64,000 nucleotides of DNA from Methylophaga sp. (GTDB lineage: Bacteria > Pseudomonadota > Gammaproteobacteria > Nitrosococcales > Methylophagaceae). The notes beneath the pieces were generated by a model, which saw only the letters and a list, made by a program, of their open reading frames with translations, did no database searches and was not told where the DNA came from. Below, one piece after another: positions 1-64,000 of this stretch. The translations under genes were made by a program, and so were the position numbers. The stretch lies in contig DRHW01000020.1 of NCBI GenBank assembly GCA_011053005.1, positions 1-64,000 of the forward strand, read 5' to 3'. Numbering within the stretch: the first letter of the stretch is position 1; each line of letters begins with the position of its first letter.

Positions 1-144
1 AGCAAAAGACTTAGCAGAACCACCTTGGGCTTCAGCCATTACTTTTGTAATCGCTGCAGTTAATGTAGTTTTACCATGGTCAACGTGACCAATTGTGCCC
101 ACGTTTACGTGTGGCTTCGTTCTTACAAATTTTTCTTTAGACAT
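1..144 (-). CDS. tuf: Elongation factor Tu, N-terminal 48 codons (partial)
   Basis: The gene runs off the left edge. The visible N-terminus starts [20 protein letters not shown] and continues into the G1 loop GHVDHGKT, which is the nucleotide-binding signature of EF-Tu. EF-Tu delivers aminoacyl-tRNA to the ribosome in the cytosol. It lies downstream of tRNA-Tyr, tRNA-Gly and tRNA-Thr on the same strand, the arrangement of the enterobacterial tufB locus, so this is probably the tufB copy, cotranscribed with the tRNAs. A GGGGAGA ribosome-binding site precedes the ATG. Confidence 0.97.
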
Positions 145-228
145 GACCAGTCTCCCCGTCAATATTATCTAGCTATAACAAAAACAAAAAAGACACGGTG
201 ACCCCTGTCTAATCAAATAAAAAACTTT

Positions 229-304
229 TGGAGCCCACAATCAGAATCGAACTGATGACCTCATCCTTACCATGGATGCGCTCTACCGACTGAGCTATGC
301 GGGC
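229..304 (-). tRNA. tRNA-Thr(GGT)
   Basis: A 76-nt cloverleaf with encoded CCA. The acceptor arms GCCCGCA and TGTGGGC pair, the anticodon stem is CATCC/GGATG, and the loop ATGGTAA gives anticodon GGT (threonine). The T loop TTCGATT is canonical. It is the last tRNA before tuf, as thrT is in E. coli. Confidence 0.96.
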
Positions 305-320
305 CTTTAGATCCAAACAA

Positions 321-394
321 TGGAGCGGGTGATGGGAATCGAACCCACGTGATCAGCTTGGAAGGCTGGAGTTCTACCATTGAACTACACCCGC
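321..394 (-). tRNA. tRNA-Gly(TCC)
   Basis: A 74-nt cloverleaf with encoded CCA. The acceptor stem is GCGGGTG/CACCCGC, and the anticodon loop CTTCCAA gives anticodon TCC (glycine). It sits between tRNA-Tyr and tRNA-Thr, as glyT does in the tufB transcript of enterics. Confidence 0.96.
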
Positions 395-432
395 ATATTA
401 ACTCTTTAAAACTAAACTATTAATAATAAATT

Positions 433-517
433 TGGTGGAGGGGGGAGGATTCGAACCTCCGAAGGCTGAGCCGTCAGATTTACAGTCTGATCCCTTTGGC
501 CGCTCGGGAACCCCTCC
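433..517 (-). tRNA. tRNA-Tyr(GTA)
   Basis: An 85-nt class II tRNA with a long variable arm and encoded CCA. The acceptor stem starts GGAGGGG, and the anticodon stem TCAGA/TCTGA encloses CTGTAAA, giving anticodon GTA (tyrosine). It is the promoter-proximal gene of the tRNA-tuf transcript; the first tRNA-Thr (thrU) of the E. coli operon is absent here. Confidence 0.96.
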
Positions 518-530
518 ACGAAAGACCGGC

Positions 531-559
531 ATTTTGCGTAAAAGCTCGCCGCATGTCAA
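531..559 (-). promoter_or_regulatory. Putative sigma-70 promoter of the tRNA-tufB operon
   Basis: On the minus strand a perfect -35 TTGACA is followed after 17 nt by CAAAAT as -10. A GC-rich stretch, GCCGGTC, follows at the discriminator position, as is usual for stringently controlled stable-RNA promoters. It lies about 14 nt before the tRNA-Tyr gene. Confidence 0.75.
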
Positions 560-625
560 CTATTATGTTCATTTAATACTTACACTGGCCTGTCGATTCC
601 TTTTCTGTCGACATATTAAATGATA

Positions 626-655
626 TTGACGGTGCGTAAAAACCACACATAGTAT
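626..655 (+). promoter_or_regulatory. Putative promoter of hslVU
   Basis: TTGACG and TAGTAT are separated by 18 nt, about 40 nt upstream of the hslV ATG. hslVU is under heat-shock control in E. coli, but no convincing sigma-32 signature is visible here, so the sigma factor is left open. Confidence 0.4.
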
Positions 656-696
656 ACTATCTGCGCTTAATATTCATGTGTTTTCAGGAGTTTGAT

Positions 697-1242
697 ATGG
701 AACAATACCGAGGTACAACCATCCTATCTTATCGTAGAAATGGCCAAGTCGTTATCGGCGGTGACGGACAAGTTAGTTTGGGTAATACCGTTATGAAAGG
801 TAATGCACGCAAGGTTAGACGATTATACAATGATAAAGTTATCGCAGGATTTGCAGGCGGTACTGCAGATGCTTTTACCCTATTTGAACGTTTTGAAGCC
901 AAACTAGAAAAACATCAAGGTAATTTAACACGCAGTGCTTTAGAGCTAGCTAAAGACTGGCGCACCGATCGCATTATGCGACGCCTAGAAGCATTGCTCG
1001 CAGTTGCAGATCAACATACTTCTTTAATCATTTCAGGTAATGGCGATGTTATCGAGCCAGAACATGGCTTAATGGCTATTGGTTCGGGCGGACCTTTTGC
1101 TCAATCAGCTGCAACTGCACTGATGGAGAATACCGACCTCAGTGCAAGAGATATCGTAGAAAAAGGGCTTCATATTGCTGCCGATATTTGCATCTACACA
1201 AATCATAACCTTACTATAGAAACTTTAGAAAGCGGGTCATAA
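697..1242 (+). CDS. hslV: HslV, peptidase subunit of the HslUV protease
   Basis: HslV forms the proteolytic double hexamer of the ATP-dependent HslUV (ClpQY) protease in the cytosol. I chose the ATG preceded by CAGGAG six nt upstream; a start 21 nt further up lacks such a site. The protein begins [11 protein letters not shown], so a short propeptide should be cut before Thr7, which becomes the N-terminal catalytic threonine. The stretches [19 protein letters not shown] and [14 protein letters not shown] are family signatures. hslU follows after 4 nt, as in nearly all proteobacteria. Length (181 aa) is normal. Confidence 0.97.
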
Positions 1243-1246
1243 ATAT

Positions 1247-2572
1247 ATGCAAGCACTCACTCCTCAACAAATTGTTATAGAACTCGATAAACATATCGTT
1301 GGTCAACAAGCGGCCAAAAAAGCGGTGGCTATTGCCTTACGTAATCGCTGGCGCCGGAAACAGCTCAGTGCAGAACTACAACACGAAATTTCGCCCAAAA
1401 ATATTCTTATGATTGGTCCTACTGGAGTCGGTAAAACCGAAATTGCTCGTCGTCTCGCTACTTTAGTCAATGCACCATTTATTAAAGTTGAGGCCACTAA
1501 ATTCACTGAGGTTGGTTACGTAGGTCGTGATGTTGAATCTATTATTCGTGATTTAGCCGAAATCGCTATGAAAATGCTGCGCCAGAAAGCAAGCGAAGGT
1601 GTTAAGTTACGTGCTGATGATGCCGCTGAAGAACGTATATTAGATGCGCTGCTTCGCCCTGCTCGTGAGCAAGAAACTGAAAATGATTCAAGTTCCAGTA
1701 CACGTCAACGTTTTCGTAAAATGCTGCGCGAAGGTCAACTCAATGATCGTGAAATTGAATTAGAGCTTGATTCCTCTTCTCCCGGTGTTGAAATCATGTC
1801 ACCGCCCGGCATGGAAGAAATGACAAATCAACTGCAAGACATGTTTAAAAACATGCACACTTCCAATAAAACCACTCGCAAACTCACTGTTGCAAAGGCG
1901 ATGAAGCTACTCGCCGAACAAGAAGCATATAAGATGGTTAATGAGGAAGATTTAAAAGCGAAAGTCATTGAATCTGTCGAACAAGATGGCATCGTGTTTC
2001 TCGATGAAATTGATAAAATTACTAACCGTAGCGAAGGTGGCAACGGTTCTGATGTTTCTCGTGCCGGCGTACAACGTGATTTACTGCCACTGGTTGAAGG
2101 TAGTTCTGTAACGACTAAATATGGTGTGATTAAAACTGATCACATTCTATTTATTGCCTCAGGCGCTTTTCATTTAAGTAAACCTTCAGACTTAATTCCT
2201 GAATTACAAGGCCGCTTGCCCATTCGTGTTGAGTTACAAGCTTTAGGCGCTGATGAGTTTGTTCGTATATTGACCGAGCCTGATGCTTCACTCACCGAGC
2301 AATACACCGCATTGTTAGCGACTGAAGGCACGCATATCAACTTCAGCCAAGATGGCTTGCAACGCATTGCTGAACTTGCATGGCAAGTGAATGAACAAAC
2401 AGAAAACATCGGTGCACGACGTTTACATACCATGCTCGAAAAACTATTAGAAGAACTCTCGTACAATATCGTTGTCGATGAAAGCACACAAACAACTATC
2501 GATGCTGATTATGTCAATAGTCAGTTATCTGCATTAGTGCAAGATGAAGATTTATCGCGTTATATTCTTTAA
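1247..2572 (+). CDS. hslU: HslU, AAA+ unfoldase subunit of the HslUV protease
   Basis: HslU is the ATPase that recognises, unfolds and threads substrates into HslV. Walker A is GPTGVGKT at about residues 57-64, Walker B lies in VFLDEIDKI near residue 250, and the variable I-domain sits between them. The pore motif GYVGRD is present. The protein ends in SRYIL, matching the HslU C-terminal tail that inserts into HslV. At 441 residues it has the usual length. It is cotranscribed with hslV, and the DUF971 gene follows after 9 nt. Confidence 0.97.
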
Positions 2573-2581
2573 AGGATCAGC

Positions 2582-2941
2582 ATGGCCAACACTAATTTCC
2601 CAACAGGCATCACCTTACATAAACAATCAAAAACACTAGAACTGGCTTATGATGATGTCAGCTACCATTTGCCTGCTGAGTACTTACGCGTTCACTCCCC
2701 TTCTGCTGAAGTGCGAGGTCATGGCGTAGGCCAAGAAGTATTACAACTCAATAAAGAACACGTCGCCATCAATCAACTTGAGCCTACTGGCAACTATGCA
2801 CTCAAAATTTATTTTGATGATGGTCATGACAGCGGTTTGTTTACTTGGGATTATTTGTACGATCTTGCTACAAATCAGGAGATTCACTGGCAAAATTATT
2901 TAAATCGGCTTGAAAAAGCAGGTTATCAACGACAAGGCTAA
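2582..2941 (+). CDS. DUF971 protein (gamma-butyrobetaine hydroxylase N-terminal-like)
   Basis: A 119-residue protein with the DUF971 pattern: PTGITLH near the start, [19 protein letters not shown] in the middle, and [23 protein letters not shown] near the end. The same fold forms the N-terminal domain of gamma-butyrobetaine hydroxylases, but here it stands alone without an oxygenase. Its function is unknown; standalone members often lie beside hslU or ubiE in proteobacteria, as here. No cysteine zinc site is visible. Close spacing on both sides suggests cotranscription. Confidence 0.85.
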
Positions 2942-2946
2942 CGATT

Positions 2947-3693
2947 GTGGAAGAAAAAAAAACTACCCATTTTGGTTATCAAGAAGTTCCGACCGAAGAT
3001 AAAGTCAAACATGTTGCTGGCGTATTTCATTCTGTAGCGAGTAAATATGACTTAATGAATGATTTGATGTCGATGGGCATTCATCGTTTGTGGAAGCGTT
3101 TCACTATTCATACTAGTGGCGTTAGACGCGGTGCAAAAGTATTAGATATTGCCGGCGGCACTGGCGATCTCGCCCTGAAATTTTCCAAATTAGTGGGCAG
3201 CACAGGCCAAGTTATCTTAGCGGATATCAATGCCAGTATGCTCAATGTCGGTCGTGATCGCCTTATTGATGAAGGTATCACCAGTAACATTAATTATGTA
3301 CAAGCCAATGCCGAATGTTTGCCTTTTCCTGATAATACCTTTGATGTAATAACTATCGCTTTTGGCCTGCGAAATGTGACAGATAAAGATGCAGCATTAC
3401 GTTCTATGTTTCGGATTTTAAAACCAGGTGGACGGTTATTGATACTTGAGTTTTCTAAACCCGCTGAATGGTTGGCACCAGTTTACGATACTTATTCGTT
3501 CAAACTGCTCCCTAAAATTGGCAAAATATTTTCTAATGATGAAGATAGTTACCGCTATTTAGCAGAATCTATTCGGATGCATCCTGATCAAGAAACAATG
3601 AAACAAATGATGGTTGATGCGGGTTTTGAACGCTGTGATTTTCATAATATGAGCGCTGGCATTGTAGCTTTACATAGTGGTTATAAATTTTGA
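2947..3693 (+). CDS. ubiE: UbiE, ubiquinone/menaquinone C-methyltransferase
   Basis: A SAM-dependent C-methyltransferase of the ubiquinone (and menaquinone) pathway. It starts at GTG. The SAM-binding motif [14 protein letters not shown] is near residue 65, and the UbiE signatures [20 protein letters not shown] and FGLRNVTD are present. At 248 residues the length is normal. It begins a ubiE-ubiJ-ubiB group in which the stop of ubiE overlaps the start of ubiJ. Confidence 0.96.
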
Positions 3694-4268
3694 GCATCGC
3701 CCTAAAACCTATCGAACTTGCTTTAAATGCTGCTGTTGCACACGATCCTGAAACCAAAGCGAAGTTAGAGCAATTTGAAGGACGCTGTATTGCGATCAAT
3801 ATCAAAGATCTAAATCAAACGATTGCGATGACTGTTCGGCAACATCAACTCTATTTAAGTACCACACTAGATCAACCTGTTGATTTGACCGTCACAGGTA
3901 AGGCATTAACCTTAGCAAAACTAGGTAGTGATCCCGAAAGTTTGTTCTCAGCTGATATTGATATTAATGGTGATGTGCAATTTGCCAAACAATTACGTGA
4001 TTTGCTAGATGGCTTTGATTTTGATTGGGAAGCCCAACTCGCTCGATTTACGGGCGATACTTTAGCCTACCCTATCGCGCACGGTATAAGACAAGTCAGT
4101 TCATGGGCAAAAAATACCCATAGTTCGATGCAACAAAATATAGCTGAATACCTGCGTGAAGAAAGTCTGATGTTACCCGACAAATCACAAATAAAAGCCT
4201 ATATGCAGGATATTGACACTTTGCGTGCTGATTTTGACCGCCTCGAAGCACGTATCAAAAGATTATAA
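3690..4268 (+). CDS. ubiJ: UbiJ, ubiquinone biosynthesis accessory factor (SCP2 domain)
   Basis: UbiJ is a lipid-binding accessory protein that helps gather the Ubi enzymes that act on hydrophobic intermediates. The start is TTG, overlapping the ubiE stop by 4 nt. The N-terminal half resembles an SCP2 sterol-carrier domain ([16 protein letters not shown] and [18 protein letters not shown]). The C-terminal 60 residues look helical and coiled-coil forming, as in known UbiJ. At 192 residues it is typical. The ubiE-ubiJ-ubiB order strongly supports the call. Confidence 0.92.
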
Positions 4269-4271
4269 ATA

Positions 4272-5942
4272 ATGAAACTACAGCATCTTTTTCGGCTCAT
4301 TCAAATCAATCATGTGTTATCAAAACATCGCTTAGATGAATTTATTCAAAATACGCATATTCTTGGTCCTTTGCGTTTTTTAAGCTATTTATCACCTTAT
4401 CGTTGGACACATAGTAATAAAACACCACGTGGTGAACGATTGCGTTTAGCCTTAGAAGATCTTGGGCCAATCTTTGTTAAAATCGGTCAAATACTGTCAA
4501 CCCGACGCGATTTATTACCGGATGATATCGCAGATGCCTTAGCCAAACTGCAAGACCGAGTGATGCCATTTCCGAATGAACAAGCACGTGCTTTAATTCA
4601 AGAAGCTTATGGCGAACAGGCACTCGACTCACTATTTTTACATATTGATGAACAACCGCTCGCTTCAGCCTCGATTGCTCAAGTTCATGCAGCTACACTG
4701 ATTGATGGTCGCAATGTCATCATCAAAATTGTTCGGCCGAATATTAGACCGCGTATTCGTCGTGACATTGATTTATTACATATCTTAGCGGACTTGGCAG
4801 AACGTTTCTGGGTTGATGGCAGACGACTTCGTCCCAAAGAAGTGGTCGTTGAAATAGAAAAAAATCTATTTGATGAATTGGATATGATGCGTGAAGCTGC
4901 CTCTGCCTCGCAACTACGCCGTAACTTTGCCGACTCTACCTTATTATATGTACCAGAAATAAACTGGCAGCTCACTAAAAGTAATTTATTAGTGCAAGAA
5001 CGTATTTATGGCGTGCCCATCGGAGATGTTGCTAAATTACATGCCAACCACGTTAATATGGAAAAACTAGCCGAAATTGGTGTGGAGATATTTTTCACCC
5101 AAGCTTTCAAACATGGCTTTTTTCATGCTGATATGCATCCAGGCAATATCATGGTCGATATTTCAGATCCAGAAAATCCACGTTATATTGCCGTAGATTT
5201 TGGCATTATGGGTACTTTGTCACCGGATGATCAAAACTACCTTGCCGACAACTTTCTTGCCTTTTTCAAAAGTGATTATCGTCGTGTCGCAGAACTTCAT
5301 ATTCAATCAGGCTGGGTGCCTGCTGATACGCGTATTGATGAATTTGAAGCAGCGATTCGTAGTGTGTGCGAACCTATTTTTGCCAAACCACTTAAAGAAA
5401 TATCGTTTGGTCATGTATTATTACGATTATTTCAAACTGCTCGTCGTTTTAATATGCAAGTACAACCACAGCTTGTTTTACTACAAAAAACATTACTTAA
5501 TATTGAAGGTTTAGGTCGGCAACTTTATCCGGAGTTAGATTTATGGAAAACGGCAAAACCAATTTTAGAACAGTGGATGCAAGAAAAAATGGGTTGGCGA
5601 GCTGCGCTAGACAACATCAAACAAGAAATACCGAACTGGGCGCAGACTTTACCCAAATTACCTAATCTGATGCATACATTGGTCCAGCAGGCACAAGATG
5701 GTAAATTAAAAATGCAATTATCATCGGATGACTTGAAGCAACTACAACAAGAAGTCCGTAATGCTAGTTACCGCAGTGCCGCGGCAATAAGTGGTGCTGC
5801 ATTTATTATTGGCGCAGCAGTTATTAAAGGTCTAGATGGTTATGCACCTTCTATGATTGCAGGGATGCCCGTGTTAAGTTGGGTATTTGGAATTTGGGGT
5901 GCACTGTTGCTATATTTTAGTTTAACAAGAACATCAAACTAA
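4272..5942 (+). CDS. ubiB: UbiB, ABC1/ADCK-type atypical kinase for ubiquinone biosynthesis
   Basis: UbiB is a membrane-anchored protein-kinase-like ATPase required for ubiquinone synthesis. The hallmark N-terminal extension with the KxGQ motif is seen in FVKIGQILSTRRDLLP (about residues 73-88). The catalytic-loop equivalent is HADMHPGNIMV, followed by AVDFGIMG. Two hydrophobic segments near the C-terminus (about 500-550) are the expected membrane hairpin. At 556 residues the length is standard. It ends the ubi group; about 75 nt separate it from the HDOD gene. Confidence 0.96.
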   Translation: MKLQHLFRLIQINHVLSKHRLDEFIQNTHILGPLRFLSYLSPYRWTHSNKTPRGERLRLALEDLGPIFVKIGQILSTRRDLLPDDIADALAKLQDRVMPFPNEQARALIQEAYGEQALDSLFLHIDEQPLASASIAQVHAATLIDGRNVIIKIVRPNIRPRIRRDIDLLHILADLAERFWVDGRRLRPKEVVVEIEKNLFDELDMMREAASASQLRRNFADSTLLYVPEINWQLTKSNLLVQERIYGVPIGDVAKLHANHVNMEKLAEIGVEIFFTQAFKHGFFHADMHPGNIMVDISDPENPRYIAVDFGIMGTLSPDDQNYLADNFLAFFKSDYRRVAELHIQSGWVPADTRIDEFEAAIRSVCEPIFAKPLKEISFGHVLLRLFQTARRFNMQVQPQLVLLQKTLLNIEGLGRQLYPELDLWKTAKPILEQWMQEKMGWRAALDNIKQEIPNWAQTLPKLPNLMHTLVQQAQDGKLKMQLSSDDLKQLQQEVRNASYRSAAAISGAAFIIGAAVIKGLDGYAPSMIAGMPVLSWVFGIWGALLLYFSLTRTSN

Positions 5943-6018
5943 TCATAAGCAACACAAACTTAACAGTTTCGTACCCATTTGTTCCATCGAAACTTGTTTA
6001 TTTAGGAAACGGCTTACT

Positions 6019-6852
6019 ATGAAGCTAGAAATACAACCTTTATTCAATCAACTTGATAATCTCCCTCAAATTCCAGAGATCGTGCATCTACTGATAAATC
6101 AGGCGGATGATGTCAATATTGATTTTAAAGATATCGCTAACAAAGTGGAAAAAGATCAGGTTATTTCAGTTAAAGTTTTGCGTTTGGTTAACTCTGCCCA
6201 CTACTGCCTGCCTATTAAAATAAGTTCAATACCACAATCTTTAACCTACATTGGTATGAATGAGTTAAAAAAGCTGGTGATTGTATCAGGCCTTGTCAAT
6301 TCAATTGATGAAGTACCTGGCATTAGTCTAGAGGATCTCTGGCTTGATAATTTTCGTACAGCCACCTATGCAAAATGGTTAGCAGATCATACACATATTG
6401 AAAATAGTGAAATGATTTTCACTGCTGGTCTTATTAGTAGTTTGGGTAAAGTGCTTATTCATTTAGATGATGCAACTACAGCAAAAAAAATCAACTTAGA
6501 AGTCAAGGCAGGTCATCAGCGATCCGAATCTGAACGCAAGCATCTTGGATTTACCCACCAAGAAGTGTCTGCTGAATTATGTCGTATCTGGGAATTTCCC
6601 GATGATTTGGTGAGTACTATTTATAACTCTGCAGAACCCTTCCGCGCCGATGAAATATCCTTAGCTGCCAATGCCGTGTATATCGCTCGTTATATAAGCG
6701 AGTCCACTTATAGTAAAAAAGATCGAACGACTATCTTGGCTGAGTTTCCAGTTAAAGAATGGCAACAATTGGGTTTACAAAAAGAAGATATTACACAAAA
6801 AATGGCGGTATTATTAGCTTTAGATACTGGATTAGAAGGTGTTTTAGATTAG
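6019..6852 (+). CDS. HDOD domain protein
   Basis: A 277-residue cytosolic protein that is essentially one HDOD domain, a degenerate HD phosphohydrolase relative that usually acts as a signalling scaffold. It starts with LDNLPQIPEIVHLL and contains VSVKVLRLVNSAHYCLP, the usual HDOD pattern, where the divalent-metal His-Asp pair of true HD enzymes is not evident. It carries no receiver or GGDEF domain. It may have its own transcript. A role in motility or c-di-GMP signalling would fit HDOD proteins elsewhere but is not shown here. Confidence 0.85.
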   Translation: MKLEIQPLFNQLDNLPQIPEIVHLLINQADDVNIDFKDIANKVEKDQVISVKVLRLVNSAHYCLPIKISSIPQSLTYIGMNELKKLVIVSGLVNSIDEVPGISLEDLWLDNFRTATYAKWLADHTHIENSEMIFTAGLISSLGKVLIHLDDATTAKKINLEVKAGHQRSESERKHLGFTHQEVSAELCRIWEFPDDLVSTIYNSAEPFRADEISLAANAVYIARYISESTYSKKDRTTILAEFPVKEWQQLGLQKEDITQKMAVLLALDTGLEGVLD

Positions 6853-6945
6853 CTTTATTGATTTATTAATAATGATTCCTCAAAGCTAGTTTAACTCGCT
6901 AATAACTTATTTCTATACTCATCATATTTAACAAAAGATCTCACT

Positions 6946-7719
6946 ATGTTCAAAATTATTTTTATTGTTGCTGGTTATTATTTCTTAGGATTATTTGGTG
7001 CCTTTCTCGGATATTTAATAGGAGGCAGTATTGATCGTGGTCGACAATACGGTCTAGGTGGCATCAACCCACTTGGCAATGATCAACGCAAAACTGTCTT
7101 TTTAGAAACCGCCTTTGTTTTGATGGGAAAGCTCGCTAAAGCCGATGGTCATATTTCTAAAGATGAAATTGCTCATGTTGAACAATTTATTCAAAAAATG
7201 GGTATGTCAGCGGAACATAGACAACAAGCCATCGCTCAATTCAAGCGTGGTTCAGTCGCTGGTTTTGATATCAATGCTACCTTAAATGAGTTTATGGCAA
7301 CATGCGGTAACACCTCAAATTTAAAACAAGTACTGTTGACTTATTTAACGGTTATGGCCGTGTCTGATGGCAAGCTTGATCCAGCTGAACATGCCTTATT
7401 AGAGAAAATAGCATTACGCTTAGGTTATAGTGCTGCTACATTTAAACAAATGTTAGATATGCTGCTCAATCAATCGCATTTCTCCCAAGGAAACACAAGT
7501 TCACCTTCAGCATTAGAAGAAGCCTATAAAGCGTTAGGTGTCAGCAAAGATAGTACCGATCAAGAAATCAAACGAGCATATCGCAAGTTAATGAGCCAAT
7601 ATCATCCTGATAAACTGATTGGTCAAGGTTTGCCAGAAGATATGATCGCTGTAGCAACGGAACAAGCGAAAGATATTCAAGTCGCTTACGACTTAATCAA
7701 AAAACATCGCCAAAAATAA
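6946..7719 (+). CDS. djlA: DjlA-like membrane co-chaperone (TerB-like plus J domain)
   Basis: A type III DnaJ protein that would stimulate DnaK at the inner membrane. Residues about 2-25 form one membrane segment with glycines typical of DjlA (GLFGAFLGYLIGG). A TerB-like helical domain follows (about 50-150), with two acidic AKADGHISKDE and AVSDGKLDPAEH motifs. A C-terminal J domain (about 190-257) carries the HPD motif in QYHPDKLIGQG. At 257 residues it is close to E. coli DjlA. It is the last gene of the rightward run and meets the GGDEF gene tail to tail. Confidence 0.9.
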   Translation: MFKIIFIVAGYYFLGLFGAFLGYLIGGSIDRGRQYGLGGINPLGNDQRKTVFLETAFVLMGKLAKADGHISKDEIAHVEQFIQKMGMSAEHRQQAIAQFKRGSVAGFDINATLNEFMATCGNTSNLKQVLLTYLTVMAVSDGKLDPAEHALLEKIALRLGYSAATFKQMLDMLLNQSHFSQGNTSSPSALEEAYKALGVSKDSTDQEIKRAYRKLMSQYHPDKLIGQGLPEDMIAVATEQAKDIQVAYDLIKKHRQK

Positions 7720-7745
7720 ACTAGGACTTAATCAATAATGGTCGT

Positions 7746-8687
7746 TTAAGGTTCTTCTATCACCACTAGATTACGACCTTTATATTTTGCCGCATAAAGT
7801 AGTTTATCGACCTTATTTAAAAAGGCACTTGCCTGCCCTTCCCTAGTAGGGATAACACTGCCAACACCAATGCTCACCGTTAAAAAGGGACTGATTTCTG
7901 AACAATCATGAGGAATTAGCTGGTCAATAATAAGGCTTCGATAACGTTCTGCTAACTGATGTGCTGCATTTTTACCGGTATCCGGCAAAATAATTGCAAA
8001 TTCTTCACCACCAAAACGGGCAATCAAGTCCCTAGGCCGTCTTTTGGTTTCTCCCAACAAGCCAGCAATTTTTTTCAAACATTCATCGCCCTGCAAATGC
8101 CCGTAAGTATCGTTATATTGCTTGAAGTAATCGATATCTAACATGATAAGTGATAGGGTTTGATGATTTCTTTGTGCTACAGCCCATTCTTTTGCTAAAC
8201 AATCATCAAACATTCGGCGATTAGCAATACCTGTAAGCCCATCTTGATAGGAAAGTTGTTCCAGTTTATGTTGTAAGGTAATGAGTTCTTCCTCATTTTT
8301 TTTACGCTCGCTAATATCGAACATAAACCCCACTAAGGACTCAACCTCACCATTTTCTTCTCTAATCACATGCACAACATCTCGGATCCAGACGTAGTCT
8401 CCATTTTGTGACATTGCTCGGTAATCTGCTTCATGATCAACACCGGCTTGTGATTGAGCAACACAAAAATTAACAACCCGATCTCGGTCATCAGGATGCA
8501 TACGTGCGACCCAATCATCAACTGAAACCCAGCTATCTGCAGTCCAGCCAAGTAATCTTTCAATTTGAGGACCAATATAACTAAAGCTCATCCTTTTCCA
8601 ATCAATCTTCCATGGAATCGCTTTTGTAGATTCTAATAGCGTTTTATAAACGTCATCCCTTGTTTCCAAAACACTCACTCCGCTCAT
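7746..8687 (-). CDS. PAS-GGDEF diguanylate cyclase
   Basis: Predicted cytosolic enzyme making cyclic di-GMP from GTP. A PAS domain with PAC tail (about residues 20-135) precedes a GGDEF domain (about 150-313). The active-site loop reads GGEEF, a functional variant, and an RxxD sequence (RPRD) lies five residues before it, the position of the inhibitory I-site, so feedback inhibition is likely. No membrane segment is present. It follows fhs by 37 nt on the same strand and may be its last cotranscribed gene. No Shine-Dalgarno is obvious before the chosen ATG; a TTG six codons in has GGAG upstream. Confidence 0.9.
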   Translation of the reverse strand: MSGVSVLETRDDVYKTLLESTKAIPWKIDWKRMSFSYIGPQIERLLGWTADSWVSVDDWVARMHPDDRDRVVNFCVAQSQAGVDHEADYRAMSQNGDYVWIRDVVHVIREENGEVESLVGFMFDISERKKNEEELITLQHKLEQLSYQDGLTGIANRRMFDDCLAKEWAVAQRNHQTLSLIMLDIDYFKQYNDTYGHLQGDECLKKIAGLLGETKRRPRDLIARFGGEEFAIILPDTGKNAAHQLAERYRSLIIDQLIPHDCSEISPFLTVSIGVGSVIPTREGQASAFLNKVDKLLYAAKYKGRNLVVIEEP

Positions 8688-8724
8688 TACTATTTACATA
8701 GCTATAATCGAAAATAATGATGAC

Positions 8725-10395
8725 TTAAAACAAGCCACTAATCTCACCTGCATCACTAATATCAATACGTTCACTAGCGGGTTGTTTGGGTAAGCCCGGC
8801 ATCGTCATAATATCGCCACACAAAACGACAATAAACTCGGCACCACTCGACAATCGAACATCACGTATTGTCAGCGTATGTCCGGTAGCTGCGCCGCGTA
8901 ATGTTGGATCGCTACTAAATGAATACGGTGTTTTTGCGATGCAAACGGGTACATGTTGATGTGTTTGGCTAAACAGAGCGAGTTTAGCCAATACCTTTTT
9001 ATCCGCAACTACTTCACTCGCGCCATAGGTTTTAGTCGCTACTGCCGTTATCTTGTCCCACAAAGGCGCATCATTAGCATAAAGAAACTGGCACTCATTC
9101 TGACTTTCATCTAATGTTGCGATGACAGCTTGGGCAAGCTCTTCTGCACCTGCTCCGCCATGCGCCCAATGTGTAGCAACAATCGCTCTTGCACCATAGG
9201 ATTCTACTGTTTTTTTAATTAAATCAATTTCGGCATCGGTATCTTGTACAAAGTGATTAATAGCAACGACACAAGATAAACCAAAGTGTTGTTGTAGATT
9301 GGTCAGATGACGTTTTAGATTTTCCATACCTCGTTCTAAGGCGGACAAATCTTCATTGGCTAACTCAGAAACTTCAAGACCGCCGTGATATTTCAAGGCT
9401 TTCACTGTGGCAACCACCACAGCCATATCAGGTTTAATGCCCGCTTTACGACATTTAATATCAATAAACTTCTCTGCGCCCAAATCGGCACCAAACCCTG
9501 CTTCAGTAACCACATAGTCACTTAATTTCAAGGCCATTTTAGTTGCAATAATAGAATTACAACCGTGAGCAATATTAGCGAAAGGACCGCCATGCACAAA
9601 GGCAAGATTATTTTCTAAGGTTTGAACTAGGTTTGGCTTTAATGCTTCTTTTAATAAAGCAGCCATTGCACCATGTGCATTCAAATCACGTGCAAATCGA
9701 GCGGTACCATCACGTGAATAACCGATTAAGATATTACTTAAACGTTGTTTCAACTCTTGTAATGAATTAGATAGACAAAAGATAGCCATCACTTCAGAAG
9801 CAACAACAATATCAAAACCATCTTCACGCGGAAAACCATTAATAGCGCCGCCAAGTCCCACATTAATTTGACGCAGTGCACGATCATTCATATCCATCAC
9901 TCGGCCCCACGTGATTTTTCGCACGTCTAAATCCAAACTATTGCCGTGATGAATATGATTGTCGATCATTGCTGACAATAAATTGTGTGCCGAGGCAATC
10001 GCATGTAAATCGCCAGTAAAGTGGAGATTAATATCTTCCATCGGTACTACTTGTGCATAGCCACCGCCTGCTGCACCGCCTTTCATACCAAAACATGGGC
10101 CCATAGAAGGTTCACGTACACAAACCATCGATTTTTTGCCAATACGATTAAGTGCATCACTCAAACCAATTGTCGTGGTGGTTTTGCCTTCGCCGGCTGG
10201 TGTAGGACTGACCGCGGTGACAAGAATCAGTTTGCCATTAGGTTTATCAGCTAAGTCCGTCATCACATCTAATGAAACTTTAGCTTTGTATCGACCATAA
10301 GGATCAAGTTTAAGAGGATCTAAACCTAAGCGCTGCTCAGCAAGTGGTAGGATTTGTTGCATCTTAGCTTGTTGTGCAATTTCGATATCTGACAT
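8725..10395 (-). CDS. fhs: Formate-tetrahydrofolate ligase
   Basis: Catalyses the ATP-dependent formation of 10-formyl-tetrahydrofolate from formate and tetrahydrofolate, the entry of formate into one-carbon metabolism. The phosphate loop [11 protein letters not shown] near residue 65 and the segments [16 protein letters not shown] and [11 protein letters not shown] are family signatures. I chose the ATG beginning [10 protein letters not shown] because GGAA lies six nt ahead of it; an ATG four codons earlier has its purine stretch too close. About 556 residues is normal. In a methylotroph this enzyme would link formate to biosynthesis. It follows ubiX by about 50 nt. Confidence 0.95.
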
Positions 10396-10447
10396 GTGTT
10401 GTTCCATTCCGGCAATTAGTTAGCAATTATACGTGACTATGCGGCAT

Positions 10448-11056
10448 TTATTCACCCCAACGAGGTTGAAGTGTATGCTCAATTGCTGCTTGATCTAATA
10501 TTCTCGCGACAACAAAATCGACGATATCGGATAACTGAGTAGGTTTGAAATAAAAGCCAGGACTCGGCGGTAAAATACACACTCCTAATCGAGCAAGTTT
10601 AAGCATATTTTCTAAATGTATGGCAGAAAATGGCGCTTCGCGTGGCACTAAAATAAGCTTGCGGTTTTCTTTCATCATGACATCGGCAGCACGATTAATA
10701 AGATTATCACTACCACCTACTGCAATCGCTGATAAAGTGCCCATCGTACAAGGACAAACAATCATCGCCGCGACCTTATGTGAACCACTCGCTAATGGCG
10801 AACTCCATTGCTGCTCCCCATAAACCTTCAGTAATTCGGGTGCACATTGAAATTCAGCAACTAACATCTTATGAATATCACTTGCTCTTGCAGGTAATTT
10901 CCAATCTAACTCATCGGCAAGCACAATCCGACCAGCCGCAGAAACCATCAGATGAACCGTGACACCTTGTGCCAATAACACTTCAAGCAAGCGTTTACTA
11001 TAAGGTGCGCCTGATGCGCCAGTAATTGCTAAAGCAATTTGTTTATGATCAATCAT
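10448..11056 (-). CDS. ubiX: UbiX, flavin prenyltransferase
   Basis: UbiX joins dimethylallyl phosphate to FMN to make the prenyl-FMN cofactor of the UbiD decarboxylase. The N-terminus ALAITGASGAPYSKRLLEVL is the flavin-binding start of the family, and PCTMGTLSAIAVGGSDNLI and LVPREAPFSAIHLENM match its active-site regions. At 202 residues the length is normal. Its start overlaps the mpl stop by 4 nt (ATGA type), so the two are translationally coupled. Confidence 0.95.
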   Translation of the reverse strand: MIDHKQIALAITGASGAPYSKRLLEVLLAQGVTVHLMVSAAGRIVLADELDWKLPARASDIHKMLVAEFQCAPELLKVYGEQQWSSPLASGSHKVAAMIVCPCTMGTLSAIAVGGSDNLINRAADVMMKENRKLILVPREAPFSAIHLENMLKLARLGVCILPPSPGFYFKPTQLSDIVDFVVARILDQAAIEHTLQPRWGE

Positions 11057-12411
11057 CTTGCCGCCAATGCTGTTAATAGACGTTGATGAATGCCACCAAA
11101 ACCGCCGTTACTCATAATTAATATCTCATCACCGCTTGCAGCCTGTTGGCAAACAAGCTCAATAATTTCATTAATAGTATGCTTAATAGTAGCCTTTTCA
11201 CCAAGCTGTTGTTGAATTGACTCTAATGATAATTTCAATCCTTTATCTTCAAACAAAATAACGCTATCCGCCGCCATCAGTGAATCGGCTAGAGTATGTT
11301 GATGTATGCCCATTTTCATAGTGTTTGATCGAGGCTCTAAAATAGCAATCAATTTACGACTGCCTATGTTGGCACGCAAGCCGGCAACAGTAGAAGCAAT
11401 CGCTGTAGGATGATGAGCAAAGTCATCATAAACTCGCACACCTTGAACTTCACCGCGTAATTCCATACGGCGTTTAATCCCGGAGAAACGCTCTAACGCT
11501 TCACAACCATGTTCAAATGTTACCCCGACATGATGCGCTGCCGCCAAAGCGGCTAAAGCATTACTCACATTATGCATGCCTAACATTGACCAATTCACAC
11601 TACCTACTTTTTCACCATGATTGATCACATCAAACTGACTGCCATCATCGGCAATATTTTGTGCCTGTATATCACCGCTATCTAAATCAACGGTTTGTCG
11701 CGGTGTCCAACAGCCCATTTCAAATAGCTGTTCTATGACTGGCACATTGTTAGGACTAATCACTAATCCTTGTGAAGGTACGGTGCGAAGTAAGTGATGA
11801 AATTGTTTTTGGATCGCGGCTAAGTTATCAAAAATATCAGCATGATCAAATTCAAGATTATTCACGACTAAAGTACGTGGATGGTAGTGAACAAACTTAG
11901 AACGCTTATCAAAAAACGCAGTGTCATATTCATCTGCTTCAATGACAAAAAAAGGCGTTTTACCCAAGCGGGCTGTTTCGCCAAAATTATCAGGCACGCC
12001 ACCGATTAAAAAACCCGGCGACATGCCAGCATCTTCCAAAATCCATGCTAATAAACTACTCGTTGTCGTTTTGCCATGCGTGCCTGAAACAGCAAGCACC
12101 CATTTATCTTTTAGGACATATTCCGCTAACCATTGCGGTCCAGAAATATAAGGTAAACCTTTATTCAGCACATACTCTACTGCCGGATTTCCTCGCGACA
12201 TTGCATTACCCATCACCACTAAATCTGGTGTGGGATCTAAATGTTCGACTAAATAGCCTTGTTGTAAAACAATACCAGCAGCAGCAAGCTGATCACTCAT
12301 CGGTGGATACACGTTGGCATCGGAACCTGAAACCGTCATGCCTAACTCACGTGCCAATAAGGCAACGCCGCCCATGAATGTGCCGCAAATACCTAATATA
12401 TGAATATGCAC
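11053..12411 (-). CDS. mpl: Mpl, UDP-MurNAc:L-alanyl-gamma-D-glutamyl-meso-diaminopimelate ligase
   Basis: Mpl recycles cell-wall tripeptide by ligating it to UDP-MurNAc in the cytosol. The start is GTG, with AGGAG eight nt upstream inside the previous gene. The N-terminal nucleotide loop is HILGICGTFMGGVALLA; the ATP site is SGTHGKTTTSSLLAW; FAHHPTAIASTVAGL and EPRSNTMKMG are Mur-ligase motifs of the Mpl subgroup. At 452 residues the length fits. It sits in a tight run with the upstream membrane protein and the downstream ubiX. Confidence 0.96.
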   Translation of the reverse strand: MHIHILGICGTFMGGVALLARELGMTVSGSDANVYPPMSDQLAAAGIVLQQGYLVEHLDPTPDLVVMGNAMSRGNPAVEYVLNKGLPYISGPQWLAEYVLKDKWVLAVSGTHGKTTTSSLLAWILEDAGMSPGFLIGGVPDNFGETARLGKTPFFVIEADEYDTAFFDKRSKFVHYHPRTLVVNNLEFDHADIFDNLAAIQKQFHHLLRTVPSQGLVISPNNVPVIEQLFEMGCWTPRQTVDLDSGDIQAQNIADDGSQFDVINHGEKVGSVNWSMLGMHNVSNALAALAAAHHVGVTFEHGCEALERFSGIKRRMELRGEVQGVRVYDDFAHHPTAIASTVAGLRANIGSRKLIAILEPRSNTMKMGIHQHTLADSLMAADSVILFEDKGLKLSLESIQQQLGEKATIKHTINEIIELVCQQAASGDEILIMSNGGFGGIHQRLLTALAAR

Positions 12412-12924
12412 TTAGGCAACTCCTGAAAGAGTGAGGCCTAAAACAAGCAAGGACAACACGGTGTAAATAATGGTGAGTATGGCCGAGCTACCCACCTTGA
12501 TATCAAGAGCTTGTCGAAAAATATGTGCAACGACCATTAAGCTCCAAAACATTAAGGCAATCATTAATAACATAGCAACGCTGGTTCCTTGTTGCGGTTC
12601 ATCAATTTGATTGAGCCAGTACAATAATGGAAGACCAATTAAATCTAAAACTATCCCTGCACCCGCAATGGCAATTAACGTCTGTTGGTAACGCGTTTGC
12701 AAACCTTTGATACTTAGCATTAGCTTAATGGCAACCATCATAAATACTGTATCAGCCAAGCTCGCCATGATGCTGATATTCCAAGCACTGTCTATCCGGC
12801 TAATACTAATGCCAAGCAAAAAATAAGCTAATAAGGTTGCCTGAAGAAGCGTGACAGAAGCAGGCATATCAGCAGGTCCAGCCTTAAGCCGACACAGATC
12901 AACATAACGTAAAATAATATTCAT
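12412..12924 (-). CDS. Polytopic inner-membrane protein of unknown function
   Basis: I do not recognise the family. The protein (about 170 residues from the ATG chosen) contains five hydrophobic stretches, including LLQATLLAYFLLGIS, LADTVFMMVAIKLML and AILTIIYTVLSLLVLGLTL, so it should span the membrane about five times. An in-frame TTG seven codons earlier is possible, but the ATG reading MNIILRYVDLCRL looks more natural. Its stop abuts the mpl start directly, implying cotranscription and perhaps a link to envelope turnover, which is inference from position only. Confidence 0.7.
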   Translation of the reverse strand: MNIILRYVDLCRLKAGPADMPASVTLLQATLLAYFLLGISISRIDSAWNISIMASLADTVFMMVAIKLMLSIKGLQTRYQQTLIAIAGAGIVLDLIGLPLLYWLNQIDEPQQGTSVAMLLMIALMFWSLMVVAHIFRQALDIKVGSSAILTIIYTVLSLLVLGLTLSGVA

Positions 12925-12971
12925 CGCAGCATCATACCGTGCCAAAGACTAACTACAAAGTAGCAAACAAT

Positions 12972-13007
12972 AAAAAACCCGATAATGACCAAATCATTAC
13001 CGGGTTT
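12972..13007 (-). terminator. Rho-independent terminator after the beta-propeller gene
   Basis: On the minus strand AAACCCG and CGGGTTT arms, extended by TAATGA/TCATTA with one imperfect position, form a hairpin followed by a run of T. It begins about 28 nt beyond the stop of the beta-propeller gene. Confidence 0.85.
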
Positions 13008-13034
13008 GAATGGTTTATTGTCTAAAACTAACGA

Positions 13035-13988
13035 TTAGTCATCAAGCACAAGCCCCCAAGGCGCTTCACCCACTTTGATTTCTTTTGTCGATTTACTCGT
13101 AGCCGTATCAACAACAGAAACGGTATTACTCGCGCCATTAGCAGTATATAGCGTTGAACCATCTCGGCTTAACGCAGCTCCCCAAACTCGGTTTCCTACA
13201 TCAGCTGTTGATTTTATCTCTAAAGTCATTGCATCCATAATGACGACTTTAGACGCTCGGCCAGTCGTTAAATAAAGGGTTTTACCATCAGGACTAATTT
13301 TAATAGCCATCGGCTTTGAACGTGGCACATCGACACTTACTTTCTTCGTAATTTCATGCGTTTTAGTATCAATAATAGCAATCTCATTACCGATTTCACT
13401 ACTCACATAAGCACGCGTTCCATCATGACTGAATGCTAATCCACGCGGACGTGCAGCCACTAAAATATTAGCGATCACTTTGTGTTGCGTTGTATCGATT
13501 ACATGCACCATATTAGTTGACTCACTTGTCACTAATACTAAACTTCCATCTGGAGATACCGCTACGCCTTCAGGTTCTAATCCAACACGAATTTCTTCAA
13601 TAATTTCGTTTGTCGCTGGATCAAGAACGCTTACTTTTGCATCATCTTCATTAGACAGATACAAATTGCCATCTGGGTGTACATCAAACGTTTCAGGATC
13701 ATCCCCAGCTTTTAATTTACCTAACACTTTTAACGTCGCGACATCTACGACGCCAATTGCATTGTCACCACTCAAAGCAACATAAAGCGTTTTATGATCT
13801 GGTGATAAGCCAATTCCACGTGGACGCTCGCCGAGTTCCAGTGTGGTTTCTATCGTACCAGTGCGTGAATCAATTACACTTACTGTATTGTCTTTCTCAT
13901 TCGTGACAAATAAACGATGTGTAGGATCTGCCCAAGCGCTAACACTAACAAGAACCATTGACGAAAGTATAAGTTGTTTTAATTTCAT
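13035..13988 (-). CDS. Periplasmic YVTN-type beta-propeller protein, PQQ-catabolism associated
   Basis: A 317-residue secreted protein. Residues 1-20 form a signal peptide ending SAWA before DPTHRLFV. The rest is about seven repeats of roughly 42 residues with the pattern LYV(T/S)NxxxNxVSVIDxxT...SPDG, giving a beta-propeller. The match is to the propeller family found beside PQQ-dependent alcohol oxidation systems (TIGR03866-like). Function is not established; it may bind or scaffold a periplasmic partner. AAGGAA precedes the ATG. It lies 26 nt after the binding-protein gene, in one operon ending in a terminator. The PQQ link is family knowledge; no PQQ enzyme is in this window. Confidence 0.85.
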   Translation of the reverse strand: MKLKQLILSSMVLVSVSAWADPTHRLFVTNEKDNTVSVIDSRTGTIETTLELGERPRGIGLSPDHKTLYVALSGDNAIGVVDVATLKVLGKLKAGDDPETFDVHPDGNLYLSNEDDAKVSVLDPATNEIIEEIRVGLEPEGVAVSPDGSLVLVTSESTNMVHVIDTTQHKVIANILVAARPRGLAFSHDGTRAYVSSEIGNEIAIIDTKTHEITKKVSVDVPRSKPMAIKISPDGKTLYLTTGRASKVVIMDAMTLEIKSTADVGNRVWGAALSRDGSTLYTANGASNTVSVVDTATSKSTKEIKVGEAPWGLVLDD

Positions 13989-14014
13989 TATTATTTCCTT
14001 AACATTTACTACAA

Positions 14015-14809
14015 TTATTTACAGCTTTTTAAGCCCAAACTATCTAAACCACCTTTTGCACCACGTAATGGTGCTTCAGCGACAATTTTATTATCATCAA
14101 CCAACAATAATAACTGCCGTAATTGTCCTGTATCACGGAAGGTTGAACTCGCGCCTTTTTGACCATCAAAGGTAATATCATTTTTCAGATATTTCAACAT
14201 CACTGCTGCATCAGTACTGTTTGTTCTCGCTACTGTATCAGCTAGTAACTTCACGGCAGCCCAGCCTGACCATGCATCATTATCCATCACCACGCCATGT
14301 GATCTTTTAAAACGATTATTCAATTGGCTCGCAGCAAACTTTTTGAAATCTTCGTGCCAACCTTGCACATGTGCCGTTGAATTAGGATTTTCAGCTAACC
14401 ATTGTGCCAATGCATCTTTTTTCATTTTTTGGCTTGCAGGTATGCTGAGTAGATTTGGGATACATGCCGAACGTAAGACATCTGAATCTGAAACCAAGTT
14501 AAATACAGGTACATTGGCAAATTTTTCTGATTCCGCAATACCAAGTATATGTTGATCATCCGTTGCTAGTAAAATAGCCGTGGCATGCTCCAAGCTCAAT
14601 AAGTCCTGTGTGGTAACCACTTCTATTGTGTATTTTTGACCTAAGAATTCACCCTGAACATTAGCTTCCTCAAGACCTTGTTGCACTCCCATCCACACAC
14701 TACCTTCTGTCGGCCCTACATAGTGTAGTGGAACATTGATTACATCTGCCAATAATGGCTGGCTTAAAGCTAGAAGTAGGACAAATAGCCACTTTTTAAT
14801 TACACGCAT
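14015..14809 (-). CDS. Periplasmic substrate-binding-like protein of the PQQ-dependent alcohol oxidation system type
   Basis: A 264-residue secreted protein with signal peptide MRVIKKWLFVLLLALSQPLL-AD and GGAG six nt before the ATG. The start (INVPLHYVGPTEGSVWMGVQ) and the end (LKNDITFDGQKGASSTFRD then GQLRQLLLLVDD) resemble type I periplasmic binding proteins, particularly the family (TIGR03863) next to PQQ alcohol dehydrogenases. It is shorter than usual binding proteins of about 340-400 residues, and the middle seems condensed. No ABC permease or ATPase gene is adjacent, so it may act as a sensor or chaperone rather than in transport. Confidence 0.75.
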   Translation of the reverse strand: MRVIKKWLFVLLLALSQPLLADVINVPLHYVGPTEGSVWMGVQQGLEEANVQGEFLGQKYTIEVVTTQDLLSLEHATAILLATDDQHILGIAESEKFANVPVFNLVSDSDVLRSACIPNLLSIPASQKMKKDALAQWLAENPNSTAHVQGWHEDFKKFAASQLNNRFKRSHGVVMDNDAWSGWAAVKLLADTVARTNSTDAAVMLKYLKNDITFDGQKGASSTFRDTGQLRQLLLLVDDNKIVAEAPLRGAKGGLDSLGLKSCK

Positions 14810-14856
14810 TATGCTCTCCGTTTAGGTTGATCTCATCGTTACCATACAATATTTTT

Positions 14857-14873
14857 CTCATTTAAAAAATGAG
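14857..14873. promoter_or_regulatory. Perfect inverted repeat upstream of the binding-protein gene (possible operator)
   Basis: CTCATTT and AAATGAG are separated by AAA, and the flanks extend the symmetry with one mismatch. It lies 48 nt upstream of the binding-protein ATG. The rest of 14810-15138 is AT-rich, with no clear promoter hexamers or other gene. The repeat could be a repressor site or a weak hairpin in the leader. Confidence 0.4.
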
Positions 14874-15138
14874 GAAATTCCTTGGATGATAAAGGCATTA
14901 AAGGGATAACATAGAGCAAAGTTCACACCAACTTATAATATTCCCTACGAACAAAAGCTTAACTAAATCACCATTTTATCGATAGTTTCATATCAGCCAG
15001 AATAGGTTGTATATAACCACTTTTTCAATGATGCAATCATCGCTTTTTTGGATAATAAAAAGGACTAATCAAATTTTTACTCAAGAAACCCATACTTCTA
15101 CCGATATACAGTTTAATCATCAGGAATATGTGGATATT

Positions 15139-15369
15139 ATGAATAAAAAAGCACAAGAACTTGAGCTCAGAAATATCATGCAAGGACTAGAAGAATTCGC
15201 AACCTTCATGAGTTTCAGAGCAAACAGCACAGGTCTAAGGATCTTGAGCGTAGAAAGTGTCGATCAGCCACAGCATGTTCAGCCAAAACAGCAGACTGCT
15301 CGCATACTCAACATCCCCCATCAATCCTTAAATAAATCGCTGTCATTTCAAGATAGAGAATATCACTAG
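15139..15369 (+). CDS. Possible small protein of unknown function
   Basis: An open frame of 76 codons from the ATG at 15139 (MNKKAQELELRNIMQGLEEF); an upstream ATG at 15007 would give 120 codons but with unnatural-looking residues. AGGA lies 13 nt ahead, which is far. The first half is helical and charged (ELELRNIMQGLEEFATFMSF), and the rest is glutamine-rich and probably unstructured. There is no signal peptide or membrane segment. A strong terminator begins 5 nt after its stop, which favours transcription in this direction, but that terminator also serves secF. I do not recognise it; it could be spurious. Confidence 0.4.
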   Translation: MNKKAQELELRNIMQGLEEFATFMSFRANSTGLRILSVESVDQPQHVQPKQQTARILNIPHQSLNKSLSFQDREYH

Positions 15370-15373
15370 CCAT

Positions 15374-15402
15374 AAAAAAGCCCGAATTAATCGGGCTTTT
15401 TT
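15374..15402. terminator. Bidirectional Rho-independent terminator
   Basis: Six A, GCCCGA, a five-base loop, TCGGGC and six T. It is symmetric, so it can end both secF transcription (minus) and transcription from the small ORF (plus). Confidence 0.88.
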
Positions 15403-15424
15403 ATATCAATAATCCGTCTTTAAA

Positions 15425-16375
15425 TTAAACTTGACTACCATCTTCATTAATTTCTTCACCTTCAGGTTTCTCTGGCGGCATAAGATCTGCTTTGCTAACA
15501 CCCATTGCTAATACCACTGTACTAGCGATGTAAATTGAAGAATAAGTACCGATTATAATACCCAATAATAAAGCGATGGCAAAATCGTGAATAACGGTAC
15601 CACCAAACAGATAGAGAGAGAATACAACCAATAAGGTCGTACCAGAAGTCATCAAAGTTCTGCTTAATGTATCGTTGAGTGCATTATTGACTACCTCTAA
15701 TGGCTCATCTTTCCGTTTACGTAAAAATGTTTCTCGAATTCGATCAAACACCACAATAGTATCGTTCAGTGAATAACCAATCACGGCTAATATTGCGGCC
15801 AGTACGGTTAAATCAAATTCCAGTTGGAAGAATGAAAAAACACCAAGGGTAATAATAACGTCATGGATTAAAGCGACGACCGAACCAATCGCGAATCTAT
15901 ATTCAAATCGAAAGGCAACATAAATCAAAATACCGATCAAAGCATACAACATTGCCAGACCACCATCTTCCGTCAATTCTTCTCCAACTTGTGGCCCGAC
16001 AAACTCTACCCGTCTAATATCTATGGCTTCTTCGCTATCTTTCTGCAAAACGGCGACAACTTCATTGCTCAATTCAGCCATGTTCTTAGTCGCAATCACG
16101 GGCATATAAATCAGTACATCACGTATAGAACCAAAATTCTGTACCGCTGCATCATCAAAGCCACCCTCTTTTAACGTGGTACGAATTTGATCTAGTTTGG
16201 CCTCATCTTTATAAGCAAGTTCGATAATAGTACCACCAGTAAAATCGATGCCTAAATTAAGACCTTGTTTAAATAACGATACCAGCGAAGCTAGGACTAA
16301 TAAGATAGACAAAACAGCGGCTATCTTACGTTTCCCCATAAAGTTAAAGTGCGTACCTTCTTTCATAATTTGCAT
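15425..16375 (-). CDS. secF: SecF, protein translocase subunit
   Basis: SecF, with SecD, uses the proton gradient to complete export through SecYEG. Six membrane segments are expected: one near the N-terminus (KIAAVLSILLVLASLVSLF), then a periplasmic loop, then five. The conserved LGIDFTGGTIIELAY and GYSLNDTIVVFDRIRE motifs are present. At 316 residues the length is normal. It follows secD by 10 nt. The short acidic tail (EEINEDGSQV) is unremarkable. Confidence 0.96.
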   Translation of the reverse strand: MQIMKEGTHFNFMGKRKIAAVLSILLVLASLVSLFKQGLNLGIDFTGGTIIELAYKDEAKLDQIRTTLKEGGFDDAAVQNFGSIRDVLIYMPVIATKNMAELSNEVVAVLQKDSEEAIDIRRVEFVGPQVGEELTEDGGLAMLYALIGILIYVAFRFEYRFAIGSVVALIHDVIITLGVFSFFQLEFDLTVLAAILAVIGYSLNDTIVVFDRIRETFLRKRKDEPLEVVNNALNDTLSRTLMTSGTTLLVVFSLYLFGGTVIHDFAIALLLGIIIGTYSSIYIASTVVLAMGVSKADLMPPEKPEGEEINEDGSQV

Positions 16376-16385
16376 AATAATGGCC

Positions 16386-18239
16386 TTAAATGGATAGCTT
16401 TGGACGTTGTTTATGACCGTAGATCAAGTTGATCACTGCCCGTGTACCCATAATAGCGGTAAACATCGATGTTAAAATCCCCAATGATAAGGTGACGGCG
16501 AAACCTTTTATAGAACCCGTGCCAAAACCAAACAGTACAATCGCCGCAATTAACGTAGTGATATTCGCGTCGGCAATCGTTGAGAATGCTTTAGCATAAC
16601 CTGCATTGATACTTGCTTGAGGACTATTGCCAGTACGAAGTTCCTCTCGTATTCGTTCAAAAATCAATACATTCGCATCAACCGCCATACCAACGGTTAA
16701 CACAATACCGGCAATACCAGGCATCGTTAATGTCGCTTGTAACAACGATAATAATGCAACGATAAATACTAGGTTAGCCGCTAGCGCTAAGTTGGCAACG
16801 AGGCCAAATACACGATACCAAATAACCATGAAAACTAAAACAAAGGCAAAACCGATGATAACGGAGGTAAAGCCTTGATCGATATTATCTTGACCCAAGC
16901 TTGGGCCGACAGTGCGTTCTTCAACAATTTCGATAGGTGCTGCAAGTGCGCCTGCACGTAATAACAATGCTAAATCATATGCTTCTGTAGGCGAATCAAG
17001 ACCCGTAATTTGGAATTTCTTACTTAATTGATCTCGTATCGTTGCTACATTAATCACTTCAGGAACTAAACGGCGAACTTTAACGGCTTCACCATTCACT
17101 ATTTTAGTTTCTGTTTTTGACTCAATAAACACCACCGCCATTGGATTACCAATATTGTCGCGAGTAACATTACTAAATGCGCGAGCACCTTTTCCGTCTA
17201 ATGTTATTGATACCGCTGGCGTACCTGATTGAGAATCAATCGTTGATGCGGCATTTATAATATGCTCGCCCGTCAACATGACGCGTTTATCAAGTAAATA
17301 TGGACGGCCATCACGATGATGGTAGAGCGAAGCATTAGGAGGAACACGGCCATTCACCGCATCTTGAACATCATATTCTGTATCAACTAAACGAAACTCT
17401 AAGGTCGCCGTTGCACCCAAAATTTTCTTCGCTTGCGCAGTATCTTGCACACCAGGTAGCTGTACAACAATGCGACTATCACCTTGTTGTTGAACGGTAG
17501 GTTCAGCAACACCTAATTCATTGATCCGATTACGTAATGTAATAATATTTTGCTGTAACGCTAGTGACTTGATTTCACGCAAAGCCACTTCTGTTAAACG
17601 CATCTCTAATGATGGCACTGCAGCGTCATCAATAACTGTCGCTTTAAGCTGTGAAAATTCATTGCCTAACTTGCTTTCAGCCTGCTGTCTAAACTCATCA
17701 CTCCGAAAGCTAATAACGACTTTATCGTTATTTACTTGAATTTTTTGATAACGAATTTTGTCATCACGCAATAATGTACGAAACTCACTCGCGTAGTTAT
17801 CTAAAGCCTGTTTGACAGCTGCATTCATATCCACTTCCATCAAGAAGTGAACTCCACCGCGTAAGTCCAAACCAAGGTTCATCGGCTCTGCACCTATTGC
17901 TGCTAACCAACCTGGCGTTGTAGGTGCCAAGTTAAGTGCAACGGTGTAATCTCCAGTAATAGCATTAGTCAAAACGTCTTTTGCTTTCAATTGAACATCG
18001 GCATTTGCCAGTCTTACTAATAATCGGCCATCTTGCATATCAACACGTTTGTAATTAATAGATTGAGCTTTTAATGCTGTTTCTACTTGACCCATTAACG
18101 CTAAATCGATTTTGCCACTTCTGCCAGCAGAAACTTGTACGGCTGGATCATCACCATAAAGATTAGGTAATGCAAACAAACCGCCAAACACAAGTGCGGC
18201 GACAATCAATAAATTTTTCCACAGGGGATAATGATTCAT
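16386..18239 (-). CDS. secD: SecD, protein translocase subunit
   Basis: SecD is the large partner of SecF in the inner membrane. It has an N-terminal membrane segment, a large periplasmic region with NLGLDLRGGVHFLMEVD and the P1 head, and a C-terminal five-helix block with GMAVDANVLIFERIREELR. At 617 residues it has the usual gammaproteobacterial length. It is the middle of yajC-secD-secF, with 44 nt between yajC and secD. Confidence 0.96.
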   Translation of the reverse strand: MNHYPLWKNLLIVAALVFGGLFALPNLYGDDPAVQVSAGRSGKIDLALMGQVETALKAQSINYKRVDMQDGRLLVRLANADVQLKAKDVLTNAITGDYTVALNLAPTTPGWLAAIGAEPMNLGLDLRGGVHFLMEVDMNAAVKQALDNYASEFRTLLRDDKIRYQKIQVNNDKVVISFRSDEFRQQAESKLGNEFSQLKATVIDDAAVPSLEMRLTEVALREIKSLALQQNIITLRNRINELGVAEPTVQQQGDSRIVVQLPGVQDTAQAKKILGATATLEFRLVDTEYDVQDAVNGRVPPNASLYHHRDGRPYLLDKRVMLTGEHIINAASTIDSQSGTPAVSITLDGKGARAFSNVTRDNIGNPMAVVFIESKTETKIVNGEAVKVRRLVPEVINVATIRDQLSKKFQITGLDSPTEAYDLALLLRAGALAAPIEIVEERTVGPSLGQDNIDQGFTSVIIGFAFVLVFMVIWYRVFGLVANLALAANLVFIVALLSLLQATLTMPGIAGIVLTVGMAVDANVLIFERIREELRTGNSPQASINAGYAKAFSTIADANITTLIAAIVLFGFGTGSIKGFAVTLSLGILTSMFTAIMGTRAVINLIYGHKQRPKLSI

Positions 18240-18283
18240 TTTTTAGATATCCTAAACGCGAGCTTTATCGCTTGCGAGTATTG

Positions 18284-18610
18284 TTATAGCTTTTTCAATG
18301 TACCTTTTGGTAACACTGAATTGATTGATTCTCGACGTACTTTCACTTCAAGATTATCGGCTAGCTGTACACTAATTGCATTGTCACCAATTTCAGTAAT
18401 TTTGCCCATGATGCCGCCATCAGTAACGACTTCATCGCCTTTTGCCAAACTACTTTGCATTTGACGGTGCAATTTTGCCCGTTTTTGATTTGGACGAATT
18501 AGCATGAAATAGAACAAAACTAATAAGACAATCGGGAATGCAAAATCCATAATACCTGGCGCGGCAGCTTCACCCGCAGCATGTGCTGGGGAAATCAAAA
18601 AATCCAACAT
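18284..18610 (-). CDS. yajC: YajC, Sec translocase accessory subunit
   Basis: A small membrane protein that associates with SecDF. One membrane helix (about residues 20-40, FAFPIVLLVLFYFMLIRPNQKR) is followed by a cytosolic domain with LAKGDEVVTDGGIMGKITEI, the YajC signature. At 108 residues it is typical. The order tgt-yajC-secD-secF is conserved in many gammaproteobacteria. Confidence 0.95.
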   Translation of the reverse strand: MLDFLISPAHAAGEAAAPGIMDFAFPIVLLVLFYFMLIRPNQKRAKLHRQMQSSLAKGDEVVTDGGIMGKITEIGDNAISVQLADNLEVKVRRESINSVLPKGTLKKL

Positions 18611-18675
18611 AATGTGTACTCAACAGTTAAAAAGATAACGATTATGCCACAGGCACAAGCCACCGTGATAGTGAC

Positions 18676-19818
<1,143 letters not shown>

Positions 19819-19903
19819 TCAACCATCAGAAACAGAGATCACACAGCAAAAACACCACACATCAGGTAGGATCGCTTTATTGTATTTAATGGAAGCTATT
19901 TTT

Positions 19904-20596
19904 ATGTCTGATTCTAAAATCATTGTTGCCTTAGACTACCCCTCTGCCGATGCGGCATTAGCCTTAGCAAAACAACTGGATCCAGCACGTTGTAAACTTA
20001 AAGTAGGTAAAGAGCTTTTCACTCGTTCAGGTCCAGCCACTGTCGAAGCATTGGTTAAACAAGGTTTTGATATTTTCTTAGATTTAAAATATCACGACAT
20101 TCCTAATACCGTTGCTAAAGCCTGTTCTGCGGCAGCAGATTTAGGTGTATGGATGATGAATGTACATACGCTCGGTGGTAGTGCGATGATGAAGGCTGCT
20201 CGCCAAGCTATCGGCAATAATTCAGATCGCCCTTTGCTTATTGGTGTCACCTTATTGACCAGTATGGATCAAACAACATTTGATGAAATTGGTTTACAAG
20301 GCTCAATTAGCGACACCGTTTTACGCTTAGCTTCGCTTGCCGATAAAAGTGGCTTAGATGGCGTAGTTTGTTCTGCACAAGAAGCAACCATATTACGTAC
20401 TCAGCATGATACAAATTTTCAGCTCGTTACACCGGGAATTCGCCCTGAGAACAGTGAACAAGGTGATCAACATCGAACGATGACACCTGCACAAGCGATC
20501 GCCGCTGGCAGTAGTTATTTGGTCATTGGGCGTCCTATTACCGCAGCAACAGATCCAATGGCAGCACTTTCAGCCATTGAACTTCGTTTGAATTAA
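19904..20596 (+). CDS. pyrF: Orotidine 5'-phosphate decarboxylase (PyrF)
   Basis: Decarboxylates OMP to UMP, the last step of pyrimidine synthesis. The start [19 protein letters not shown] is preceded by GGAAG eight nt away; an earlier in-frame start is unlikely. The catalytic [12 protein letters not shown] (Asp-x-Lys-x-x-Asp type) is present, as are LVTPGIRPE and [10 protein letters not shown] for phosphate binding. At 230 residues it is normal. It is a lone rightward gene between leftward tgt and the motility block, ended by its own terminator. Confidence 0.96.
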
Positions 20597-20625
20597 GCGC
20601 TTCATCTCATTAAACAATCCAACAT

Positions 20626-20661
20626 AAAAAAGCCCGAGAATAAATATTCTCGGGCTTTTTT
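20626..20661. terminator. Bidirectional Rho-independent terminator between pyrF and the motility block
   Basis: An 11-bp perfect stem (GCCCGAGAATA with TATTCTCGGGC, two-base loop) is flanked by six A and six T. It can end pyrF on the plus strand and the fliK-receptor transcript on the minus strand. Confidence 0.92.
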
Positions 20662-20682
20662 ATGAAGTAATTTTATTTATTT

Positions 20683-21876
20683 TTAGACTTTAAACTTACT
20701 TGCTGCTTCTTGTAATTGAGCCGACAAGGCTGACATGGTCGCCACAGCAGATAAAGTATCTCTTGCACCATCAGCAGTATGCTCGGCCACTTGGCTGATA
20801 TTAACTATACCGCGATTAATATCTTCAGCTACAGATGATTGCTGATGAGCAGCACTTGAAATTGAAGCGCTCATTTCATCCATCGTAGTAATCATTGCAG
20901 TGATGGAATCTAATGCCTGCCCTACACTTGCTGCTTTTTCGACACTTGTTTTAGCGCTTTCACGGCCATCATTCATCACTTTCACTGCAGCCTTAGCACC
21001 TTGTTGTAAGCGATTCACCATTTCTTCAATCTCATGCGTTGAAGATTGCGTTCTTGCAGCCAAAGTGCGTACTTCATCTGCTACTACAGCAAAACCACGG
21101 CCATGCTCACCTGCACGGGCCGCTTCAATCGCCGCATTAAGTGCCAATAGATTTGTTTGCTCAGTAATGCCCCGAATAACATCAACAATAGCACCAATAT
21201 TACCGATATCAGTCTCAAGATTATTTAACGTTTCTGCTGCTTTTTCTACTTCATTGGCTAATGAATCAATGGCCCCCATCGCCTCAATAACCACTTGTTT
21301 ACCAGCTTTAGCTTCAACATCAGCATTATGTGCCGCGTCAGCAGCACCTTTTGCAGTTCTAGCCACTTCTTGAACTGATGCAGCCATTTCATTCATTGCT
21401 GTCGCAACTTGGCCTGTTTCAGCTTGTTGAGTCATCACACCTTCAGCAGTTTGTTTACTGATCGTTGACATGTTTTGTGTTGCAGCCTCTAATTGAGTCA
21501 CACCGCCCACCAACGTATGAACTAAATTCGCGACATTTTTTCGGGCATTGTCTAGCTCAAATGCCATCCAGCTAAAATCACTTTTGCCAGAAATACTGAC
21601 TTTTTGCGTGAGATCGCCTTTCTTAATATTTTGAATGCCGGCAACCAGTATATTGGCACGTGCCATCCCAATATTACCGATATAGGTTGCAATTAAATAT
21701 AACAACGCAGCGACAACAACAGTGAATATTGTCAAAATTGTTGCCTGATCACTAGGCTTTATGCCAGTGATTTCCATATACCAAAATAAAGCTAGCGCCA
21801 AAACCAAAAAGACAATGCCTAGCCCAGCGACTATTTGCATTCTTCTTTTTAAGGAGTAATTTTCTATTTTAAACAT
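20683..21876 (-). CDS. Methyl-accepting chemotaxis protein without periplasmic domain
   Basis: An inner-membrane receptor of about 397 residues. Two closely spaced membrane segments (about 12-34 and 43-66) leave almost no periplasmic loop. A HAMP-like region and a signalling domain follow, with the conserved hairpin tip [19 protein letters not shown]. It lacks any PAS or ligand-binding domain, so it may sense membrane or cytosolic state. The start was chosen by GGAG six nt before the ATG. It has no tether pentapeptide; the end is ASKFKV. It follows fliK by about 40 nt and probably shares its transcript. Confidence 0.93.
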
Positions 21877-21915
21877 GTCCAGCTCCACTCAATTATTATT
21901 TTTTTACTAATATTT

Positions 21916-23199
21916 CTATGCAAATACGCTCAAACCTGCCGTAATATCTTGTTCGCTGATATTAGCTTCATGATGGCCTGATTCATGATCAGTATCGAGA
22001 TTATCTCTTTCTGATGTTGAACCATTATTGCTTGTTTTATTATCATCTTGCTCATCTGCCTGCGCAAAATTTTCTTGCGACACATCAGCATGAGTCAGCT
22101 CCATTCCATTCTCTTGAAAACTTTCACGCAATCTTGGTAATGCTTGCTCCAAGGCGTCTCGCGTTGCTGCATGATGAGCGATAAAGCTTATATTTGCCTG
22201 ATCATTATGCATGTGCAACTTAACTTCAACGGGCCCCATATTAGCAGGATTTAACTTCAATGACGCTTGTTGCACACCTTCACGCGCCATCCAAATAACT
22301 CGACTGCTTAATACTCGTCCCCAAGCTTCTGATTGAAGTGCAGGCTGCAAATTTAAAGTTGGTTGACCTGTAGCAGCCGTCGTTGCCGCAACATTATTCG
22401 TTGCTAGTGATGAACTCGGCGTTAATGGGCTCGTTGTAACAACCGTACTTCGTTCTAAAGTGCCCGTTGCAGATAATGAGCCTTTTAATTTTAAATTATT
22501 GGCGAGAGCGATGACTTGTTGTTCATCATTTGATTCTGCTTTGCGAGTAGGTATCAGAGATAGATTAGTCGCTATTTTTTGTTCAGTTGCAACTTGCTTT
22601 TCACCTTCGGCTTTAGGTTTCTTCAATAAGGCATTTAATATATCTGATCTTAAAGCCTGCTTGTTTTCTGTTGTTTCACCTTCAGTCTCTGACTCTGCCT
22701 GTACCTCTATCTTTGCATTATCTGTTTTATTTAAAAGTGCAATATCAGCTACAAGCTTACTTTTTTCGGTTTTATTCTCTACGACGTTTTTTTCAACAGT
22801 CGTCGTCTGCTCTTGTCCATTTAGGAGCAAAGCAGTTTGATCTTCAGGCACTGACGCTCCACTGGGACTTATTACACCCTCAACAGGTAATTCATCATCA
22901 CCCTGTTTTTTTTCATCTTTACCGTCTACTTTGTCCGTCGTCGCAGTTGACTCATCATCTTTCGGCAAAACCTTGCCGCTTTTTTCTTCAGAAGTGTCGG
23001 TTTTAGACTCTGCAACATCAGACTTATTTGTTTTTTTATGTTGCTGCGTCGTGTGCTGCTCTACCTGCTTATCGAGTGCAGATGAAAATGATTCCTCAGC
23101 TTTACTATGATTATCTACCGCATGATTCTTTGTTTGCGGTTGACTTGCAACAATGTTCGTCATTGCCACGTCTGTTTTCAATAAAAATGCTTGAGCCAT
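21916..23199 (-). CDS. fliK: FliK, flagellar hook-length control protein
   Basis: FliK is secreted by the flagellar export gate and switches export from hook to filament subunits. The long N-terminal part (to about 290) is low-complexity, rich in Lys, Glu, Thr and Gln, as a molecular ruler should be. The C-terminal domain has LKLNPANMGPVEVKLHMHND, the FliK C-terminal signature with the PxxLGxV-like turn. GGAGG precedes the ATG. It has its own sigma-54 promoter. Here fliK stands among chemotaxis genes and is not followed by fliL-fliM. Confidence 0.93.
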   Translation of the reverse strand: MAQAFLLKTDVAMTNIVASQPQTKNHAVDNHSKAEESFSSALDKQVEQHTTQQHKKTNKSDVAESKTDTSEEKSGKVLPKDDESTATTDKVDGKDEKKQGDDELPVEGVISPSGASVPEDQTALLLNGQEQTTTVEKNVVENKTEKSKLVADIALLNKTDNAKIEVQAESETEGETTENKQALRSDILNALLKKPKAEGEKQVATEQKIATNLSLIPTRKAESNDEQQVIALANNLKLKGSLSATGTLERSTVVTTSPLTPSSSLATNNVAATTAATGQPTLNLQPALQSEAWGRVLSSRVIWMAREGVQQASLKLNPANMGPVEVKLHMHNDQANISFIAHHAATRDALEQALPRLRESFQENGMELTHADVSQENFAQADEQDDNKTSNNGSTSERDNLDTDHESGHHEANISEQDITAGLSVFA

Positions 23200-23254
23200 C
23201 CTATTCCTCCACCGTCATTTCGCTGACGTTTTACTTAAATTTACTAGATAAGAA

Positions 23255-23270
23255 AGCAATCAACATGCCA
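23255..23270 (-). promoter_or_regulatory. Sigma-54 promoter of fliK
   Basis: Minus strand TGGCATGTTGATTGCT fits TGGCACG-N4-TTGCW with one change, keeping GG-N10-GC. It is 56 nt upstream of the fliK ATG. FleQ or FlrC would be the activator. Confidence 0.82.
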
Positions 23271-23364
23271 ATTATAAATTTTAGTATTCTAAGTTATTGA
23301 TAGGCTCTGATTAAAAGAACACACCAACAATCTAAACTATTAGACTTAAATAACTCCGTTAAAA

Positions 23365-24531
23365 TTAAAACAACTCAATGTCGCCTTCGCCTAAATCTTG
23401 TTGAGAAACCGCCTGATGTTTAACTGAAGCAATTTTAGGTTTAAGTAAGGTTAGCGAGGTTTCAAGCTGGGTTAATAATTCACGGTAATCATTTAATAAC
23501 TCTGGGTTATTGCGTACGCCATGCAATTTATCAACAAGTTCAGTTAAGTCGGCAACAGCATCGATTCGATGCGAAATATGCGCTGATAATTGCGTACACA
23601 TATCTTCAAACTGCAATGATGTCACCGCCTGATTGACCATCATGCTAATTCGTTGGCCAGCTTGCCCTGTCTGCTCAAGTATGTCTTTTGAATGTTTCTC
23701 CATCTTAGCCATCGTGCTCGACATTTCAGCGATATGTTGTTTACCATTTACAGCCACGTTCATATCGGCTGAAACGACTTTGCTCACTACATCTGTTGCC
23801 GCCGTTAATGCTTTTTTTACATCTGTTGCTAGCAGATTAATCTCTTCACTAAAATCATCTGATTTTCTAGATAATTTACGCACTTCATCTGCAACAACAG
23901 CAAAGCCACGCCCTGCTTCCCCAGCACGAGCGGCTTCAATGGCGGCATTTAACGCTAATAAATTTGTTTGAGATGCAATGTCTTTAACATCACCCAATAA
24001 CGAAAATACACCATTTACTTTTTCAGACATATCATCAAGTCGTTGCATGAGATACATGCTGTCTTCACTAGTATTGATGACTTGCTCGACAAAATAATTT
24101 AAGAGTTTTTCTGTTTCTACTGCAAAGTGACTTAGGCTCTCATCATCATCTTGTTGTAACAAGCCGAATATTAGGGTCGATTGTTCACTCGTTTGTGCAC
24201 TCAAGCCCTGAAAACTATCCGTTAATTGCATAATGGCATTTTGTACTAAATCATTTACTTGTTGGCTTTCAGCACGGATCAATGACACCTGCTCCACTAA
24301 ATGACCATGTGCTTCATCATGTAACGCATTAACCGTACTTGAGAGCTTGTCTTCTGTGTGAATAACGGCAGCTTTTTCTATATAAGGCTTCTTGTTAAAA
24401 AAAGACGGCAAAAAATACCCGCCTAAGGCAGTAATAATAACAAAACCACCCGCCATATAATCCAATTGCCATATCGCTACAAACGTAATAACGAGCGTAT
24501 AACTTAATAGTGCCAACAATTTCTTATTCAT
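23365..24531 (-). CDS. Methyl-accepting chemotaxis protein with DIELF C-terminus
   Basis: A receptor of about 388 residues. Two short hydrophobic segments (about 4-40) anchor it with virtually no periplasmic loop, followed directly by helices and the signalling tip [18 protein letters not shown]. No HAMP is obvious. After the signalling helices comes a helical tail (about 290-370) and a flexible end, LGEGDIELF. That end resembles the end of CheD in this cluster (GGIELF). GGAAG lies five nt before the chosen ATG. It has its own sigma-54 promoter and lies between cheB and fliK. Confidence 0.9.
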
Positions 24532-24590
24532 ATTTTCTTCCATAAAATAAGGCGCAAGGCATTTACCTTTTGCTTATTAACATAAACGTC

Positions 24591-24606
24591 AGCAATTACT
24601 ATGCCT
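24591..24606 (-). promoter_or_regulatory. Sigma-54 promoter of the DIELF chemoreceptor
   Basis: Minus strand AGGCATAGTAATTGCT keeps GG-N10-GC and a full TTGCT -12 element. It lies about 60 nt upstream of the receptor ATG, in the gap after cheB. Confidence 0.7.
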
Positions 24607-24681
24607 CTAGTACGCTATGCTGATTTTTCCTGCCCAACTATGTTTTTATCATCCTTGTTGACTGCACAACGAGTAAAGCTT

Positions 24682-25761
24682 TCAAGCCAAACTCATTAAT
24701 TTAGCAGCGATTTGATCAAGCGGTATTTGTAATTCTGCTGCACCAATTTTAATTGCTTGCATTGGCATTCCCCACACAACCGAACTTTTCTCATCTTGCA
24801 CAAAATTAAAAGCACCCGCTTCTTTCATTTCTAACATACCTTGCGCACCGTCATCTCCCATACCCGTTAACATCACGCCAATCGCATTCACGCCAACATT
24901 TTGAGCAACAGATCTAAACAATACATCAACGGAAGGCTTATGACGACTCACTGCTGGACCGTCATTCAGTCTGCAATAAAATCGTGCTCCGCTGCGCTCA
25001 ACCATCAAATGTTGACCGCCGGGAGCAATATAAGCATGACCAGGTAAAATTTGCTGACCGTCTGTGGCTTGACAGACATTAACGGCAGATAAACCATTCA
25101 CTCGCTCGGCAAACTGGCCGCTGAATGAGGCAGGAATATGTTGCGTTATGACAATACCGGGGCAATTAGAAGGCAGCATTTTTAGTATGTCTTTAATCGC
25201 TTCAGTTCCGCCAGTAGATGAGCCTATCGCGATAATTTTATCGGTAGTCCTTAAATGAGCAGGTATGGCCATAGGAGATCGTTTTGCCAACACTGCGTCG
25301 GCGGTTAATTTTGCCGGAACATCGTAAACAATAGTCTTCTCTCGTCGCAGGTTATTCACATTAACGCTAGCAGCAACTTTTACTTTCTCAATAAGTTCAT
25401 TAGCGTAGTCGACTAAGCTATTACTCAAGTCAATTTTAGGCTTCGCCACAAAATCAACTGCGCCTAATTCTAAGGCTTCAAATGTGACTCGAGCCCCTTT
25501 CTCCGTTAGTGTCGAGACCATAACAACTGGAAGCGGATGTAAACGCATCAAGTTTTTAAGAAACGTGATGCCATCCATCCGTGGCATTTCAACATCCAAA
25601 GTCAAGACATCAGGCTTGAGTCGTTTTATCTTCTCTCTCGCCTCAAAAGGATCAATAGCTGTGCCAATGACTTCAATATCTGGATCTGAATTTAATATTT
25701 CAGATAGTAGCTTTCTAACTAAGGCTGAATCATCAATAATGAGCACCGTAATTTTAGCCAT
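24682..25761 (-). CDS. cheB: CheB, receptor methylesterase/glutamine deamidase
   Basis: CheB removes methyl groups from receptors when phosphorylated by CheA. The N-terminal receiver (about 1-120) has the acidic pair in [10 protein letters not shown], the phosphorylated aspartate in [12 protein letters not shown], and lysine in AKP. The C-terminal esterase has the triad: serine in [10 protein letters not shown], histidine in [11 protein letters not shown], aspartate in [11 protein letters not shown]. The start MAKITVLI was chosen because earlier in-frame codons would add a non-family extension. It is last in cheR-cheD-cheB. The linker is long (about 120-175). Confidence 0.96.
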
Positions 25762-25858
25762 GTTGTTAGTTAACCTCTGTAAATAAATCGCTAAAATATA
25801 ACGCGTTTTCAATCTCGTTATTGTTATTAAAAAGAGTCATATACGTGCATTAATTGCT

Positions 25859-26488
25859 CTAAAACAACTCAATGCCGCCCGAACTAGGCTGCGTCGCTAA
25901 TTTATGACCATAAAGCTTCTCACGCTGAATCAAAGTATCATTTTTAAGGCTCTTTAATCTACGCACGCGTAAGCGTCCAGTAGACGGCCAATAAACAACT
26001 TTACGTGGATAGATATCACCCAAGTCTTGGATAACGACATTAATACTTTCCATCTCTAAATAGGCGATTACAAAGTTAATATTTTGAGCGCCTATGTCGT
26101 ACATATTATCCATAATTCGCCCTCCACCAGTCAGTTTCACCTCTAAATTTTCACGATTCCCGCCGAGCTTTAAAATATCATTAATGAGATGTTCCATTGC
26201 GTAGCTGCCATAACGATCAGCTGAACTCATCCATTCGTCATTGCTATGAGGAGCTTTAAGCGGCAACATAAAATGATTCATTCCACCAACACCTAAAACT
26301 TTATCTCTAATACAGGCTGAAACACAGGAACCCAATGTGGTGGCGATGACTTCATCAGGATGCGTACTAACATAATATTCGCCAGGTAAAATCTTTGCCG
26401 TCCATCTTTTATTAACTGGATCCCAATAGCGATTGACATGATCGAACTGTTTTAAACAAGGGGGTTGTGATGGAAAGCTTTCCATCAC
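25859..26488 (-). CDS. cheD: CheD, chemoreceptor glutamine deamidase
   Basis: CheD deamidates receptor glutamines. The catalytic cysteine is Cys55 in TTLGSCVSACIRD and the histidine is His72 in GGMNHFMLP, both intact. At 209 residues it has an N-terminal extension of about 35 residues with YWDPVNKRWTAKILPGEYYVS, as in proteobacterial CheD. It ends in SSGGIELF, similar to the end of the nearby receptor. Its start overlaps the cheR stop by 4 nt. Confidence 0.95.
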   Translation of the reverse strand: MMESFPSQPPCLKQFDHVNRYWDPVNKRWTAKILPGEYYVSTHPDEVIATTLGSCVSACIRDKVLGVGGMNHFMLPLKAPHSNDEWMSSADRYGSYAMEHLINDILKLGGNRENLEVKLTGGGRIMDNMYDIGAQNINFVIAYLEMESINVVIQDLGDIYPRKVVYWPSTGRLRVRRLKSLKNDTLIQREKLYGHKLATQPSSGGIELF

Positions 26489-27333
26489 GACATATTCTTT
26501 TGATAAATGGTCTGTCCCAAAGAGTCAAAACGTGTTGACACTTTAAACAGTGTTTCTGAATGTCCAATAAATAAATATGCGTCGTCAGCAAGAATATCGG
26601 CATAGCGATCAAATAAAATACGTTGCGTATTTTTATCAAAATAAATAACTACGTTTCGACAAAACATTAAGTCAAACGGCCTTGACATTGGCCATTCCTG
26701 CAATAAATTGAGTCGTTTAAAAGTAATCATTTTTTGTAATTCAGGGCTAATTTTAACCAACTCAGCATTGTTGCCAGTGCCTCGCCTAAACCATCGTTTT
26801 ATTCGCTTTTCATCTAAGCCATCAATGCGATCACTACGATAAATACCTGCTTTACCGTGAGCAACCACATTGGCATCTAAGTCCGTTGCCAAAATCTTAA
26901 CATCCCAGTCATCAAAATCAGGTAATGCTTCTTTTAATGCAATAGCGATACTGTATGGCTCTTCCCCTGTAGAACAACCTGCAGACCAAATCCGTAAATG
27001 TTTTTTATTGCCCTTGAGCTTAACCAATTGAGGAATAACCGTATTTTTTAAAAATTCAAAATGATGTTTTTCACGAAAAAATGCCGTTAAATTAGTCGTA
27101 ATAGCATTAATCATGAATTCTTGTTCGACTTCATCACCCGCATCGAGGGCATCAATAAAAGCACTGAAGCTATCAAAATGGCCATGACGGATGCGTTTAG
27201 ACAATCGCCCGTAAACCATATCTTTTTTCTTTTCTGTCAGCACAATCCCTGTATGAGCTGACACGAATAAGCGGATCCGTTCAAAATCATCGTCGGTGAA
27301 CTTAAATTCTCTGTCTTGAATTATCTCAGCCAT
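26485..27333 (-). CDS. cheR: CheR, chemoreceptor methyltransferase
   Basis: CheR methylates receptor glutamates with SAM. The N-terminal helical domain (about 10-75) precedes the SAM-binding domain with IWSAGCSTGEEPYSIAI, ILATDLDANVVAHGKAG and FDLMFCRNVVIYFD, all CheR signatures. At 282 residues it is normal. The receptor gene immediately upstream ends in a pentapeptide able to tether CheR. Confidence 0.96.
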   Translation of the reverse strand: MAEIIQDREFKFTDDDFERIRLFVSAHTGIVLTEKKKDMVYGRLSKRIRHGHFDSFSAFIDALDAGDEVEQEFMINAITTNLTAFFREKHHFEFLKNTVIPQLVKLKGNKKHLRIWSAGCSTGEEPYSIAIALKEALPDFDDWDVKILATDLDANVVAHGKAGIYRSDRIDGLDEKRIKRWFRRGTGNNAELVKISPELQKMITFKRLNLLQEWPMSRPFDLMFCRNVVIYFDKNTQRILFDRYADILADDAYLFIGHSETLFKVSTRFDSLGQTIYQKNMS

Positions 27334-27420
27334 TATCTCGTTAGTCCTTTAATATCCAACCGAAACGACTAGAAAATTTTATTTCTATACAGCCATAAAG
27401 TCAGCATCAAAAACCTTCCG

Positions 27421-29805
27421 TTAAAATTCGTCCCACTCATCATCTGATGATATTGGTGGTGATGACAAAGGTTTAGGAGCAAGCTTAGCACTTGGCGCGA
27501 TAGGGGTAGGTCGAGTTTGAGCTTTGACTTCCACTTTTTTAGTTGCTGGTGCAGATACTTCAACACCCGTATTAAAGAAAGTCATTAAGCGCTGTAACCC
27601 TTTTCCTTGTTCTTCTAATGACTCACTTGCCGCCGCAGCTTCTTCAACCAGCGCCGCATTTTGCTGTGTCATTTCATCCATTTGCGTGACCGCTTTATTC
27701 ACTTGCTCGATACCTTGTGTTTGCTCAGCACCAGCTGCTGCAATTTCAGAAATAATATCGCCCACCTTTTTGGCGCCGATCACTATTTCTTCTAAGGTTC
27801 TACCGGATTCATCCACCAGCATTGAACCTTCTTTTACTTTTTCACCACTATCATTAATCAATTCTTTAATTTCTTTAGCAGCAGAAGCAGAGCGTTGGGC
27901 CAAATTTCTCACTTCAGAAGCCACTACAGCAAAACCACGTCCTTGCTCACCTGCGCGTGCCGCTTCAACGGCGGCATTCAATGCTAATAAGTTAGTTTGG
28001 AAGGCTATCTCATCAATCACGCCAATGATGTCGGTCACTTTTTTACTCGATGCACTGATAGCCGTCATTGCTGAAATAGCATTTTTAATGACTGCGCCGC
28101 CTTTTTCAGCCTGCTCTCTAGCATTCGCTGCTAACTGATTCGCTTGGCGGGCATTATCAGAATTTTGACGAACCGTACTGGTCAATTCTTCCATGCTTGA
28201 TGCGGTTTCTTCTAATGAAGAAGCTTGCTCTTCTGTTCGTTGGCTTAAGTCGATATTGCCTTCAGAAATCTCACTCGAAGCCATCGCAATACTACTCGCT
28301 GTTTCATTAATTTCTTTTACCGTTTCAGCCAATTTTGAAATGGTCTGATTAATGGCTGTTTGCAACATAGCAAACTCGCCTTCATATTGACCTTCTAAAC
28401 TTTGAGTCAAATCACCACTAGATAAGGCACTCATTACTGCTGAAGTATCCATCATGACTTTTTCTACGGTCATTTGAAGTTGTTTATTTTCAGTTATATC
28501 AGAAGCGTATTTAACAACGCGATAAGGCTTGCCATTCAAATCTAAAATAGGATTATAAGAGGCTTGTAACCAGACTTCTTTGCCACCTTTTCCAATACGT
28601 TTATATTCGCCCGCATCGTACTCACCGCGATTCAATTTTGCCCAAAACTCAGCATACTCGGGACTCGCAGCCATACTCGGCTCGGCAAACATGCGGTGAT
28701 GTTTGCCGACCACCTCATCGCGCGTATAACCAACAACATTGAGAAAATTCTGATTAATATCGGTGATGATGCCATCCATATTAAAACTGATAACGCCCAT
28801 CGCTTTATCAATGGCATCTAACTGACATGAGATATCAGCATTTTGCAGTTTATCGCTGGTAATATCAGTGGCATATTTGACGACTTTAAAAGGCTTACCA
28901 TCCGCATTCAAAATAGGATTATAAGACGCTTGCAACCATACTTCTCTGCCACCTTTTGCAAGGCGTTTATATTCACCTGCATCAAATTCTGCACGATTTA
29001 GTTTTGCCCAAAACTCTGCATATCCGGCACTAGCGGCCACACTCGGTTCGGCAAACATACGATGATGCTGGCCGATCACCTCATCACGCGTATAACCGAC
29101 AACATTGAGAAAATTCTGATTGATATCGATGATCGTGCCATCCATATCAAAACTGATAACGCCCATAACTTTACTAATGGCTTGTAACTGACCTTCAAGA
29201 TCCATTGCTCTTTCGTTATCGGTGCCTAATCCTTCATTGCTCGTAATCATCTCTTTTGCCTCCAACGGCTCATATGCTTCTAACATAGTTGTTGCGATTT
29301 TATTTAATGTATTTTGCCACGCCAACTTTATCGCAGGCGTCCAGAGTTCACCTGCAAACTCAGCCATTACGACTAATAAATTATCAATAAATAAAGGGTA
29401 ATGCGCCGCAGTAACACCATAATGAACATGACGTGCGCCTAATCCTTTTAAATACTCATTAAGTAGATCGGGTTTATGCAGGTTATGTACCAAAAGTACG
29501 AGTGCTGCGGATAATTTCTTCTGCTGCTCATGGATTGAAACCGTTGAAAACAAAGGAATTAAATGAACATTATCATCAAGCAATCGTTGATAGAACCGAG
29601 CAGAAAGAGCTTCACCGTACGGCGCTAAAGTGGCAAAACTTTCCTTTATTAATGCCATTTCTTTTTCAACAGCTCGACGAGATGGACCACGTCTTAACCG
29701 TGAACGTGTTTTTATTGTTTGCTGAGGCTCAGGTGTCTCTGACTCATTTGCCTTTGTGAGCCATGCCATAGGATCGTCGCCCATTGGAGGCCTATTTTCA
29801 GCCAT
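27421..29805 (-). CDS. Globin-PAS-PAS-HAMP chemoreceptor with EWDEF tether
   Basis: A soluble 794-residue chemoreceptor with no membrane segment. Residues about 50-178 are a globin: FYQRLL carries the B10 Tyr72, the E7 position is a Gln (94 or 95), [10 protein letters not shown] carries the proximal His126, and WTPAIKLAW with MLEAYE closes the fold, most like flavohemoglobin and Vitreoscilla globins. Two near-identical PAS domains follow (about 209-320 and 331-442), then a HAMP-like segment and a signalling domain with [18 protein letters not shown]. The protein ends EWDEF, a CheR/CheB-binding pentapeptide. Sensing of O2 or NO for energy taxis is inference. Its ATG overlaps the parA stop. Confidence 0.93.
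28450..28815 (-). repeat. Second copy of a 366-bp tandem PAS-coding repeat
   Basis: Codons 331-452 of the globin chemoreceptor. It repeats the preceding 122 codons in frame with high DNA similarity, including long runs of identity around the [15 protein letters not shown] coding stretch. Confidence 0.85.
28816..29181 (-). repeat. First copy of a 366-bp tandem PAS-coding repeat
   Basis: Codons 209-330 of the globin chemoreceptor. Matching landmarks in the two copies are exactly 366 bases apart (122 codons), showing an in-frame tandem duplication. Confidence 0.85.
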
Positions 29806-30563
29806 CAGCTCGTTCTCCCACTTAATAAGTCTTGTGCTAATGACTGATAATCTTCAGCGCCAGCACTTTTATCTTTGTAGTCAAATATCGATTTCCCAAA
29901 GCTTGGACATTCTGCTAATGCTACGTTTTCTCTTATCATGGTGGTCAACACTCGGCCTGGAAAGTACTTTAATATTTTCAGTCTTACTTGTTCTGTCAGC
30001 TTACGGTTTAACTGCATTCTTGTTGAGACAATCCATACCCGAATACGGTGGCCTAAGACCGTTTCTGCTCGCTTTAATATTTGCATCATCCGTGATAAGC
30101 CCTGCAGTGATAAATAATCACCGGATACTGGTATCACTAACTCATCGGCTGCAAACATCGCATTAATACATAACAAACCTGAAGAAGGTGGACAATCTAT
30201 TAATACAAAATCATCTGCCATTAATGAGGATGAGGCTATCGCTCGTTTTAGGGCCTTTCCTCGTGATGCACCACCGACTGTAACCGTTTCAAAATCAGCC
30301 AAATTATCACCTGCACTAATCATTTTTAAATTGTCACGAACAACGATCAAATGTTCATCTAACCCATCACCTTCTAACAAAATTCGGTCTAAGCCACCTT
30401 GACCATTTTCTAAGCCTAGACTAATCGCTACGTGGTTTTGCGGGTCCATATCCAACAAGGTGACTTTTTTACCTGCCAATGCCAAAGCGAAGCCAAGATT
30501 GACCGTAGTCGTGGTTTTACCCACACCGCCTTTTTGATTCATGATGGCAATAATTCGACCCAT
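29805..30563 (-). CDS. parA: ParA/Soj-type ATPase of the chemotaxis cluster
   Basis: A 252-residue ATPase with the deviant Walker [15 protein letters not shown] at the N-terminus and [13 protein letters not shown] for the ParA switch region. No ParB gene lies nearby. In polar-flagellate gammaproteobacteria such a gene next to cheW places chemoreceptor arrays at the cell pole (ParC-like) rather than acting in chromosome partition, so that role is inferred here. It is 22 nt after cheW, and its stop shares a base with the receptor start (TGATG). Confidence 0.93.
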
Positions 30564-30585
30564 ATATATTAGTTACGACCGGAAA

Positions 30586-31083
30586 TTAACCCAGCGCCTC
30601 GACACTTAATAAACTATCAATATTAAGAATAATCATCATATTGTCTTCAATCGAAACCAGCCCTGAAATAAAGTCAGTATCAATTGAGCTACCAAAGTCA
30701 GGGGCGGGCTTAATATTTTCTGGCAATATATTATGGGCGTCAGACACACCATCAACGACGATCGCAACCGTACGTTGTCTCGGTCCATTCACCTTAAGCA
30801 CCACCACTACCGTTGTTGAGATATAAGCACGCGCAGGCATACCAAAACGTAAACGCAAATCAACGACGGGAACAATCGTGCCACGCAAATTTAAGACACC
30901 ACATAAATAATGCGGGGAGTTAGGAATATGCGTGACCTTATCCCAGCCTTTTATTTCCTGTACCCGTAAGATCTCAACGCCATATTCTTCATCATCAAGT
31001 AAAAAGGTTAAATATTGCTCTGAACCGTCTTGTTCTTGTTCGAGTAAATCTAAAGGCTCGTTGTGTGTTGGTAACTCGCTCAT
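30586..31083 (-). CDS. cheW: CheW, receptor-kinase coupling protein
   Basis: CheW links receptors to CheA in the signalling array. The single CheW domain spans about 20-160, with YLTFLLDDEEYGVEILRVQEIKG, HYLCGVLNLRGTIVPVVDLR and GLVSIEDNMMIILNID. At 165 residues the length is normal. It sits between cheA and parA in the same operon. Confidence 0.95.
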   Translation of the reverse strand: MSELPTHNEPLDLLEQEQDGSEQYLTFLLDDEEYGVEILRVQEIKGWDKVTHIPNSPHYLCGVLNLRGTIVPVVDLRLRFGMPARAYISTTVVVVLKVNGPRQRTVAIVVDGVSDAHNILPENIKPAPDFGSSIDTDFISGLVSIEDNMMIILNIDSLLSVEALG

Positions 31084-31094
31084 CTACTTAATCC

Positions 31095-33242
31095 TTAGGC
31101 CGCGCGATCATTGTCAAGAGTGATCTGGGTTAATGAAGGATCACGATATAGTGCCATGACGCCTGATATATCGAGAATGAGTGCCACTCGACCATCACCT
31201 AAAATAGTGGCACCAGATATGCCAATAACTTTACGATAATTCGTTTCTAAACTTTTAATCACGACCTGCTGTTGGCCTAATAAATCATCAATGAATAAAG
31301 CCATTTTTTGGCCATCGCCTTCAACAATCACTAGCAAACCATCTTCTAGCTCGGTTATTTTTGGCGTTAAGTTAAAAACGCTATACAGGCGAATGATCGG
31401 TATGTATTCATCACGTAATTGAAACAACTCGCCTTTACCGGAAACCTTCTTAATATCAATGGCTTTAACTTCTACTGTTTCAATAATTGAAATCAACGGA
31501 ATAATAAAACTTTCATCAGCGACACGTATCGTCTGTCCATCCATAATCGCTAAAGTAAGCGGTAGACGAATGGTAAAAACAGAGCCTTCACCACGTTTAG
31601 AAAATACCTCAACACTGCCGCCAAGGCTATTGATGTTTTTACGTACGACGTCCATACCCACGCCACGACCAGACACATCCGTGACCACCTCGGCGGTTGA
31701 AAAGCCGGGTAAAAATACTAACTCATGAATTTTTTCGGGACTGAGTGCATCACCCTCGTTGACTAAGCCTTTTTCTATCGCTTTCGCTAAGATTTTATCT
31801 TCATTAAGACCAGCGCCATCATCGTGGATCTCAATAATAATATTGCCACCTTGATGAAAGGCTTTGAGTAGCAAAGTGCCTGTTTCATCTTTACCTGCTG
31901 CTAATCGGATATCCGGTGTTTCCAATCCATGATCGAGAGAATTTCGTACGAGATGTACTAGGGGATCGCCAATTTTCTCCATCACGGTTTTATCAATTTC
32001 GGTTTGCTCGCCGGTGAGTTTCAATTCAACTTTTTTGCCCATTTTGTCGGTCATATCATGCACTAAACGAGGGAATCGATTAAATACAAAACTGATGGGT
32101 AACATCCTGATCCGCATAATACCTTCTTGCATTTCACGGGTGTTGCGTTCTAATTGTGCCAAACCATCGATCAAAATAGGTAACATATCTGGCGTAAAAT
32201 TCTCACCGATCTGACTTAACATAGACTGAGTAATAACGAGTTCGCCAACCATATTCACTAACGAATCGACTTTATCGGTACCCACTCTAATAGACGCTGC
32301 AGGTGCGGGGTTTGCTTTTGCTTCTTGATGAGTCGCTTGATTATTTACAGTTGCAGAAAGATTTTCCGCACTTTCCGATAAAGGCGGCGCTGCATCTTCT
32401 GCTAATGCGCTGCCTTCAATGTCACTGGCCATGTTTTTTGAATCAAGACGTGTGTTGTCTAAATCGTCAATCGTTTGTGATTCGACAGAAACTGAGTTTG
32501 AATCCAGCGGTGTAATGACAAGATCACAGTCATCTTCCACCCATTCAAATATTTCCAACACGTCCGATTCTGCAATCTCGCCTAGTAAGGTTAATTGCCA
32601 CTTAAGGTAACTATCTTCTGGCTCTAAGTCAGCAAATGCAGGCAACTCATCATCATTCATCTCGATGGATAAATCACCCAAACTTTCCAACTCACGAAAC
32701 ATGCGTACTGGATCATTACCCGTTTGAAATAAGTGATGATGAGGACGAAAATCGATTATCCAGCCTGAACCATTGGACGTTTCAGTGGTTTCTAAGTCGA
32801 TCGCTTGCTGATCCTCTCCCATTACAGTGTCATCAACAGTTGGTGAATTAAGCTTGTCAGCCACCATCATTTCTAGTTTCTGACGAATATCGGCGATGCG
32901 CACATCATCTGTATTTTGTTTTTGCTGCACTGCTGTCAACATTTCACGCAGTACATCAACCGCTTCTAATAATAAATTTGTCGATTCAACACTAACTTCT
33001 CGTTGACCATTTCTCATTTCATCGAGCATGGTTTCCATCACATGCGTGAATTCAGAAACACCCATAAAACCAAACGTACCCGCGCCGCCTTTAATAGAAT
33101 GTGCCGCTCTAAAAATAGTGTTAATCTCATCGACATCTGCGGCACCCACGTTCAGATTGAGCAGACCGCTTTCCATTGCATCAAGCCCTTCGAAGCTTTC
33201 TTCGAAAAACACATCGTGAAACTGTGAAATATCAATGCTCAT
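31095..33242 (-). CDS. cheA: CheA, chemotaxis histidine kinase
   Basis: CheA autophosphorylates and passes phosphate to CheY and CheB. The HPt domain carries His48 in AAHSIKGGAGTFG. A middle domain (about 160-250) begins GWIIDFRPHHHLFQTGNDPV, a fold seen in a subset of proteobacterial CheA, in place of a classical P2. Dimerisation, ATPase (HDDGAGLNEDKI and GRGVGMDVV boxes) and the CheW-like regulatory domain follow. At 715 residues it is complete. It starts the cheA-cheW-parA-receptor-cheR-cheD-cheB run. Confidence 0.96.
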   Translation of the reverse strand: MSIDISQFHDVFFEESFEGLDAMESGLLNLNVGAADVDEINTIFRAAHSIKGGAGTFGFMGVSEFTHVMETMLDEMRNGQREVSVESTNLLLEAVDVLREMLTAVQQKQNTDDVRIADIRQKLEMMVADKLNSPTVDDTVMGEDQQAIDLETTETSNGSGWIIDFRPHHHLFQTGNDPVRMFRELESLGDLSIEMNDDELPAFADLEPEDSYLKWQLTLLGEIAESDVLEIFEWVEDDCDLVITPLDSNSVSVESQTIDDLDNTRLDSKNMASDIEGSALAEDAAPPLSESAENLSATVNNQATHQEAKANPAPAASIRVGTDKVDSLVNMVGELVITQSMLSQIGENFTPDMLPILIDGLAQLERNTREMQEGIMRIRMLPISFVFNRFPRLVHDMTDKMGKKVELKLTGEQTEIDKTVMEKIGDPLVHLVRNSLDHGLETPDIRLAAGKDETGTLLLKAFHQGGNIIIEIHDDGAGLNEDKILAKAIEKGLVNEGDALSPEKIHELVFLPGFSTAEVVTDVSGRGVGMDVVRKNINSLGGSVEVFSKRGEGSVFTIRLPLTLAIMDGQTIRVADESFIIPLISIIETVEVKAIDIKKVSGKGELFQLRDEYIPIIRLYSVFNLTPKITELEDGLLVIVEGDGQKMALFIDDLLGQQQVVIKSLETNYRKVIGISGATILGDGRVALILDISGVMALYRDPSLTQITLDNDRAA

Positions 33243-33318
33243 CGTTATCTCTACCTAAATTTAGACTACACGCTTCCACAAATAAACAGCCTGTCACTGT
33301 TTATTAAGGTCAGTTTTA

Positions 33319-33681
33319 CTATCCCAGCACTTTTCGAATGGTCGCTAGCAATTGCTCAGGATTGAAAGGTTTAACTAGCCAACCTGTCGCACCAGCAGCT
33401 CGCCCTTCTTGCTTTTTATCCATACCCGCTTCTGTTGTTAATACTAAAATCGGGGTAAATTTAAAGTTAGGCAACGCTCTTAACTCTTTTGTTAAGGTTA
33501 AACCATCCATAATCGGCATGTTGACATCAGTCAACACAGCATCAAACGACTGTGTCTTTGCGATATCTAATGCCTGCTTGCCATCGGCTGCTTCTACTAC
33601 GGTATGTCCAGCGGCCTTCAAGGTAAAAGCCACCATTTGTCTCATCGATGCTGAATCATCAACTGCTAAAATCTTTGCCAT
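33319..33681 (-). CDS. cheY: CheY, single-domain response regulator
   Basis: A 120-residue receiver with the acidic pair in VDDSASMRQM, the phosphorylated aspartate in AVLTDVNMPIMDG, Thr in LVLTTEAG and Lys in LVKPFNPEQL. It should carry the CheA signal to the flagellar switch. GGAG lies six nt before the chosen ATG. Next to the STAS gene, it resembles CheY-like proteins of cheY-cheA operons. No cheZ phosphatase gene is in the window. Confidence 0.93.
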   Translation of the reverse strand: MAKILAVDDSASMRQMVAFTLKAAGHTVVEAADGKQALDIAKTQSFDAVLTDVNMPIMDGLTLTKELRALPNFKFTPILVLTTEAGMDKKQEGRAAGATGWLVKPFNPEQLLATIRKVLG

Positions 33682-33757
33682 CGGATTCTCCATTTCCCCT
33701 TATTGACATATTGTTATGCCAAATCTATTTAATTAATCACCTGTCAGTGACTCATCT

Positions 33758-34063
33758 TCACGCTATATCAATTGCATTGTCTGCCAAATTTATCTTTGCT
33801 GATAAACCTAAGGTTTTAACATTCCGGACAAAAGTTTCACTAGCATCTTGCCACTGCAACACGTGCCCTTGTTTGGCAGCTTCTTTTGAAAAAGCGTAAA
33901 TCATCTGGATAGCAGCGGTATCAATGCGTTCAATTTTGCTGACATCAAAATGAATAAGATGACCGTCTGCCAAACCACTTAACGCTTGGGTATACATCTC
34001 GGCAACATTGGCAATTGCTAATACTTCGCCACAATCTATTACCGTTATTTCTTGATCAGACAT
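33758..34063 (-). CDS. STAS-domain protein (anti-sigma antagonist-like)
   Basis: A 101-residue single STAS domain: HFDVSKIERIDTAAIQMIYAFSKEA matches the phosphorylatable loop region of SpoIIAA-like proteins, with Thr following Asp rather than the usual Ser. No anti-sigma kinase is nearby. STAS genes often start cheY-cheA operons in gammaproteobacteria; the protein may tune the kinase array, but its role is not established. Confidence 0.88.
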   Translation of the reverse strand: MSDQEITVIDCGEVLAIANVAEMYTQALSGLADGHLIHFDVSKIERIDTAAIQMIYAFSKEAAKQGHVLQWQDASETFVRNVKTLGLSAKINLADNAIDIA

Positions 34064-34362
34064 CTTTATTCCTTCTTCACAATGACGTTGCTACTTTCCG
34101 GCAATGATAAATCGGCTATTTTTGCCGCTTTTTTTTCACCCTGACTATGATGTTTGAATGTATCGTAAAATATAACACACTGTTTTAATTAAGTTAAAGC
34201 AGATATTCAGTGCTTATCTAATCCTATTTAATAACTTTAAAGCAGAGAGCATGCCAGTTAGTTTAATAGTGGTCGTTTGTCCAAAAATTCTATGTAGATT
34301 TAAGTTTATCAATCTTTTCCTCATTATCTAAAAGATTTTTCAAGCCTCATCGACCCTCATTT
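34064..34362. other. Intergenic region between fliJ and the che operon
   Basis: No open frame of note is seen. Reading leftward it holds a sigma-28-like sequence near its left end and an AT-rich middle. No clear terminator for the fliE-J operon is visible. Confidence 0.5.
34109..34135 (-). promoter_or_regulatory. Candidate sigma-28 promoter of the STAS-che operon
   Basis: Minus strand AAAA, then 15 nt, then GCCGATTT, against the FliA consensus TAAA-N15-GCCGATAA. It lies 46 nt before the STAS gene, consistent with late-class expression of chemotaxis genes. The -35 lies in an A-run and is weak. Confidence 0.45.
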
Positions 34363-34806
34363 TTAACGTCGACGCCTTACCCATTGCGAGGTATTACGCT
34401 CGTCATTGTCGAGTTGTTCTTGTCGTGCTTCTTGTTTGAATTCTTCATCTTGGTAGCGATCAATCAATGATTGCATTGCTTGCTCTTTGCTTCTAGCTTG
34501 CTGCCAGACTAAGCGATGACGAGCTAAAGTTGCTGAACGTGTTTTAACTTGTTGAGTTTGAGCTTCGATGGCCTGATCTAAATGAACGAGAAAGCTACGT
34601 AATTCTAAAACTTTTTGTGCCGACATCACTAAAGTATCACCACGGCGAAATCTATCCAGATATTCGGCTCGATAACGATTCAGATCATCAAGTTGCTCTT
34701 TATCGGCTAGCCACGCCGCATTAGCGCTACCAACTTTAATAAGTGCAGCTTCCGTGTCTTTAGCGGCGATAAGCACAACAGGAGAGAGTCGTTTAGATCG
34801 TTTCAT
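34363..34806 (-). CDS. fliJ: FliJ, flagellar export chaperone
   Basis: FliJ is the coiled-coil stalk protein of the flagellar export ATPase, sitting in the FliI hexamer. The protein is 147 residues, almost entirely helical, rich in Arg, Gln, Glu and Leu, as expected. It has no strong motif; the call rests on size, composition and its place directly after fliI, 37 nt away, as in fliE-F-G-H-I-J operons. Confidence 0.87.
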   Translation of the reverse strand: MKRSKRLSPVVLIAAKDTEAALIKVGSANAAWLADKEQLDDLNRYRAEYLDRFRRGDTLVMSAQKVLELRSFLVHLDQAIEAQTQQVKTRSATLARHRLVWQQARSKEQAMQSLIDRYQDEEFKQEARQEQLDNDERNTSQWVRRRR

Positions 34807-34843
34807 GTTCTAAATGTATCAGGGTTTTACATTAAATAGGGGA

Positions 34844-36277
34844 TTAAAACCGTTTTGATTGTTGGTTAATCGTCATCGGTGATCCTGCTCTATTATTTGG
34901 AATAGGATCTTGCATCGCCTGTCGCAAATTAGCCAAACTTTGATCCCAATTGACCGCTTGATCCATATTTTGCTTAATCAGCGCTTGTAGACGCGGATAT
35001 AATGCGATGGCCTCATCAATCTCCGGATCTGTTCCAATTGCGTAAGCACCTATATTGATTAAATCTTGATTTTGACGATACGTTGAAAAAATACGTTTAA
35101 ATAATTGGGCGAGTGCAATGTGCTCTTTATCTACAATTTGTGGCATCACGCGGCTGATTGATGCCTCAACATCAATCGCGGGATATTGACCCGCTTCAGC
35201 TAAACGACGTGATAAGACAATATGACCATCTAAAATGGCCCTTGCCGCATCTGCAACCGGATCTTGTTGGTCATCACCTTCGGTTAATACGGTATAAATT
35301 GCCGTAATAGCGCCGCCGCCATGTACGCCAGTGCCGGCACGTTCAACTAATTGTGGTAATAATGAAAACACAGAAGGCGGATAACCTTTAGTGGCCGGTG
35401 GCTCACCAATTGCCAAGGCAATTTCACGTTGCGCTTGAGCAAAGCGTGTTAATGAATCCATTAATAATAAAACTTGTTTACCTTGGTCGCGAAAATATTC
35501 AGCAATACTGGTGGCTAACATTGCACCGTGTAAACGCATCAAAGGAGAATGATCAGCTGGAGAGGCAACTACAACCGCCCGTTCCAAACCTTCTTCACCC
35601 AAAATATCTTCTATAAACTCTTTAACTTCTCGACCACGTTCACCGATAAGGCCAACCACAATCACGTCCGCTTCGGTGAATTTAGTCATCATGCCTAACA
35701 ACACACTTTTACCGACACCACTGCCGGCAAACAATCCCATTCGTTGGCCTCGTCCGACACTGAGTAAGGCATTAATCGCTTCAACGCCTACATCAAGATG
35801 TTCGCGTACAGGAGTGCGCGATAAAGGATTAATAGGTTCGCCATGTAAAGGCACTCTATCATTTACTTTTAATGGACCTTTGCCATCTAAAGGTTTACAT
35901 GCGCCATCGACAATTCGACCTAATAAAGCTTCGCCTACAGGTACTTGCGAATCACTGGCGAGCGGTCTCACACGTGCATTAGCGACTAAACCTCGCATAT
36001 CGCCCGTTGGCATTAAGTAAAGCACTTCGCCTGAAAAACCGACCACTTCCGCTTCTACCGTACGACCTGCTGCGCATTCAATTTCACAACGACTGCCAAT
36101 GGCCGCCTGAAAACCCACCGCTTCTAAGGTCAAACCCACTAAGCGAGTTAAGCGTCCTTTTACCGGTAATATTTCTGACGGCTCATTATCAAGCCGTTGT
36201 TGATATTCTCGTAGTCTTTTTCGCCAATTATCAGTGCGATTAGCCTGTGGCGAGAGCTCATTATTCGGCGTGGTCAC
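34844..36277 (-). CDS. fliI: FliI, flagellum-specific export ATPase
   Basis: FliI energises export of flagellar subunits. Walker A is [13 protein letters not shown], Walker B is [21 protein letters not shown], and [20 protein letters not shown] is the type III ATPase signature. The start is probably the GTG with GAGGA eight nt upstream, overlapping the end of fliH; another GTG five codons earlier is possible. At about 477 residues it has a slightly long N-terminus compared with enteric FliI. Confidence 0.95.
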
Positions 36278-36953
36278 TACTTCGTTCCTCACCTAACATT
36301 TTACTAATAACACTATTTAAACGGGCTTCTACTGAAGCATCAACCGTGGTATCGATCGTTTCAAGCCTTACACCACCACGTGTTAATAAAGGGTCTTCTA
36401 CCCATTGCCAGCCACCTTCATCTTCCAGTGATAAGCCTTTTTTGACTAATTCTATATCTAATGGATGCAAAAATATTTTTAATTTTCGATCATTAATTGG
36501 CAATACCGCCATCGCAGCACGTACCGCACCGATAACGTGTTCTGGTTGTGTTTTTAACTCTCGACGTACTAACTGTCTGGTCATCGTTGACACTAAGGCA
36601 ATTAAATCCGTTTCGACCTGCTCATCTAACGCGACTAATGGCGTATTCAAAGACGCTAAGATCTGTTTTAAATAAGTAATTTGCAGGTTCATTTGTTGCT
36701 CACCCGCAGCTAAGCCTGCTTTGTTACCGGCTTCACGGCCTAGCTCAAAGCCCGCTTTATAGCCTTCTTCTTCGGCATCTTGTTGCAGCGCTTCGATATC
36801 TTCTACGGTCAGTAATTGATGGGCATCCTCATCAATATCAGTCACCGAGACTACTTTAGGTGCTTGCCAACGTTTATAAGCCGCATTCAATTCTTCTGAC
36901 GACAAGACATTAGACTGCTCGGTGATCAGTTCGTTATCATCAGAGGAAGTCAT
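36261..36953 (-). CDS. fliH: FliH, negative regulator of the flagellar export ATPase
   Basis: FliH binds FliI and docks it at the C-ring. The central segment [24 protein letters not shown] has the Gly-x3-Gly repeats diagnostic of FliH, followed by a C-terminal domain with [20 protein letters not shown]. About 230 residues. The ATG chosen overlaps the fliG end; GTG three codons earlier is an alternative. Confidence 0.92.
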
Positions 36954-37950
36954 CGCCACCACTGCCGCCTAGCATAATCTCACCTTTATCAGACAAGCTT
37001 CGCGCGGCATTAAGAATGACCTTTTGAGCCGCTTCGACATCACTCACTCGAACCGGAGGCATCGCCTCTAAATCATCACGCAACATTTCGGCTGCACGTT
37101 GTGACATATTTTTAAGGAATTTTTCTCGTAAACTTTCATCTGCACCTTTCAAAGCAAGCTGTAATTGATCGGTTTGAATTTCACGCATCAAAGTCTGAAT
37201 GCCACGGTCATCAACATCAATCAGGTTGTCAAAGACAAACATTAGATCTTCAATACCTTGGCCTAAATCAGGTTCAGACTCTTTTATTTTTTCCATGATA
37301 GAAGCTTCAACACTGCCTTCTACAAAATTGAGTATATCGGCCGCTGTTTTCAGACCACCTACTGATGTTGTTTGACCGCCAGCATTACCACTAAATTGTT
37401 TTTCTAAAATATCATTTAATTCTGTCAATGCTGATGGCTGAATACCATCTAAAGTTGCAACCCGTAATAATACGTTTGCTTGATCGCGTTCTGGAAATTG
37501 AGCTAATACTGCAGCGGCCTGATCGGCATCTAAAAAAGAACACACAATCGCAATAATTTGGGGATGTTCTAGACGAATAACTTCATAAATCGCGCGCGCA
37601 TCCATCCATTTAAGTTGTTCTAAACCATTGGTATTACCACCGGATAAGATGCGGTCTAACAAACTACCCGCTTTATCTTCACCTAATGCGCCCACCAGCA
37701 TTTTCCGCACATAATCATGTGAACCAATGCCTAAACCGGTTTCTTGTTCTACTGTGGTTATAAAGTCATTCAGAACACTTTTTACTTCTTGCCGATTAAC
37801 ATTACTGAGTGTCGCCATCACCTGACCAATTTTTTGTACTTCTTTGGGCGTCATGTGTTTCAGTACTTCAGCCGCATCTGTCTCGCCTAGTGATCGCAAA
37901 AAGACTGCAGCTTTTTCTGTACCGGTTAATTTGCGCGCTTCTTCAGCCAT
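36940..37950 (-). CDS. fliG: FliG, flagellar motor switch protein
   Basis: FliG forms the rotor ring contacting the stator and the switch. The N-terminal domain starts LTGTEKAAVFLRSLGE, the middle has EHPQIIAIVCSFLDADQAAAVLAQFPE, and the C-terminal torque helix has the charged pattern DDRGIQTLMREIQTDQLQLALKG. At 336 residues it is complete. Its start overlaps the fliF stop by one base. Confidence 0.96.
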   Translation of the reverse strand: MAEEARKLTGTEKAAVFLRSLGETDAAEVLKHMTPKEVQKIGQVMATLSNVNRQEVKSVLNDFITTVEQETGLGIGSHDYVRKMLVGALGEDKAGSLLDRILSGGNTNGLEQLKWMDARAIYEVIRLEHPQIIAIVCSFLDADQAAAVLAQFPERDQANVLLRVATLDGIQPSALTELNDILEKQFSGNAGGQTTSVGGLKTAADILNFVEGSVEASIMEKIKESEPDLGQGIEDLMFVFDNLIDVDDRGIQTLMREIQTDQLQLALKGADESLREKFLKNMSQRAAEMLRDDLEAMPPVRVSDVEAAQKVILNAARSLSDKGEIMLGGSGGDDFL

Positions 37951-39656
37951 TATGCATCACTCGCTGACCAATTTTTAACTACTTGAGCCACTAAGGCTGG
38001 ATCTTGCTGTACCAAGCTGCGTACATTATTTAGTTGCTCTTCCATATCCGCAGAACCTGTTGTTATTTTAGCAATGTCATCACCACCCGCCGAACTTGCA
38101 GCTAGTGCTTGTTCAGGTGTCATACCTTGTCCATTGGCAGCTGCATTTTGCTGATCACCAGTGACTGGTATTTTATTCAAATCTTTAAAGGCGGGACGAA
38201 TGACCCCAAAGACCAAGAATAATACCAGCAATGCACCTAATGTTTGTTTCGCCACATCCCATACCCATGCTTGTTCCCATATCGGTAGCTCAGGCAAGGC
38301 TGCTACAGCAGCTGGTGCCATAAATGGTGCGTTCACGACATTTAAACTATCACCTCGGGCTTGGTTAAAGCCAATTGCATCCATTACTAAAGCGTTAATC
38401 CTTGTCATTTCAGCTTCCGTTAGCGCGGTGCTAACAACATTACCTTCAGCATCTAGACTATGGCGCTCATCAATTAAGACTGCAACACTTAGTTTCCTAA
38501 CCGAACCCGGTGCGATGCGGGTATGACTTATTGTGCGATCTAACTCAAAATTACGCGTACTATTTTTACTGCTGCTACCCGGGACTGTTGTCGTCGTTTC
38601 TTGGCCATCAGCATTTGGTAAAGCTTGAGTTGTTGCCACTGTTTCAGGTGCCACACCACCACCAGGAGGTTGATTGCTTAATGCGCCAGGCACCCCAAAT
38701 GGACCACCAGCACCAACCCGATTTTCTTCTTGAATCTGCTCACTACGCACAGCGGCTAAGTCTGGATTATAACTTTCTTGTGTTTGTTCAGTAGCAGTGA
38801 AGTCTACTTCCGCGACAACTTGTGCACGTACACCATCCATTCCAACAATCGGAGATAGTATATCTTCAATACGGCTGATATAGCCTTTTTCTAATTTTTG
38901 TGTGTATTCCAGCTGTGTATCACTCAATGCAACGTTGGCATCACGATCATTTTTACTGAGTAGTCGGCCACGTTGATCAACAACTGTAACATCGGCATTT
39001 GCCATATTTGGCACGCTTGAAGCCACCATATGCGTAATTGCCGTCACTTGACCCGGTTCTATACTTCTTCCTGCGTATAAATTTAAGATAACAGACGCCG
39101 TTGGCGGTTTACGATCACGTACAAAAACGGATTGTTTAGGCGTTGCTAAATGTACCCTAGCACTTTGTACGTTATTTAATTGTGAAATGGACCGTGATAA
39201 TTCCTCTTCCATCGCACGTTGATAGCGCGCACGCTCTACAAATTGACTAGTACCGAAGCCTTGATCGCCATCCAACATTTCCATGCCTTGGGTTGAACTG
39301 CGCGGTAAACCTTCAGCGGCCAATTTCATTCGTAACGCTTGTACTTCAGATGCCGGCACTAATAAAGCGCCAGTAGTAGGATCTAATTTATAGTCAATAT
39401 TTGATTGCTGCAAGATAGCCACAACTTCAGATGATTCTTTGGCTTGCATACCCGAAAATAAGACTTGATAGTTCGGCGTTTGTGACCACATCAAAACATA
39501 TCCACCAATCGCAATACTGGCAGCGATTGCCACTAAAAACATGATTTGTTTCATCACAGGCTGACGCGATACATTAGCCTGCATTGCACCCAGTGGTGTC
39601 GTTGGCAAGCCCATACCTGTTGCAGCTGAATTAGTAGTAGCGGGTACGTTTTCCAT
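37950..39656 (-). CDS. fliF: FliF, flagellar MS-ring protein
   Basis: FliF builds the inner-membrane ring on which the rotor assembles. Two membrane segments are visible, near residues 37-55 (MFLVAIAASIAIGGYVLMW) and near 450 (TLGALLVLFLVFGVIRPA), flanking a large periplasmic part with FSGMQAKESSEVVAILQQ and ARVHLATPKQSVFVRD. The cytosolic C-terminal tail binds FliG. At 568 residues it is normal. Confidence 0.96.
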   Translation of the reverse strand: MENVPATTNSAATGMGLPTTPLGAMQANVSRQPVMKQIMFLVAIAASIAIGGYVLMWSQTPNYQVLFSGMQAKESSEVVAILQQSNIDYKLDPTTGALLVPASEVQALRMKLAAEGLPRSSTQGMEMLDGDQGFGTSQFVERARYQRAMEEELSRSISQLNNVQSARVHLATPKQSVFVRDRKPPTASVILNLYAGRSIEPGQVTAITHMVASSVPNMANADVTVVDQRGRLLSKNDRDANVALSDTQLEYTQKLEKGYISRIEDILSPIVGMDGVRAQVVAEVDFTATEQTQESYNPDLAAVRSEQIQEENRVGAGGPFGVPGALSNQPPGGGVAPETVATTQALPNADGQETTTTVPGSSSKNSTRNFELDRTISHTRIAPGSVRKLSVAVLIDERHSLDAEGNVVSTALTEAEMTRINALVMDAIGFNQARGDSLNVVNAPFMAPAAVAALPELPIWEQAWVWDVAKQTLGALLVLFLVFGVIRPAFKDLNKIPVTGDQQNAAANGQGMTPEQALAASSAGGDDIAKITTGSADMEEQLNNVRSLVQQDPALVAQVVKNWSASDA

Positions 39657-39697
39657 GATTTTTCTCTTTAAGTATCAATGTATAGAATTTAAGAAAT

Positions 39698-40039
39698 CTA
39701 AACGCTCATTCTCATGACTTCTTCATAGGCTGACACTAACTTGTTTCTTACTTGCAATGTTGCTTGAAACGCTACGGTTGCTTTTTGTGAGGCAATCATC
39801 GCATCCGCTAAACTAACATTAGGATCGCCCATTTCGAATGCTGTTTTTAGCTTGCCAGAGGCTTGTTGTGTTTCATTCACCTGGTCAACAGCTGACTTCA
39901 TTAAGCTAGAAAAACTGACGGAGTCAGTACCTTCGCTTTGGCCAGGGGCAGTAATTTTAATTGTTTGCTGTGACGCTTCTGCTTGGGCAGCACGCATTTG
40001 CATTAATAATTGGTTCGGGTCAATGGCATTAATCATCAT
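39698..40039 (-). CDS. fliE: FliE, hook-basal body protein
   Basis: FliE joins the MS-ring to the rod. The C-terminal block DPNVSLADAMIASQKATVAFQ continuing to LQVRNKLVSAYEEVMRM is the FliE signature. At 113 residues it is typical. GGAG precedes a pair of adjacent ATG codons; either may be used. It heads the fliE-J operon, with a sigma-54 promoter in the end of flrC. Confidence 0.95.
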   Translation of the reverse strand: MMINAIDPNQLLMQMRAAQAEASQQTIKITAPGQSEGTDSVSFSSLMKSAVDQVNETQQASGKLKTAFEMGDPNVSLADAMIASQKATVAFQATLQVRNKLVSAYEEVMRMSV

Positions 40040-40073
40040 CTTGGTTCTCCAGTAATTCTTTGGTTAACCATGC

Positions 40074-41438
40074 TTATGCAGACTTCTTGCCAACCTTCTC
40101 AGGAATCGCAACACCGTCTTCTCTAAACCGTGTCAACTTATACCGTAGTGTGCGCTCACTTATACCCAGTTCATTTGCTGTAGCACGTCTTCCGCCATTG
40201 TTTTTCTCTAATGCTTCTATAATATGCCGTTGTTCATGGCTACGTAAATCATCATTTAATCGACTTTCACGGCCCTGTCCAATGTCAGTATTTTGACTAC
40301 TACTAAATTCAACATTCATCGCTTCAAAAGCCAGATCTTGTGCCTTAATACTGTCACCAGATTGCAAAATTAAAGCACGCTGTAAAACATTGTCCAGCTC
40401 ACGCACATTCCCTTGCCAATAATGTGATAACAAGGCATTCACTGCGCCTCTATCTAACTCGGGAACCCTACGTTTTGCTTGAAGACAGTGACGGGTTATC
40501 AATTGTTGAGCCAATGGTAAAATATCGTCAGGTCTTTCTCTTAAAGGTAATAGATGCAAAGGAAAGACGTTTAAACGATAAAATAAATCTTCTCGGAAGC
40601 GGCCTTCTTTTATTTCTTCACGTAATACTCGGTTCGTGGTCGCAAGCACGCGAACATCTAGAGATAGTAATTTACGCCCACCCAATCGTTCTACTTCTCG
40701 CTCTTGCAATACGCGTAATAATTTAGCCTGCAAGCTCAAATCCATCTCAGAGATTTCATCAAGTAAAATCGTTCCATGTTGGGCTTGCTCAAATTTACCC
40801 GCATACGCTTGACTAGCACCAGTGAATGCACCTTTCTCGTAACCAAACAATGTCGCTTCCAGCATGTTTTCGGGAATCGCCGCACAGTTAATCGCGACAA
40901 ATGGATTGTTCACTCGTGGCGAATTATCGTGTAAAAATCGAGCGAGTACCTCTTTACCAGTACCACTTTCACCGCTAATTAAAACGGTTGCATTGGTATC
41001 GGCCACACGGCGGGATAAAGTTAATAAATCCTGTGAATTTTTATCTACTGCAATCATGTTTTCTGTATTCGCTACGGTACGAATGTAACGTTGTACACGA
41101 TCTAGTAAATCGTCGGCTTCAAACGGTTTAATCAAATAATCACTGGCACCATCATGCATCGCTTCAACCGCACCTTGCACTGTGCCATAAGCCGTCATTA
41201 ATAATATTGGTAAATCAGGCAATAATGCTCGTGCCTTTTTTAATAAGGTATGACCATTCATTGGTCGCATTTGCAAGTCACTTAATAATAAATCAAATGA
41301 TTCATTGGTCAGTTTATCTAATGCACTTTGACCTTGATCGGTAGATGAGACGCTATAACCCGCTAACTCTAAGGTGTCACATAGTGCACCACGTAGATCG
41401 TTATCATCTTCGACGACTAATACTGTTGATTTATTCAT
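40074..41438 (-). CDS. flrC: FlrC/FleR, sigma-54-dependent flagellar response regulator
   Basis: A receiver (about 5-120, phosphorylated aspartate in LLLSDLQMRPMNG), an AAA+ domain with SGESGTGKEVLARFLH and the sigma-54 contact loop GAFTGA, and a C-terminal Fis-type helix-turn-helix (ATANELGISERTLRYKLTRF). It should activate class III flagellar promoters when phosphorylated by FlrB. AGGA six nt before the ATG MNKSTVLV fixes the start. It is coupled to flrB (2 nt). Confidence 0.95.
   Translation of the reverse strand: MNKSTVLVVEDDNDLRGALCDTLELAGYSVSSTDQGQSALDKLTNESFDLLLSDLQMRPMNGHTLLKKARALLPDLPILLMTAYGTVQGAVEAMHDGASDYLIKPFEADDLLDRVQRYIRTVANTENMIAVDKNSQDLLTLSRRVADTNATVLISGESGTGKEVLARFLHDNSPRVNNPFVAINCAAIPENMLEATLFGYEKGAFTGASQAYAGKFEQAQHGTILLDEISEMDLSLQAKLLRVLQEREVERLGGRKLLSLDVRVLATTNRVLREEIKEGRFREDLFYRLNVFPLHLLPLRERPDDILPLAQQLITRHCLQAKRRVPELDRGAVNALLSHYWQGNVRELDNVLQRALILQSGDSIKAQDLAFEAMNVEFSSSQNTDIGQGRESRLNDDLRSHEQRHIIEALEKNNGGRRATANELGISERTLRYKLTRFREDGVAIPEKVGKKSA
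40077..40092 (-). promoter_or_regulatory. Sigma-54 promoter of the fliE operon inside the flrC 3' end
   Basis: Minus strand TGGCAAGAAGTCTGCA fits the -24/-12 consensus with exact GG-N10-GC spacing. It covers the last codons of flrC, 38 nt before the fliE ATG. Confidence 0.75.
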
Positions 41439-41440
41439 GC

Positions 41441-42586
41441 TTAATCCTTGCTTGTTAGTTTTTGGGCGGTCAACATAAATTGCTCTGCGGGTTGATACAA
41501 AGGCAAACGTAAGCAAAATGTACTGCCTTCGCCTTCGTCACTTTCAAACCACAAATCACCCTTGTGCGCCTTTGCTATTGAATATACGACCGCTAATCCC
41601 AAACCCGTTCCTGATGATCGTGTGGTGAAAAAAGGCGTTAATATTTTATCGAGATCAGCTTCAGCAATCCCAACACCATCATCTTCGACACTAATTTCAA
41701 TATAGATCGCATCATCATCTTGAACAATATCAGCAAACACGATGACTTCTCCGCCAGACTTACATGCTAAACGCGCATTATTGACTAAATTGTTCAGCGC
41801 GCTGGTCAGGGCATCTTTACTGCCATAAACATAGGCACCTTTAGTCTCATCTTGAATTTCAAAATACACATGTTCACTATCGGACTGATATCTAAATTGC
41901 TGTTCAACACTCAATAATAAATCTTGTAGTAAAACAGGTGCTGTTTCCGCCATATCGCCGCGGGAAAAGGCCAACATATCTTTTACCAAATGCTCCATGT
42001 GACTGATACTGCTATGTAATCGTTTTGCAAAACGCTGAGTTAATTCCGGATCGGAATTTTCTTTTAACAGTGGTGCAACATATAACAAGGCTGTCGATAA
42101 GGGGGTACGAATTTGATGTGCTAGACGTGCTGCCATTTCCCCCATCGATGATAATCGTTGTAAATGTGATACTTGATGTTGAAGTTGGCGTGTTTCGGTA
42201 ACATCGTTGATCAGCACAATCTGCCCTGGTTCGCCATCTAACGGACTGGTAGAAATATGGACCAATCGACCATCATTTAATGACATGTCATGACCATCAT
42301 TGTGCTGTGGACGAAATGCACGATCGATAATTGTCGTCCAAGCCTGACCATCTAGCGATGTTCCGAGTAATTCGACTGCAGCAGCATTGCTTTGTTCAAT
42401 AATGCCATCGCCATTTAACACAATAACGCCGCCAGGTAAGACCGCTAACAGTCTTGTCATTCGCATAGTCGAAAGGGTTATGTGAGCCTGTTGATTTATA
42501 GATGAATGAATATTAGACAAGCCGGCATTGTCCGACATAGTCGAATTATAGTGTGAATACTGCTCGTCTTTTGCTAATTGATTCAT
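41441..42586 (-). CDS. flrB: FlrB/FleS, cytosolic sensor histidine kinase
   Basis: A soluble kinase of about 381 residues: PAS domain (about 45-150), histidine in LAHQIRTPLSTALLY, and an ATPase domain with NNLVNNARLA, DDGVGIAE and SGTGLGLAVVYSIAKAH. It has no membrane segment, as in FleS/FlrB. GGAG six nt upstream fixes the ATG MNQLAKDE. The partner regulator flrC follows directly. Confidence 0.95.
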   Translation of the reverse strand: MNQLAKDEQYSHYNSTMSDNAGLSNIHSSINQQAHITLSTMRMTRLLAVLPGGVIVLNGDGIIEQSNAAAVELLGTSLDGQAWTTIIDRAFRPQHNDGHDMSLNDGRLVHISTSPLDGEPGQIVLINDVTETRQLQHQVSHLQRLSSMGEMAARLAHQIRTPLSTALLYVAPLLKENSDPELTQRFAKRLHSSISHMEHLVKDMLAFSRGDMAETAPVLLQDLLLSVEQQFRYQSDSEHVYFEIQDETKGAYVYGSKDALTSALNNLVNNARLACKSGGEVIVFADIVQDDDAIYIEISVEDDGVGIAEADLDKILTPFFTTRSSGTGLGLAVVYSIAKAHKGDLWFESDEGEGSTFCLRLPLYQPAEQFMLTAQKLTSKD

Positions 42587-42596
42587 TGTGCTCTCC

Positions 42597-42625
42597 ACAT
42601 AATGACAGGGGTCATTTCATTATGT
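42597..42625 (-). other. Leader hairpin abutting the flrB ribosome-binding site
   Basis: ACATAATGA and TCATTATGT form a perfect 9-bp stem with an 11-base loop, directly before GGAGAGCACAATG. A competing 6-bp hairpin, AATGAC/GTCATT, uses part of the same 3' arm. The hairpin is transcribed from the sigma-54 start and could control flrB translation. Confidence 0.6.
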
Positions 42626-42628
42626 AAG

Positions 42629-42645
42629 AGCAAAAAACGTGCCCA
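42629..42645 (-). promoter_or_regulatory. Sigma-54 promoter of flrBC
   Basis: Minus strand GGCACG-TTTT-TTGCT matches the sigma-54 consensus perfectly at -24 and -12. It is about 45 nt before the flrB ATG and is expected to be driven by FleQ/FlrA, whose gene is just upstream. Confidence 0.9.
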
Positions 42646-42697
42646 ATGATAAATTAGCTATAAAAATAAAGGGGTTAAGTGACTTATTTAATTTCCT

Positions 42698-42711
42698 GTC
42701 AAACTACTGAC
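42698..42711 (-). promoter_or_regulatory. Putative FleQ box upstream of flrBC
   Basis: GTCA-AACTAC-TGAC is an inverted repeat with the arms and spacing of the Pseudomonas FleQ consensus. It is centred about 60 nt upstream of the -24 element, a position from which an enhancer-binding protein can act. Confidence 0.6.
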
Positions 42712-42737
42712 TCGCACTTAAAATGGCATTACGCTAT

Positions 42738-44207
42738 TTAATCATCATCTCGATGAATGCCATATTTACGCATTTTTTCAACTAACGTAGTTCGACGCAT
42801 TTTTAGTCTATTTGCAGCATGTGCTACAACGCCAGCAGCTTCATCTAAGGCTTGTTTAATCAGTAAGTATTCAAGATTAGCGAGATGCTCTTTTAAATCT
42901 AAGCCTTCTTCTGGCAAGCTTTCAATATCAGGAGAAGGTATATAGTCTACGATGCTGTCAGACATGACATCAAGTGACTCTAGTTCTACTCGTTTTGTTA
43001 GTTTTGATGCCGGTGTTTCTTCAATAACGGTGACAACCGATTCAGGTAAATCATCGCCATCTACCTGAAATTTTGCTGGTAAGTCATCATAATCAACGGT
43101 GCCATAAGGATAGAGAATCACTAGACGCTCAACGACATTGGCTAATTCTCGGACATTACCTGGCCACTGATATCGGTATAAAGAAGCAATCGCTGCTGAG
43201 GTTAAACGAACCGTGCCACGATTTTCGTGTTCGACGCGGGTAATCAATTCATTAATCAATAAGGGAATATCTTCTGGACGCTCGCGTAATGCAGGCATTT
43301 CTATAGGAAAAACATTCAGGCGATAAAATAAATCTTCACGAAACCGACCATCTGCGATGTGATCTTCTAAATTGCGGTGCGTAGCCGCAATAACACGCAC
43401 ATTAGCAATCATTGTTTTATTACTGCCAACGCGTTCATAGGTACGCTCTTGTAATACACGTAATAATTTTACCTGCATAGGCAATGGCATATCGCCAATT
43501 TCATCAAGAAAAAGCGTGCCGCCTTCAGCTAACTCAAAACGCCCTTTACGTGAGGTTATCGCGCCAGTAAATGAGCCTTTTTCATGGCCAAACAATTCGC
43601 TTTCTAATAACTCTGCTGGGATAGCGCCACAATTGACTGGCACAAACGGTTTTTGTTTACGTGACGACAGATGATGAAGGTTTCGAGCTACAACTTCTTT
43701 ACCCGTGCCCGACTCGCCTAATATCAATACATTTGCATCAGATTCAGATACTTGATCAATCATCCGTTGCACTGCTTTCATCGGGCGACTATTACCAACT
43801 AAACGTCGAAAATCATAGATTTGATTATCCGCTACGCCATCATGCTGACCGCGATAAATTACAGCTTGTTGTAGAGCATTACTTAATTGGGGGTATTTAA
43901 CAGGAATGGATAGAGAACCTAAAGTGCCAGGGAAATCTACGACTTCAGAATCAGGTAAATCTAATTGAAAAACAGGTACACGACTTTCGTGATTAACAAG
44001 CTCACGTAATAACTGTTTAGTTTGGTGCTTATCACCGCAGTCACCCACAATCGCCATTGCAATATTGGACAAATCACCCGCATCTTCAAACCACAAATCA
44101 ATATTTTCAACTATAATCGCTTGGCAGTTTATAAACTCGACTAATGTCGATAATAACTCACGTCGGACCGGATCGACATCTACCAGCAATACATTGTTTG
44201 AACTCAT
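42738..44207 (-). CDS. flrA: FlrA/FleQ, master flagellar sigma-54 activator
   Basis: Master activator of flagellar genes and likely c-di-GMP sensor. The N-terminal FleQ domain (about 1-120) is receiver-like without a clear phosphorylation site. The AAA+ domain has LGESGTGKEVVARNLHH and LAEGGTLFLDEIGDMPL; the sigma-54 loop reads GSFTGA instead of GAFTGA. The C-terminal helix-turn-helix ends RRTTLVEKMRKYGI, the FleQ signature. GGAG five nt before the ATG fixes MSSNNVLL as the start; about 489 residues. Confidence 0.95.
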   Translation of the reverse strand: MSSNNVLLVDVDPVRRELLSTLVEFINCQAIIVENIDLWFEDAGDLSNIAMAIVGDCGDKHQTKQLLRELVNHESRVPVFQLDLPDSEVVDFPGTLGSLSIPVKYPQLSNALQQAVIYRGQHDGVADNQIYDFRRLVGNSRPMKAVQRMIDQVSESDANVLILGESGTGKEVVARNLHHLSSRKQKPFVPVNCGAIPAELLESELFGHEKGSFTGAITSRKGRFELAEGGTLFLDEIGDMPLPMQVKLLRVLQERTYERVGSNKTMIANVRVIAATHRNLEDHIADGRFREDLFYRLNVFPIEMPALRERPEDIPLLINELITRVEHENRGTVRLTSAAIASLYRYQWPGNVRELANVVERLVILYPYGTVDYDDLPAKFQVDGDDLPESVVTVIEETPASKLTKRVELESLDVMSDSIVDYIPSPDIESLPEEGLDLKEHLANLEYLLIKQALDEAAGVVAHAANRLKMRRTTLVEKMRKYGIHRDDD

Positions 44208-44272
44208 TTTGACTCCAGCCATTACATCATAATTACATTGAATAAATTAACGTAAGGTACTAAAAATACTAG

Positions 44273-44301
44273 AGTTAAACACCTTTCAGGTTGATTGTCA
44301 A
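44273..44301 (-). promoter_or_regulatory. Putative sigma-70 promoter of fleQ/flrA
   Basis: Minus strand TTGACA, 17 nt, TTAACT, about 66 nt upstream of the ATG. The -35 is perfect and the -10 is weak. The remaining 44223-44461 is AT-rich, with no other gene and no clear terminator for fliT. Confidence 0.5.
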
Positions 44302-44310
44302 AAAAATGAC
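44297..44310. promoter_or_regulatory. Putative FleQ box overlapping the fleQ promoter
   Basis: GTCA-AAAAAA-TGAC matches the FleQ-box arms and spacing. The left arm lies within the -35 hexamer TTGACA of the candidate promoter, which suggests autorepression. Confidence 0.55.
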
Positions 44311-44461
44311 GTTATTTGTTTTGAAGTTAATAAACTTATTTTTTATCATCTGTGAAGTAATAGCTTTTAGAGTAAGTCTATTTTATATAGATAACTGTAA
44401 AGTGGTTTAAATTGAATTTAGAGAGTGAGGGTATTTAAGAAAATTTTGAAAAGACAATAAG

Positions 44462-44773
44462 CTAAGGCATCAAATAGGCGTTCATTGCTCGTTTATTTCT
44501 ATTCATCTCGGTCAGCTCTTTTTGTAACTCGCCTTTTACCTTGCTGCATTGTGCTTCGATAAGGTTATTCAGATCACGTATTTGTTCAATCAGTGTCGAT
44601 AATTCTGCATCAAATGTTTCAATTGGAAACACTTTATCTAATAAGACTTTACGCTGTTGCTCAAGAGTGAGCACGTTATCCCATAATTCTGATTGTGTGC
44701 TTTGCTCCATATCTAACGTCATTTGCAATACTTGTTGTAAAGCCGTTAATTTTTCATTTTTATTCACAAGCAC
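44462..44773 (-). CDS. fliT: FliT-like flagellar chaperone
   Basis: A 103-residue, all-helical, Leu/Glu/Gln-rich protein starting at GTG, with a second GTG two codons on. Family motifs are weak; the central LEQQRKVLLDKVFPIETF resembles the FliT pattern. Its place after fliD-fliS, 14 nt behind fliS, supports FliT, which guards the FliD cap protein before export. It lacks a terminator in view. Confidence 0.75.
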   Translation of the reverse strand: MLVNKNEKLTALQQVLQMTLDMEQSTQSELWDNVLTLEQQRKVLLDKVFPIETFDAELSTLIEQIRDLNNLIEAQCSKVKGELQKELTEMNRNKRAMNAYLMP

Positions 44774-44787
44774 AAAATCTCAAAATA

Positions 44788-45186
44788 TTAATGAAATTCT
44801 GGCGGGATCCCATCCCAACCGGCCTTAATCTCTGTCAATAATGCAATGACTTCATCTAAGCGTTTAGCATCATTATTAATATTGGCTTCATGTAGTTTAT
44901 TACACATATAGTCATATAGAGAATCAAGATTACCTGCGATATCACCGCCCTGCTGCTGATCTAAACTAGCGCGCAGTCCACTAATGATATTGACAGCCCA
45001 GGTGATATGACGAAGTCGCCCTTCTGAATCATTTCTAGCGATACAGCCTTTGGCAATCGCCATTTTAGATAAAGCGCCATCCATCAACATTTGTATTATT
45101 CGGTGGGGTGAGGCGTAATCAAGCTCAGATTCAACTGCGCCACGTCCATAACCTTTTAGTGCTTGTTTATTTACCATTGCTCGCAT
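44788..45186 (-). CDS. fliS: FliS, flagellin export chaperone
   Basis: FliS binds the flagellin C-terminus before secretion. The N-terminal ASPHRIIQMLMDGAL and following helix are the FliS signature, and VNIISGLRASLDQQQGGDIAGNLDSLYDYMCNKL matches the core. At 132 residues it is normal. An ATG three codons in is an alternative start. It lies 5 nt after fliD. Confidence 0.94.
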   Translation of the reverse strand: MRAMVNKQALKGYGRGAVESELDYASPHRIIQMLMDGALSKMAIAKGCIARNDSEGRLRHITWAVNIISGLRASLDQQQGGDIAGNLDSLYDYMCNKLHEANINNDAKRLDEVIALLTEIKAGWDGIPPEFH

Positions 45187-45191
45187 CCAAT

Positions 45192-46565
45192 TTAATTTCT
45201 ATTCGCTGCAGGCATTGCTGCAAGCTGCTGTGTAAGAAAATTACCTGTCGAAGATAGATTACTTACTAAAGTATCTAAGGCTGAAAACTGCGCTCTAATA
45301 CGACGCTCAACAGAAATCATTCGGCCTTCAAGCCTATCTGTCTGGTCTGCAATGCCTCTCAACTGACTGGTAAGACCTTCCTCACGAGCCGTTATTAATC
45401 CACCGTCTGACTTTAAAAAACTTGTTGCTAAATCATTTAAACGGTTAGCAATACCTTCGCCCGTCGCAGAGAATAAGTTAACAAACGAGTCAAAATCAGC
45501 ATCGAGTGCATTGTTCAGGCTCGTAGAGTCAATCTCCATTTTACCCAAATCATTTGTTGTTAAACCAACTTGACTTAAATAAGAAAAATTAGAACCTGTG
45601 ACGGCATTACCAGAATTAAGAATACCTGATAACTGTCGCTCAATCGTTAGTAACGTACTATCGGCTTCCAATGTTCCGCCTTTTTTACGTTGCATTGTCA
45701 TCTCAGTACGTAAGGCATTATAAGCATCAGCAAAACTTTGAACTGCTGCGGTGATTTGTTCGTCATCGCGAGTCACATCTATGGTCGATGATCCGATGGC
45801 TTTTGCCGTAATACTAATACCTTCCAACGCGCCACTAATCACATTTGATGCACTGCTAACGGTGAACCCATCGATTTCGACAACCGCGTCATTAGCAGAA
45901 GTAATGGCAGCGCGATGAACAACACCGCCGGCGACATCATAAGCTAACGAAGATAGCCCTGAATCATTAGTATTATTGCCATCACTATCAACAGCAGTTA
46001 TTTTCAACGCATTGTCTAAACCCGTTTCTGTTGATGAAAGTACAAGGTGAGCGCCCGCATCATCAGTAACAATTGATGCCGTTACGCCTGTATTATCTGC
46101 TGCGTTATTAATACTATCGCGTAATTTTTCAACGGTATTATTGGTTGAATCGACGGTAACATTAAAACTCTTATCCCCGACCGAAAATGTTAATGTTCCT
46201 TCACCGACAACACTGCTTTTGTCTGTATAAGCTTTTGTTCCGATCTTATCGCGTTGCGCTAAGTCAATAACATTAACCGTATGTGAACCTACACCAGCTT
46301 TGCCATCGGCAGTAACGCTAAATAGCGCTTCATTATTTGATTTTCCACTAAAGACCTGAAATTTTGAGGCATTGCTCAAGCCTTTCATAGCCGTTTGGAA
46401 AGTCGATATTTTACTTTTAAGAGAGCCGTAAGCACTTATTTGCGCGTCGACAAGTGTTTTTTTACTGGCTAATCGGTCTATTGGTTGTCGCTCAATAGCC
46501 ATCAACTTTGTGACGATATCATTCACGTCTAATCCTGAACCTATACCCGGTGCTTGTATTGACAT
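45192..46565 (-). CDS. fliD: FliD, filament cap protein
   Basis: FliD caps the filament and folds incoming flagellin. The N-terminus (APGIGSGLDVNDIVTKLMAIE) and the C-terminal coiled-coil region with LEGRMISVERRIRAQFSALDTLVSNLSSTGNFLTQQL are diagnostic. The middle holds beta domains with VNVIDLAQRDKIGTKAY. At 457 residues it is complete. It lies about 60 nt after flaG. Confidence 0.95.
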   Translation of the reverse strand: MSIQAPGIGSGLDVNDIVTKLMAIERQPIDRLASKKTLVDAQISAYGSLKSKISTFQTAMKGLSNASKFQVFSGKSNNEALFSVTADGKAGVGSHTVNVIDLAQRDKIGTKAYTDKSSVVGEGTLTFSVGDKSFNVTVDSTNNTVEKLRDSINNAADNTGVTASIVTDDAGAHLVLSSTETGLDNALKITAVDSDGNNTNDSGLSSLAYDVAGGVVHRAAITSANDAVVEIDGFTVSSASNVISGALEGISITAKAIGSSTIDVTRDDEQITAAVQSFADAYNALRTEMTMQRKKGGTLEADSTLLTIERQLSGILNSGNAVTGSNFSYLSQVGLTTNDLGKMEIDSTSLNNALDADFDSFVNLFSATGEGIANRLNDLATSFLKSDGGLITAREEGLTSQLRGIADQTDRLEGRMISVERRIRAQFSALDTLVSNLSSTGNFLTQQLAAMPAANRN

Positions 46566-46626
46566 GACGTATACCCCCTTACTCTCTTAAAAATAAAACA
46601 GTGACTAGATTAGATCGAAACGTTCA

Positions 46627-47010
46627 TTAAGCTTTAGTTTCGATTAATAACCCTTTTATTTTATCAACTGCATTTCGTGCTTCCAACACTTCTTCTGATG
46701 GAAACTGCCGAATAACCTCTCCCGTTTCCGTATCGCTAATCGTAATAACACTAGCACCACTTCGATCATCAACTGTAAATTCTAAATTACGTTGGCTATT
46801 TTGCATGTAATCATTAAGCTGCGACACTTTGTCTTCTATCTCAATTGCTCGAGAGTCCTGCAGCGGCTCATCAATTGCTTTGTCGCTTTTTTCCACGTTT
46901 ATTTTCTTTGCTTCAGAAACAACAGTAGCAGGCGTACCGGCTTGCGGTCCCTGCTTTTGTAGACTTTGTTGTCCAGGCACTGGTTGACTAGTTTGGAGTC
47001 TTATTTCCAT
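46627..47010 (-). CDS. flaG: FlaG, flagellar filament-associated protein
   Basis: FlaG influences filament length. The conserved C-terminal block FTVDDRSGASVITISDTETGEVIRQFPSEE is intact, and the N-terminal half is Gln/Pro-rich and flexible. AGGGGG eight nt before MEIRLQ favours that ATG over one two codons upstream. About 127 residues. It lies between fliC1 and fliD as in Pseudomonas and Vibrio. Confidence 0.92.
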   Translation of the reverse strand: MEIRLQTSQPVPGQQSLQKQGPQAGTPATVVSEAKKINVEKSDKAIDEPLQDSRAIEIEDKVSQLNDYMQNSQRNLEFTVDDRSGASVITISDTETGEVIRQFPSEEVLEARNAVDKIKGLLIETKA

Positions 47011-47046
47011 AGTCATTACCCCCTATCCTGTTAGTCCATTTACTAC

Positions 47047-47079
47047 GTACTGGGGGAACTATAAACGCTCCCCCAGTAC
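47047..47079 (-). other. Strong hairpin without T-run between fliC1 and flaG
   Basis: An 11-bp perfect stem (GTACTGGGGGA with TCCCCCAGTAC, 11-base loop) starts 19 nt after the fliC1 stop. No T-run follows on either strand, so it looks like an mRNA-stabilising or partial-termination structure rather than a full terminator. Confidence 0.65.
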
Positions 47080-47097
47080 TTAGTAAATACTTGAACG

Positions 47098-47898
47098 TTA
47101 CTGTAACAAGCCTAAAGCTGCTTGTGGCAATGTGTTAGCTTGCGAAAGTATTGATACGCCTGCTTGTTGCAAAATTTGCGCTCTTGTTAGATTCGCAGTT
47201 TCAGCAGCAAAGTCGGCATCAACAATTCGGCTACGCGCTGCTGATGTGTTTTCAGACAAGCTTTGTAAGTTAGAAATAACTGATTCAAATCTGTTTTGTA
47301 CCGCACCAAATGTAGCACGTGCTTTACTCACCGCATCAATCGCAGTATCTGCATTACCCATCGCAGTTGCAGCACCAGTTGATGTTGAAACATCAGCTGT
47401 TCCTAAAGTTGTGGATGTAACAGCGGTAGTTGATACAGTTACCAAGTCAGCAGTATCTGCACCCGCTTGTATATTTAATGCCGCACCACTTAATACTGCA
47501 GTACCATTAAATTTAGTGTTAGCGATAATAGCAGTGTTACTTGCTTCTAATTGTGTAACCTCTGCTGATAAACCTGTACGATCTTCGATAGTACCTGAAG
47601 CAGATTGAACTGCGATTTCACGAATACGTTGTAAGTTGTTAGCAATTTCTGATAATGCACCTTCAGCTACTTGAGCAAATGAGATACCATCCGCAGCATT
47701 TCGAGCACCTTGTTGTGCACCACGAATATCTGCTGTTAATTTTTCAGCTGTAAACAAGCCTGCCGCATCGTCTTTTGCACTATTAATACGTAAACCTGAT
47801 GATAAACGTTCTAAAGAAGTGTTTAACGCACTTTGAGATTTAGTTAAGTTACGTTGAGCATTTAATGATGCAATATTTGAATTTACTACTATAGCCAT
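47098..47898 (-). CDS. fliC: Flagellin FliC1
   Basis: Filament subunit of 266 residues. AGGAG before MAIVVNSNIASLNAQRNL fixes the start. The N-terminal D0/D1 (GLRINSAKDDAAGLFTAEKL) and C-terminal D1/D0 (AENTAN-type end SQANTLPQAALGLLQ) are complete, but only a short Ser/Thr-rich link (about residues 150-185) replaces the outer domains. It has no cysteine. A sigma-28-like promoter precedes it. It is paralogous to the next gene upstream. Confidence 0.96.
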   Translation of the reverse strand: MAIVVNSNIASLNAQRNLTKSQSALNTSLERLSSGLRINSAKDDAAGLFTAEKLTADIRGAQQGARNAADGISFAQVAEGALSEIANNLQRIREIAVQSASGTIEDRTGLSAEVTQLEASNTAIIANTKFNGTAVLSGAALNIQAGADTADLVTVSTTAVTSTTLGTADVSTSTGAATAMGNADTAIDAVSKARATFGAVQNRFESVISNLQSLSENTSAARSRIVDADFAAETANLTRAQILQQAGVSILSQANTLPQAALGLLQ

Positions 47899-47997
47899 GA
47901 GCCTTCTCCTAACACGGGACAATGTTTAATATTGTCTCCGATGATATTTGGCAGATATTCTTTGGTTTTAACCTAGAATTCACTGCCTCCGATGACT

Positions 47998-48024
47998 ATA
48001 ACGACAGCAATCAAAAAAGCTTTA
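47998..48024 (-). promoter_or_regulatory. Putative sigma-28 (FliA) promoter of fliC1
   Basis: Minus strand TAAA, exactly 15 nt, GTCGTTAT, compared with TAAA-N15-GCCGATAA (five of eight in the -10). It lies 100 nt upstream of the fliC1 ATG, after the fliC2 terminator. Confidence 0.55.
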
Positions 48025-48033
48025 ATTTAATTT

Positions 48034-48066
48034 CAAAAAAATATCAGTCGGTCTCAAGACCGACTG
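48034..48066 (-). terminator. Rho-independent terminator of fliC2
   Basis: A 9-bp perfect stem, CAGTCGGTC/GACCGACTG, with a TTGA loop is followed by ATATTTTTTT on the minus strand, beginning 17 nt after the fliC2 stop. It separates fliC2 from fliC1 transcription. Confidence 0.9.
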
Positions 48067-48082
48067 CTAACGACTGATATTC

Positions 48083-48880
48083 CTAGTTTTGCAACAAGCT
48101 TAACGCTGTTTGCGGCAAAGTATTTGCCTGCGATAAAATTGACGTTCCTGCTTGTTGTAAAATTTGTGCACGCGTTAATTTTGCTGTTTCTTCAGCAAAG
48201 TCAGCATCCATAATTCGACTTCTCGCTGCCGAAGTATTTTCAGACAAACTTTGTAAGTTAGAAATAACCGATTCAAATCTATTTTGGACCGCACCAAAGG
48301 TAGCTCGCGCTTTAGTAACAACATCAATGGCTGTATCCATTGTCGTCATCGCTGTCGCAGCACCCGTTGATGTAGATACATCTGCTGCTGCACCTAACGC
48401 CACCGCACCGGTTGTCACCGATACCATATCCGCAGCATCAGCGCCTGCTTGAACATTTAACGTGGCACCACCGAGAACGGCTGTTCCGTTAAATTTAGTA
48501 TTAGCAATAATTGCTGCATTGGTCGCTTCAAGCTGAGTAACCTCGGCAGTTAAACCAGTACGGTCTTCAATAGTGCCTGAAGCAGACTGAACAGCAATTT
48601 CACGAATTCGTTGTAAATTATTACCGATCTCAGCCAATGCACCTTCTGCTACTTGAGCAAAAGAAATACCATCCGCAGCATTTCGAGCACCTTGTTGAGC
48701 ACCACGAACATCTGCTGTCATTTTTTCTGCAGAGAACAAGCCCGCCGCATCATCCTTTGCGCTATTAACCCGTAAACCCGATGACAACCTTTGTAATGCC
48801 GTGTTGAGATCACCTTGTGATTTGCTTAAATTTCGCTGCGCATTAAGCGAAGCTATATTGGTATTTACAATTACAGCCAT
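48083..48880 (-). CDS. fliC: Flagellin FliC2
   Basis: Filament subunit of 265 residues beginning MAVIVNTNIASLNAQRNL, closely similar to FliC1 throughout the D0/D1 ends and different mainly in the central linker, which here is Ala/Val/Thr-rich (VSVTTGAVALGAAADVSTST). It ends SQANTLPQTALSLLQN. It has its own sigma-54 promoter and terminator, so it can be expressed independently of FliC1. Confidence 0.96.
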   Translation of the reverse strand: MAVIVNTNIASLNAQRNLSKSQGDLNTALQRLSSGLRVNSAKDDAAGLFSAEKMTADVRGAQQGARNAADGISFAQVAEGALAEIGNNLQRIREIAVQSASGTIEDRTGLTAEVTQLEATNAAIIANTKFNGTAVLGGATLNVQAGADAADMVSVTTGAVALGAAADVSTSTGAATAMTTMDTAIDVVTKARATFGAVQNRFESVISNLQSLSENTSAARSRIMDADFAEETAKLTRAQILQQAGTSILSQANTLPQTALSLLQN

Positions 48881-48954
48881 AACACCTCTCCATTATTAAT
48901 CTATTTAATATGTTTAAAGCCTGCCAATGTTCAAAACAGGTACAACGGAGGCAA

Positions 48955-48970
48955 TGCACAGGGCGTGCCA
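48955..48970 (-). promoter_or_regulatory. Sigma-54 promoter of fliC2
   Basis: Minus strand TGGCACGCCCTGTGCA keeps GG-N10-GC, with a perfect -24 and one mismatch in the -12. It is 75 nt upstream of the fliC2 ATG. Confidence 0.85.
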
Positions 48971-49066
48971 TAACAATTAAATAAATTAAAATCAAACACT
49001 TACACATTACTTTAAGGCGGCGTTATTGTTACAAATTATTTGAGCTATTGTTCTGTCAAAAAAATA

Positions 49067-52000
49067 TCATTTAATTTTCAATGCATTAAACCACTGCACT
49101 TGATGCAAATCTAACGCATAGTTATTCAAAACCCAGTTCTGTAACACCAGTCCTTTCTCTGGCAACGTCTCTGGCTCAGAAATAGCTAAACGTAATGCAT
49201 CAAGCCATTCTGCTTGAGTATTGCCAACTCGCATAACAGGTGGATTATTCGTTTGGTAAGGATAAATATCAGTACAAATGACAGGCCACGCTAACATGCC
49301 ATATTCAAGTAATTTCAAATTACTTTTTGCTTCGTTAAACGGCTGTATTTCTAACGGCGCAACAGCAAGATCTAATTTTAGGCTTGCCAATTTCTTTGGG
49401 TAGTCTTCAAACGAAGAAAATTCATGATATTCGTGAACATAAGGTCTTAACGCTTTAGGGCACATGCCCATAAAAATCCAGTCAACTTCCGTAGATGTAG
49501 TTTTGACTAACTCTGAAATAATCTCTAAATCGCCCGCATGATATTCACCGCCGGCCCAGCCCACTCTTAGTTTTTTGCTGGTATTCGCATGAGGTTTGAC
49601 ATTAGACCAGCCTGTCAAATCAATACAATTAGGCACTACGACAATATCGTGACTATAAATTGACAACGCATCTGCAATCGGCTGCGTTGAAGCAATCACA
49701 CGATCACATAACGCTAAGGTTCGTCTTAATCGATGACGCATATCCTTATGTATTTTCTTCTTGCTGGCATTGTTATTGGATAATGACGTCACTAAATCAT
49801 CAATTGAAAAAATAACAAAAATACTCGTTTCTGCTTTAATCCATTTTATAAAATCATAAAATTCATCATTAAGCGTCAAATGCATCAATAGAACATCTGG
49901 ACGTGCTCTATTCATTTCAAAACGGTTCGGGATAAATACGTCATGCTTCGCATCATGGCCTGGTAATAATGTAGATTCGATCATCGCCGCATGGGTTAAT
50001 TCGCGCATCGGCTCAATCACTCTATAATGACCAATCGCCGTATTATTAAACGGAAAAGCCATGATTCTTGGGCGATTATTATGCTGCTGTTCCCAACCAA
50101 TATTGATAGCGGTTTCGACTTCGAAATCATCCGATCTTAAGGATAAGTTTCGGTTATATGAATCATCATTTTGATACGCTGCTGACCAGCGTTGTATAAC
50201 GACAGCCTCAACATCGGTTTTATACTGAGTCGCAACGCCATTACTACCACTCGCCAAATCCATATTTTGTCTAAATACGGCTTGAGGTTCCCAAATTGTC
50301 TTTAAACCTTGTTGTTTAAGCTTTAAACATAGATCAGCCACACAATATTTAGTATTCGCTAAATCACCGTCATCTAAGCCGCCAGCTGATTTATAGTCTT
50401 CGGTATTGACCATAAAACAGGCACTTGAAACAAAGCTATATTGTTGAGTGAGTTGTGCACGGCCCATATAACCTGCATCATCAAATGTCGATTGTTCAAA
50501 CAGGCCATGTACATCATCAGTTGCACCTAACACGCCACCAGCATGCACTATTTTATTATCTGCACCGATAACTCTAACGCCCACCACACCAACATCCGTT
50601 CGCTGAGCAAGTGCTGACATTGTAGTTAACCAATTGTCATTAACAGGCATCGCAGAGTTTGCCAAAATCACGACATACTCACCTTTAGCCTGCGACACGC
50701 CGAAATTGATCATCGCCGAATAATTCGCTTCGCTATAAGATAATAAGTTCAGACGATCGCCAAGATCATCTTTAATTTCTTGATAGATGAAGTCGACATC
50801 TTCAACATCGCTTTGTTGATCAACAATGACTAGCTCAAACTTCGGATAATCCGTGTGCGTCAATAATTCGTCCACACACTGCCAAATCGCAGAGGCATTA
50901 TTTTTATTGGCGATAACAATCGAGACTAAAGGCTGTTTAACCTCGACATATCGGACATGGAATGTATTTTTTTGTTCTAACAATGAGATCTTAGCGAGGA
51001 TTTCTCGGCGTTGAAAATACGCTACTCTCACCGAGAGTTCACTATCGCTTAGTACCTTGTCATCAATTTCACATGGCGTGGCAATATATAACACATCGGC
51101 AATATGACTTATTGCATTATCCCCCCATCGTTCAGACACGTTAAACGCAAGATCCGTGTTATGAACATAGGCCAGTCCTGTGTAACCACCAATGGTCTGA
51201 AAGGCTTCTCTTTGTACAATGACCGAACGGCCAAGATATGAAATGGAGCACAAAAGTTCTAGATTAAAGTCAGGCTTAAATAATAAGTTATTTCCGTGAG
51301 CGCCCTCGGCTTCATCGCTATAAATGAGTTTACTGTGACCATCTCGGTTGATGGTATCAGCAAAACTTAATAGAGCATGCGAGGTCAGTTTATCGCCGGG
51401 TAATAATTGCATAATCCAATCAAGACTATTGTCGATGACGGCATGATTAATCGCTGCATTTAATGATTCGGTGATTTCTAGCCATTCAATATTTGCAGGT
51501 AGATCGGTAAAAAATTCGGGCTGAGGCATATTACTAATAATCGTCAGCCCCCACGCTGTGTAGAGTTGCTCTTGCAAGGACTTTAAAGTGTCAGAAAGTA
51601 ACGCGAGTTCATGTTGATTAATCACGATAATCAAATGAAAGGATGGATGATGCTGCCACGTATTAACCATGCGTTCAGCCATAATGACTGCGCGGCCTTC
51701 TAGCAAGGCATTTTTTTCTAGCCAGCGTTTATTATCGAGACCACGTAAGGATAATTTAGGTAAGTTGATATTGTCAGTTGTTGCCATTAAATTTAATACA
51801 GATTCAACCCAGTCTTGGTTATTATCAGCTCGCCGTATAGAGACCTCCGCCTGCGTGTTTCGTACAAACTGATCAACTTGCCACCAGCAATATTCGATTG
51901 CCAGCTGATTGTTATATGTGACTTCTTTAATAGTGCTTTTAGCGATCGTTATTGCATTGTTGTCGGTCGAATACGCAAGTCCTTTACCGACTATTTTTTC

Positions 52001-52705
52001 ACTTAAATTATCAGTAAGGAATGGACTATCGATGATAATCACCGGACAGCCACACAATACTGCTTCACCAATAATCGCTGATGGTTCATAGCAATATAAG
52101 ACTTCTGAACGTCGTAGAATGTTGGCGATATCTTGCGGTGTAAGCTGAACATCTTGGCATAAACTCGTTGCTTGTTCAGCGTGTTCAGTTAATTTATACC
52201 CTTTTGCTAAATATTTGTGGGCATAGAAACACGCACCTTGCCGATTTTCATCAAAGGCATTGTTTTCATTATTAAAAACAGCATTATTGATGACGGGAAT
52301 GTTTAATAGTTGTGCCGATGAATTTTCTTTCACGTAACTTGCTGAGAATGAAAATATCATGTCCTCACCTGCAAAATCACCGCCACCTAAATGACCAGCT
52401 TGATTTAACAACCACCTGACAACGAGTGGCATATTGAGTGGATTGCCTGATACAACTTCTGGGTAAACCATGATCGGTGTCATCGCCGTTTGTTGATGTC
52501 TCAAAACATCATTGACACTCAACAACGGTGTTCTAAGTGTCAAGCATTCAGTTTCACAACCGATGATATAGGCTTCTTGGCCCATTTCATTTAAGGCATG
52601 ACATAGATGGTGCAATGCTCTTCCGCCAGCTGATTTGGCAGTATACTGTGGAGAGAAAATATAATAAGGAGAATGCACACAGTTAAAGAAACTTGGCTTT
52701 TTCAT
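49067..52705 (-). CDS. Multi-domain glycosyltransferase, probable flagellin or surface glycan transferase
   Basis: A 1212-residue cytosolic protein with several glycosyltransferase modules. Residues about 1-320 resemble a GT-B half with LRRSEVLYCYEPSAIIGEAVLCGCPVIIID. About 350-590 looks like a GT-A-type fold (HLIIVINQHELALLSDTLKSLQ). About 590-880 is a clear GT2 domain (PLVSIVIANKNNASAIWQC, FELVIVDQQS, YVVILANSAMPV). About 880-1212 resembles a GT4 domain (RVGWAGGEYHAGDLEII and NLKLLEYGMLAWPVICTD). Its position just before fliC2 suggests modification of flagellin; the sugar is unknown. Signal or membrane segments are absent. Confidence 0.85.
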   Translation of the reverse strand: MKKPSFFNCVHSPYYIFSPQYTAKSAGGRALHHLCHALNEMGQEAYIIGCETECLTLRTPLLSVNDVLRHQQTAMTPIMVYPEVVSGNPLNMPLVVRWLLNQAGHLGGGDFAGEDMIFSFSASYVKENSSAQLLNIPVINNAVFNNENNAFDENRQGACFYAHKYLAKGYKLTEHAEQATSLCQDVQLTPQDIANILRRSEVLYCYEPSAIIGEAVLCGCPVIIIDSPFLTDNLSEKIVGKGLAYSTDNNAITIAKSTIKEVTYNNQLAIEYCWWQVDQFVRNTQAEVSIRRADNNQDWVESVLNLMATTDNINLPKLSLRGLDNKRWLEKNALLEGRAVIMAERMVNTWQHHPSFHLIIVINQHELALLSDTLKSLQEQLYTAWGLTIISNMPQPEFFTDLPANIEWLEITESLNAAINHAVIDNSLDWIMQLLPGDKLTSHALLSFADTINRDGHSKLIYSDEAEGAHGNNLLFKPDFNLELLCSISYLGRSVIVQREAFQTIGGYTGLAYVHNTDLAFNVSERWGDNAISHIADVLYIATPCEIDDKVLSDSELSVRVAYFQRREILAKISLLEQKNTFHVRYVEVKQPLVSIVIANKNNASAIWQCVDELLTHTDYPKFELVIVDQQSDVEDVDFIYQEIKDDLGDRLNLLSYSEANYSAMINFGVSQAKGEYVVILANSAMPVNDNWLTTMSALAQRTDVGVVGVRVIGADNKIVHAGGVLGATDDVHGLFEQSTFDDAGYMGRAQLTQQYSFVSSACFMVNTEDYKSAGGLDDGDLANTKYCVADLCLKLKQQGLKTIWEPQAVFRQNMDLASGSNGVATQYKTDVEAVVIQRWSAAYQNDDSYNRNLSLRSDDFEVETAINIGWEQQHNNRPRIMAFPFNNTAIGHYRVIEPMRELTHAAMIESTLLPGHDAKHDVFIPNRFEMNRARPDVLLMHLTLNDEFYDFIKWIKAETSIFVIFSIDDLVTSLSNNNASKKKIHKDMRHRLRRTLALCDRVIASTQPIADALSIYSHDIVVVPNCIDLTGWSNVKPHANTSKKLRVGWAGGEYHAGDLEIISELVKTTSTEVDWIFMGMCPKALRPYVHEYHEFSSFEDYPKKLASLKLDLAVAPLEIQPFNEAKSNLKLLEYGMLAWPVICTDIYPYQTNNPPVMRVGNTQAEWLDALRLAISEPETLPEKGLVLQNWVLNNYALDLHQVQWFNALKIK

Positions 52706-52721
52706 TTTTTAACTTTCCCTA

Positions 52722-53366
52722 TCAAGGTAATATTTCAATTATTTTTTGATTAATTAATGCAGGTGTATCCACACAATCATTAGCTATTAGATCAGCATGA
52801 CCATATCCCCATGTGACCATCAAATAATGCAATCCATTGTGATGAGTTGCCAGCCTATCGGCCTCGGTATCACCAATATAAATCGTGTTTGTTTTGTCCA
52901 AATGATTGATATTCACCACATGAGCGATCAACTCAGTTTTATTCTTGGTGTACTTTAATTGATCAAGCGCATAAACCTCTTTAAAAACAGTATCCCATGA
53001 TAAGTAATCGATTATTTTCAAAGTAGGAATAATCCGCTTATTAGTTAATAAATAAAGCGTATAACCTTGGCTAATGAGATCGTTCAGCATCTTTTCTATG
53101 CCATCAAACACCACGGCTTTTTTATAACCAACAGAATCATAGTGCGCCATAAAATGTGTCGCAAGCTGCGTTATAACATCGGGATCATTGGTACCCGCTA
53201 ATGTGGCTAATGTGACATGCAGCGGTGGACCAATCAAAGTCGCTAAAAATGGCTGACAAGGCGTAATATCACATTGTTCAAATGCAATCTTCATCGAATT
53301 CAAAATACTGTCAGATGAATCAATTAAGGTTCCATCTAGATCAAATATTACATTCATTGGCACCAC
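52722..53366 (-). CDS. HAD-superfamily phosphatase
   Basis: A 214-residue HAD hydrolase of the phosphoglycolate phosphatase type: motif I FDLDGTLIDSS, motif II LLTNKR, motif III Lys in KYTKNKT and motif IV IYIGDTEADRL. In this island it may remove phosphate from a sugar intermediate, but the substrate cannot be read from sequence. It lies 3 nt after the FkbM gene and 16 nt before the glycosyltransferase. Confidence 0.9.
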   Translation of the reverse strand: MVPMNVIFDLDGTLIDSSDSILNSMKIAFEQCDITPCQPFLATLIGPPLHVTLATLAGTNDPDVITQLATHFMAHYDSVGYKKAVVFDGIEKMLNDLISQGYTLYLLTNKRIIPTLKIIDYLSWDTVFKEVYALDQLKYTKNKTELIAHVVNINHLDKTNTIYIGDTEADRLATHHNGLHYLMVTWGYGHADLIANDCVDTPALINQKIIEILP

Positions 53367-53369
53367 ACT

Positions 53370-54491
53370 TTAAGATAATTGCAATTCAAACGCTGCCAAG
53401 TCACTGGCCGTTAAATCTTTGATACTGCCCAGCTGATAAGCAGACTTTAAATCGCCATCGTAAATCAGCGCCAACAATACTTCAGCTCGACGCGTCAGTT
53501 TTTGGGTAACAAAAAGTAAATCTCGACTTTCTAGAGTGTTATTTAATTGTTGTTGAATTTCAGCCATGTATTCCATGCTTTGGGACATCGTCTGATTATT
53601 GATGCTGTCATATATTCTCGATGGCAAGGCTGTCAGCATAAAATAATGGGGAGATTGAAGAGGAAGAGCCGCTTCCATTCGCGCTAAGATTTTGTCATAG
53701 ATCTTATATTGGTAAACAGGAAGTAGTTCAGTTACCCAGCGTTCATGTTGTTCATCAGGAATAAGAAAAACATCGGATGTATCTTTGAAAATTGAAGTGT
53801 TCCATACATCGATATTACTGAGACAAATGCCATAAATGTTATACACCTTATAGCCCAGTTCTTTAGCGTAACCAAACAAGGTTGTACTTGTAATCGCTTG
53901 ATCTCGAAACTCAAAACTCAAAGCATTATGGCAATATTCCATTACCATAAAAGGTCGATGATGTTTAATCAAATTCTTCGCGCCATCAAGTGCTAAAATC
54001 TCGGCACCTTCAATATCAAGCTTAATCAGCCCAATATTTGATGCTTTTGCTAACACATCATCCATCATGACCAAATCAACCTCAATCGTGGAATAACCTT
54101 CACCAACAGAGCAGTATTCCATACCCGCCGTATAATTAAGACTGCCGGCGCCCCAAACGTCTGTATCAATAAAACTGGCTTTACCTTGTACATTAGAAAC
54201 AGCAGCATTAAATAAAATAATGCGAGGATTATCTTTATACTTTGCTACTGCATGATCATATATTTTTGTTGATGCCTCAAAGCCATAACAAACACCTTTC
54301 GTAAGCGGTAATAACAACTCTGTCTGCATGCCGATGTTAAAACCAACATCAATCACATTGTCATTTGATCCCACAACCAATGCATAAAATTCTTTAAAAA
54401 ACGCCGTATCATTTAAAAAATGGGCAACACCAGATTCAGAATCAATGACGGCTTCATAGGCAACGGTTTGAAATGTGGTTAATTTATGCAT
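53370..54491 (-). CDS. FkbM-family SAM methyltransferase
   Basis: A 373-residue protein. About 40-215 is the FkbM domain: NVIDVGFNIGMQTELLLPL (SAM site), VYGFEAS-type acidic loop, and IGLIKLDIEGAEILALDGAKN. It should O-methylate a sugar or glycan. The C-terminal 150 residues are helical and unrecognised. It is co-oriented with the GT2 gene 15 nt upstream. Confidence 0.9.
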   Translation of the reverse strand: MHKLTTFQTVAYEAVIDSESGVAHFLNDTAFFKEFYALVVGSNDNVIDVGFNIGMQTELLLPLTKGVCYGFEASTKIYDHAVAKYKDNPRIILFNAAVSNVQGKASFIDTDVWGAGSLNYTAGMEYCSVGEGYSTIEVDLVMMDDVLAKASNIGLIKLDIEGAEILALDGAKNLIKHHRPFMVMEYCHNALSFEFRDQAITSTTLFGYAKELGYKVYNIYGICLSNIDVWNTSIFKDTSDVFLIPDEQHERWVTELLPVYQYKIYDKILARMEAALPLQSPHYFMLTALPSRIYDSINNQTMSQSMEYMAEIQQQLNNTLESRDLLFVTQKLTRRAEVLLALIYDGDLKSAYQLGSIKDLTASDLAAFELQLS

Positions 54492-54506
54492 GTTTATGCT
54501 TTTCCT

Positions 54507-55946
54507 CTATTTTCCATTCAAGCTGGTCATTGCTTTCCATGATAGAGACGTCACCTTATTTTGAGCGATGCCTTGAATGATGCTGCTTAGATAATTTTCT
54601 TGGTCTTTTTCTGAGCTAAAGATAACGGTATCAACTAAATCTACGTTATCTGCTAACCATGTTGTAGCAACAATAGGTACGCCTAATAACATGTCGCCTT
54701 GACGATGAATATTCGATTCCAAACAACATACCACCTCAACACCTGCCGCTTTTGCTTCTAATACTAATAACGAGGCTACTAATGCACTACCCAAGATTGC
54801 AACTCGACCTTTAATATTATGGAATATCGTTTTCCCTTCAGCTTGTCTTTCTGCCCATTGGTAAAAACATTTTATCGCCGTGGTTTGATTATCTTTAGGT
54901 GCTGGGATAGCAGCCACATCTAGTTTTGGTGTATCGCTATCCGCCAATACGTTCACTAATATATGCAGCGGCAAAATAGAATAAAACGCATCACCATTCT
55001 TTTGTGCTCGCAGACTTGCCTTTTGATATTCATTAACAAAATAGCGTTTGGTCGACAATTGCAAAGGATAAGCAGAAATTAATGTTATTTTTTTCTGAAC
55101 TTGATATCTAGCAATAAAATTATCAAATAACATACTATAGTCGATAGCGATCGATGTTCTTTTTATAAACGAACGAAGTTTGCGATATAACTGAATAGAT
55201 GGCGTAGATAAATCAACACCATTAGTGCCTTGAGAAGGATGTAGTCTATATTTCAACAAGGGCTCAGCAATAAATCCAATACTTCTTTTGACATTGGCTC
55301 GGGCAGGAAATAACACATCTTCAGCACCCTCAACATTTTTGCCACGGATATTATTTTTCACCGATTTAGAGTTGAAATAATGCAATCTCACCATCGGTGA
55401 AAAATTATATCGTCGATCTAACATCAGCGAGCTAGGTATTGGCCAAAGCCGCTCATGAACAAAATTTAAAATATACTCGCCCGGCTTAAATAAAATATCC
55501 TCCTGTCTCGGAGACATTGCAGGGGAAATGGCATTGCCTTTTTGATCGATCGTGCTGACATTGGTCCACGTCAAAATAACTTCTGGATGTTCGTCCATAA
55601 ACCGCATCTGTGTTTCCAGCATATGTGGCAACATAATGTCATCATCATGCGTCACAATAATGCGTTTGCCTCGGGCGATATGATAAGCAGAGGCATAATT
55701 AAATTCGACAGCCGAACGAGGCGGATTTCGCACATATCGTATTCTAGGGTCATCCATTGCCAAGATAACCTGCGGCGTGTCATCAGTACTGCCATTATCT
55801 AAAATGACTAATTCAAAATCTGTGAATGTCTGATTGAGTATTGCATTGACCGCTTCCTCTAAAAAGCCATGAGCTCGATTATAAGTCAGTAATGCGACGG
55901 TTAAAGGTAGCTGGGCGATGCGATGTTCTAGTATTAAATTTTCCAT
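54507..55946 (-). CDS. GT2 glycosyltransferase with C-terminal Rossmann-like module
   Basis: A 479-residue protein. The N-terminal GT-A domain (about 10-250) has LTVALLTYNRAHGFLEEAV, FELVILDNGSTDD and the metal-binding HDDDIMLP. The C-terminal 110 residues form a separate Rossmann-like unit (GRVAILGSALVASLLVLEAK) resembling the C-terminal unit of the methyltransferase encoded next to it. It probably adds a sugar to a lipid carrier or protein acceptor. The next gene upstream ends at 55947, so they abut. Confidence 0.9.
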   Translation of the reverse strand: MENLILEHRIAQLPLTVALLTYNRAHGFLEEAVNAILNQTFTDFELVILDNGSTDDTPQVILAMDDPRIRYVRNPPRSAVEFNYASAYHIARGKRIIVTHDDDIMLPHMLETQMRFMDEHPEVILTWTNVSTIDQKGNAISPAMSPRQEDILFKPGEYILNFVHERLWPIPSSLMLDRRYNFSPMVRLHYFNSKSVKNNIRGKNVEGAEDVLFPARANVKRSIGFIAEPLLKYRLHPSQGTNGVDLSTPSIQLYRKLRSFIKRTSIAIDYSMLFDNFIARYQVQKKITLISAYPLQLSTKRYFVNEYQKASLRAQKNGDAFYSILPLHILVNVLADSDTPKLDVAAIPAPKDNQTTAIKCFYQWAERQAEGKTIFHNIKGRVAILGSALVASLLVLEAKAAGVEVVCCLESNIHRQGDMLLGVPIVATTWLADNVDLVDTVIFSSEKDQENYLSSIIQGIAQNKVTSLSWKAMTSLNGK

Positions 55947-57128
55947 TTATAACTCTATTATTTTGCCAGCCCAAACATACTGATTATGTAGCTCATTGGT
56001 AATTTCTTTTGCATAGGTCGAGCTTGCAATCACGATCGTCGCCTGTCGATTTTCTTCTACCCATTTTGCTGGATGAATTGTTCTACCGAGCAGGGTTTTA
56101 GTGTGTAGTTGGGCATTTTTATCAACAAAGCCTAGTAAATTAACCTCGCTTAACCGAGTCGTTGCACACAGCCTTGTCGTAAATGAACCCGCGCCCCAGA
56201 CGATGACAGGCTCTTGACTCTGTATCAGTAGATCTAAGGTGTTATTTATGCTGACTAACAAATCATTTGAATGCTGTATATACGCCTCGATACTGGGCTT
56301 AGTTACTGCATCGAACACGATGTCATCACAACTTGTTTTGTCGACACTTTTCTTAAACACCGCCAATAAATAATTATTATTGTAAAAAGGATAATACTTA
56401 CTTTCACAATGAACCATTTCAAAACCATTTATTTCAAAAATATTGGACAAACTGGTTTTCGAAAAGAAATTGATATGCTCTAAAGCAAACTCTAAAAACG
56501 GCTCGGTGAGTGTCAACTTACCGAAGCTTTCAACATCTGGCACAGCAATAAACACATGACCCTCGACCGCCAATAAATCATCCATGTGATTAATCGCCGC
56601 GCTCAATGTTTCAATATGCTCTAAAACACCACAGAGACTTATGACATCGTATTTATTACTGGTTTGATATTTATCTAAACTCGACGATATCACATTAATA
56701 TCGTAATGCTTTTTGGCGAGCATAGTGGCTGAAGCGCTGGGCTCTAAACCAGTAAGGTTTTGAATGCCCGCCAATTTGAAGTAATTTAGAAAATGGCCCA
56801 TCGAACAGCCAACATCTAATACTTTAGACTGTTCTGAAAGCGGTAGCTTTTGTTGAACATAGTCAAAAAAATCGGCGTGAATCGAACTCAATCCAACCGG
56901 AATATCAACGGAATGAAGATGATGTTCTGCATCTTGATAAAAGGCATCTAACTCAATTTGAGATGGAATATTATCAGCATAAGCAAACCCGCATTGTTCG
57001 CAACACACCACTTTATAACTTAAGGCATTTTTTGCACTTGGAATAAGGAAATCTTGTTTATGTAGCGTGTTTTTATCAGCACCATCACATATCGCACAAA
57101 CTCGCTGTTCAGTTGGAATTGTCATCAT
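55947..57128 (-). CDS. Sugar C-methyltransferase-like protein with zinc-binding N-terminus
   Basis: A 393-residue protein with three parts: a Cys zinc site (CAICDG and CCEQCGFAY) at 10-50, a SAM domain with VLDVGCSMGHFLNYF and CGVLEHIETL (about 95-230), and a C-terminal Rossmann-like domain (VIVWGAGSFTTRLCA, about 295-393). This is the architecture of TylC3-type nucleotide-sugar C-methyltransferases. The substrate is unknown. It overlaps the pyruvyl transferase gene by 4 nt. Confidence 0.87.
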   Translation of the reverse strand: MMTIPTEQRVCAICDGADKNTLHKQDFLIPSAKNALSYKVVCCEQCGFAYADNIPSQIELDAFYQDAEHHLHSVDIPVGLSSIHADFFDYVQQKLPLSEQSKVLDVGCSMGHFLNYFKLAGIQNLTGLEPSASATMLAKKHYDINVISSSLDKYQTSNKYDVISLCGVLEHIETLSAAINHMDDLLAVEGHVFIAVPDVESFGKLTLTEPFLEFALEHINFFSKTSLSNIFEINGFEMVHCESKYYPFYNNNYLLAVFKKSVDKTSCDDIVFDAVTKPSIEAYIQHSNDLLVSINNTLDLLIQSQEPVIVWGAGSFTTRLCATTRLSEVNLLGFVDKNAQLHTKTLLGRTIHPAKWVEENRQATIVIASSTYAKEITNELHNQYVWAGKIIEL

Positions 57129-58489
57129 TTTATCCGGCTCTTATACCAATCTTTGCCCAAGCTGCCTGCTTGTTTGAAAGACTCATAATATTCATCTGGA
57201 ATATTCAGCCCAGCCTGACATATTTTGCTAAAAAAATCAGCGTCTGTCGCCGTGATTGGCGATCTTACTGACTCACTTGAAAGTACACTTAGAGAGGGTT
57301 TGGCTTGCCAATAATTATGAATTTGTCCATCTTGTTTGACGTTAGCAGCTATGCCATTTTTTGTTAAAAATGAAAGAAAAGCTTGATAACGTAATGGGTA
57401 CGTTTGGCTCGTTTGCTGGTAATCAGTGCGAGAGTATAAATTTTCAATAGTGAGATCGGCGCCTTGTGGCAGATCTTGTTCTGCTATAAAAGGTAAATCA
57501 AAAAATTCACACATTTCTCGAACCCGTGCATCATGAGCAATAAATAACGCTGGTACACCGGCATGTATTGCTGGTGTCAAACCATGCATACGAGCGCCAA
57601 ACACAAAATCCATCTCACCCAGAAAGTCTTTCCAAATCGAATAATTGGTAAAATAATGAACTTTATTTTGCTCAAATAGCTGCTGAATTTGATTAAGACC
57701 TAGATAAAATTGCGTTGCCTGATGAACATCAAAGGCATCAATCATTCCGGGATAATACAATGCTTTAACTAGTAAATTAAAACTCTGTTCAACATAATGA
57801 CAGCCATTATCTATCGCTAATTGGAGTATGTCTTTAATTCTAGATTGCTTATTGTTTTGATAGTTTGAATAGGCGACTGTTACCTTTTCAACTTCACTAA
57901 ACGGACGTTTCATGGCAAGTTTTGGTGATAACTGGGGACCATTAAGATATAACGATAAGCAGCCTACGGGTTCAACATTTGATATACCTAAACGCTTCAA
58001 AATATCGGCCGAATATTCTCCTCGCGTTCCCACCACAACACTGTGATCTGCAATCGTATGCAAATATCGAATCACTTTAGGGCTTAATTCTTTATGAAGG
58101 CTAGCTGAATAGTCATAGCCTGTGGATTGGACCGATTCACTGATACTGGTAAATGGAATAGTCAATTTTTCAATAAACTGCGTTACTAGTTCAAAGGGAT
58201 AACCATCATCATCGTAAGGCGGCGGTGCAATTCTACAAGGAATAAAAAAGATAACTTGCGAACACCTTTCATTCACTTCTTCTGCGGTTAATGAAAAATT
58301 CCATGGTATAAAATCGTCACCACCACATAACAAAGCCCCAGCATAGGTGTACACCAGATCGCCAATATTGATCAAACTACTGTGCATGGCATAATTTGCC
58401 CGTGTTTTATCTATGCCTTCTAACGGCGGCATATAGCCAATAAGCACAGGTTTTGCTGTTTTACTGGTGGTGCTAGATACGATAGCCAC
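57125..58489 (-). CDS. Polysaccharide pyruvyl transferase family protein
   Basis: A 454-residue protein. The segments VGTRGEYSADILKRLGISNVE and GARMHGLTPAIHAGVPALFIAHD with VREMCEFFDLP are typical of the family, which transfers pyruvate from PEP to hexoses as ketals or, in relatives, acts in other glycan steps. No membrane segment is visible. It sits between the methyltransferase and the epimerase, with overlap or 1-nt spacing, so it is in the same operon. Confidence 0.87.
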   Translation of the reverse strand: MAIVSSTTSKTAKPVLIGYMPPLEGIDKTRANYAMHSSLINIGDLVYTYAGALLCGGDDFIPWNFSLTAEEVNERCSQVIFFIPCRIAPPPYDDDGYPFELVTQFIEKLTIPFTSISESVQSTGYDYSASLHKELSPKVIRYLHTIADHSVVVGTRGEYSADILKRLGISNVEPVGCLSLYLNGPQLSPKLAMKRPFSEVEKVTVAYSNYQNNKQSRIKDILQLAIDNGCHYVEQSFNLLVKALYYPGMIDAFDVHQATQFYLGLNQIQQLFEQNKVHYFTNYSIWKDFLGEMDFVFGARMHGLTPAIHAGVPALFIAHDARVREMCEFFDLPFIAEQDLPQGADLTIENLYSRTDYQQTSQTYPLRYQAFLSFLTKNGIAANVKQDGQIHNYWQAKPSLSVLSSESVRSPITATDADFFSKICQAGLNIPDEYYESFKQAGSLGKDWYKSRIK

Positions 58490-58490
58490 G

Positions 58491-59549
58491 CTAATTTAAG
58501 CTTTCGTTAAAATATAAAAACATTCTAGAGAATCCAATTTCAGGACTGACTAAGGTATTCCACCCAAGCTGTTGCAGTTTCTTTATATTGAAATGACCTG
58601 CTGTTCTTAGTGTCTTATTCTTTTGGTTATTTTTCACCACTATTTGGCAATCATCTCGGTCACTGACCCGTTTTATTAATCTCGCCAATTGTTCAATAGT
58701 TAATTCTTCATCAACACCAATATTGTAAGCATGACCAAATTCACCTCGCAGCAACATATAAAAAATGCCCCGAATTAAATCGCTTATATAACAAAAAGGT
58801 CGGGAATCTAAGCCATCACCTTGAATAACAATATCGCGTCCTGCAAGTACATCAGCCATAAAGTCAGTGAATACACGCCCATCATCAAGGCGCAGTGTCG
58901 GGCCATAAGTATGTGAGATCCTTGCGATCATAATTGGTACATCATATTGCCTAAAATACGACATACATAATGATTCGCCTAGACGTTTTGATTCGCTATA
59001 ACATGCGCTAGGATGCAAGGGATCGACGCTACCATAATCAGTTTCAGCAAGCTCATTGTCGTCATTATTACCATATATAGCGCCACTACTTAAAAACACA
59101 AATTGAGCATTATGGTGTTTGGCTAATTCGAGTAAATTAAGCGTTCCCAGCGTATTTGTTTTAATCGTTTCAACGGGTTGCGTTAAATAATATCTAGGGC
59201 TGGCATCACTTGCTGCGTGAATAATTAAATCGAGAGCCAGATCCGGAGTCCATGCTATCGGATCATTAACATCTTGTATCAGTGGCTTAAACCATGGTTT
59301 ATTAATGAGATAGGGAAAACGATCCGTTAATTTCTGCTCACTACGCGCCAAGACATAAAGGCTTATCGGCTTAATATTTGTTTGTTCATTTAACAACGCT
59401 AAGAGATCGACGATATAGCCGCCGATGAAACCAGATGCGCCCGTGACTAAGATTTTTTGACCTTGCAGAGACTGCCAGTCTAATTTTTCTTGAAGGATGT
59501 TGAGCAAATCTTCTTCAACTATTTTATGGCGCTGCGTCATAAATTTCAT
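58491..59549 (-). CDS. NAD-dependent sugar epimerase/dehydratase
   Basis: An extended SDR of 352 residues. An N-terminal extension (about 30 residues) precedes the NAD site VTGASGFIGGYIVDLL; the catalytic YSESK motif (Tyr-x3-Lys) and SSGAIYG are present. It resembles UDP-glucuronate decarboxylases and nucleotide-sugar epimerases. The substrate is not predictable. The start overlaps the upstream methyltransferase by 26 nt; an ATG three codons in is an alternative. Confidence 0.88.
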   Translation of the reverse strand: MKFMTQRHKIVEEDLLNILQEKLDWQSLQGQKILVTGASGFIGGYIVDLLALLNEQTNIKPISLYVLARSEQKLTDRFPYLINKPWFKPLIQDVNDPIAWTPDLALDLIIHAASDASPRYYLTQPVETIKTNTLGTLNLLELAKHHNAQFVFLSSGAIYGNNDDNELAETDYGSVDPLHPSACYSESKRLGESLCMSYFRQYDVPIMIARISHTYGPTLRLDDGRVFTDFMADVLAGRDIVIQGDGLDSRPFCYISDLIRGIFYMLLRGEFGHAYNIGVDEELTIEQLARLIKRVSDRDDCQIVVKNNQKNKTLRTAGHFNIKKLQQLGWNTLVSPEIGFSRMFLYFNESLN

Positions 59550-60552
59550 CTAATGTAATAATGCGATCGTCAGATATACCCAATTGATTTAGATGAGCAA
59601 TAATCTCTTCTTTATAGCGGATTGAAGCGATTAATATCGGTAAATTGCCATGCTGATCAGCGTTATATTTTTGCACTCTCATGTCTGCAACGACCCTTCC
59701 CCATTGTTTTTCTGATGAATCCAACAGAAAAGTGATTGGCAGTGATTGAATATACGGATGAATATAATTTTGAAAATCGCCACCGACACCGTACACAGCA
59801 AATGAATGAGGGAGTTTTTGTTTAAAGTTGTTCAGTATTGCCTGTCTTTTCTGTTCAGTCGTTAATGCAGGTTTAGCCACCAACCGAAGACTATCGTTAT
59901 AAACAGCAGACTCAAAATGACCTATTGTCGCCGATTGCACTGCTAATCCTTCTTGCCCTAATAAACAGCTTAATGACTGTAATGAAAATTGATGTAAATG
60001 CTCGGCATTATTATCGTGCTCAAGCAAACTATGGCCCGCTTTATTGGGAACTTCTACGATGATTGTTCCCGTAACAGTAAGTAAGCGATGCCATTGTTTT
60101 ATTTCAAATGCAATATCCTCTATATGTTCTAACACATGAAATGACAAAATGAGGTCGTATTTCTGGTCTTTTATACTGGCAGTATTGTCATTAAAAACAT
60201 GATCTAATTTTTGCTTTGCTGATAACGCATCTTTAGAGATTTCAACGCCGTCATACTGCACATCAAATTTGTCTTTAACCATTGCGCCCAAATCACCTTC
60301 GGCACAACCTACTTCTAAAATAGCTTTGGTATTCGACGTTATTATCGAGGCGATGGCATTAAATCTCTCGAGTAATTTCCTTTGAAACCGTGCGGTTTGA
60401 ATATCATTTCTATTTTCTAATGATTGATAATAATTGTTTTCGGTAATGTTTTTTACACCCTGTCGCCATTGGTGTAAACAATGCGGGCAAGTCGCCTTGT
60501 GTTCAGCATTAACAACATCTGTAGCCATGCAACATAGGCAACACTCAGCCAT
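59524..60552 (-). CDS. SAM methyltransferase with cysteine-rich N-terminus
   Basis: A 342-residue protein. The N-terminus has CCLCC and CPHCLHQW, a probable zinc site. The SAM domain (about 75-200) has ILEVGCAEGDLGAMV and LSFHVLEHIEDI. The C-terminal third has a Rossmann-like stretch (SFAVYGVGGDFQNYI then ILIASIRYKEEIIAHL) like that in the neighbouring C-methyltransferase. It is probably a sugar methyltransferase. It lies 3 nt after the ThDP gene. Confidence 0.85.
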   Translation of the reverse strand: MAECCLCCMATDVVNAEHKATCPHCLHQWRQGVKNITENNYYQSLENRNDIQTARFQRKLLERFNAIASIITSNTKAILEVGCAEGDLGAMVKDKFDVQYDGVEISKDALSAKQKLDHVFNDNTASIKDQKYDLILSFHVLEHIEDIAFEIKQWHRLLTVTGTIIVEVPNKAGHSLLEHDNNAEHLHQFSLQSLSCLLGQEGLAVQSATIGHFESAVYNDSLRLVAKPALTTEQKRQAILNNFKQKLPHSFAVYGVGGDFQNYIHPYIQSLPITFLLDSSEKQWGRVVADMRVQKYNADQHGNLPILIASIRYKEEIIAHLNQLGISDDRIITLDEIYDAAP

Positions 60553-60555
60553 TTG

Positions 60556-62379
60556 CTATTCATGACCTCGCGCTTTTAATGATGCTTTGCTCAATTCACT
60601 TTGCATCTCACTACGCAATACAGCTTCATCGAGTAAAGGCGACATGTCTTCCAACGGCATTGAAATCATACTGCCATCCGCTTGTGGAATCGCCGCTACT
60701 TTAGGCCATAATGCTTCATCGCTAATCAATCGAACATCGCAAATTAATGGGCCGGGATGATTAAGCGCTAGCTTGATTTTTTCATCCAACTGACTCGCAT
60801 CATCGATGACTAAAGTATCAAGTCCAATCGCTTTTGCCACAGCAACAATATCCGGCATATGTAAGCCTGAACTTTCACCTGTTGCCACATAACGACTATC
60901 AAAGTAATTACGTTGGGTATTACGAATCGATGCATAACCACTATTGTTCATCACAAACATACGAATTGGTAAATTCAGTGCTTTTAAGGTACTAAGTTCT
61001 TGTAAATTAAGTTGTAAACTGCCGTCACCTTCTACGGATACAACGGGTTTGCGTCCTGCAGCTAAACAGCCGCCAATCGCTGCCGGTAAACCATAACCCA
61101 TCGAACCTAAACCCGAGGTTAAAAATACCCGTTGTTCCGGCTTATTGATAAAGCTCATATAAAAAGCTTCTACCGATAAACCCGAACTGCCGGTGATCAC
61201 TAACTCGCCTTGTTGAGTATGTGCTGACAATCTATCCATAAAATGATAAATACTTATTTCGCCAGAATCAGCAAAAGCTTGGCCATCACACAACGGATAT
61301 TTGTTTTTCCACGTTTGGCATTGTTGATGCCACTCAGAATAATCCGGCGCACTATCAGCACTCGATTTTAATAAAACATCAATAAAATCAGCGGCATTGG
61401 CACAGATTTTATGATCGATAGGCATGCCATGTTTATTGAGTTCATTTTGATCAATATCAACTACAATTTTCTTAGCATGTTTAGCAAAATCTTGTGGATT
61501 ATGTGCGGTCACCACATTATCTAAACGAGCACCGATTGAAATTAGTAAGTCACAATTTTGCACTGCGAAATTCGGCGCGCGTAGAGCAACAGAACCCGGT
61601 CTACCAACACATAAAGCATGGTCATAGGGAATTAAATCGAGTGAATTCCACGTGGTCACCACCGGAATTTGCAAGCGGTTATATAACTGAGCAAACGGCT
61701 CGGCAGCACCAGAAAGTCGAACGCCATGACCTGCTAAAATCAACGGTCTTTTTGCTTGTTTGATTAAGCTTAAGATTGACTCAATTTCTGTTTGATCGCA
61801 GTTCGCATTAGCGACATCATCAGCACCTAATAAATCTGTATCGAGCTCTATATCAATTATGGCCGCTTGAATATCTAAAGGCACATCTAACCAAACAGGA
61901 CCTTGTCTGCCTGATGTTGCCAAAGTAATTGCTTGTTCCAGATGCATTTTAATATCGCTGGCATTATCAATGGTCACCGCATATTTAGTAATCGGCTTCA
62001 CCATCGATACAATATCAACTTCTTGTGGGCCCATTTGTCGAACACCAGTATCGCCTTTCATATCGGCACGTTTAACTTGGCCTGAAATAACCAGCAATGG
62101 AACCGATTCAATCCATGCGCCAGCAACTGCGGTCAAGGTATTGAGAGCGCCGGGACCTGTTGTTACTAACGCAACACCTATTTTTTCGTTGACGCGTGCA
62201 TAAGCTTCAGCTGCAATCGCCGCTGCTTGCTCATGATGACAAGGAATAAAATTAAGATCTTTATTTTGACCGAGTGCGTCCACCAAATGCATCGCACCAC
62301 CGCCGGGTAATAAAAAAACGTCTTTAACGCCTAATTGAGCAATAGTGGCAAAAATATAATCCGCTACACGTTGTTTCAT
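60556..62379 (-). CDS. ThDP-dependent acetolactate-synthase-like enzyme
   Basis: About 607 residues. The catalytic glutamate lies in PCHHEQAAAIAAEAYAR, the FAD/central domain is about 190-340, and the ThDP site is SVEGDGSLQLNLQELSTL with VMNNSGY. The fold is that of acetohydroxyacid synthases, but the small-subunit gene is absent and the gene lies in a glycan cluster, so it more likely adds a two-carbon unit to, or decarboxylates, a sugar precursor (compare YerE of yersiniose synthesis). The start ATG overlaps the NeuB stop by one base (TAATG); a TTG seven codons earlier is possible. Confidence 0.85.
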   Translation of the reverse strand: MKQRVADYIFATIAQLGVKDVFLLPGGGAMHLVDALGQNKDLNFIPCHHEQAAAIAAEAYARVNEKIGVALVTTGPGALNTLTAVAGAWIESVPLLVISGQVKRADMKGDTGVRQMGPQEVDIVSMVKPITKYAVTIDNASDIKMHLEQAITLATSGRQGPVWLDVPLDIQAAIIDIELDTDLLGADDVANANCDQTEIESILSLIKQAKRPLILAGHGVRLSGAAEPFAQLYNRLQIPVVTTWNSLDLIPYDHALCVGRPGSVALRAPNFAVQNCDLLISIGARLDNVVTAHNPQDFAKHAKKIVVDIDQNELNKHGMPIDHKICANAADFIDVLLKSSADSAPDYSEWHQQCQTWKNKYPLCDGQAFADSGEISIYHFMDRLSAHTQQGELVITGSSGLSVEAFYMSFINKPEQRVFLTSGLGSMGYGLPAAIGGCLAAGRKPVVSVEGDGSLQLNLQELSTLKALNLPIRMFVMNNSGYASIRNTQRNYFDSRYVATGESSGLHMPDIVAVAKAIGLDTLVIDDASQLDEKIKLALNHPGPLICDVRLISDEALWPKVAAIPQADGSMISMPLEDMSPLLDEAVLRSEMQSELSKASLKARGHE

Positions 62380-63896
62380 TACCACTCGACCTCTAACCAA
62401 TCTGAACGGAATAACAAAGGTGTTTTCCGATTGTTATTATTGCTAATACGCTCATCATCATAATAGGAGTCACCTTGATGATCGGTGGTTGATATTTCAT
62501 CAAACACCACACCCGTTTTAGTACTAAAGCTATGTTTAACACCGCGATCAACTGTCACCATATCTCCAGCTGATAATGTGCTTATCTCGCCTTTGAGATT
62601 TAATTCCAGCTCACCATTTAAAATATTAAAGGTTTCTTCTTTTTTACTGTGAAAATGTAGCGGATGGCTTTGCCCCGGCAACATAACGATAATTTTCTTG
62701 CAGTATTCCCTATTAATAATTTCTATCAGGGTAGCACCTGTTTCAGCAAAATTATCAATGCCATAGTGATGTGATATCTGACATTGTGCACCATCAGCAA
62801 TGGTCACTTTTGCACTTCTTAATAATGCACTTACATCACGAAGAATCGACTGCACAGCAGGTCGAATATCTGAGCTATCTAATGCAGAGAATAAAACGGG
62901 GTTATTTACAGATATCGCTTGTTCGACAATATATTGACTGTATTTCGATAAGTCATTGGCTAACAATTGTCCTTCTTGACTTGGGATAGCTAAGAAATAA
63001 TCATCTGGTTGCAAAATATCACCCACGATTAAATCACGTTTTGCAAATAGGCCTCGACGCAATGAGTTAAGGGTCGCCACTTCTTTCTCGGTGACCTCAA
63101 CGCGTTCATTGCTTAAACCTAATAACTCAAAACCTTGTTGTGCCGACGTTAGCCATGCTCTTACTTGTTCAGGATTAGCGGAGTAACCATTCAACTCACC
63201 GACCCCTACATGCTTTTCAAATAACTGCGCACCAAGTGCGATAGCCATTTTTACCGCTTCTGTTTCAGAAGGCGCTTCATGTGTTGAATAACCAATGGGA
63301 ATAGCAGGAAACGTTTTTTTAAGTAACGCGATTTGACCTAATTGCAAACGTTCTCTTGGTGTGGGATATTCACCGACACAATGCATAACGGCTAATGACT
63401 TACCGCGATGTTGAAAAAACTGCACCACTTTTTCAATTTCATCTAATCTCGCACCTGCCGTTGATGCAACTAATGGCAGTGACGACTTTGCAATACGTTC
63501 TAATAAAGGCCAGTCAGTCAACGAACAAGAAGCTATTTTTAAAACTTGAAAGCCGTGATTCTCAATCCATGACACCGATTCTTCATCAAATGGCGTACAC
63601 ATTGAAATAAAACCGGCCTCGTCCACCGCTTGTTTGAGTTGTAATAATTGTTGTTCATTTAACTCGGTATCACGAAAACGTTTTACGTATTTAATATCCT
63701 CACGATCTTTAAAGTCAGGATGAATAAAGGTATTTAAATTCCGGTATTGCAACTTGAAGGCAAATTGAAACGGAAAGTCATCACACACCGCTTTCATCTG
63801 CCGAATCACTTCTTTGCCATGTTCGACAGAACCTTGATGATTATTGGCTAATTCAAGTACAAATAAGTTGTTATAAAGCTCGTTATGTTTAGTCAT
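62379..63896 (-). CDS. NeuB-family synthase fused to a C-terminal cupin
   Basis: A 505-residue protein. The NeuB domain (about 1-275) has ELANNHQGSVEHGKEVIRQM, AFKLQYRN, CTPFDEESVSWIENH and GYSTHEAPSETEAVKMAIALGAQLFEKH; it condenses PEP with a hexosamine-derived sugar to give nonulosonic-type acids. A SAF-like part (about 285-345) follows. A cupin (about 390-470) has HPLHFHSKKEETFNILNGELE, with metal-ligand histidines and glutamate. Single-domain NeuB enzymes are about 350 residues, so the cupin is an addition that might isomerise the product or substrate. Confidence 0.9.
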   Translation of the reverse strand: MTKHNELYNNLFVLELANNHQGSVEHGKEVIRQMKAVCDDFPFQFAFKLQYRNLNTFIHPDFKDREDIKYVKRFRDTELNEQQLLQLKQAVDEAGFISMCTPFDEESVSWIENHGFQVLKIASCSLTDWPLLERIAKSSLPLVASTAGARLDEIEKVVQFFQHRGKSLAVMHCVGEYPTPRERLQLGQIALLKKTFPAIPIGYSTHEAPSETEAVKMAIALGAQLFEKHVGVGELNGYSANPEQVRAWLTSAQQGFELLGLSNERVEVTEKEVATLNSLRRGLFAKRDLIVGDILQPDDYFLAIPSQEGQLLANDLSKYSQYIVEQAISVNNPVLFSALDSSDIRPAVQSILRDVSALLRSAKVTIADGAQCQISHHYGIDNFAETGATLIEIINREYCKKIIVMLPGQSHPLHFHSKKEETFNILNGELELNLKGEISTLSAGDMVTVDRGVKHSFSTKTGVVFDEISTTDHQGDSYYDDERISNNNNRKTPLLFRSDWLEVEW

Positions 63897-63897
63897 A

Positions 63898-64000
63898 TTA
63901 ACGTGTCAAATAGTCTGATAATGAATGTATTACATAGTCGATCATGTCGGTATCTAGCCCCGGAAATACGCCCAGCCAAAGTGTGTTATTCATCACTTGG
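63898..64000 (-). CDS. rfbH: C-terminal end of an RfbH-like PLP-dependent dehydratase (partial)
   Basis: The last 33 codons of a gene running off the right edge. The sequence VMNNTLWLGVFPGLDTDMIDYV resembles the end of RfbH/ColD-type CDP-4-keto-6-deoxyglucose 3-dehydratases of the DegT/aminotransferase fold. It ends 1 nt before the NeuB start. The product would be a 3,6-dideoxy-4-keto sugar. The call rests on a short tail. Confidence 0.65.
   Translation of the reverse strand, partial: QVMNNTLWLGVFPGLDTDMIDYVIHSLSDYLTR

Follow-up and report, generated by a model that had tools for sequence, protein, structure and literature searches.

A Putative Class II FleQ-Dependent Enhancer–Promoter Unit Upstream of flrBC in Methylophaga and a Conserved FleQ-Type Box at fleQ

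Gene Content of the flrBC Region

The analysed stretch of Methylophaga sp. DNA (hereafter the window) comprises 64,000 nucleotides, and its minus strand carries flagellar genes in the order fleQ/flrA, flrB, flrC, fliE, fliF, fliG, fliH, fliI, and fliJ. Upstream of this run are fliS, fliD, flaG, and two flagellin genes; chemotaxis genes and fliK are located downstream. The chemotaxis block (23365–34063), which includes cheY-like, cheA, cheW, ParA-like, aer2-like receptor, cheR, cheD, and cheB genes together with a further receptor gene, separates fliJ from fliK, and one additional receptor gene lies beyond fliK. A second flagellar/chemotaxis cluster occupies positions 168742–186840 of contig C2, where flhF was recognised by its profile and the other genes by their order and length.

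The two-component pair is formed by flrB (41441–42598, minus strand), encoding a fleS-like sensor kinase with HisKA and HATPase_c domains, and flrC (40074–41516, minus strand), encoding a fleR-like response regulator and sigma-54 activator with Response_reg, Sigma54_activat, and HTH_8 domains. ATG 42586 is probably the true start of flrB, and flrC likely starts at about 41438. The master regulator gene fleQ/flrA is located at 42738–44222 (minus strand) and likely starts with ATG 44207. Three domains of its product scored above the Pfam cut-off: the N-terminal FleQ domain (PF06490), the AAA+ sigma-54 activator domain (PF00158, Sigma54_activat), and the Fis-type HTH (PF02954, HTH_8). The Walker A motif is GESGTGKE, and the GAFTGA loop reads GSFTGA, with one change. 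The best PDB match is P. aeruginosa FleQ (8p53; E 2.4e-154, aligned over 10–494), with which the recognition helix RRTTLVEKMRKYG is identical; this match and this helix confirm that the upstream regulator is a FleQ/FlrA orthologue, as the preliminary description of this DNA had it. The FR-x-LVG and ARN residues, which we take to be the c-di-GMP contacts of FleQ, are kept in the 8p53 alignment.

The flrBC Enhancer–Promoter Unit

Two regulatory elements are situated between fleQ and flrB. The first is a FleQ-type box at 42698–42711 (minus strand), the putative upstream enhancer of flrBC, which reads GTCAGTAGTTTGAC on the coding strand and GTCAAACTACTGAC on the plus strand and represents a GTCA-N6-TGAC dyad. 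The second is a sigma-54 (−24/−12) promoter of flrBC at 42629–42644 (minus strand), GGGCACGTTTTTTGCT, which matches the consensus TGGCACG-N4-TTGCW at 11 of 12 positions, the first T being the sole miss. From box start to promoter start there are 67 bp, and the gap between the two elements is 53 bp. The predicted +1 would be near 42618, so that the box would be centred at about −86 and flrB would start 20–32 nt further on (ATG 42586 or GTG 42598). The preliminary description gave both the dyad and the sigma-54 site upstream of flrBC with correct coordinates and sequence, and its distance of “about 60 nt” was fair; the promoter that it called “perfect” is there, but it is only near-perfect.

The stretch thus combines a −24/−12 element with a FleQ consensus box at enhancer distance, as is typical of class II FleQ/FlrA promoters, and the promoter, judged by position and orientation, faces the flrBC/fleSR pair adjoining fleQ/flrA. 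By these features, 42629–42711 is very probably a class II FleQ/FlrA enhancer–promoter unit for flrBC, and it is well conserved.

Conservation of the Unit in Relatives

A DNA search for the promoter in 40 genomes gave a match in one of them, the window, and orthologous genes were therefore used instead. The genus set consisted of 29 Methylophaga-like genomes, 21 with an FlrB orthologue and 8 without; locus L062, which begins inside flrB at a contig end, was omitted. All 20 readable flrB loci of the genus have both a promoter (sigma-54 score ≥9) and a box, the latter being perfect in 13 loci and carrying one mismatch in the other seven.

The wider set was drawn from Methylophaga, Piscirickettsiaceae, and unassigned gammaproteobacterial MAGs, and then from other Gammaproteobacteria. 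Eighteen of the 80 named loci were dropped because the sequence read around flrB showed no upstream match to fleQ, some of them being cut by contig ends. Removal of 9 duplicates from 82 upstream regions gave 73 flrB upstream regions, and the two with no sigma-54 site of score 9 were left out, so that the box count refers to 71 loci. A box with at most one mismatch is present 48–95 bp upstream of the promoter start in 49 of these, and GTCA-N6-TGAC is the best of the 256 possible half-sites at flrB (49 loci; the next has 19, the median is 1). In 19 of the 71 loci the region from −160 to +60 gave no box at this limit of one mismatch; 13 of them have a box with two mismatches at −65 to −68, and one counted as boxless (L138) has a perfect box at −89, outside the 400 bases used. 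The exact IHF consensus occurs between box and promoter in 17 of the 71 loci.

Another dyad, ACCA-N3-TGGT, ranked first in the flrB upstream regions (21 of 73, GTCA-N6-TGAC being second with 17). We rejected it, since its reading and its position ahead of the fleQ stop suggest that it is part of the sequence coding for the recognition helix of FleQ. A case of gene loss was also observed in genome G006, where locus L256 (G006:C4) keeps fleQ, fliE-/fliF-like sequence, and fliK, flrB is gone, and flrC is mostly lost, being represented by a remnant. The fleQ box of this genome is kept and its flrB box has one mismatch, but no flrB sigma-54 site was found there.

Spacing of Box and Promoter

The offset of the box from the flrB promoter falls into two classes within the genus, 64–68 bp in 15 loci and 54–56 bp in 5, with none between; in the wider set it peaks at 65–66 bp. 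Mapping of the classes on the FlrB tree gives five changes, of which at least three are forced by well-supported branches. Repeated shifts of roughly one turn of the helix are consistent with the binding of a protein that would be held to one face of the DNA and would reach the polymerase by a loop. We claim phasing only within the genus because the wider test was not significant once the main peak was removed: the 16 wider-set offsets off this peak do not support it (R 0.21 at 10.5 bp).

Frequency of the Dyad in the Window and Genome

Perfect GTCA-N6-TGAC dyads occur in the window five times against 0.67 expected, and none of 100 shuffles reached five. Apart from those at flrB and fleQ, they start at 20246 inside a pyrF-like gene, at 23214 near fliK, and at 40284 inside flrC. 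Sigma-54-like matches with at most two mismatches are no more frequent in the window than expected by chance (12 vs. 11.3). In the genome, the sigma-54 pattern with at most one mismatch is enriched (381 on both strands together vs. 195 for the reversed control).

At the scale of the whole genome, the dyad alone is poorly selective, with 57 perfect copies vs. 41 for the reversed pattern, which rules out this count as proof of FleQ boxes. One copy could not be placed and was left out of the location analysis; a simple ORF rule classes 45 of the other 56 as coding. The flagellar/chemotaxis clusters (46.3 kb), whose boundaries were drawn after the fact, contain 6 of the 57 dyads vs. 0.91 expected (P 3.7e-4), three of the six being inside genes. 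Enrichment of the motif near flagellar genes, proposed earlier as a check, is moderate within the clusters, and over the genome the dyad by itself is not selective. Similar experience was described in PMC6120874, where the P. aeruginosa FleQ motif occurs hundreds of times outside the ChIP peaks in P. fluorescens and is termed unreliable, and no consensus could be derived from the peaks.

These counts are the natural starting point for supposing that the flrBC dyad is a chance match beside a genuine sigma-54 promoter, the real enhancer being elsewhere: the excess over the reversed pattern is small and most located copies are coding. This supposition is largely contradicted by the position-specific conservation of the box, which is kept in all 20 loci of the genus and in 49 of the 71 of the wider set, where it is also the best of 256 half-sites, and we regard such a chance match as hardly credible. 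The flrBC unit is convincing because the pair of elements is conserved at a set distance, rather than because of any single sequence. A sigma-54 site (score ≥10) is found within 150 bp of only three of the 56 located dyads, those at flrB, fliK, and a GGDEF gene. The preliminary description stated that both boxes sit at regulator promoters, which is true for flrB and fleQ, but fliK and the diguanylate cyclase gene are boxed as well.

The Box Upstream of fleQ

The FleQ-type box upstream of fleQ is located at 44297–44310 (minus strand) and reads GTCATTTTTTTGAC. Its right arm with one additional A forms the −35-like hexamer TTGACA (44296–44301, minus strand), which is followed after 17 bp by an extended −10-like element, TGnTTAACT (44273–44281, minus strand). 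The latter is weak, as TTAACT matches TATAAT at only three of six positions.

The box is perfect in all 11 close relatives (the window counted) and in 19 of 20 genus loci, the exception being L262 (G043:C60), which has no box in the 295 bases before fleQ and shows a tandem-like repeated element there instead. Among the 62 named loci considered for the wider fleQ set, two were too short and five had a FleQ match starting past residue 30; 45 of 56 wider loci have the box with no more than one mismatch, and in the other 11 upstream regions no box of this quality was found. In a comparison of 56 fleQ with 56 flrB contexts, TTGACA occurs in 41 vs. 16, and a TTAACT-like hexamer follows at spacer 17 in 31 vs. 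3 and at any spacer of 15–19 in 36 vs. 19, respectively; the pattern by which the fleQ rows of the genus were selected here favours sequence rich in T.

The fleQ box overlaps a putative promoter element whose −35 role is suggested by its sequence. FleQ bound at this box would cover the −35, and for this reason self-repression by occlusion is the likeliest reading: FleQ most likely represses its own gene by occluding RNA polymerase from this putative promoter, with the weakness of the −10 as a caveat. The idea that FleQ limits itself, put forward in the preliminary description, is plausible in view of the conserved box overlapping the −35-like TTGACA. Data on P. fluorescens F113 given in PMC6120874 indicate that fleQ, fleSR, and fliK are likely FleQ-regulated according to ChIP-seq, and by analogy the fleQ result may serve as a precedent for FleQ acting at its own gene.

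Other Flagellar Promoters

The fliK gene has a sigma-54 promoter at 23255–23270 (minus strand), TGGCATGTTGATTGCT, and a FleQ-type box at 23214–23227 (minus strand), which lies in the leader, downstream of the promoter and 43 bp after its start. With promoters picked by hand in 22 of the 24 fliK loci, a box with at most one mismatch was found at +34 to +46 in 8 of the 22 genus loci, the window included, and GTCA-N6-TGAC was the best of 256 half-sites (the next had 6). In the fliK leaders of L233 and L239, the GTCA and TGAC arms are five bases apart rather than six, possibly a tolerated variant of the box.

The perfect dyad inside flrC (40284–40297, minus strand) precedes the sigma-54 site of fliE by 205 bp, and this site is kept in 12 of 12 loci. 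As a fliE enhancer the dyad was rejected: apart from the window, only L077 has it in perfect form, L079 and L084 have it with one mismatch at a similar place, and L085–L087 have a one-mismatch box at another position. We consider it probably non-functional because it is poorly conserved. No well-conserved box was detected at the fliE promoter in the 12 loci, and none with one mismatch or fewer was found around the fliL-like promoter on C2 between −220 and +160.

The sigma-54 promoter of the upstream flagellin gene (48955–48970, minus strand) represents a contrast case, since the region from −160 to +140 contains no box with one mismatch or fewer, and is presumably FlrC-dependent. It is of importance for the question of whether FlrC, and not FleQ, might bind the flrBC box and autoregulate flrBC, which could be imagined since FlrC is likewise a sigma-54 activator and its own operon is the target. 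The distribution of the box speaks against this, being absent from the flagellin promoter and present at fleQ, as does the FlrC recognition helix, which is different (GISERTLRYKLTRF); we find binding by FlrC very improbable and keep FleQ as the preferred reader.

The GGDEF Gene and a Second Possible Reader

Outside the flagellar clusters, the dyad was revealed upstream of a GGDEF (diguanylate cyclase) gene with an intact GGEEF (G000:C20:136994–137935). The whole unit (G000:C20:136883–137935, corresponding to L176:1504–2556; orthologues in L194–L217) is located among terpenoid and housekeeping genes. In G000, the dyad precedes the sigma-54 site TGGCACGCTTTTAGCT by 55 bp. The sigma-54 site is present in 24 of 24 orthologues, and a box with at most one mismatch lies 51–56 bp before it in 16 of 23 readable ones; the box count omits L199, whose contig ends too soon, and the GGDEF gene of G012, which is split (L218, L221), is not among the orthologues counted.

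Three genomes (G003, G008, and G040, the last being only 82% complete) yielded no FleQ at E 1e-120, yet their GGDEF boxes are perfect and the sigma-54 site is there. Therefore, another activator probably reads, or can use, the GGDEF-type box. A candidate is a sensorless sigma-54 activator of 308 aa (L297:1306–2229, minus strand, equal to G000:C19:167043–167966), which is present in 27 of the 29 genus genomes. Its C-terminal HTH is the nearest to that of FleQ in G000, G003, G008, and G040 (scores 77–82, the next best in any being 71), although this comparison excluded two G000 activators (C5 and C31) and included the 82% complete G040, and by the recognition helix alone it ties with two others in G003. 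The phyletic match between this activator and the GGDEF gene proved uninformative, since the activator is nearly universal and occurs also in genomes with no GGDEF orthologue (G005, G016, and G018), so that its distribution proves nothing.

It might be asked from these data whether the flrBC box, too, has a different reader, a sigma-54 activator whose HTH resembles that of FleQ, e.g., the 308-aa protein, acting alone or in competition with FleQ. The same box also precedes fleQ, and FleQ/FlrA activates fleSR in P. aeruginosa and flrBC in V. cholerae, according to PMC6120874 and PMC7064773, which makes such a reader at flrBC improbable and FleQ the preferred one. A broader scheme, in which the operator is common to FleQ (at fleQ, flrBC, and fliK) and to a second sensorless activator, the two meeting at the GGDEF gene with feedback through c-di-GMP, may be put forward for this genus as a tentative and rather doubtful idea. 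If it were true, flagellar commitment would raise c-di-GMP, which would restrain FleQ and provide a built-in negative feedback, and relatives devoid of FleQ would keep this loop under the second activator.

A further pair of dyads, GTCACACAGATGAC and GTCATCTGTGTGAC, which are reverse complements of each other, was observed in G000:C39 (L192:1507–1520 and 1549–1562) between multicopper oxidase and response-regulator genes, and is perhaps the operator of that regulator.

Discussion

The flrBC dyad agrees with the FleQ consensus quoted in PMC6120874, whose arms are GTCA and TGAC, and the identical recognition helix points to FleQ as the best candidate for reading it. We consider it very likely, from comparative sequence analysis, that the flrBC stretch is a class II FleQ(FlrA)-dependent sigma-54 promoter, and self-repression is the most likely role of the fleQ box. 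In the mechanism that we propose, a FleQ dimer, being part of a higher-order AAA+ assembly, would bind the dyad on one helical face, about 86 bp before the start site, and, via a short DNA loop, would contact and remodel the sigma-54 RNA polymerase closed at −24/−12. The flrB and flrC products would then be made, and FlrC would drive the later sigma-54 flagellar promoters, e.g., that of the flagellin gene. At the fleQ box, FleQ would block RNA polymerase at the −35, which would result in self-repression. FleQ may in addition be under c-di-GMP/FleN control. The circuit of the preliminary description, in which FleQ would drive FlrBC and limit itself, is largely right in outline, as the flrBC box and promoter and the fleQ box are conserved, but it is incomplete, lacking the fliK and cyclase boxes.

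Defining FleQ sites at flagellar promoters has proved difficult so far, and some of those in P. aeruginosa are reportedly located downstream of the promoter. No FleQ boxes of Methylophaga are reported in the open-licence literature among the matches listed, and the literature searched gave no binding or expression data for this Methylophaga. The 49 boxed flrB promoters out of 71, together with the spacing switches within the genus, represent a clean test ground for FleQ activation and self-limitation, and the conserved diguanylate cyclase promoter could link c-di-GMP to the same operator. The gene order flrA–flrB–flrC, which we take to be that of V. cholerae, is found in the window as well.

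The closest parallels come from three species. In V. cholerae, FlrA is required for flrBC expression (PMC7064773), and flrBC as the target of FlrA is the same relation as the one proposed here. In P. putida, a FleQ site overlapping a sigma-70-type promoter at PbcsD is the rationale for repression reported in PMC6424431; the Methylophaga case differs in that the target is fleQ itself and the TTGACA is formed by an arm of the box. In P. aeruginosa, FleQ acts near the promoter at flhA, fliE, and fliL and from a distance, with looping, at fleSR, as stated in PMC6120874. The Methylophaga fliK box, situated in the leader at +43 bp, resembles the former sites, although the gene is different and the fliE and fliL promoters of Methylophaga have no conserved box. 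The flrBC unit resembles fleSR in having the sigma-54 promoter of a flagellar two-component pair and the FleQ consensus arms GTCA/TGAC; it is different in that reproducible footprints failed at fleSR, by the account in the same paper, while Methylophaga offers one defined dyad at about −86. The unit is very probably a further example of the known class II type of FleQ/FlrA target.
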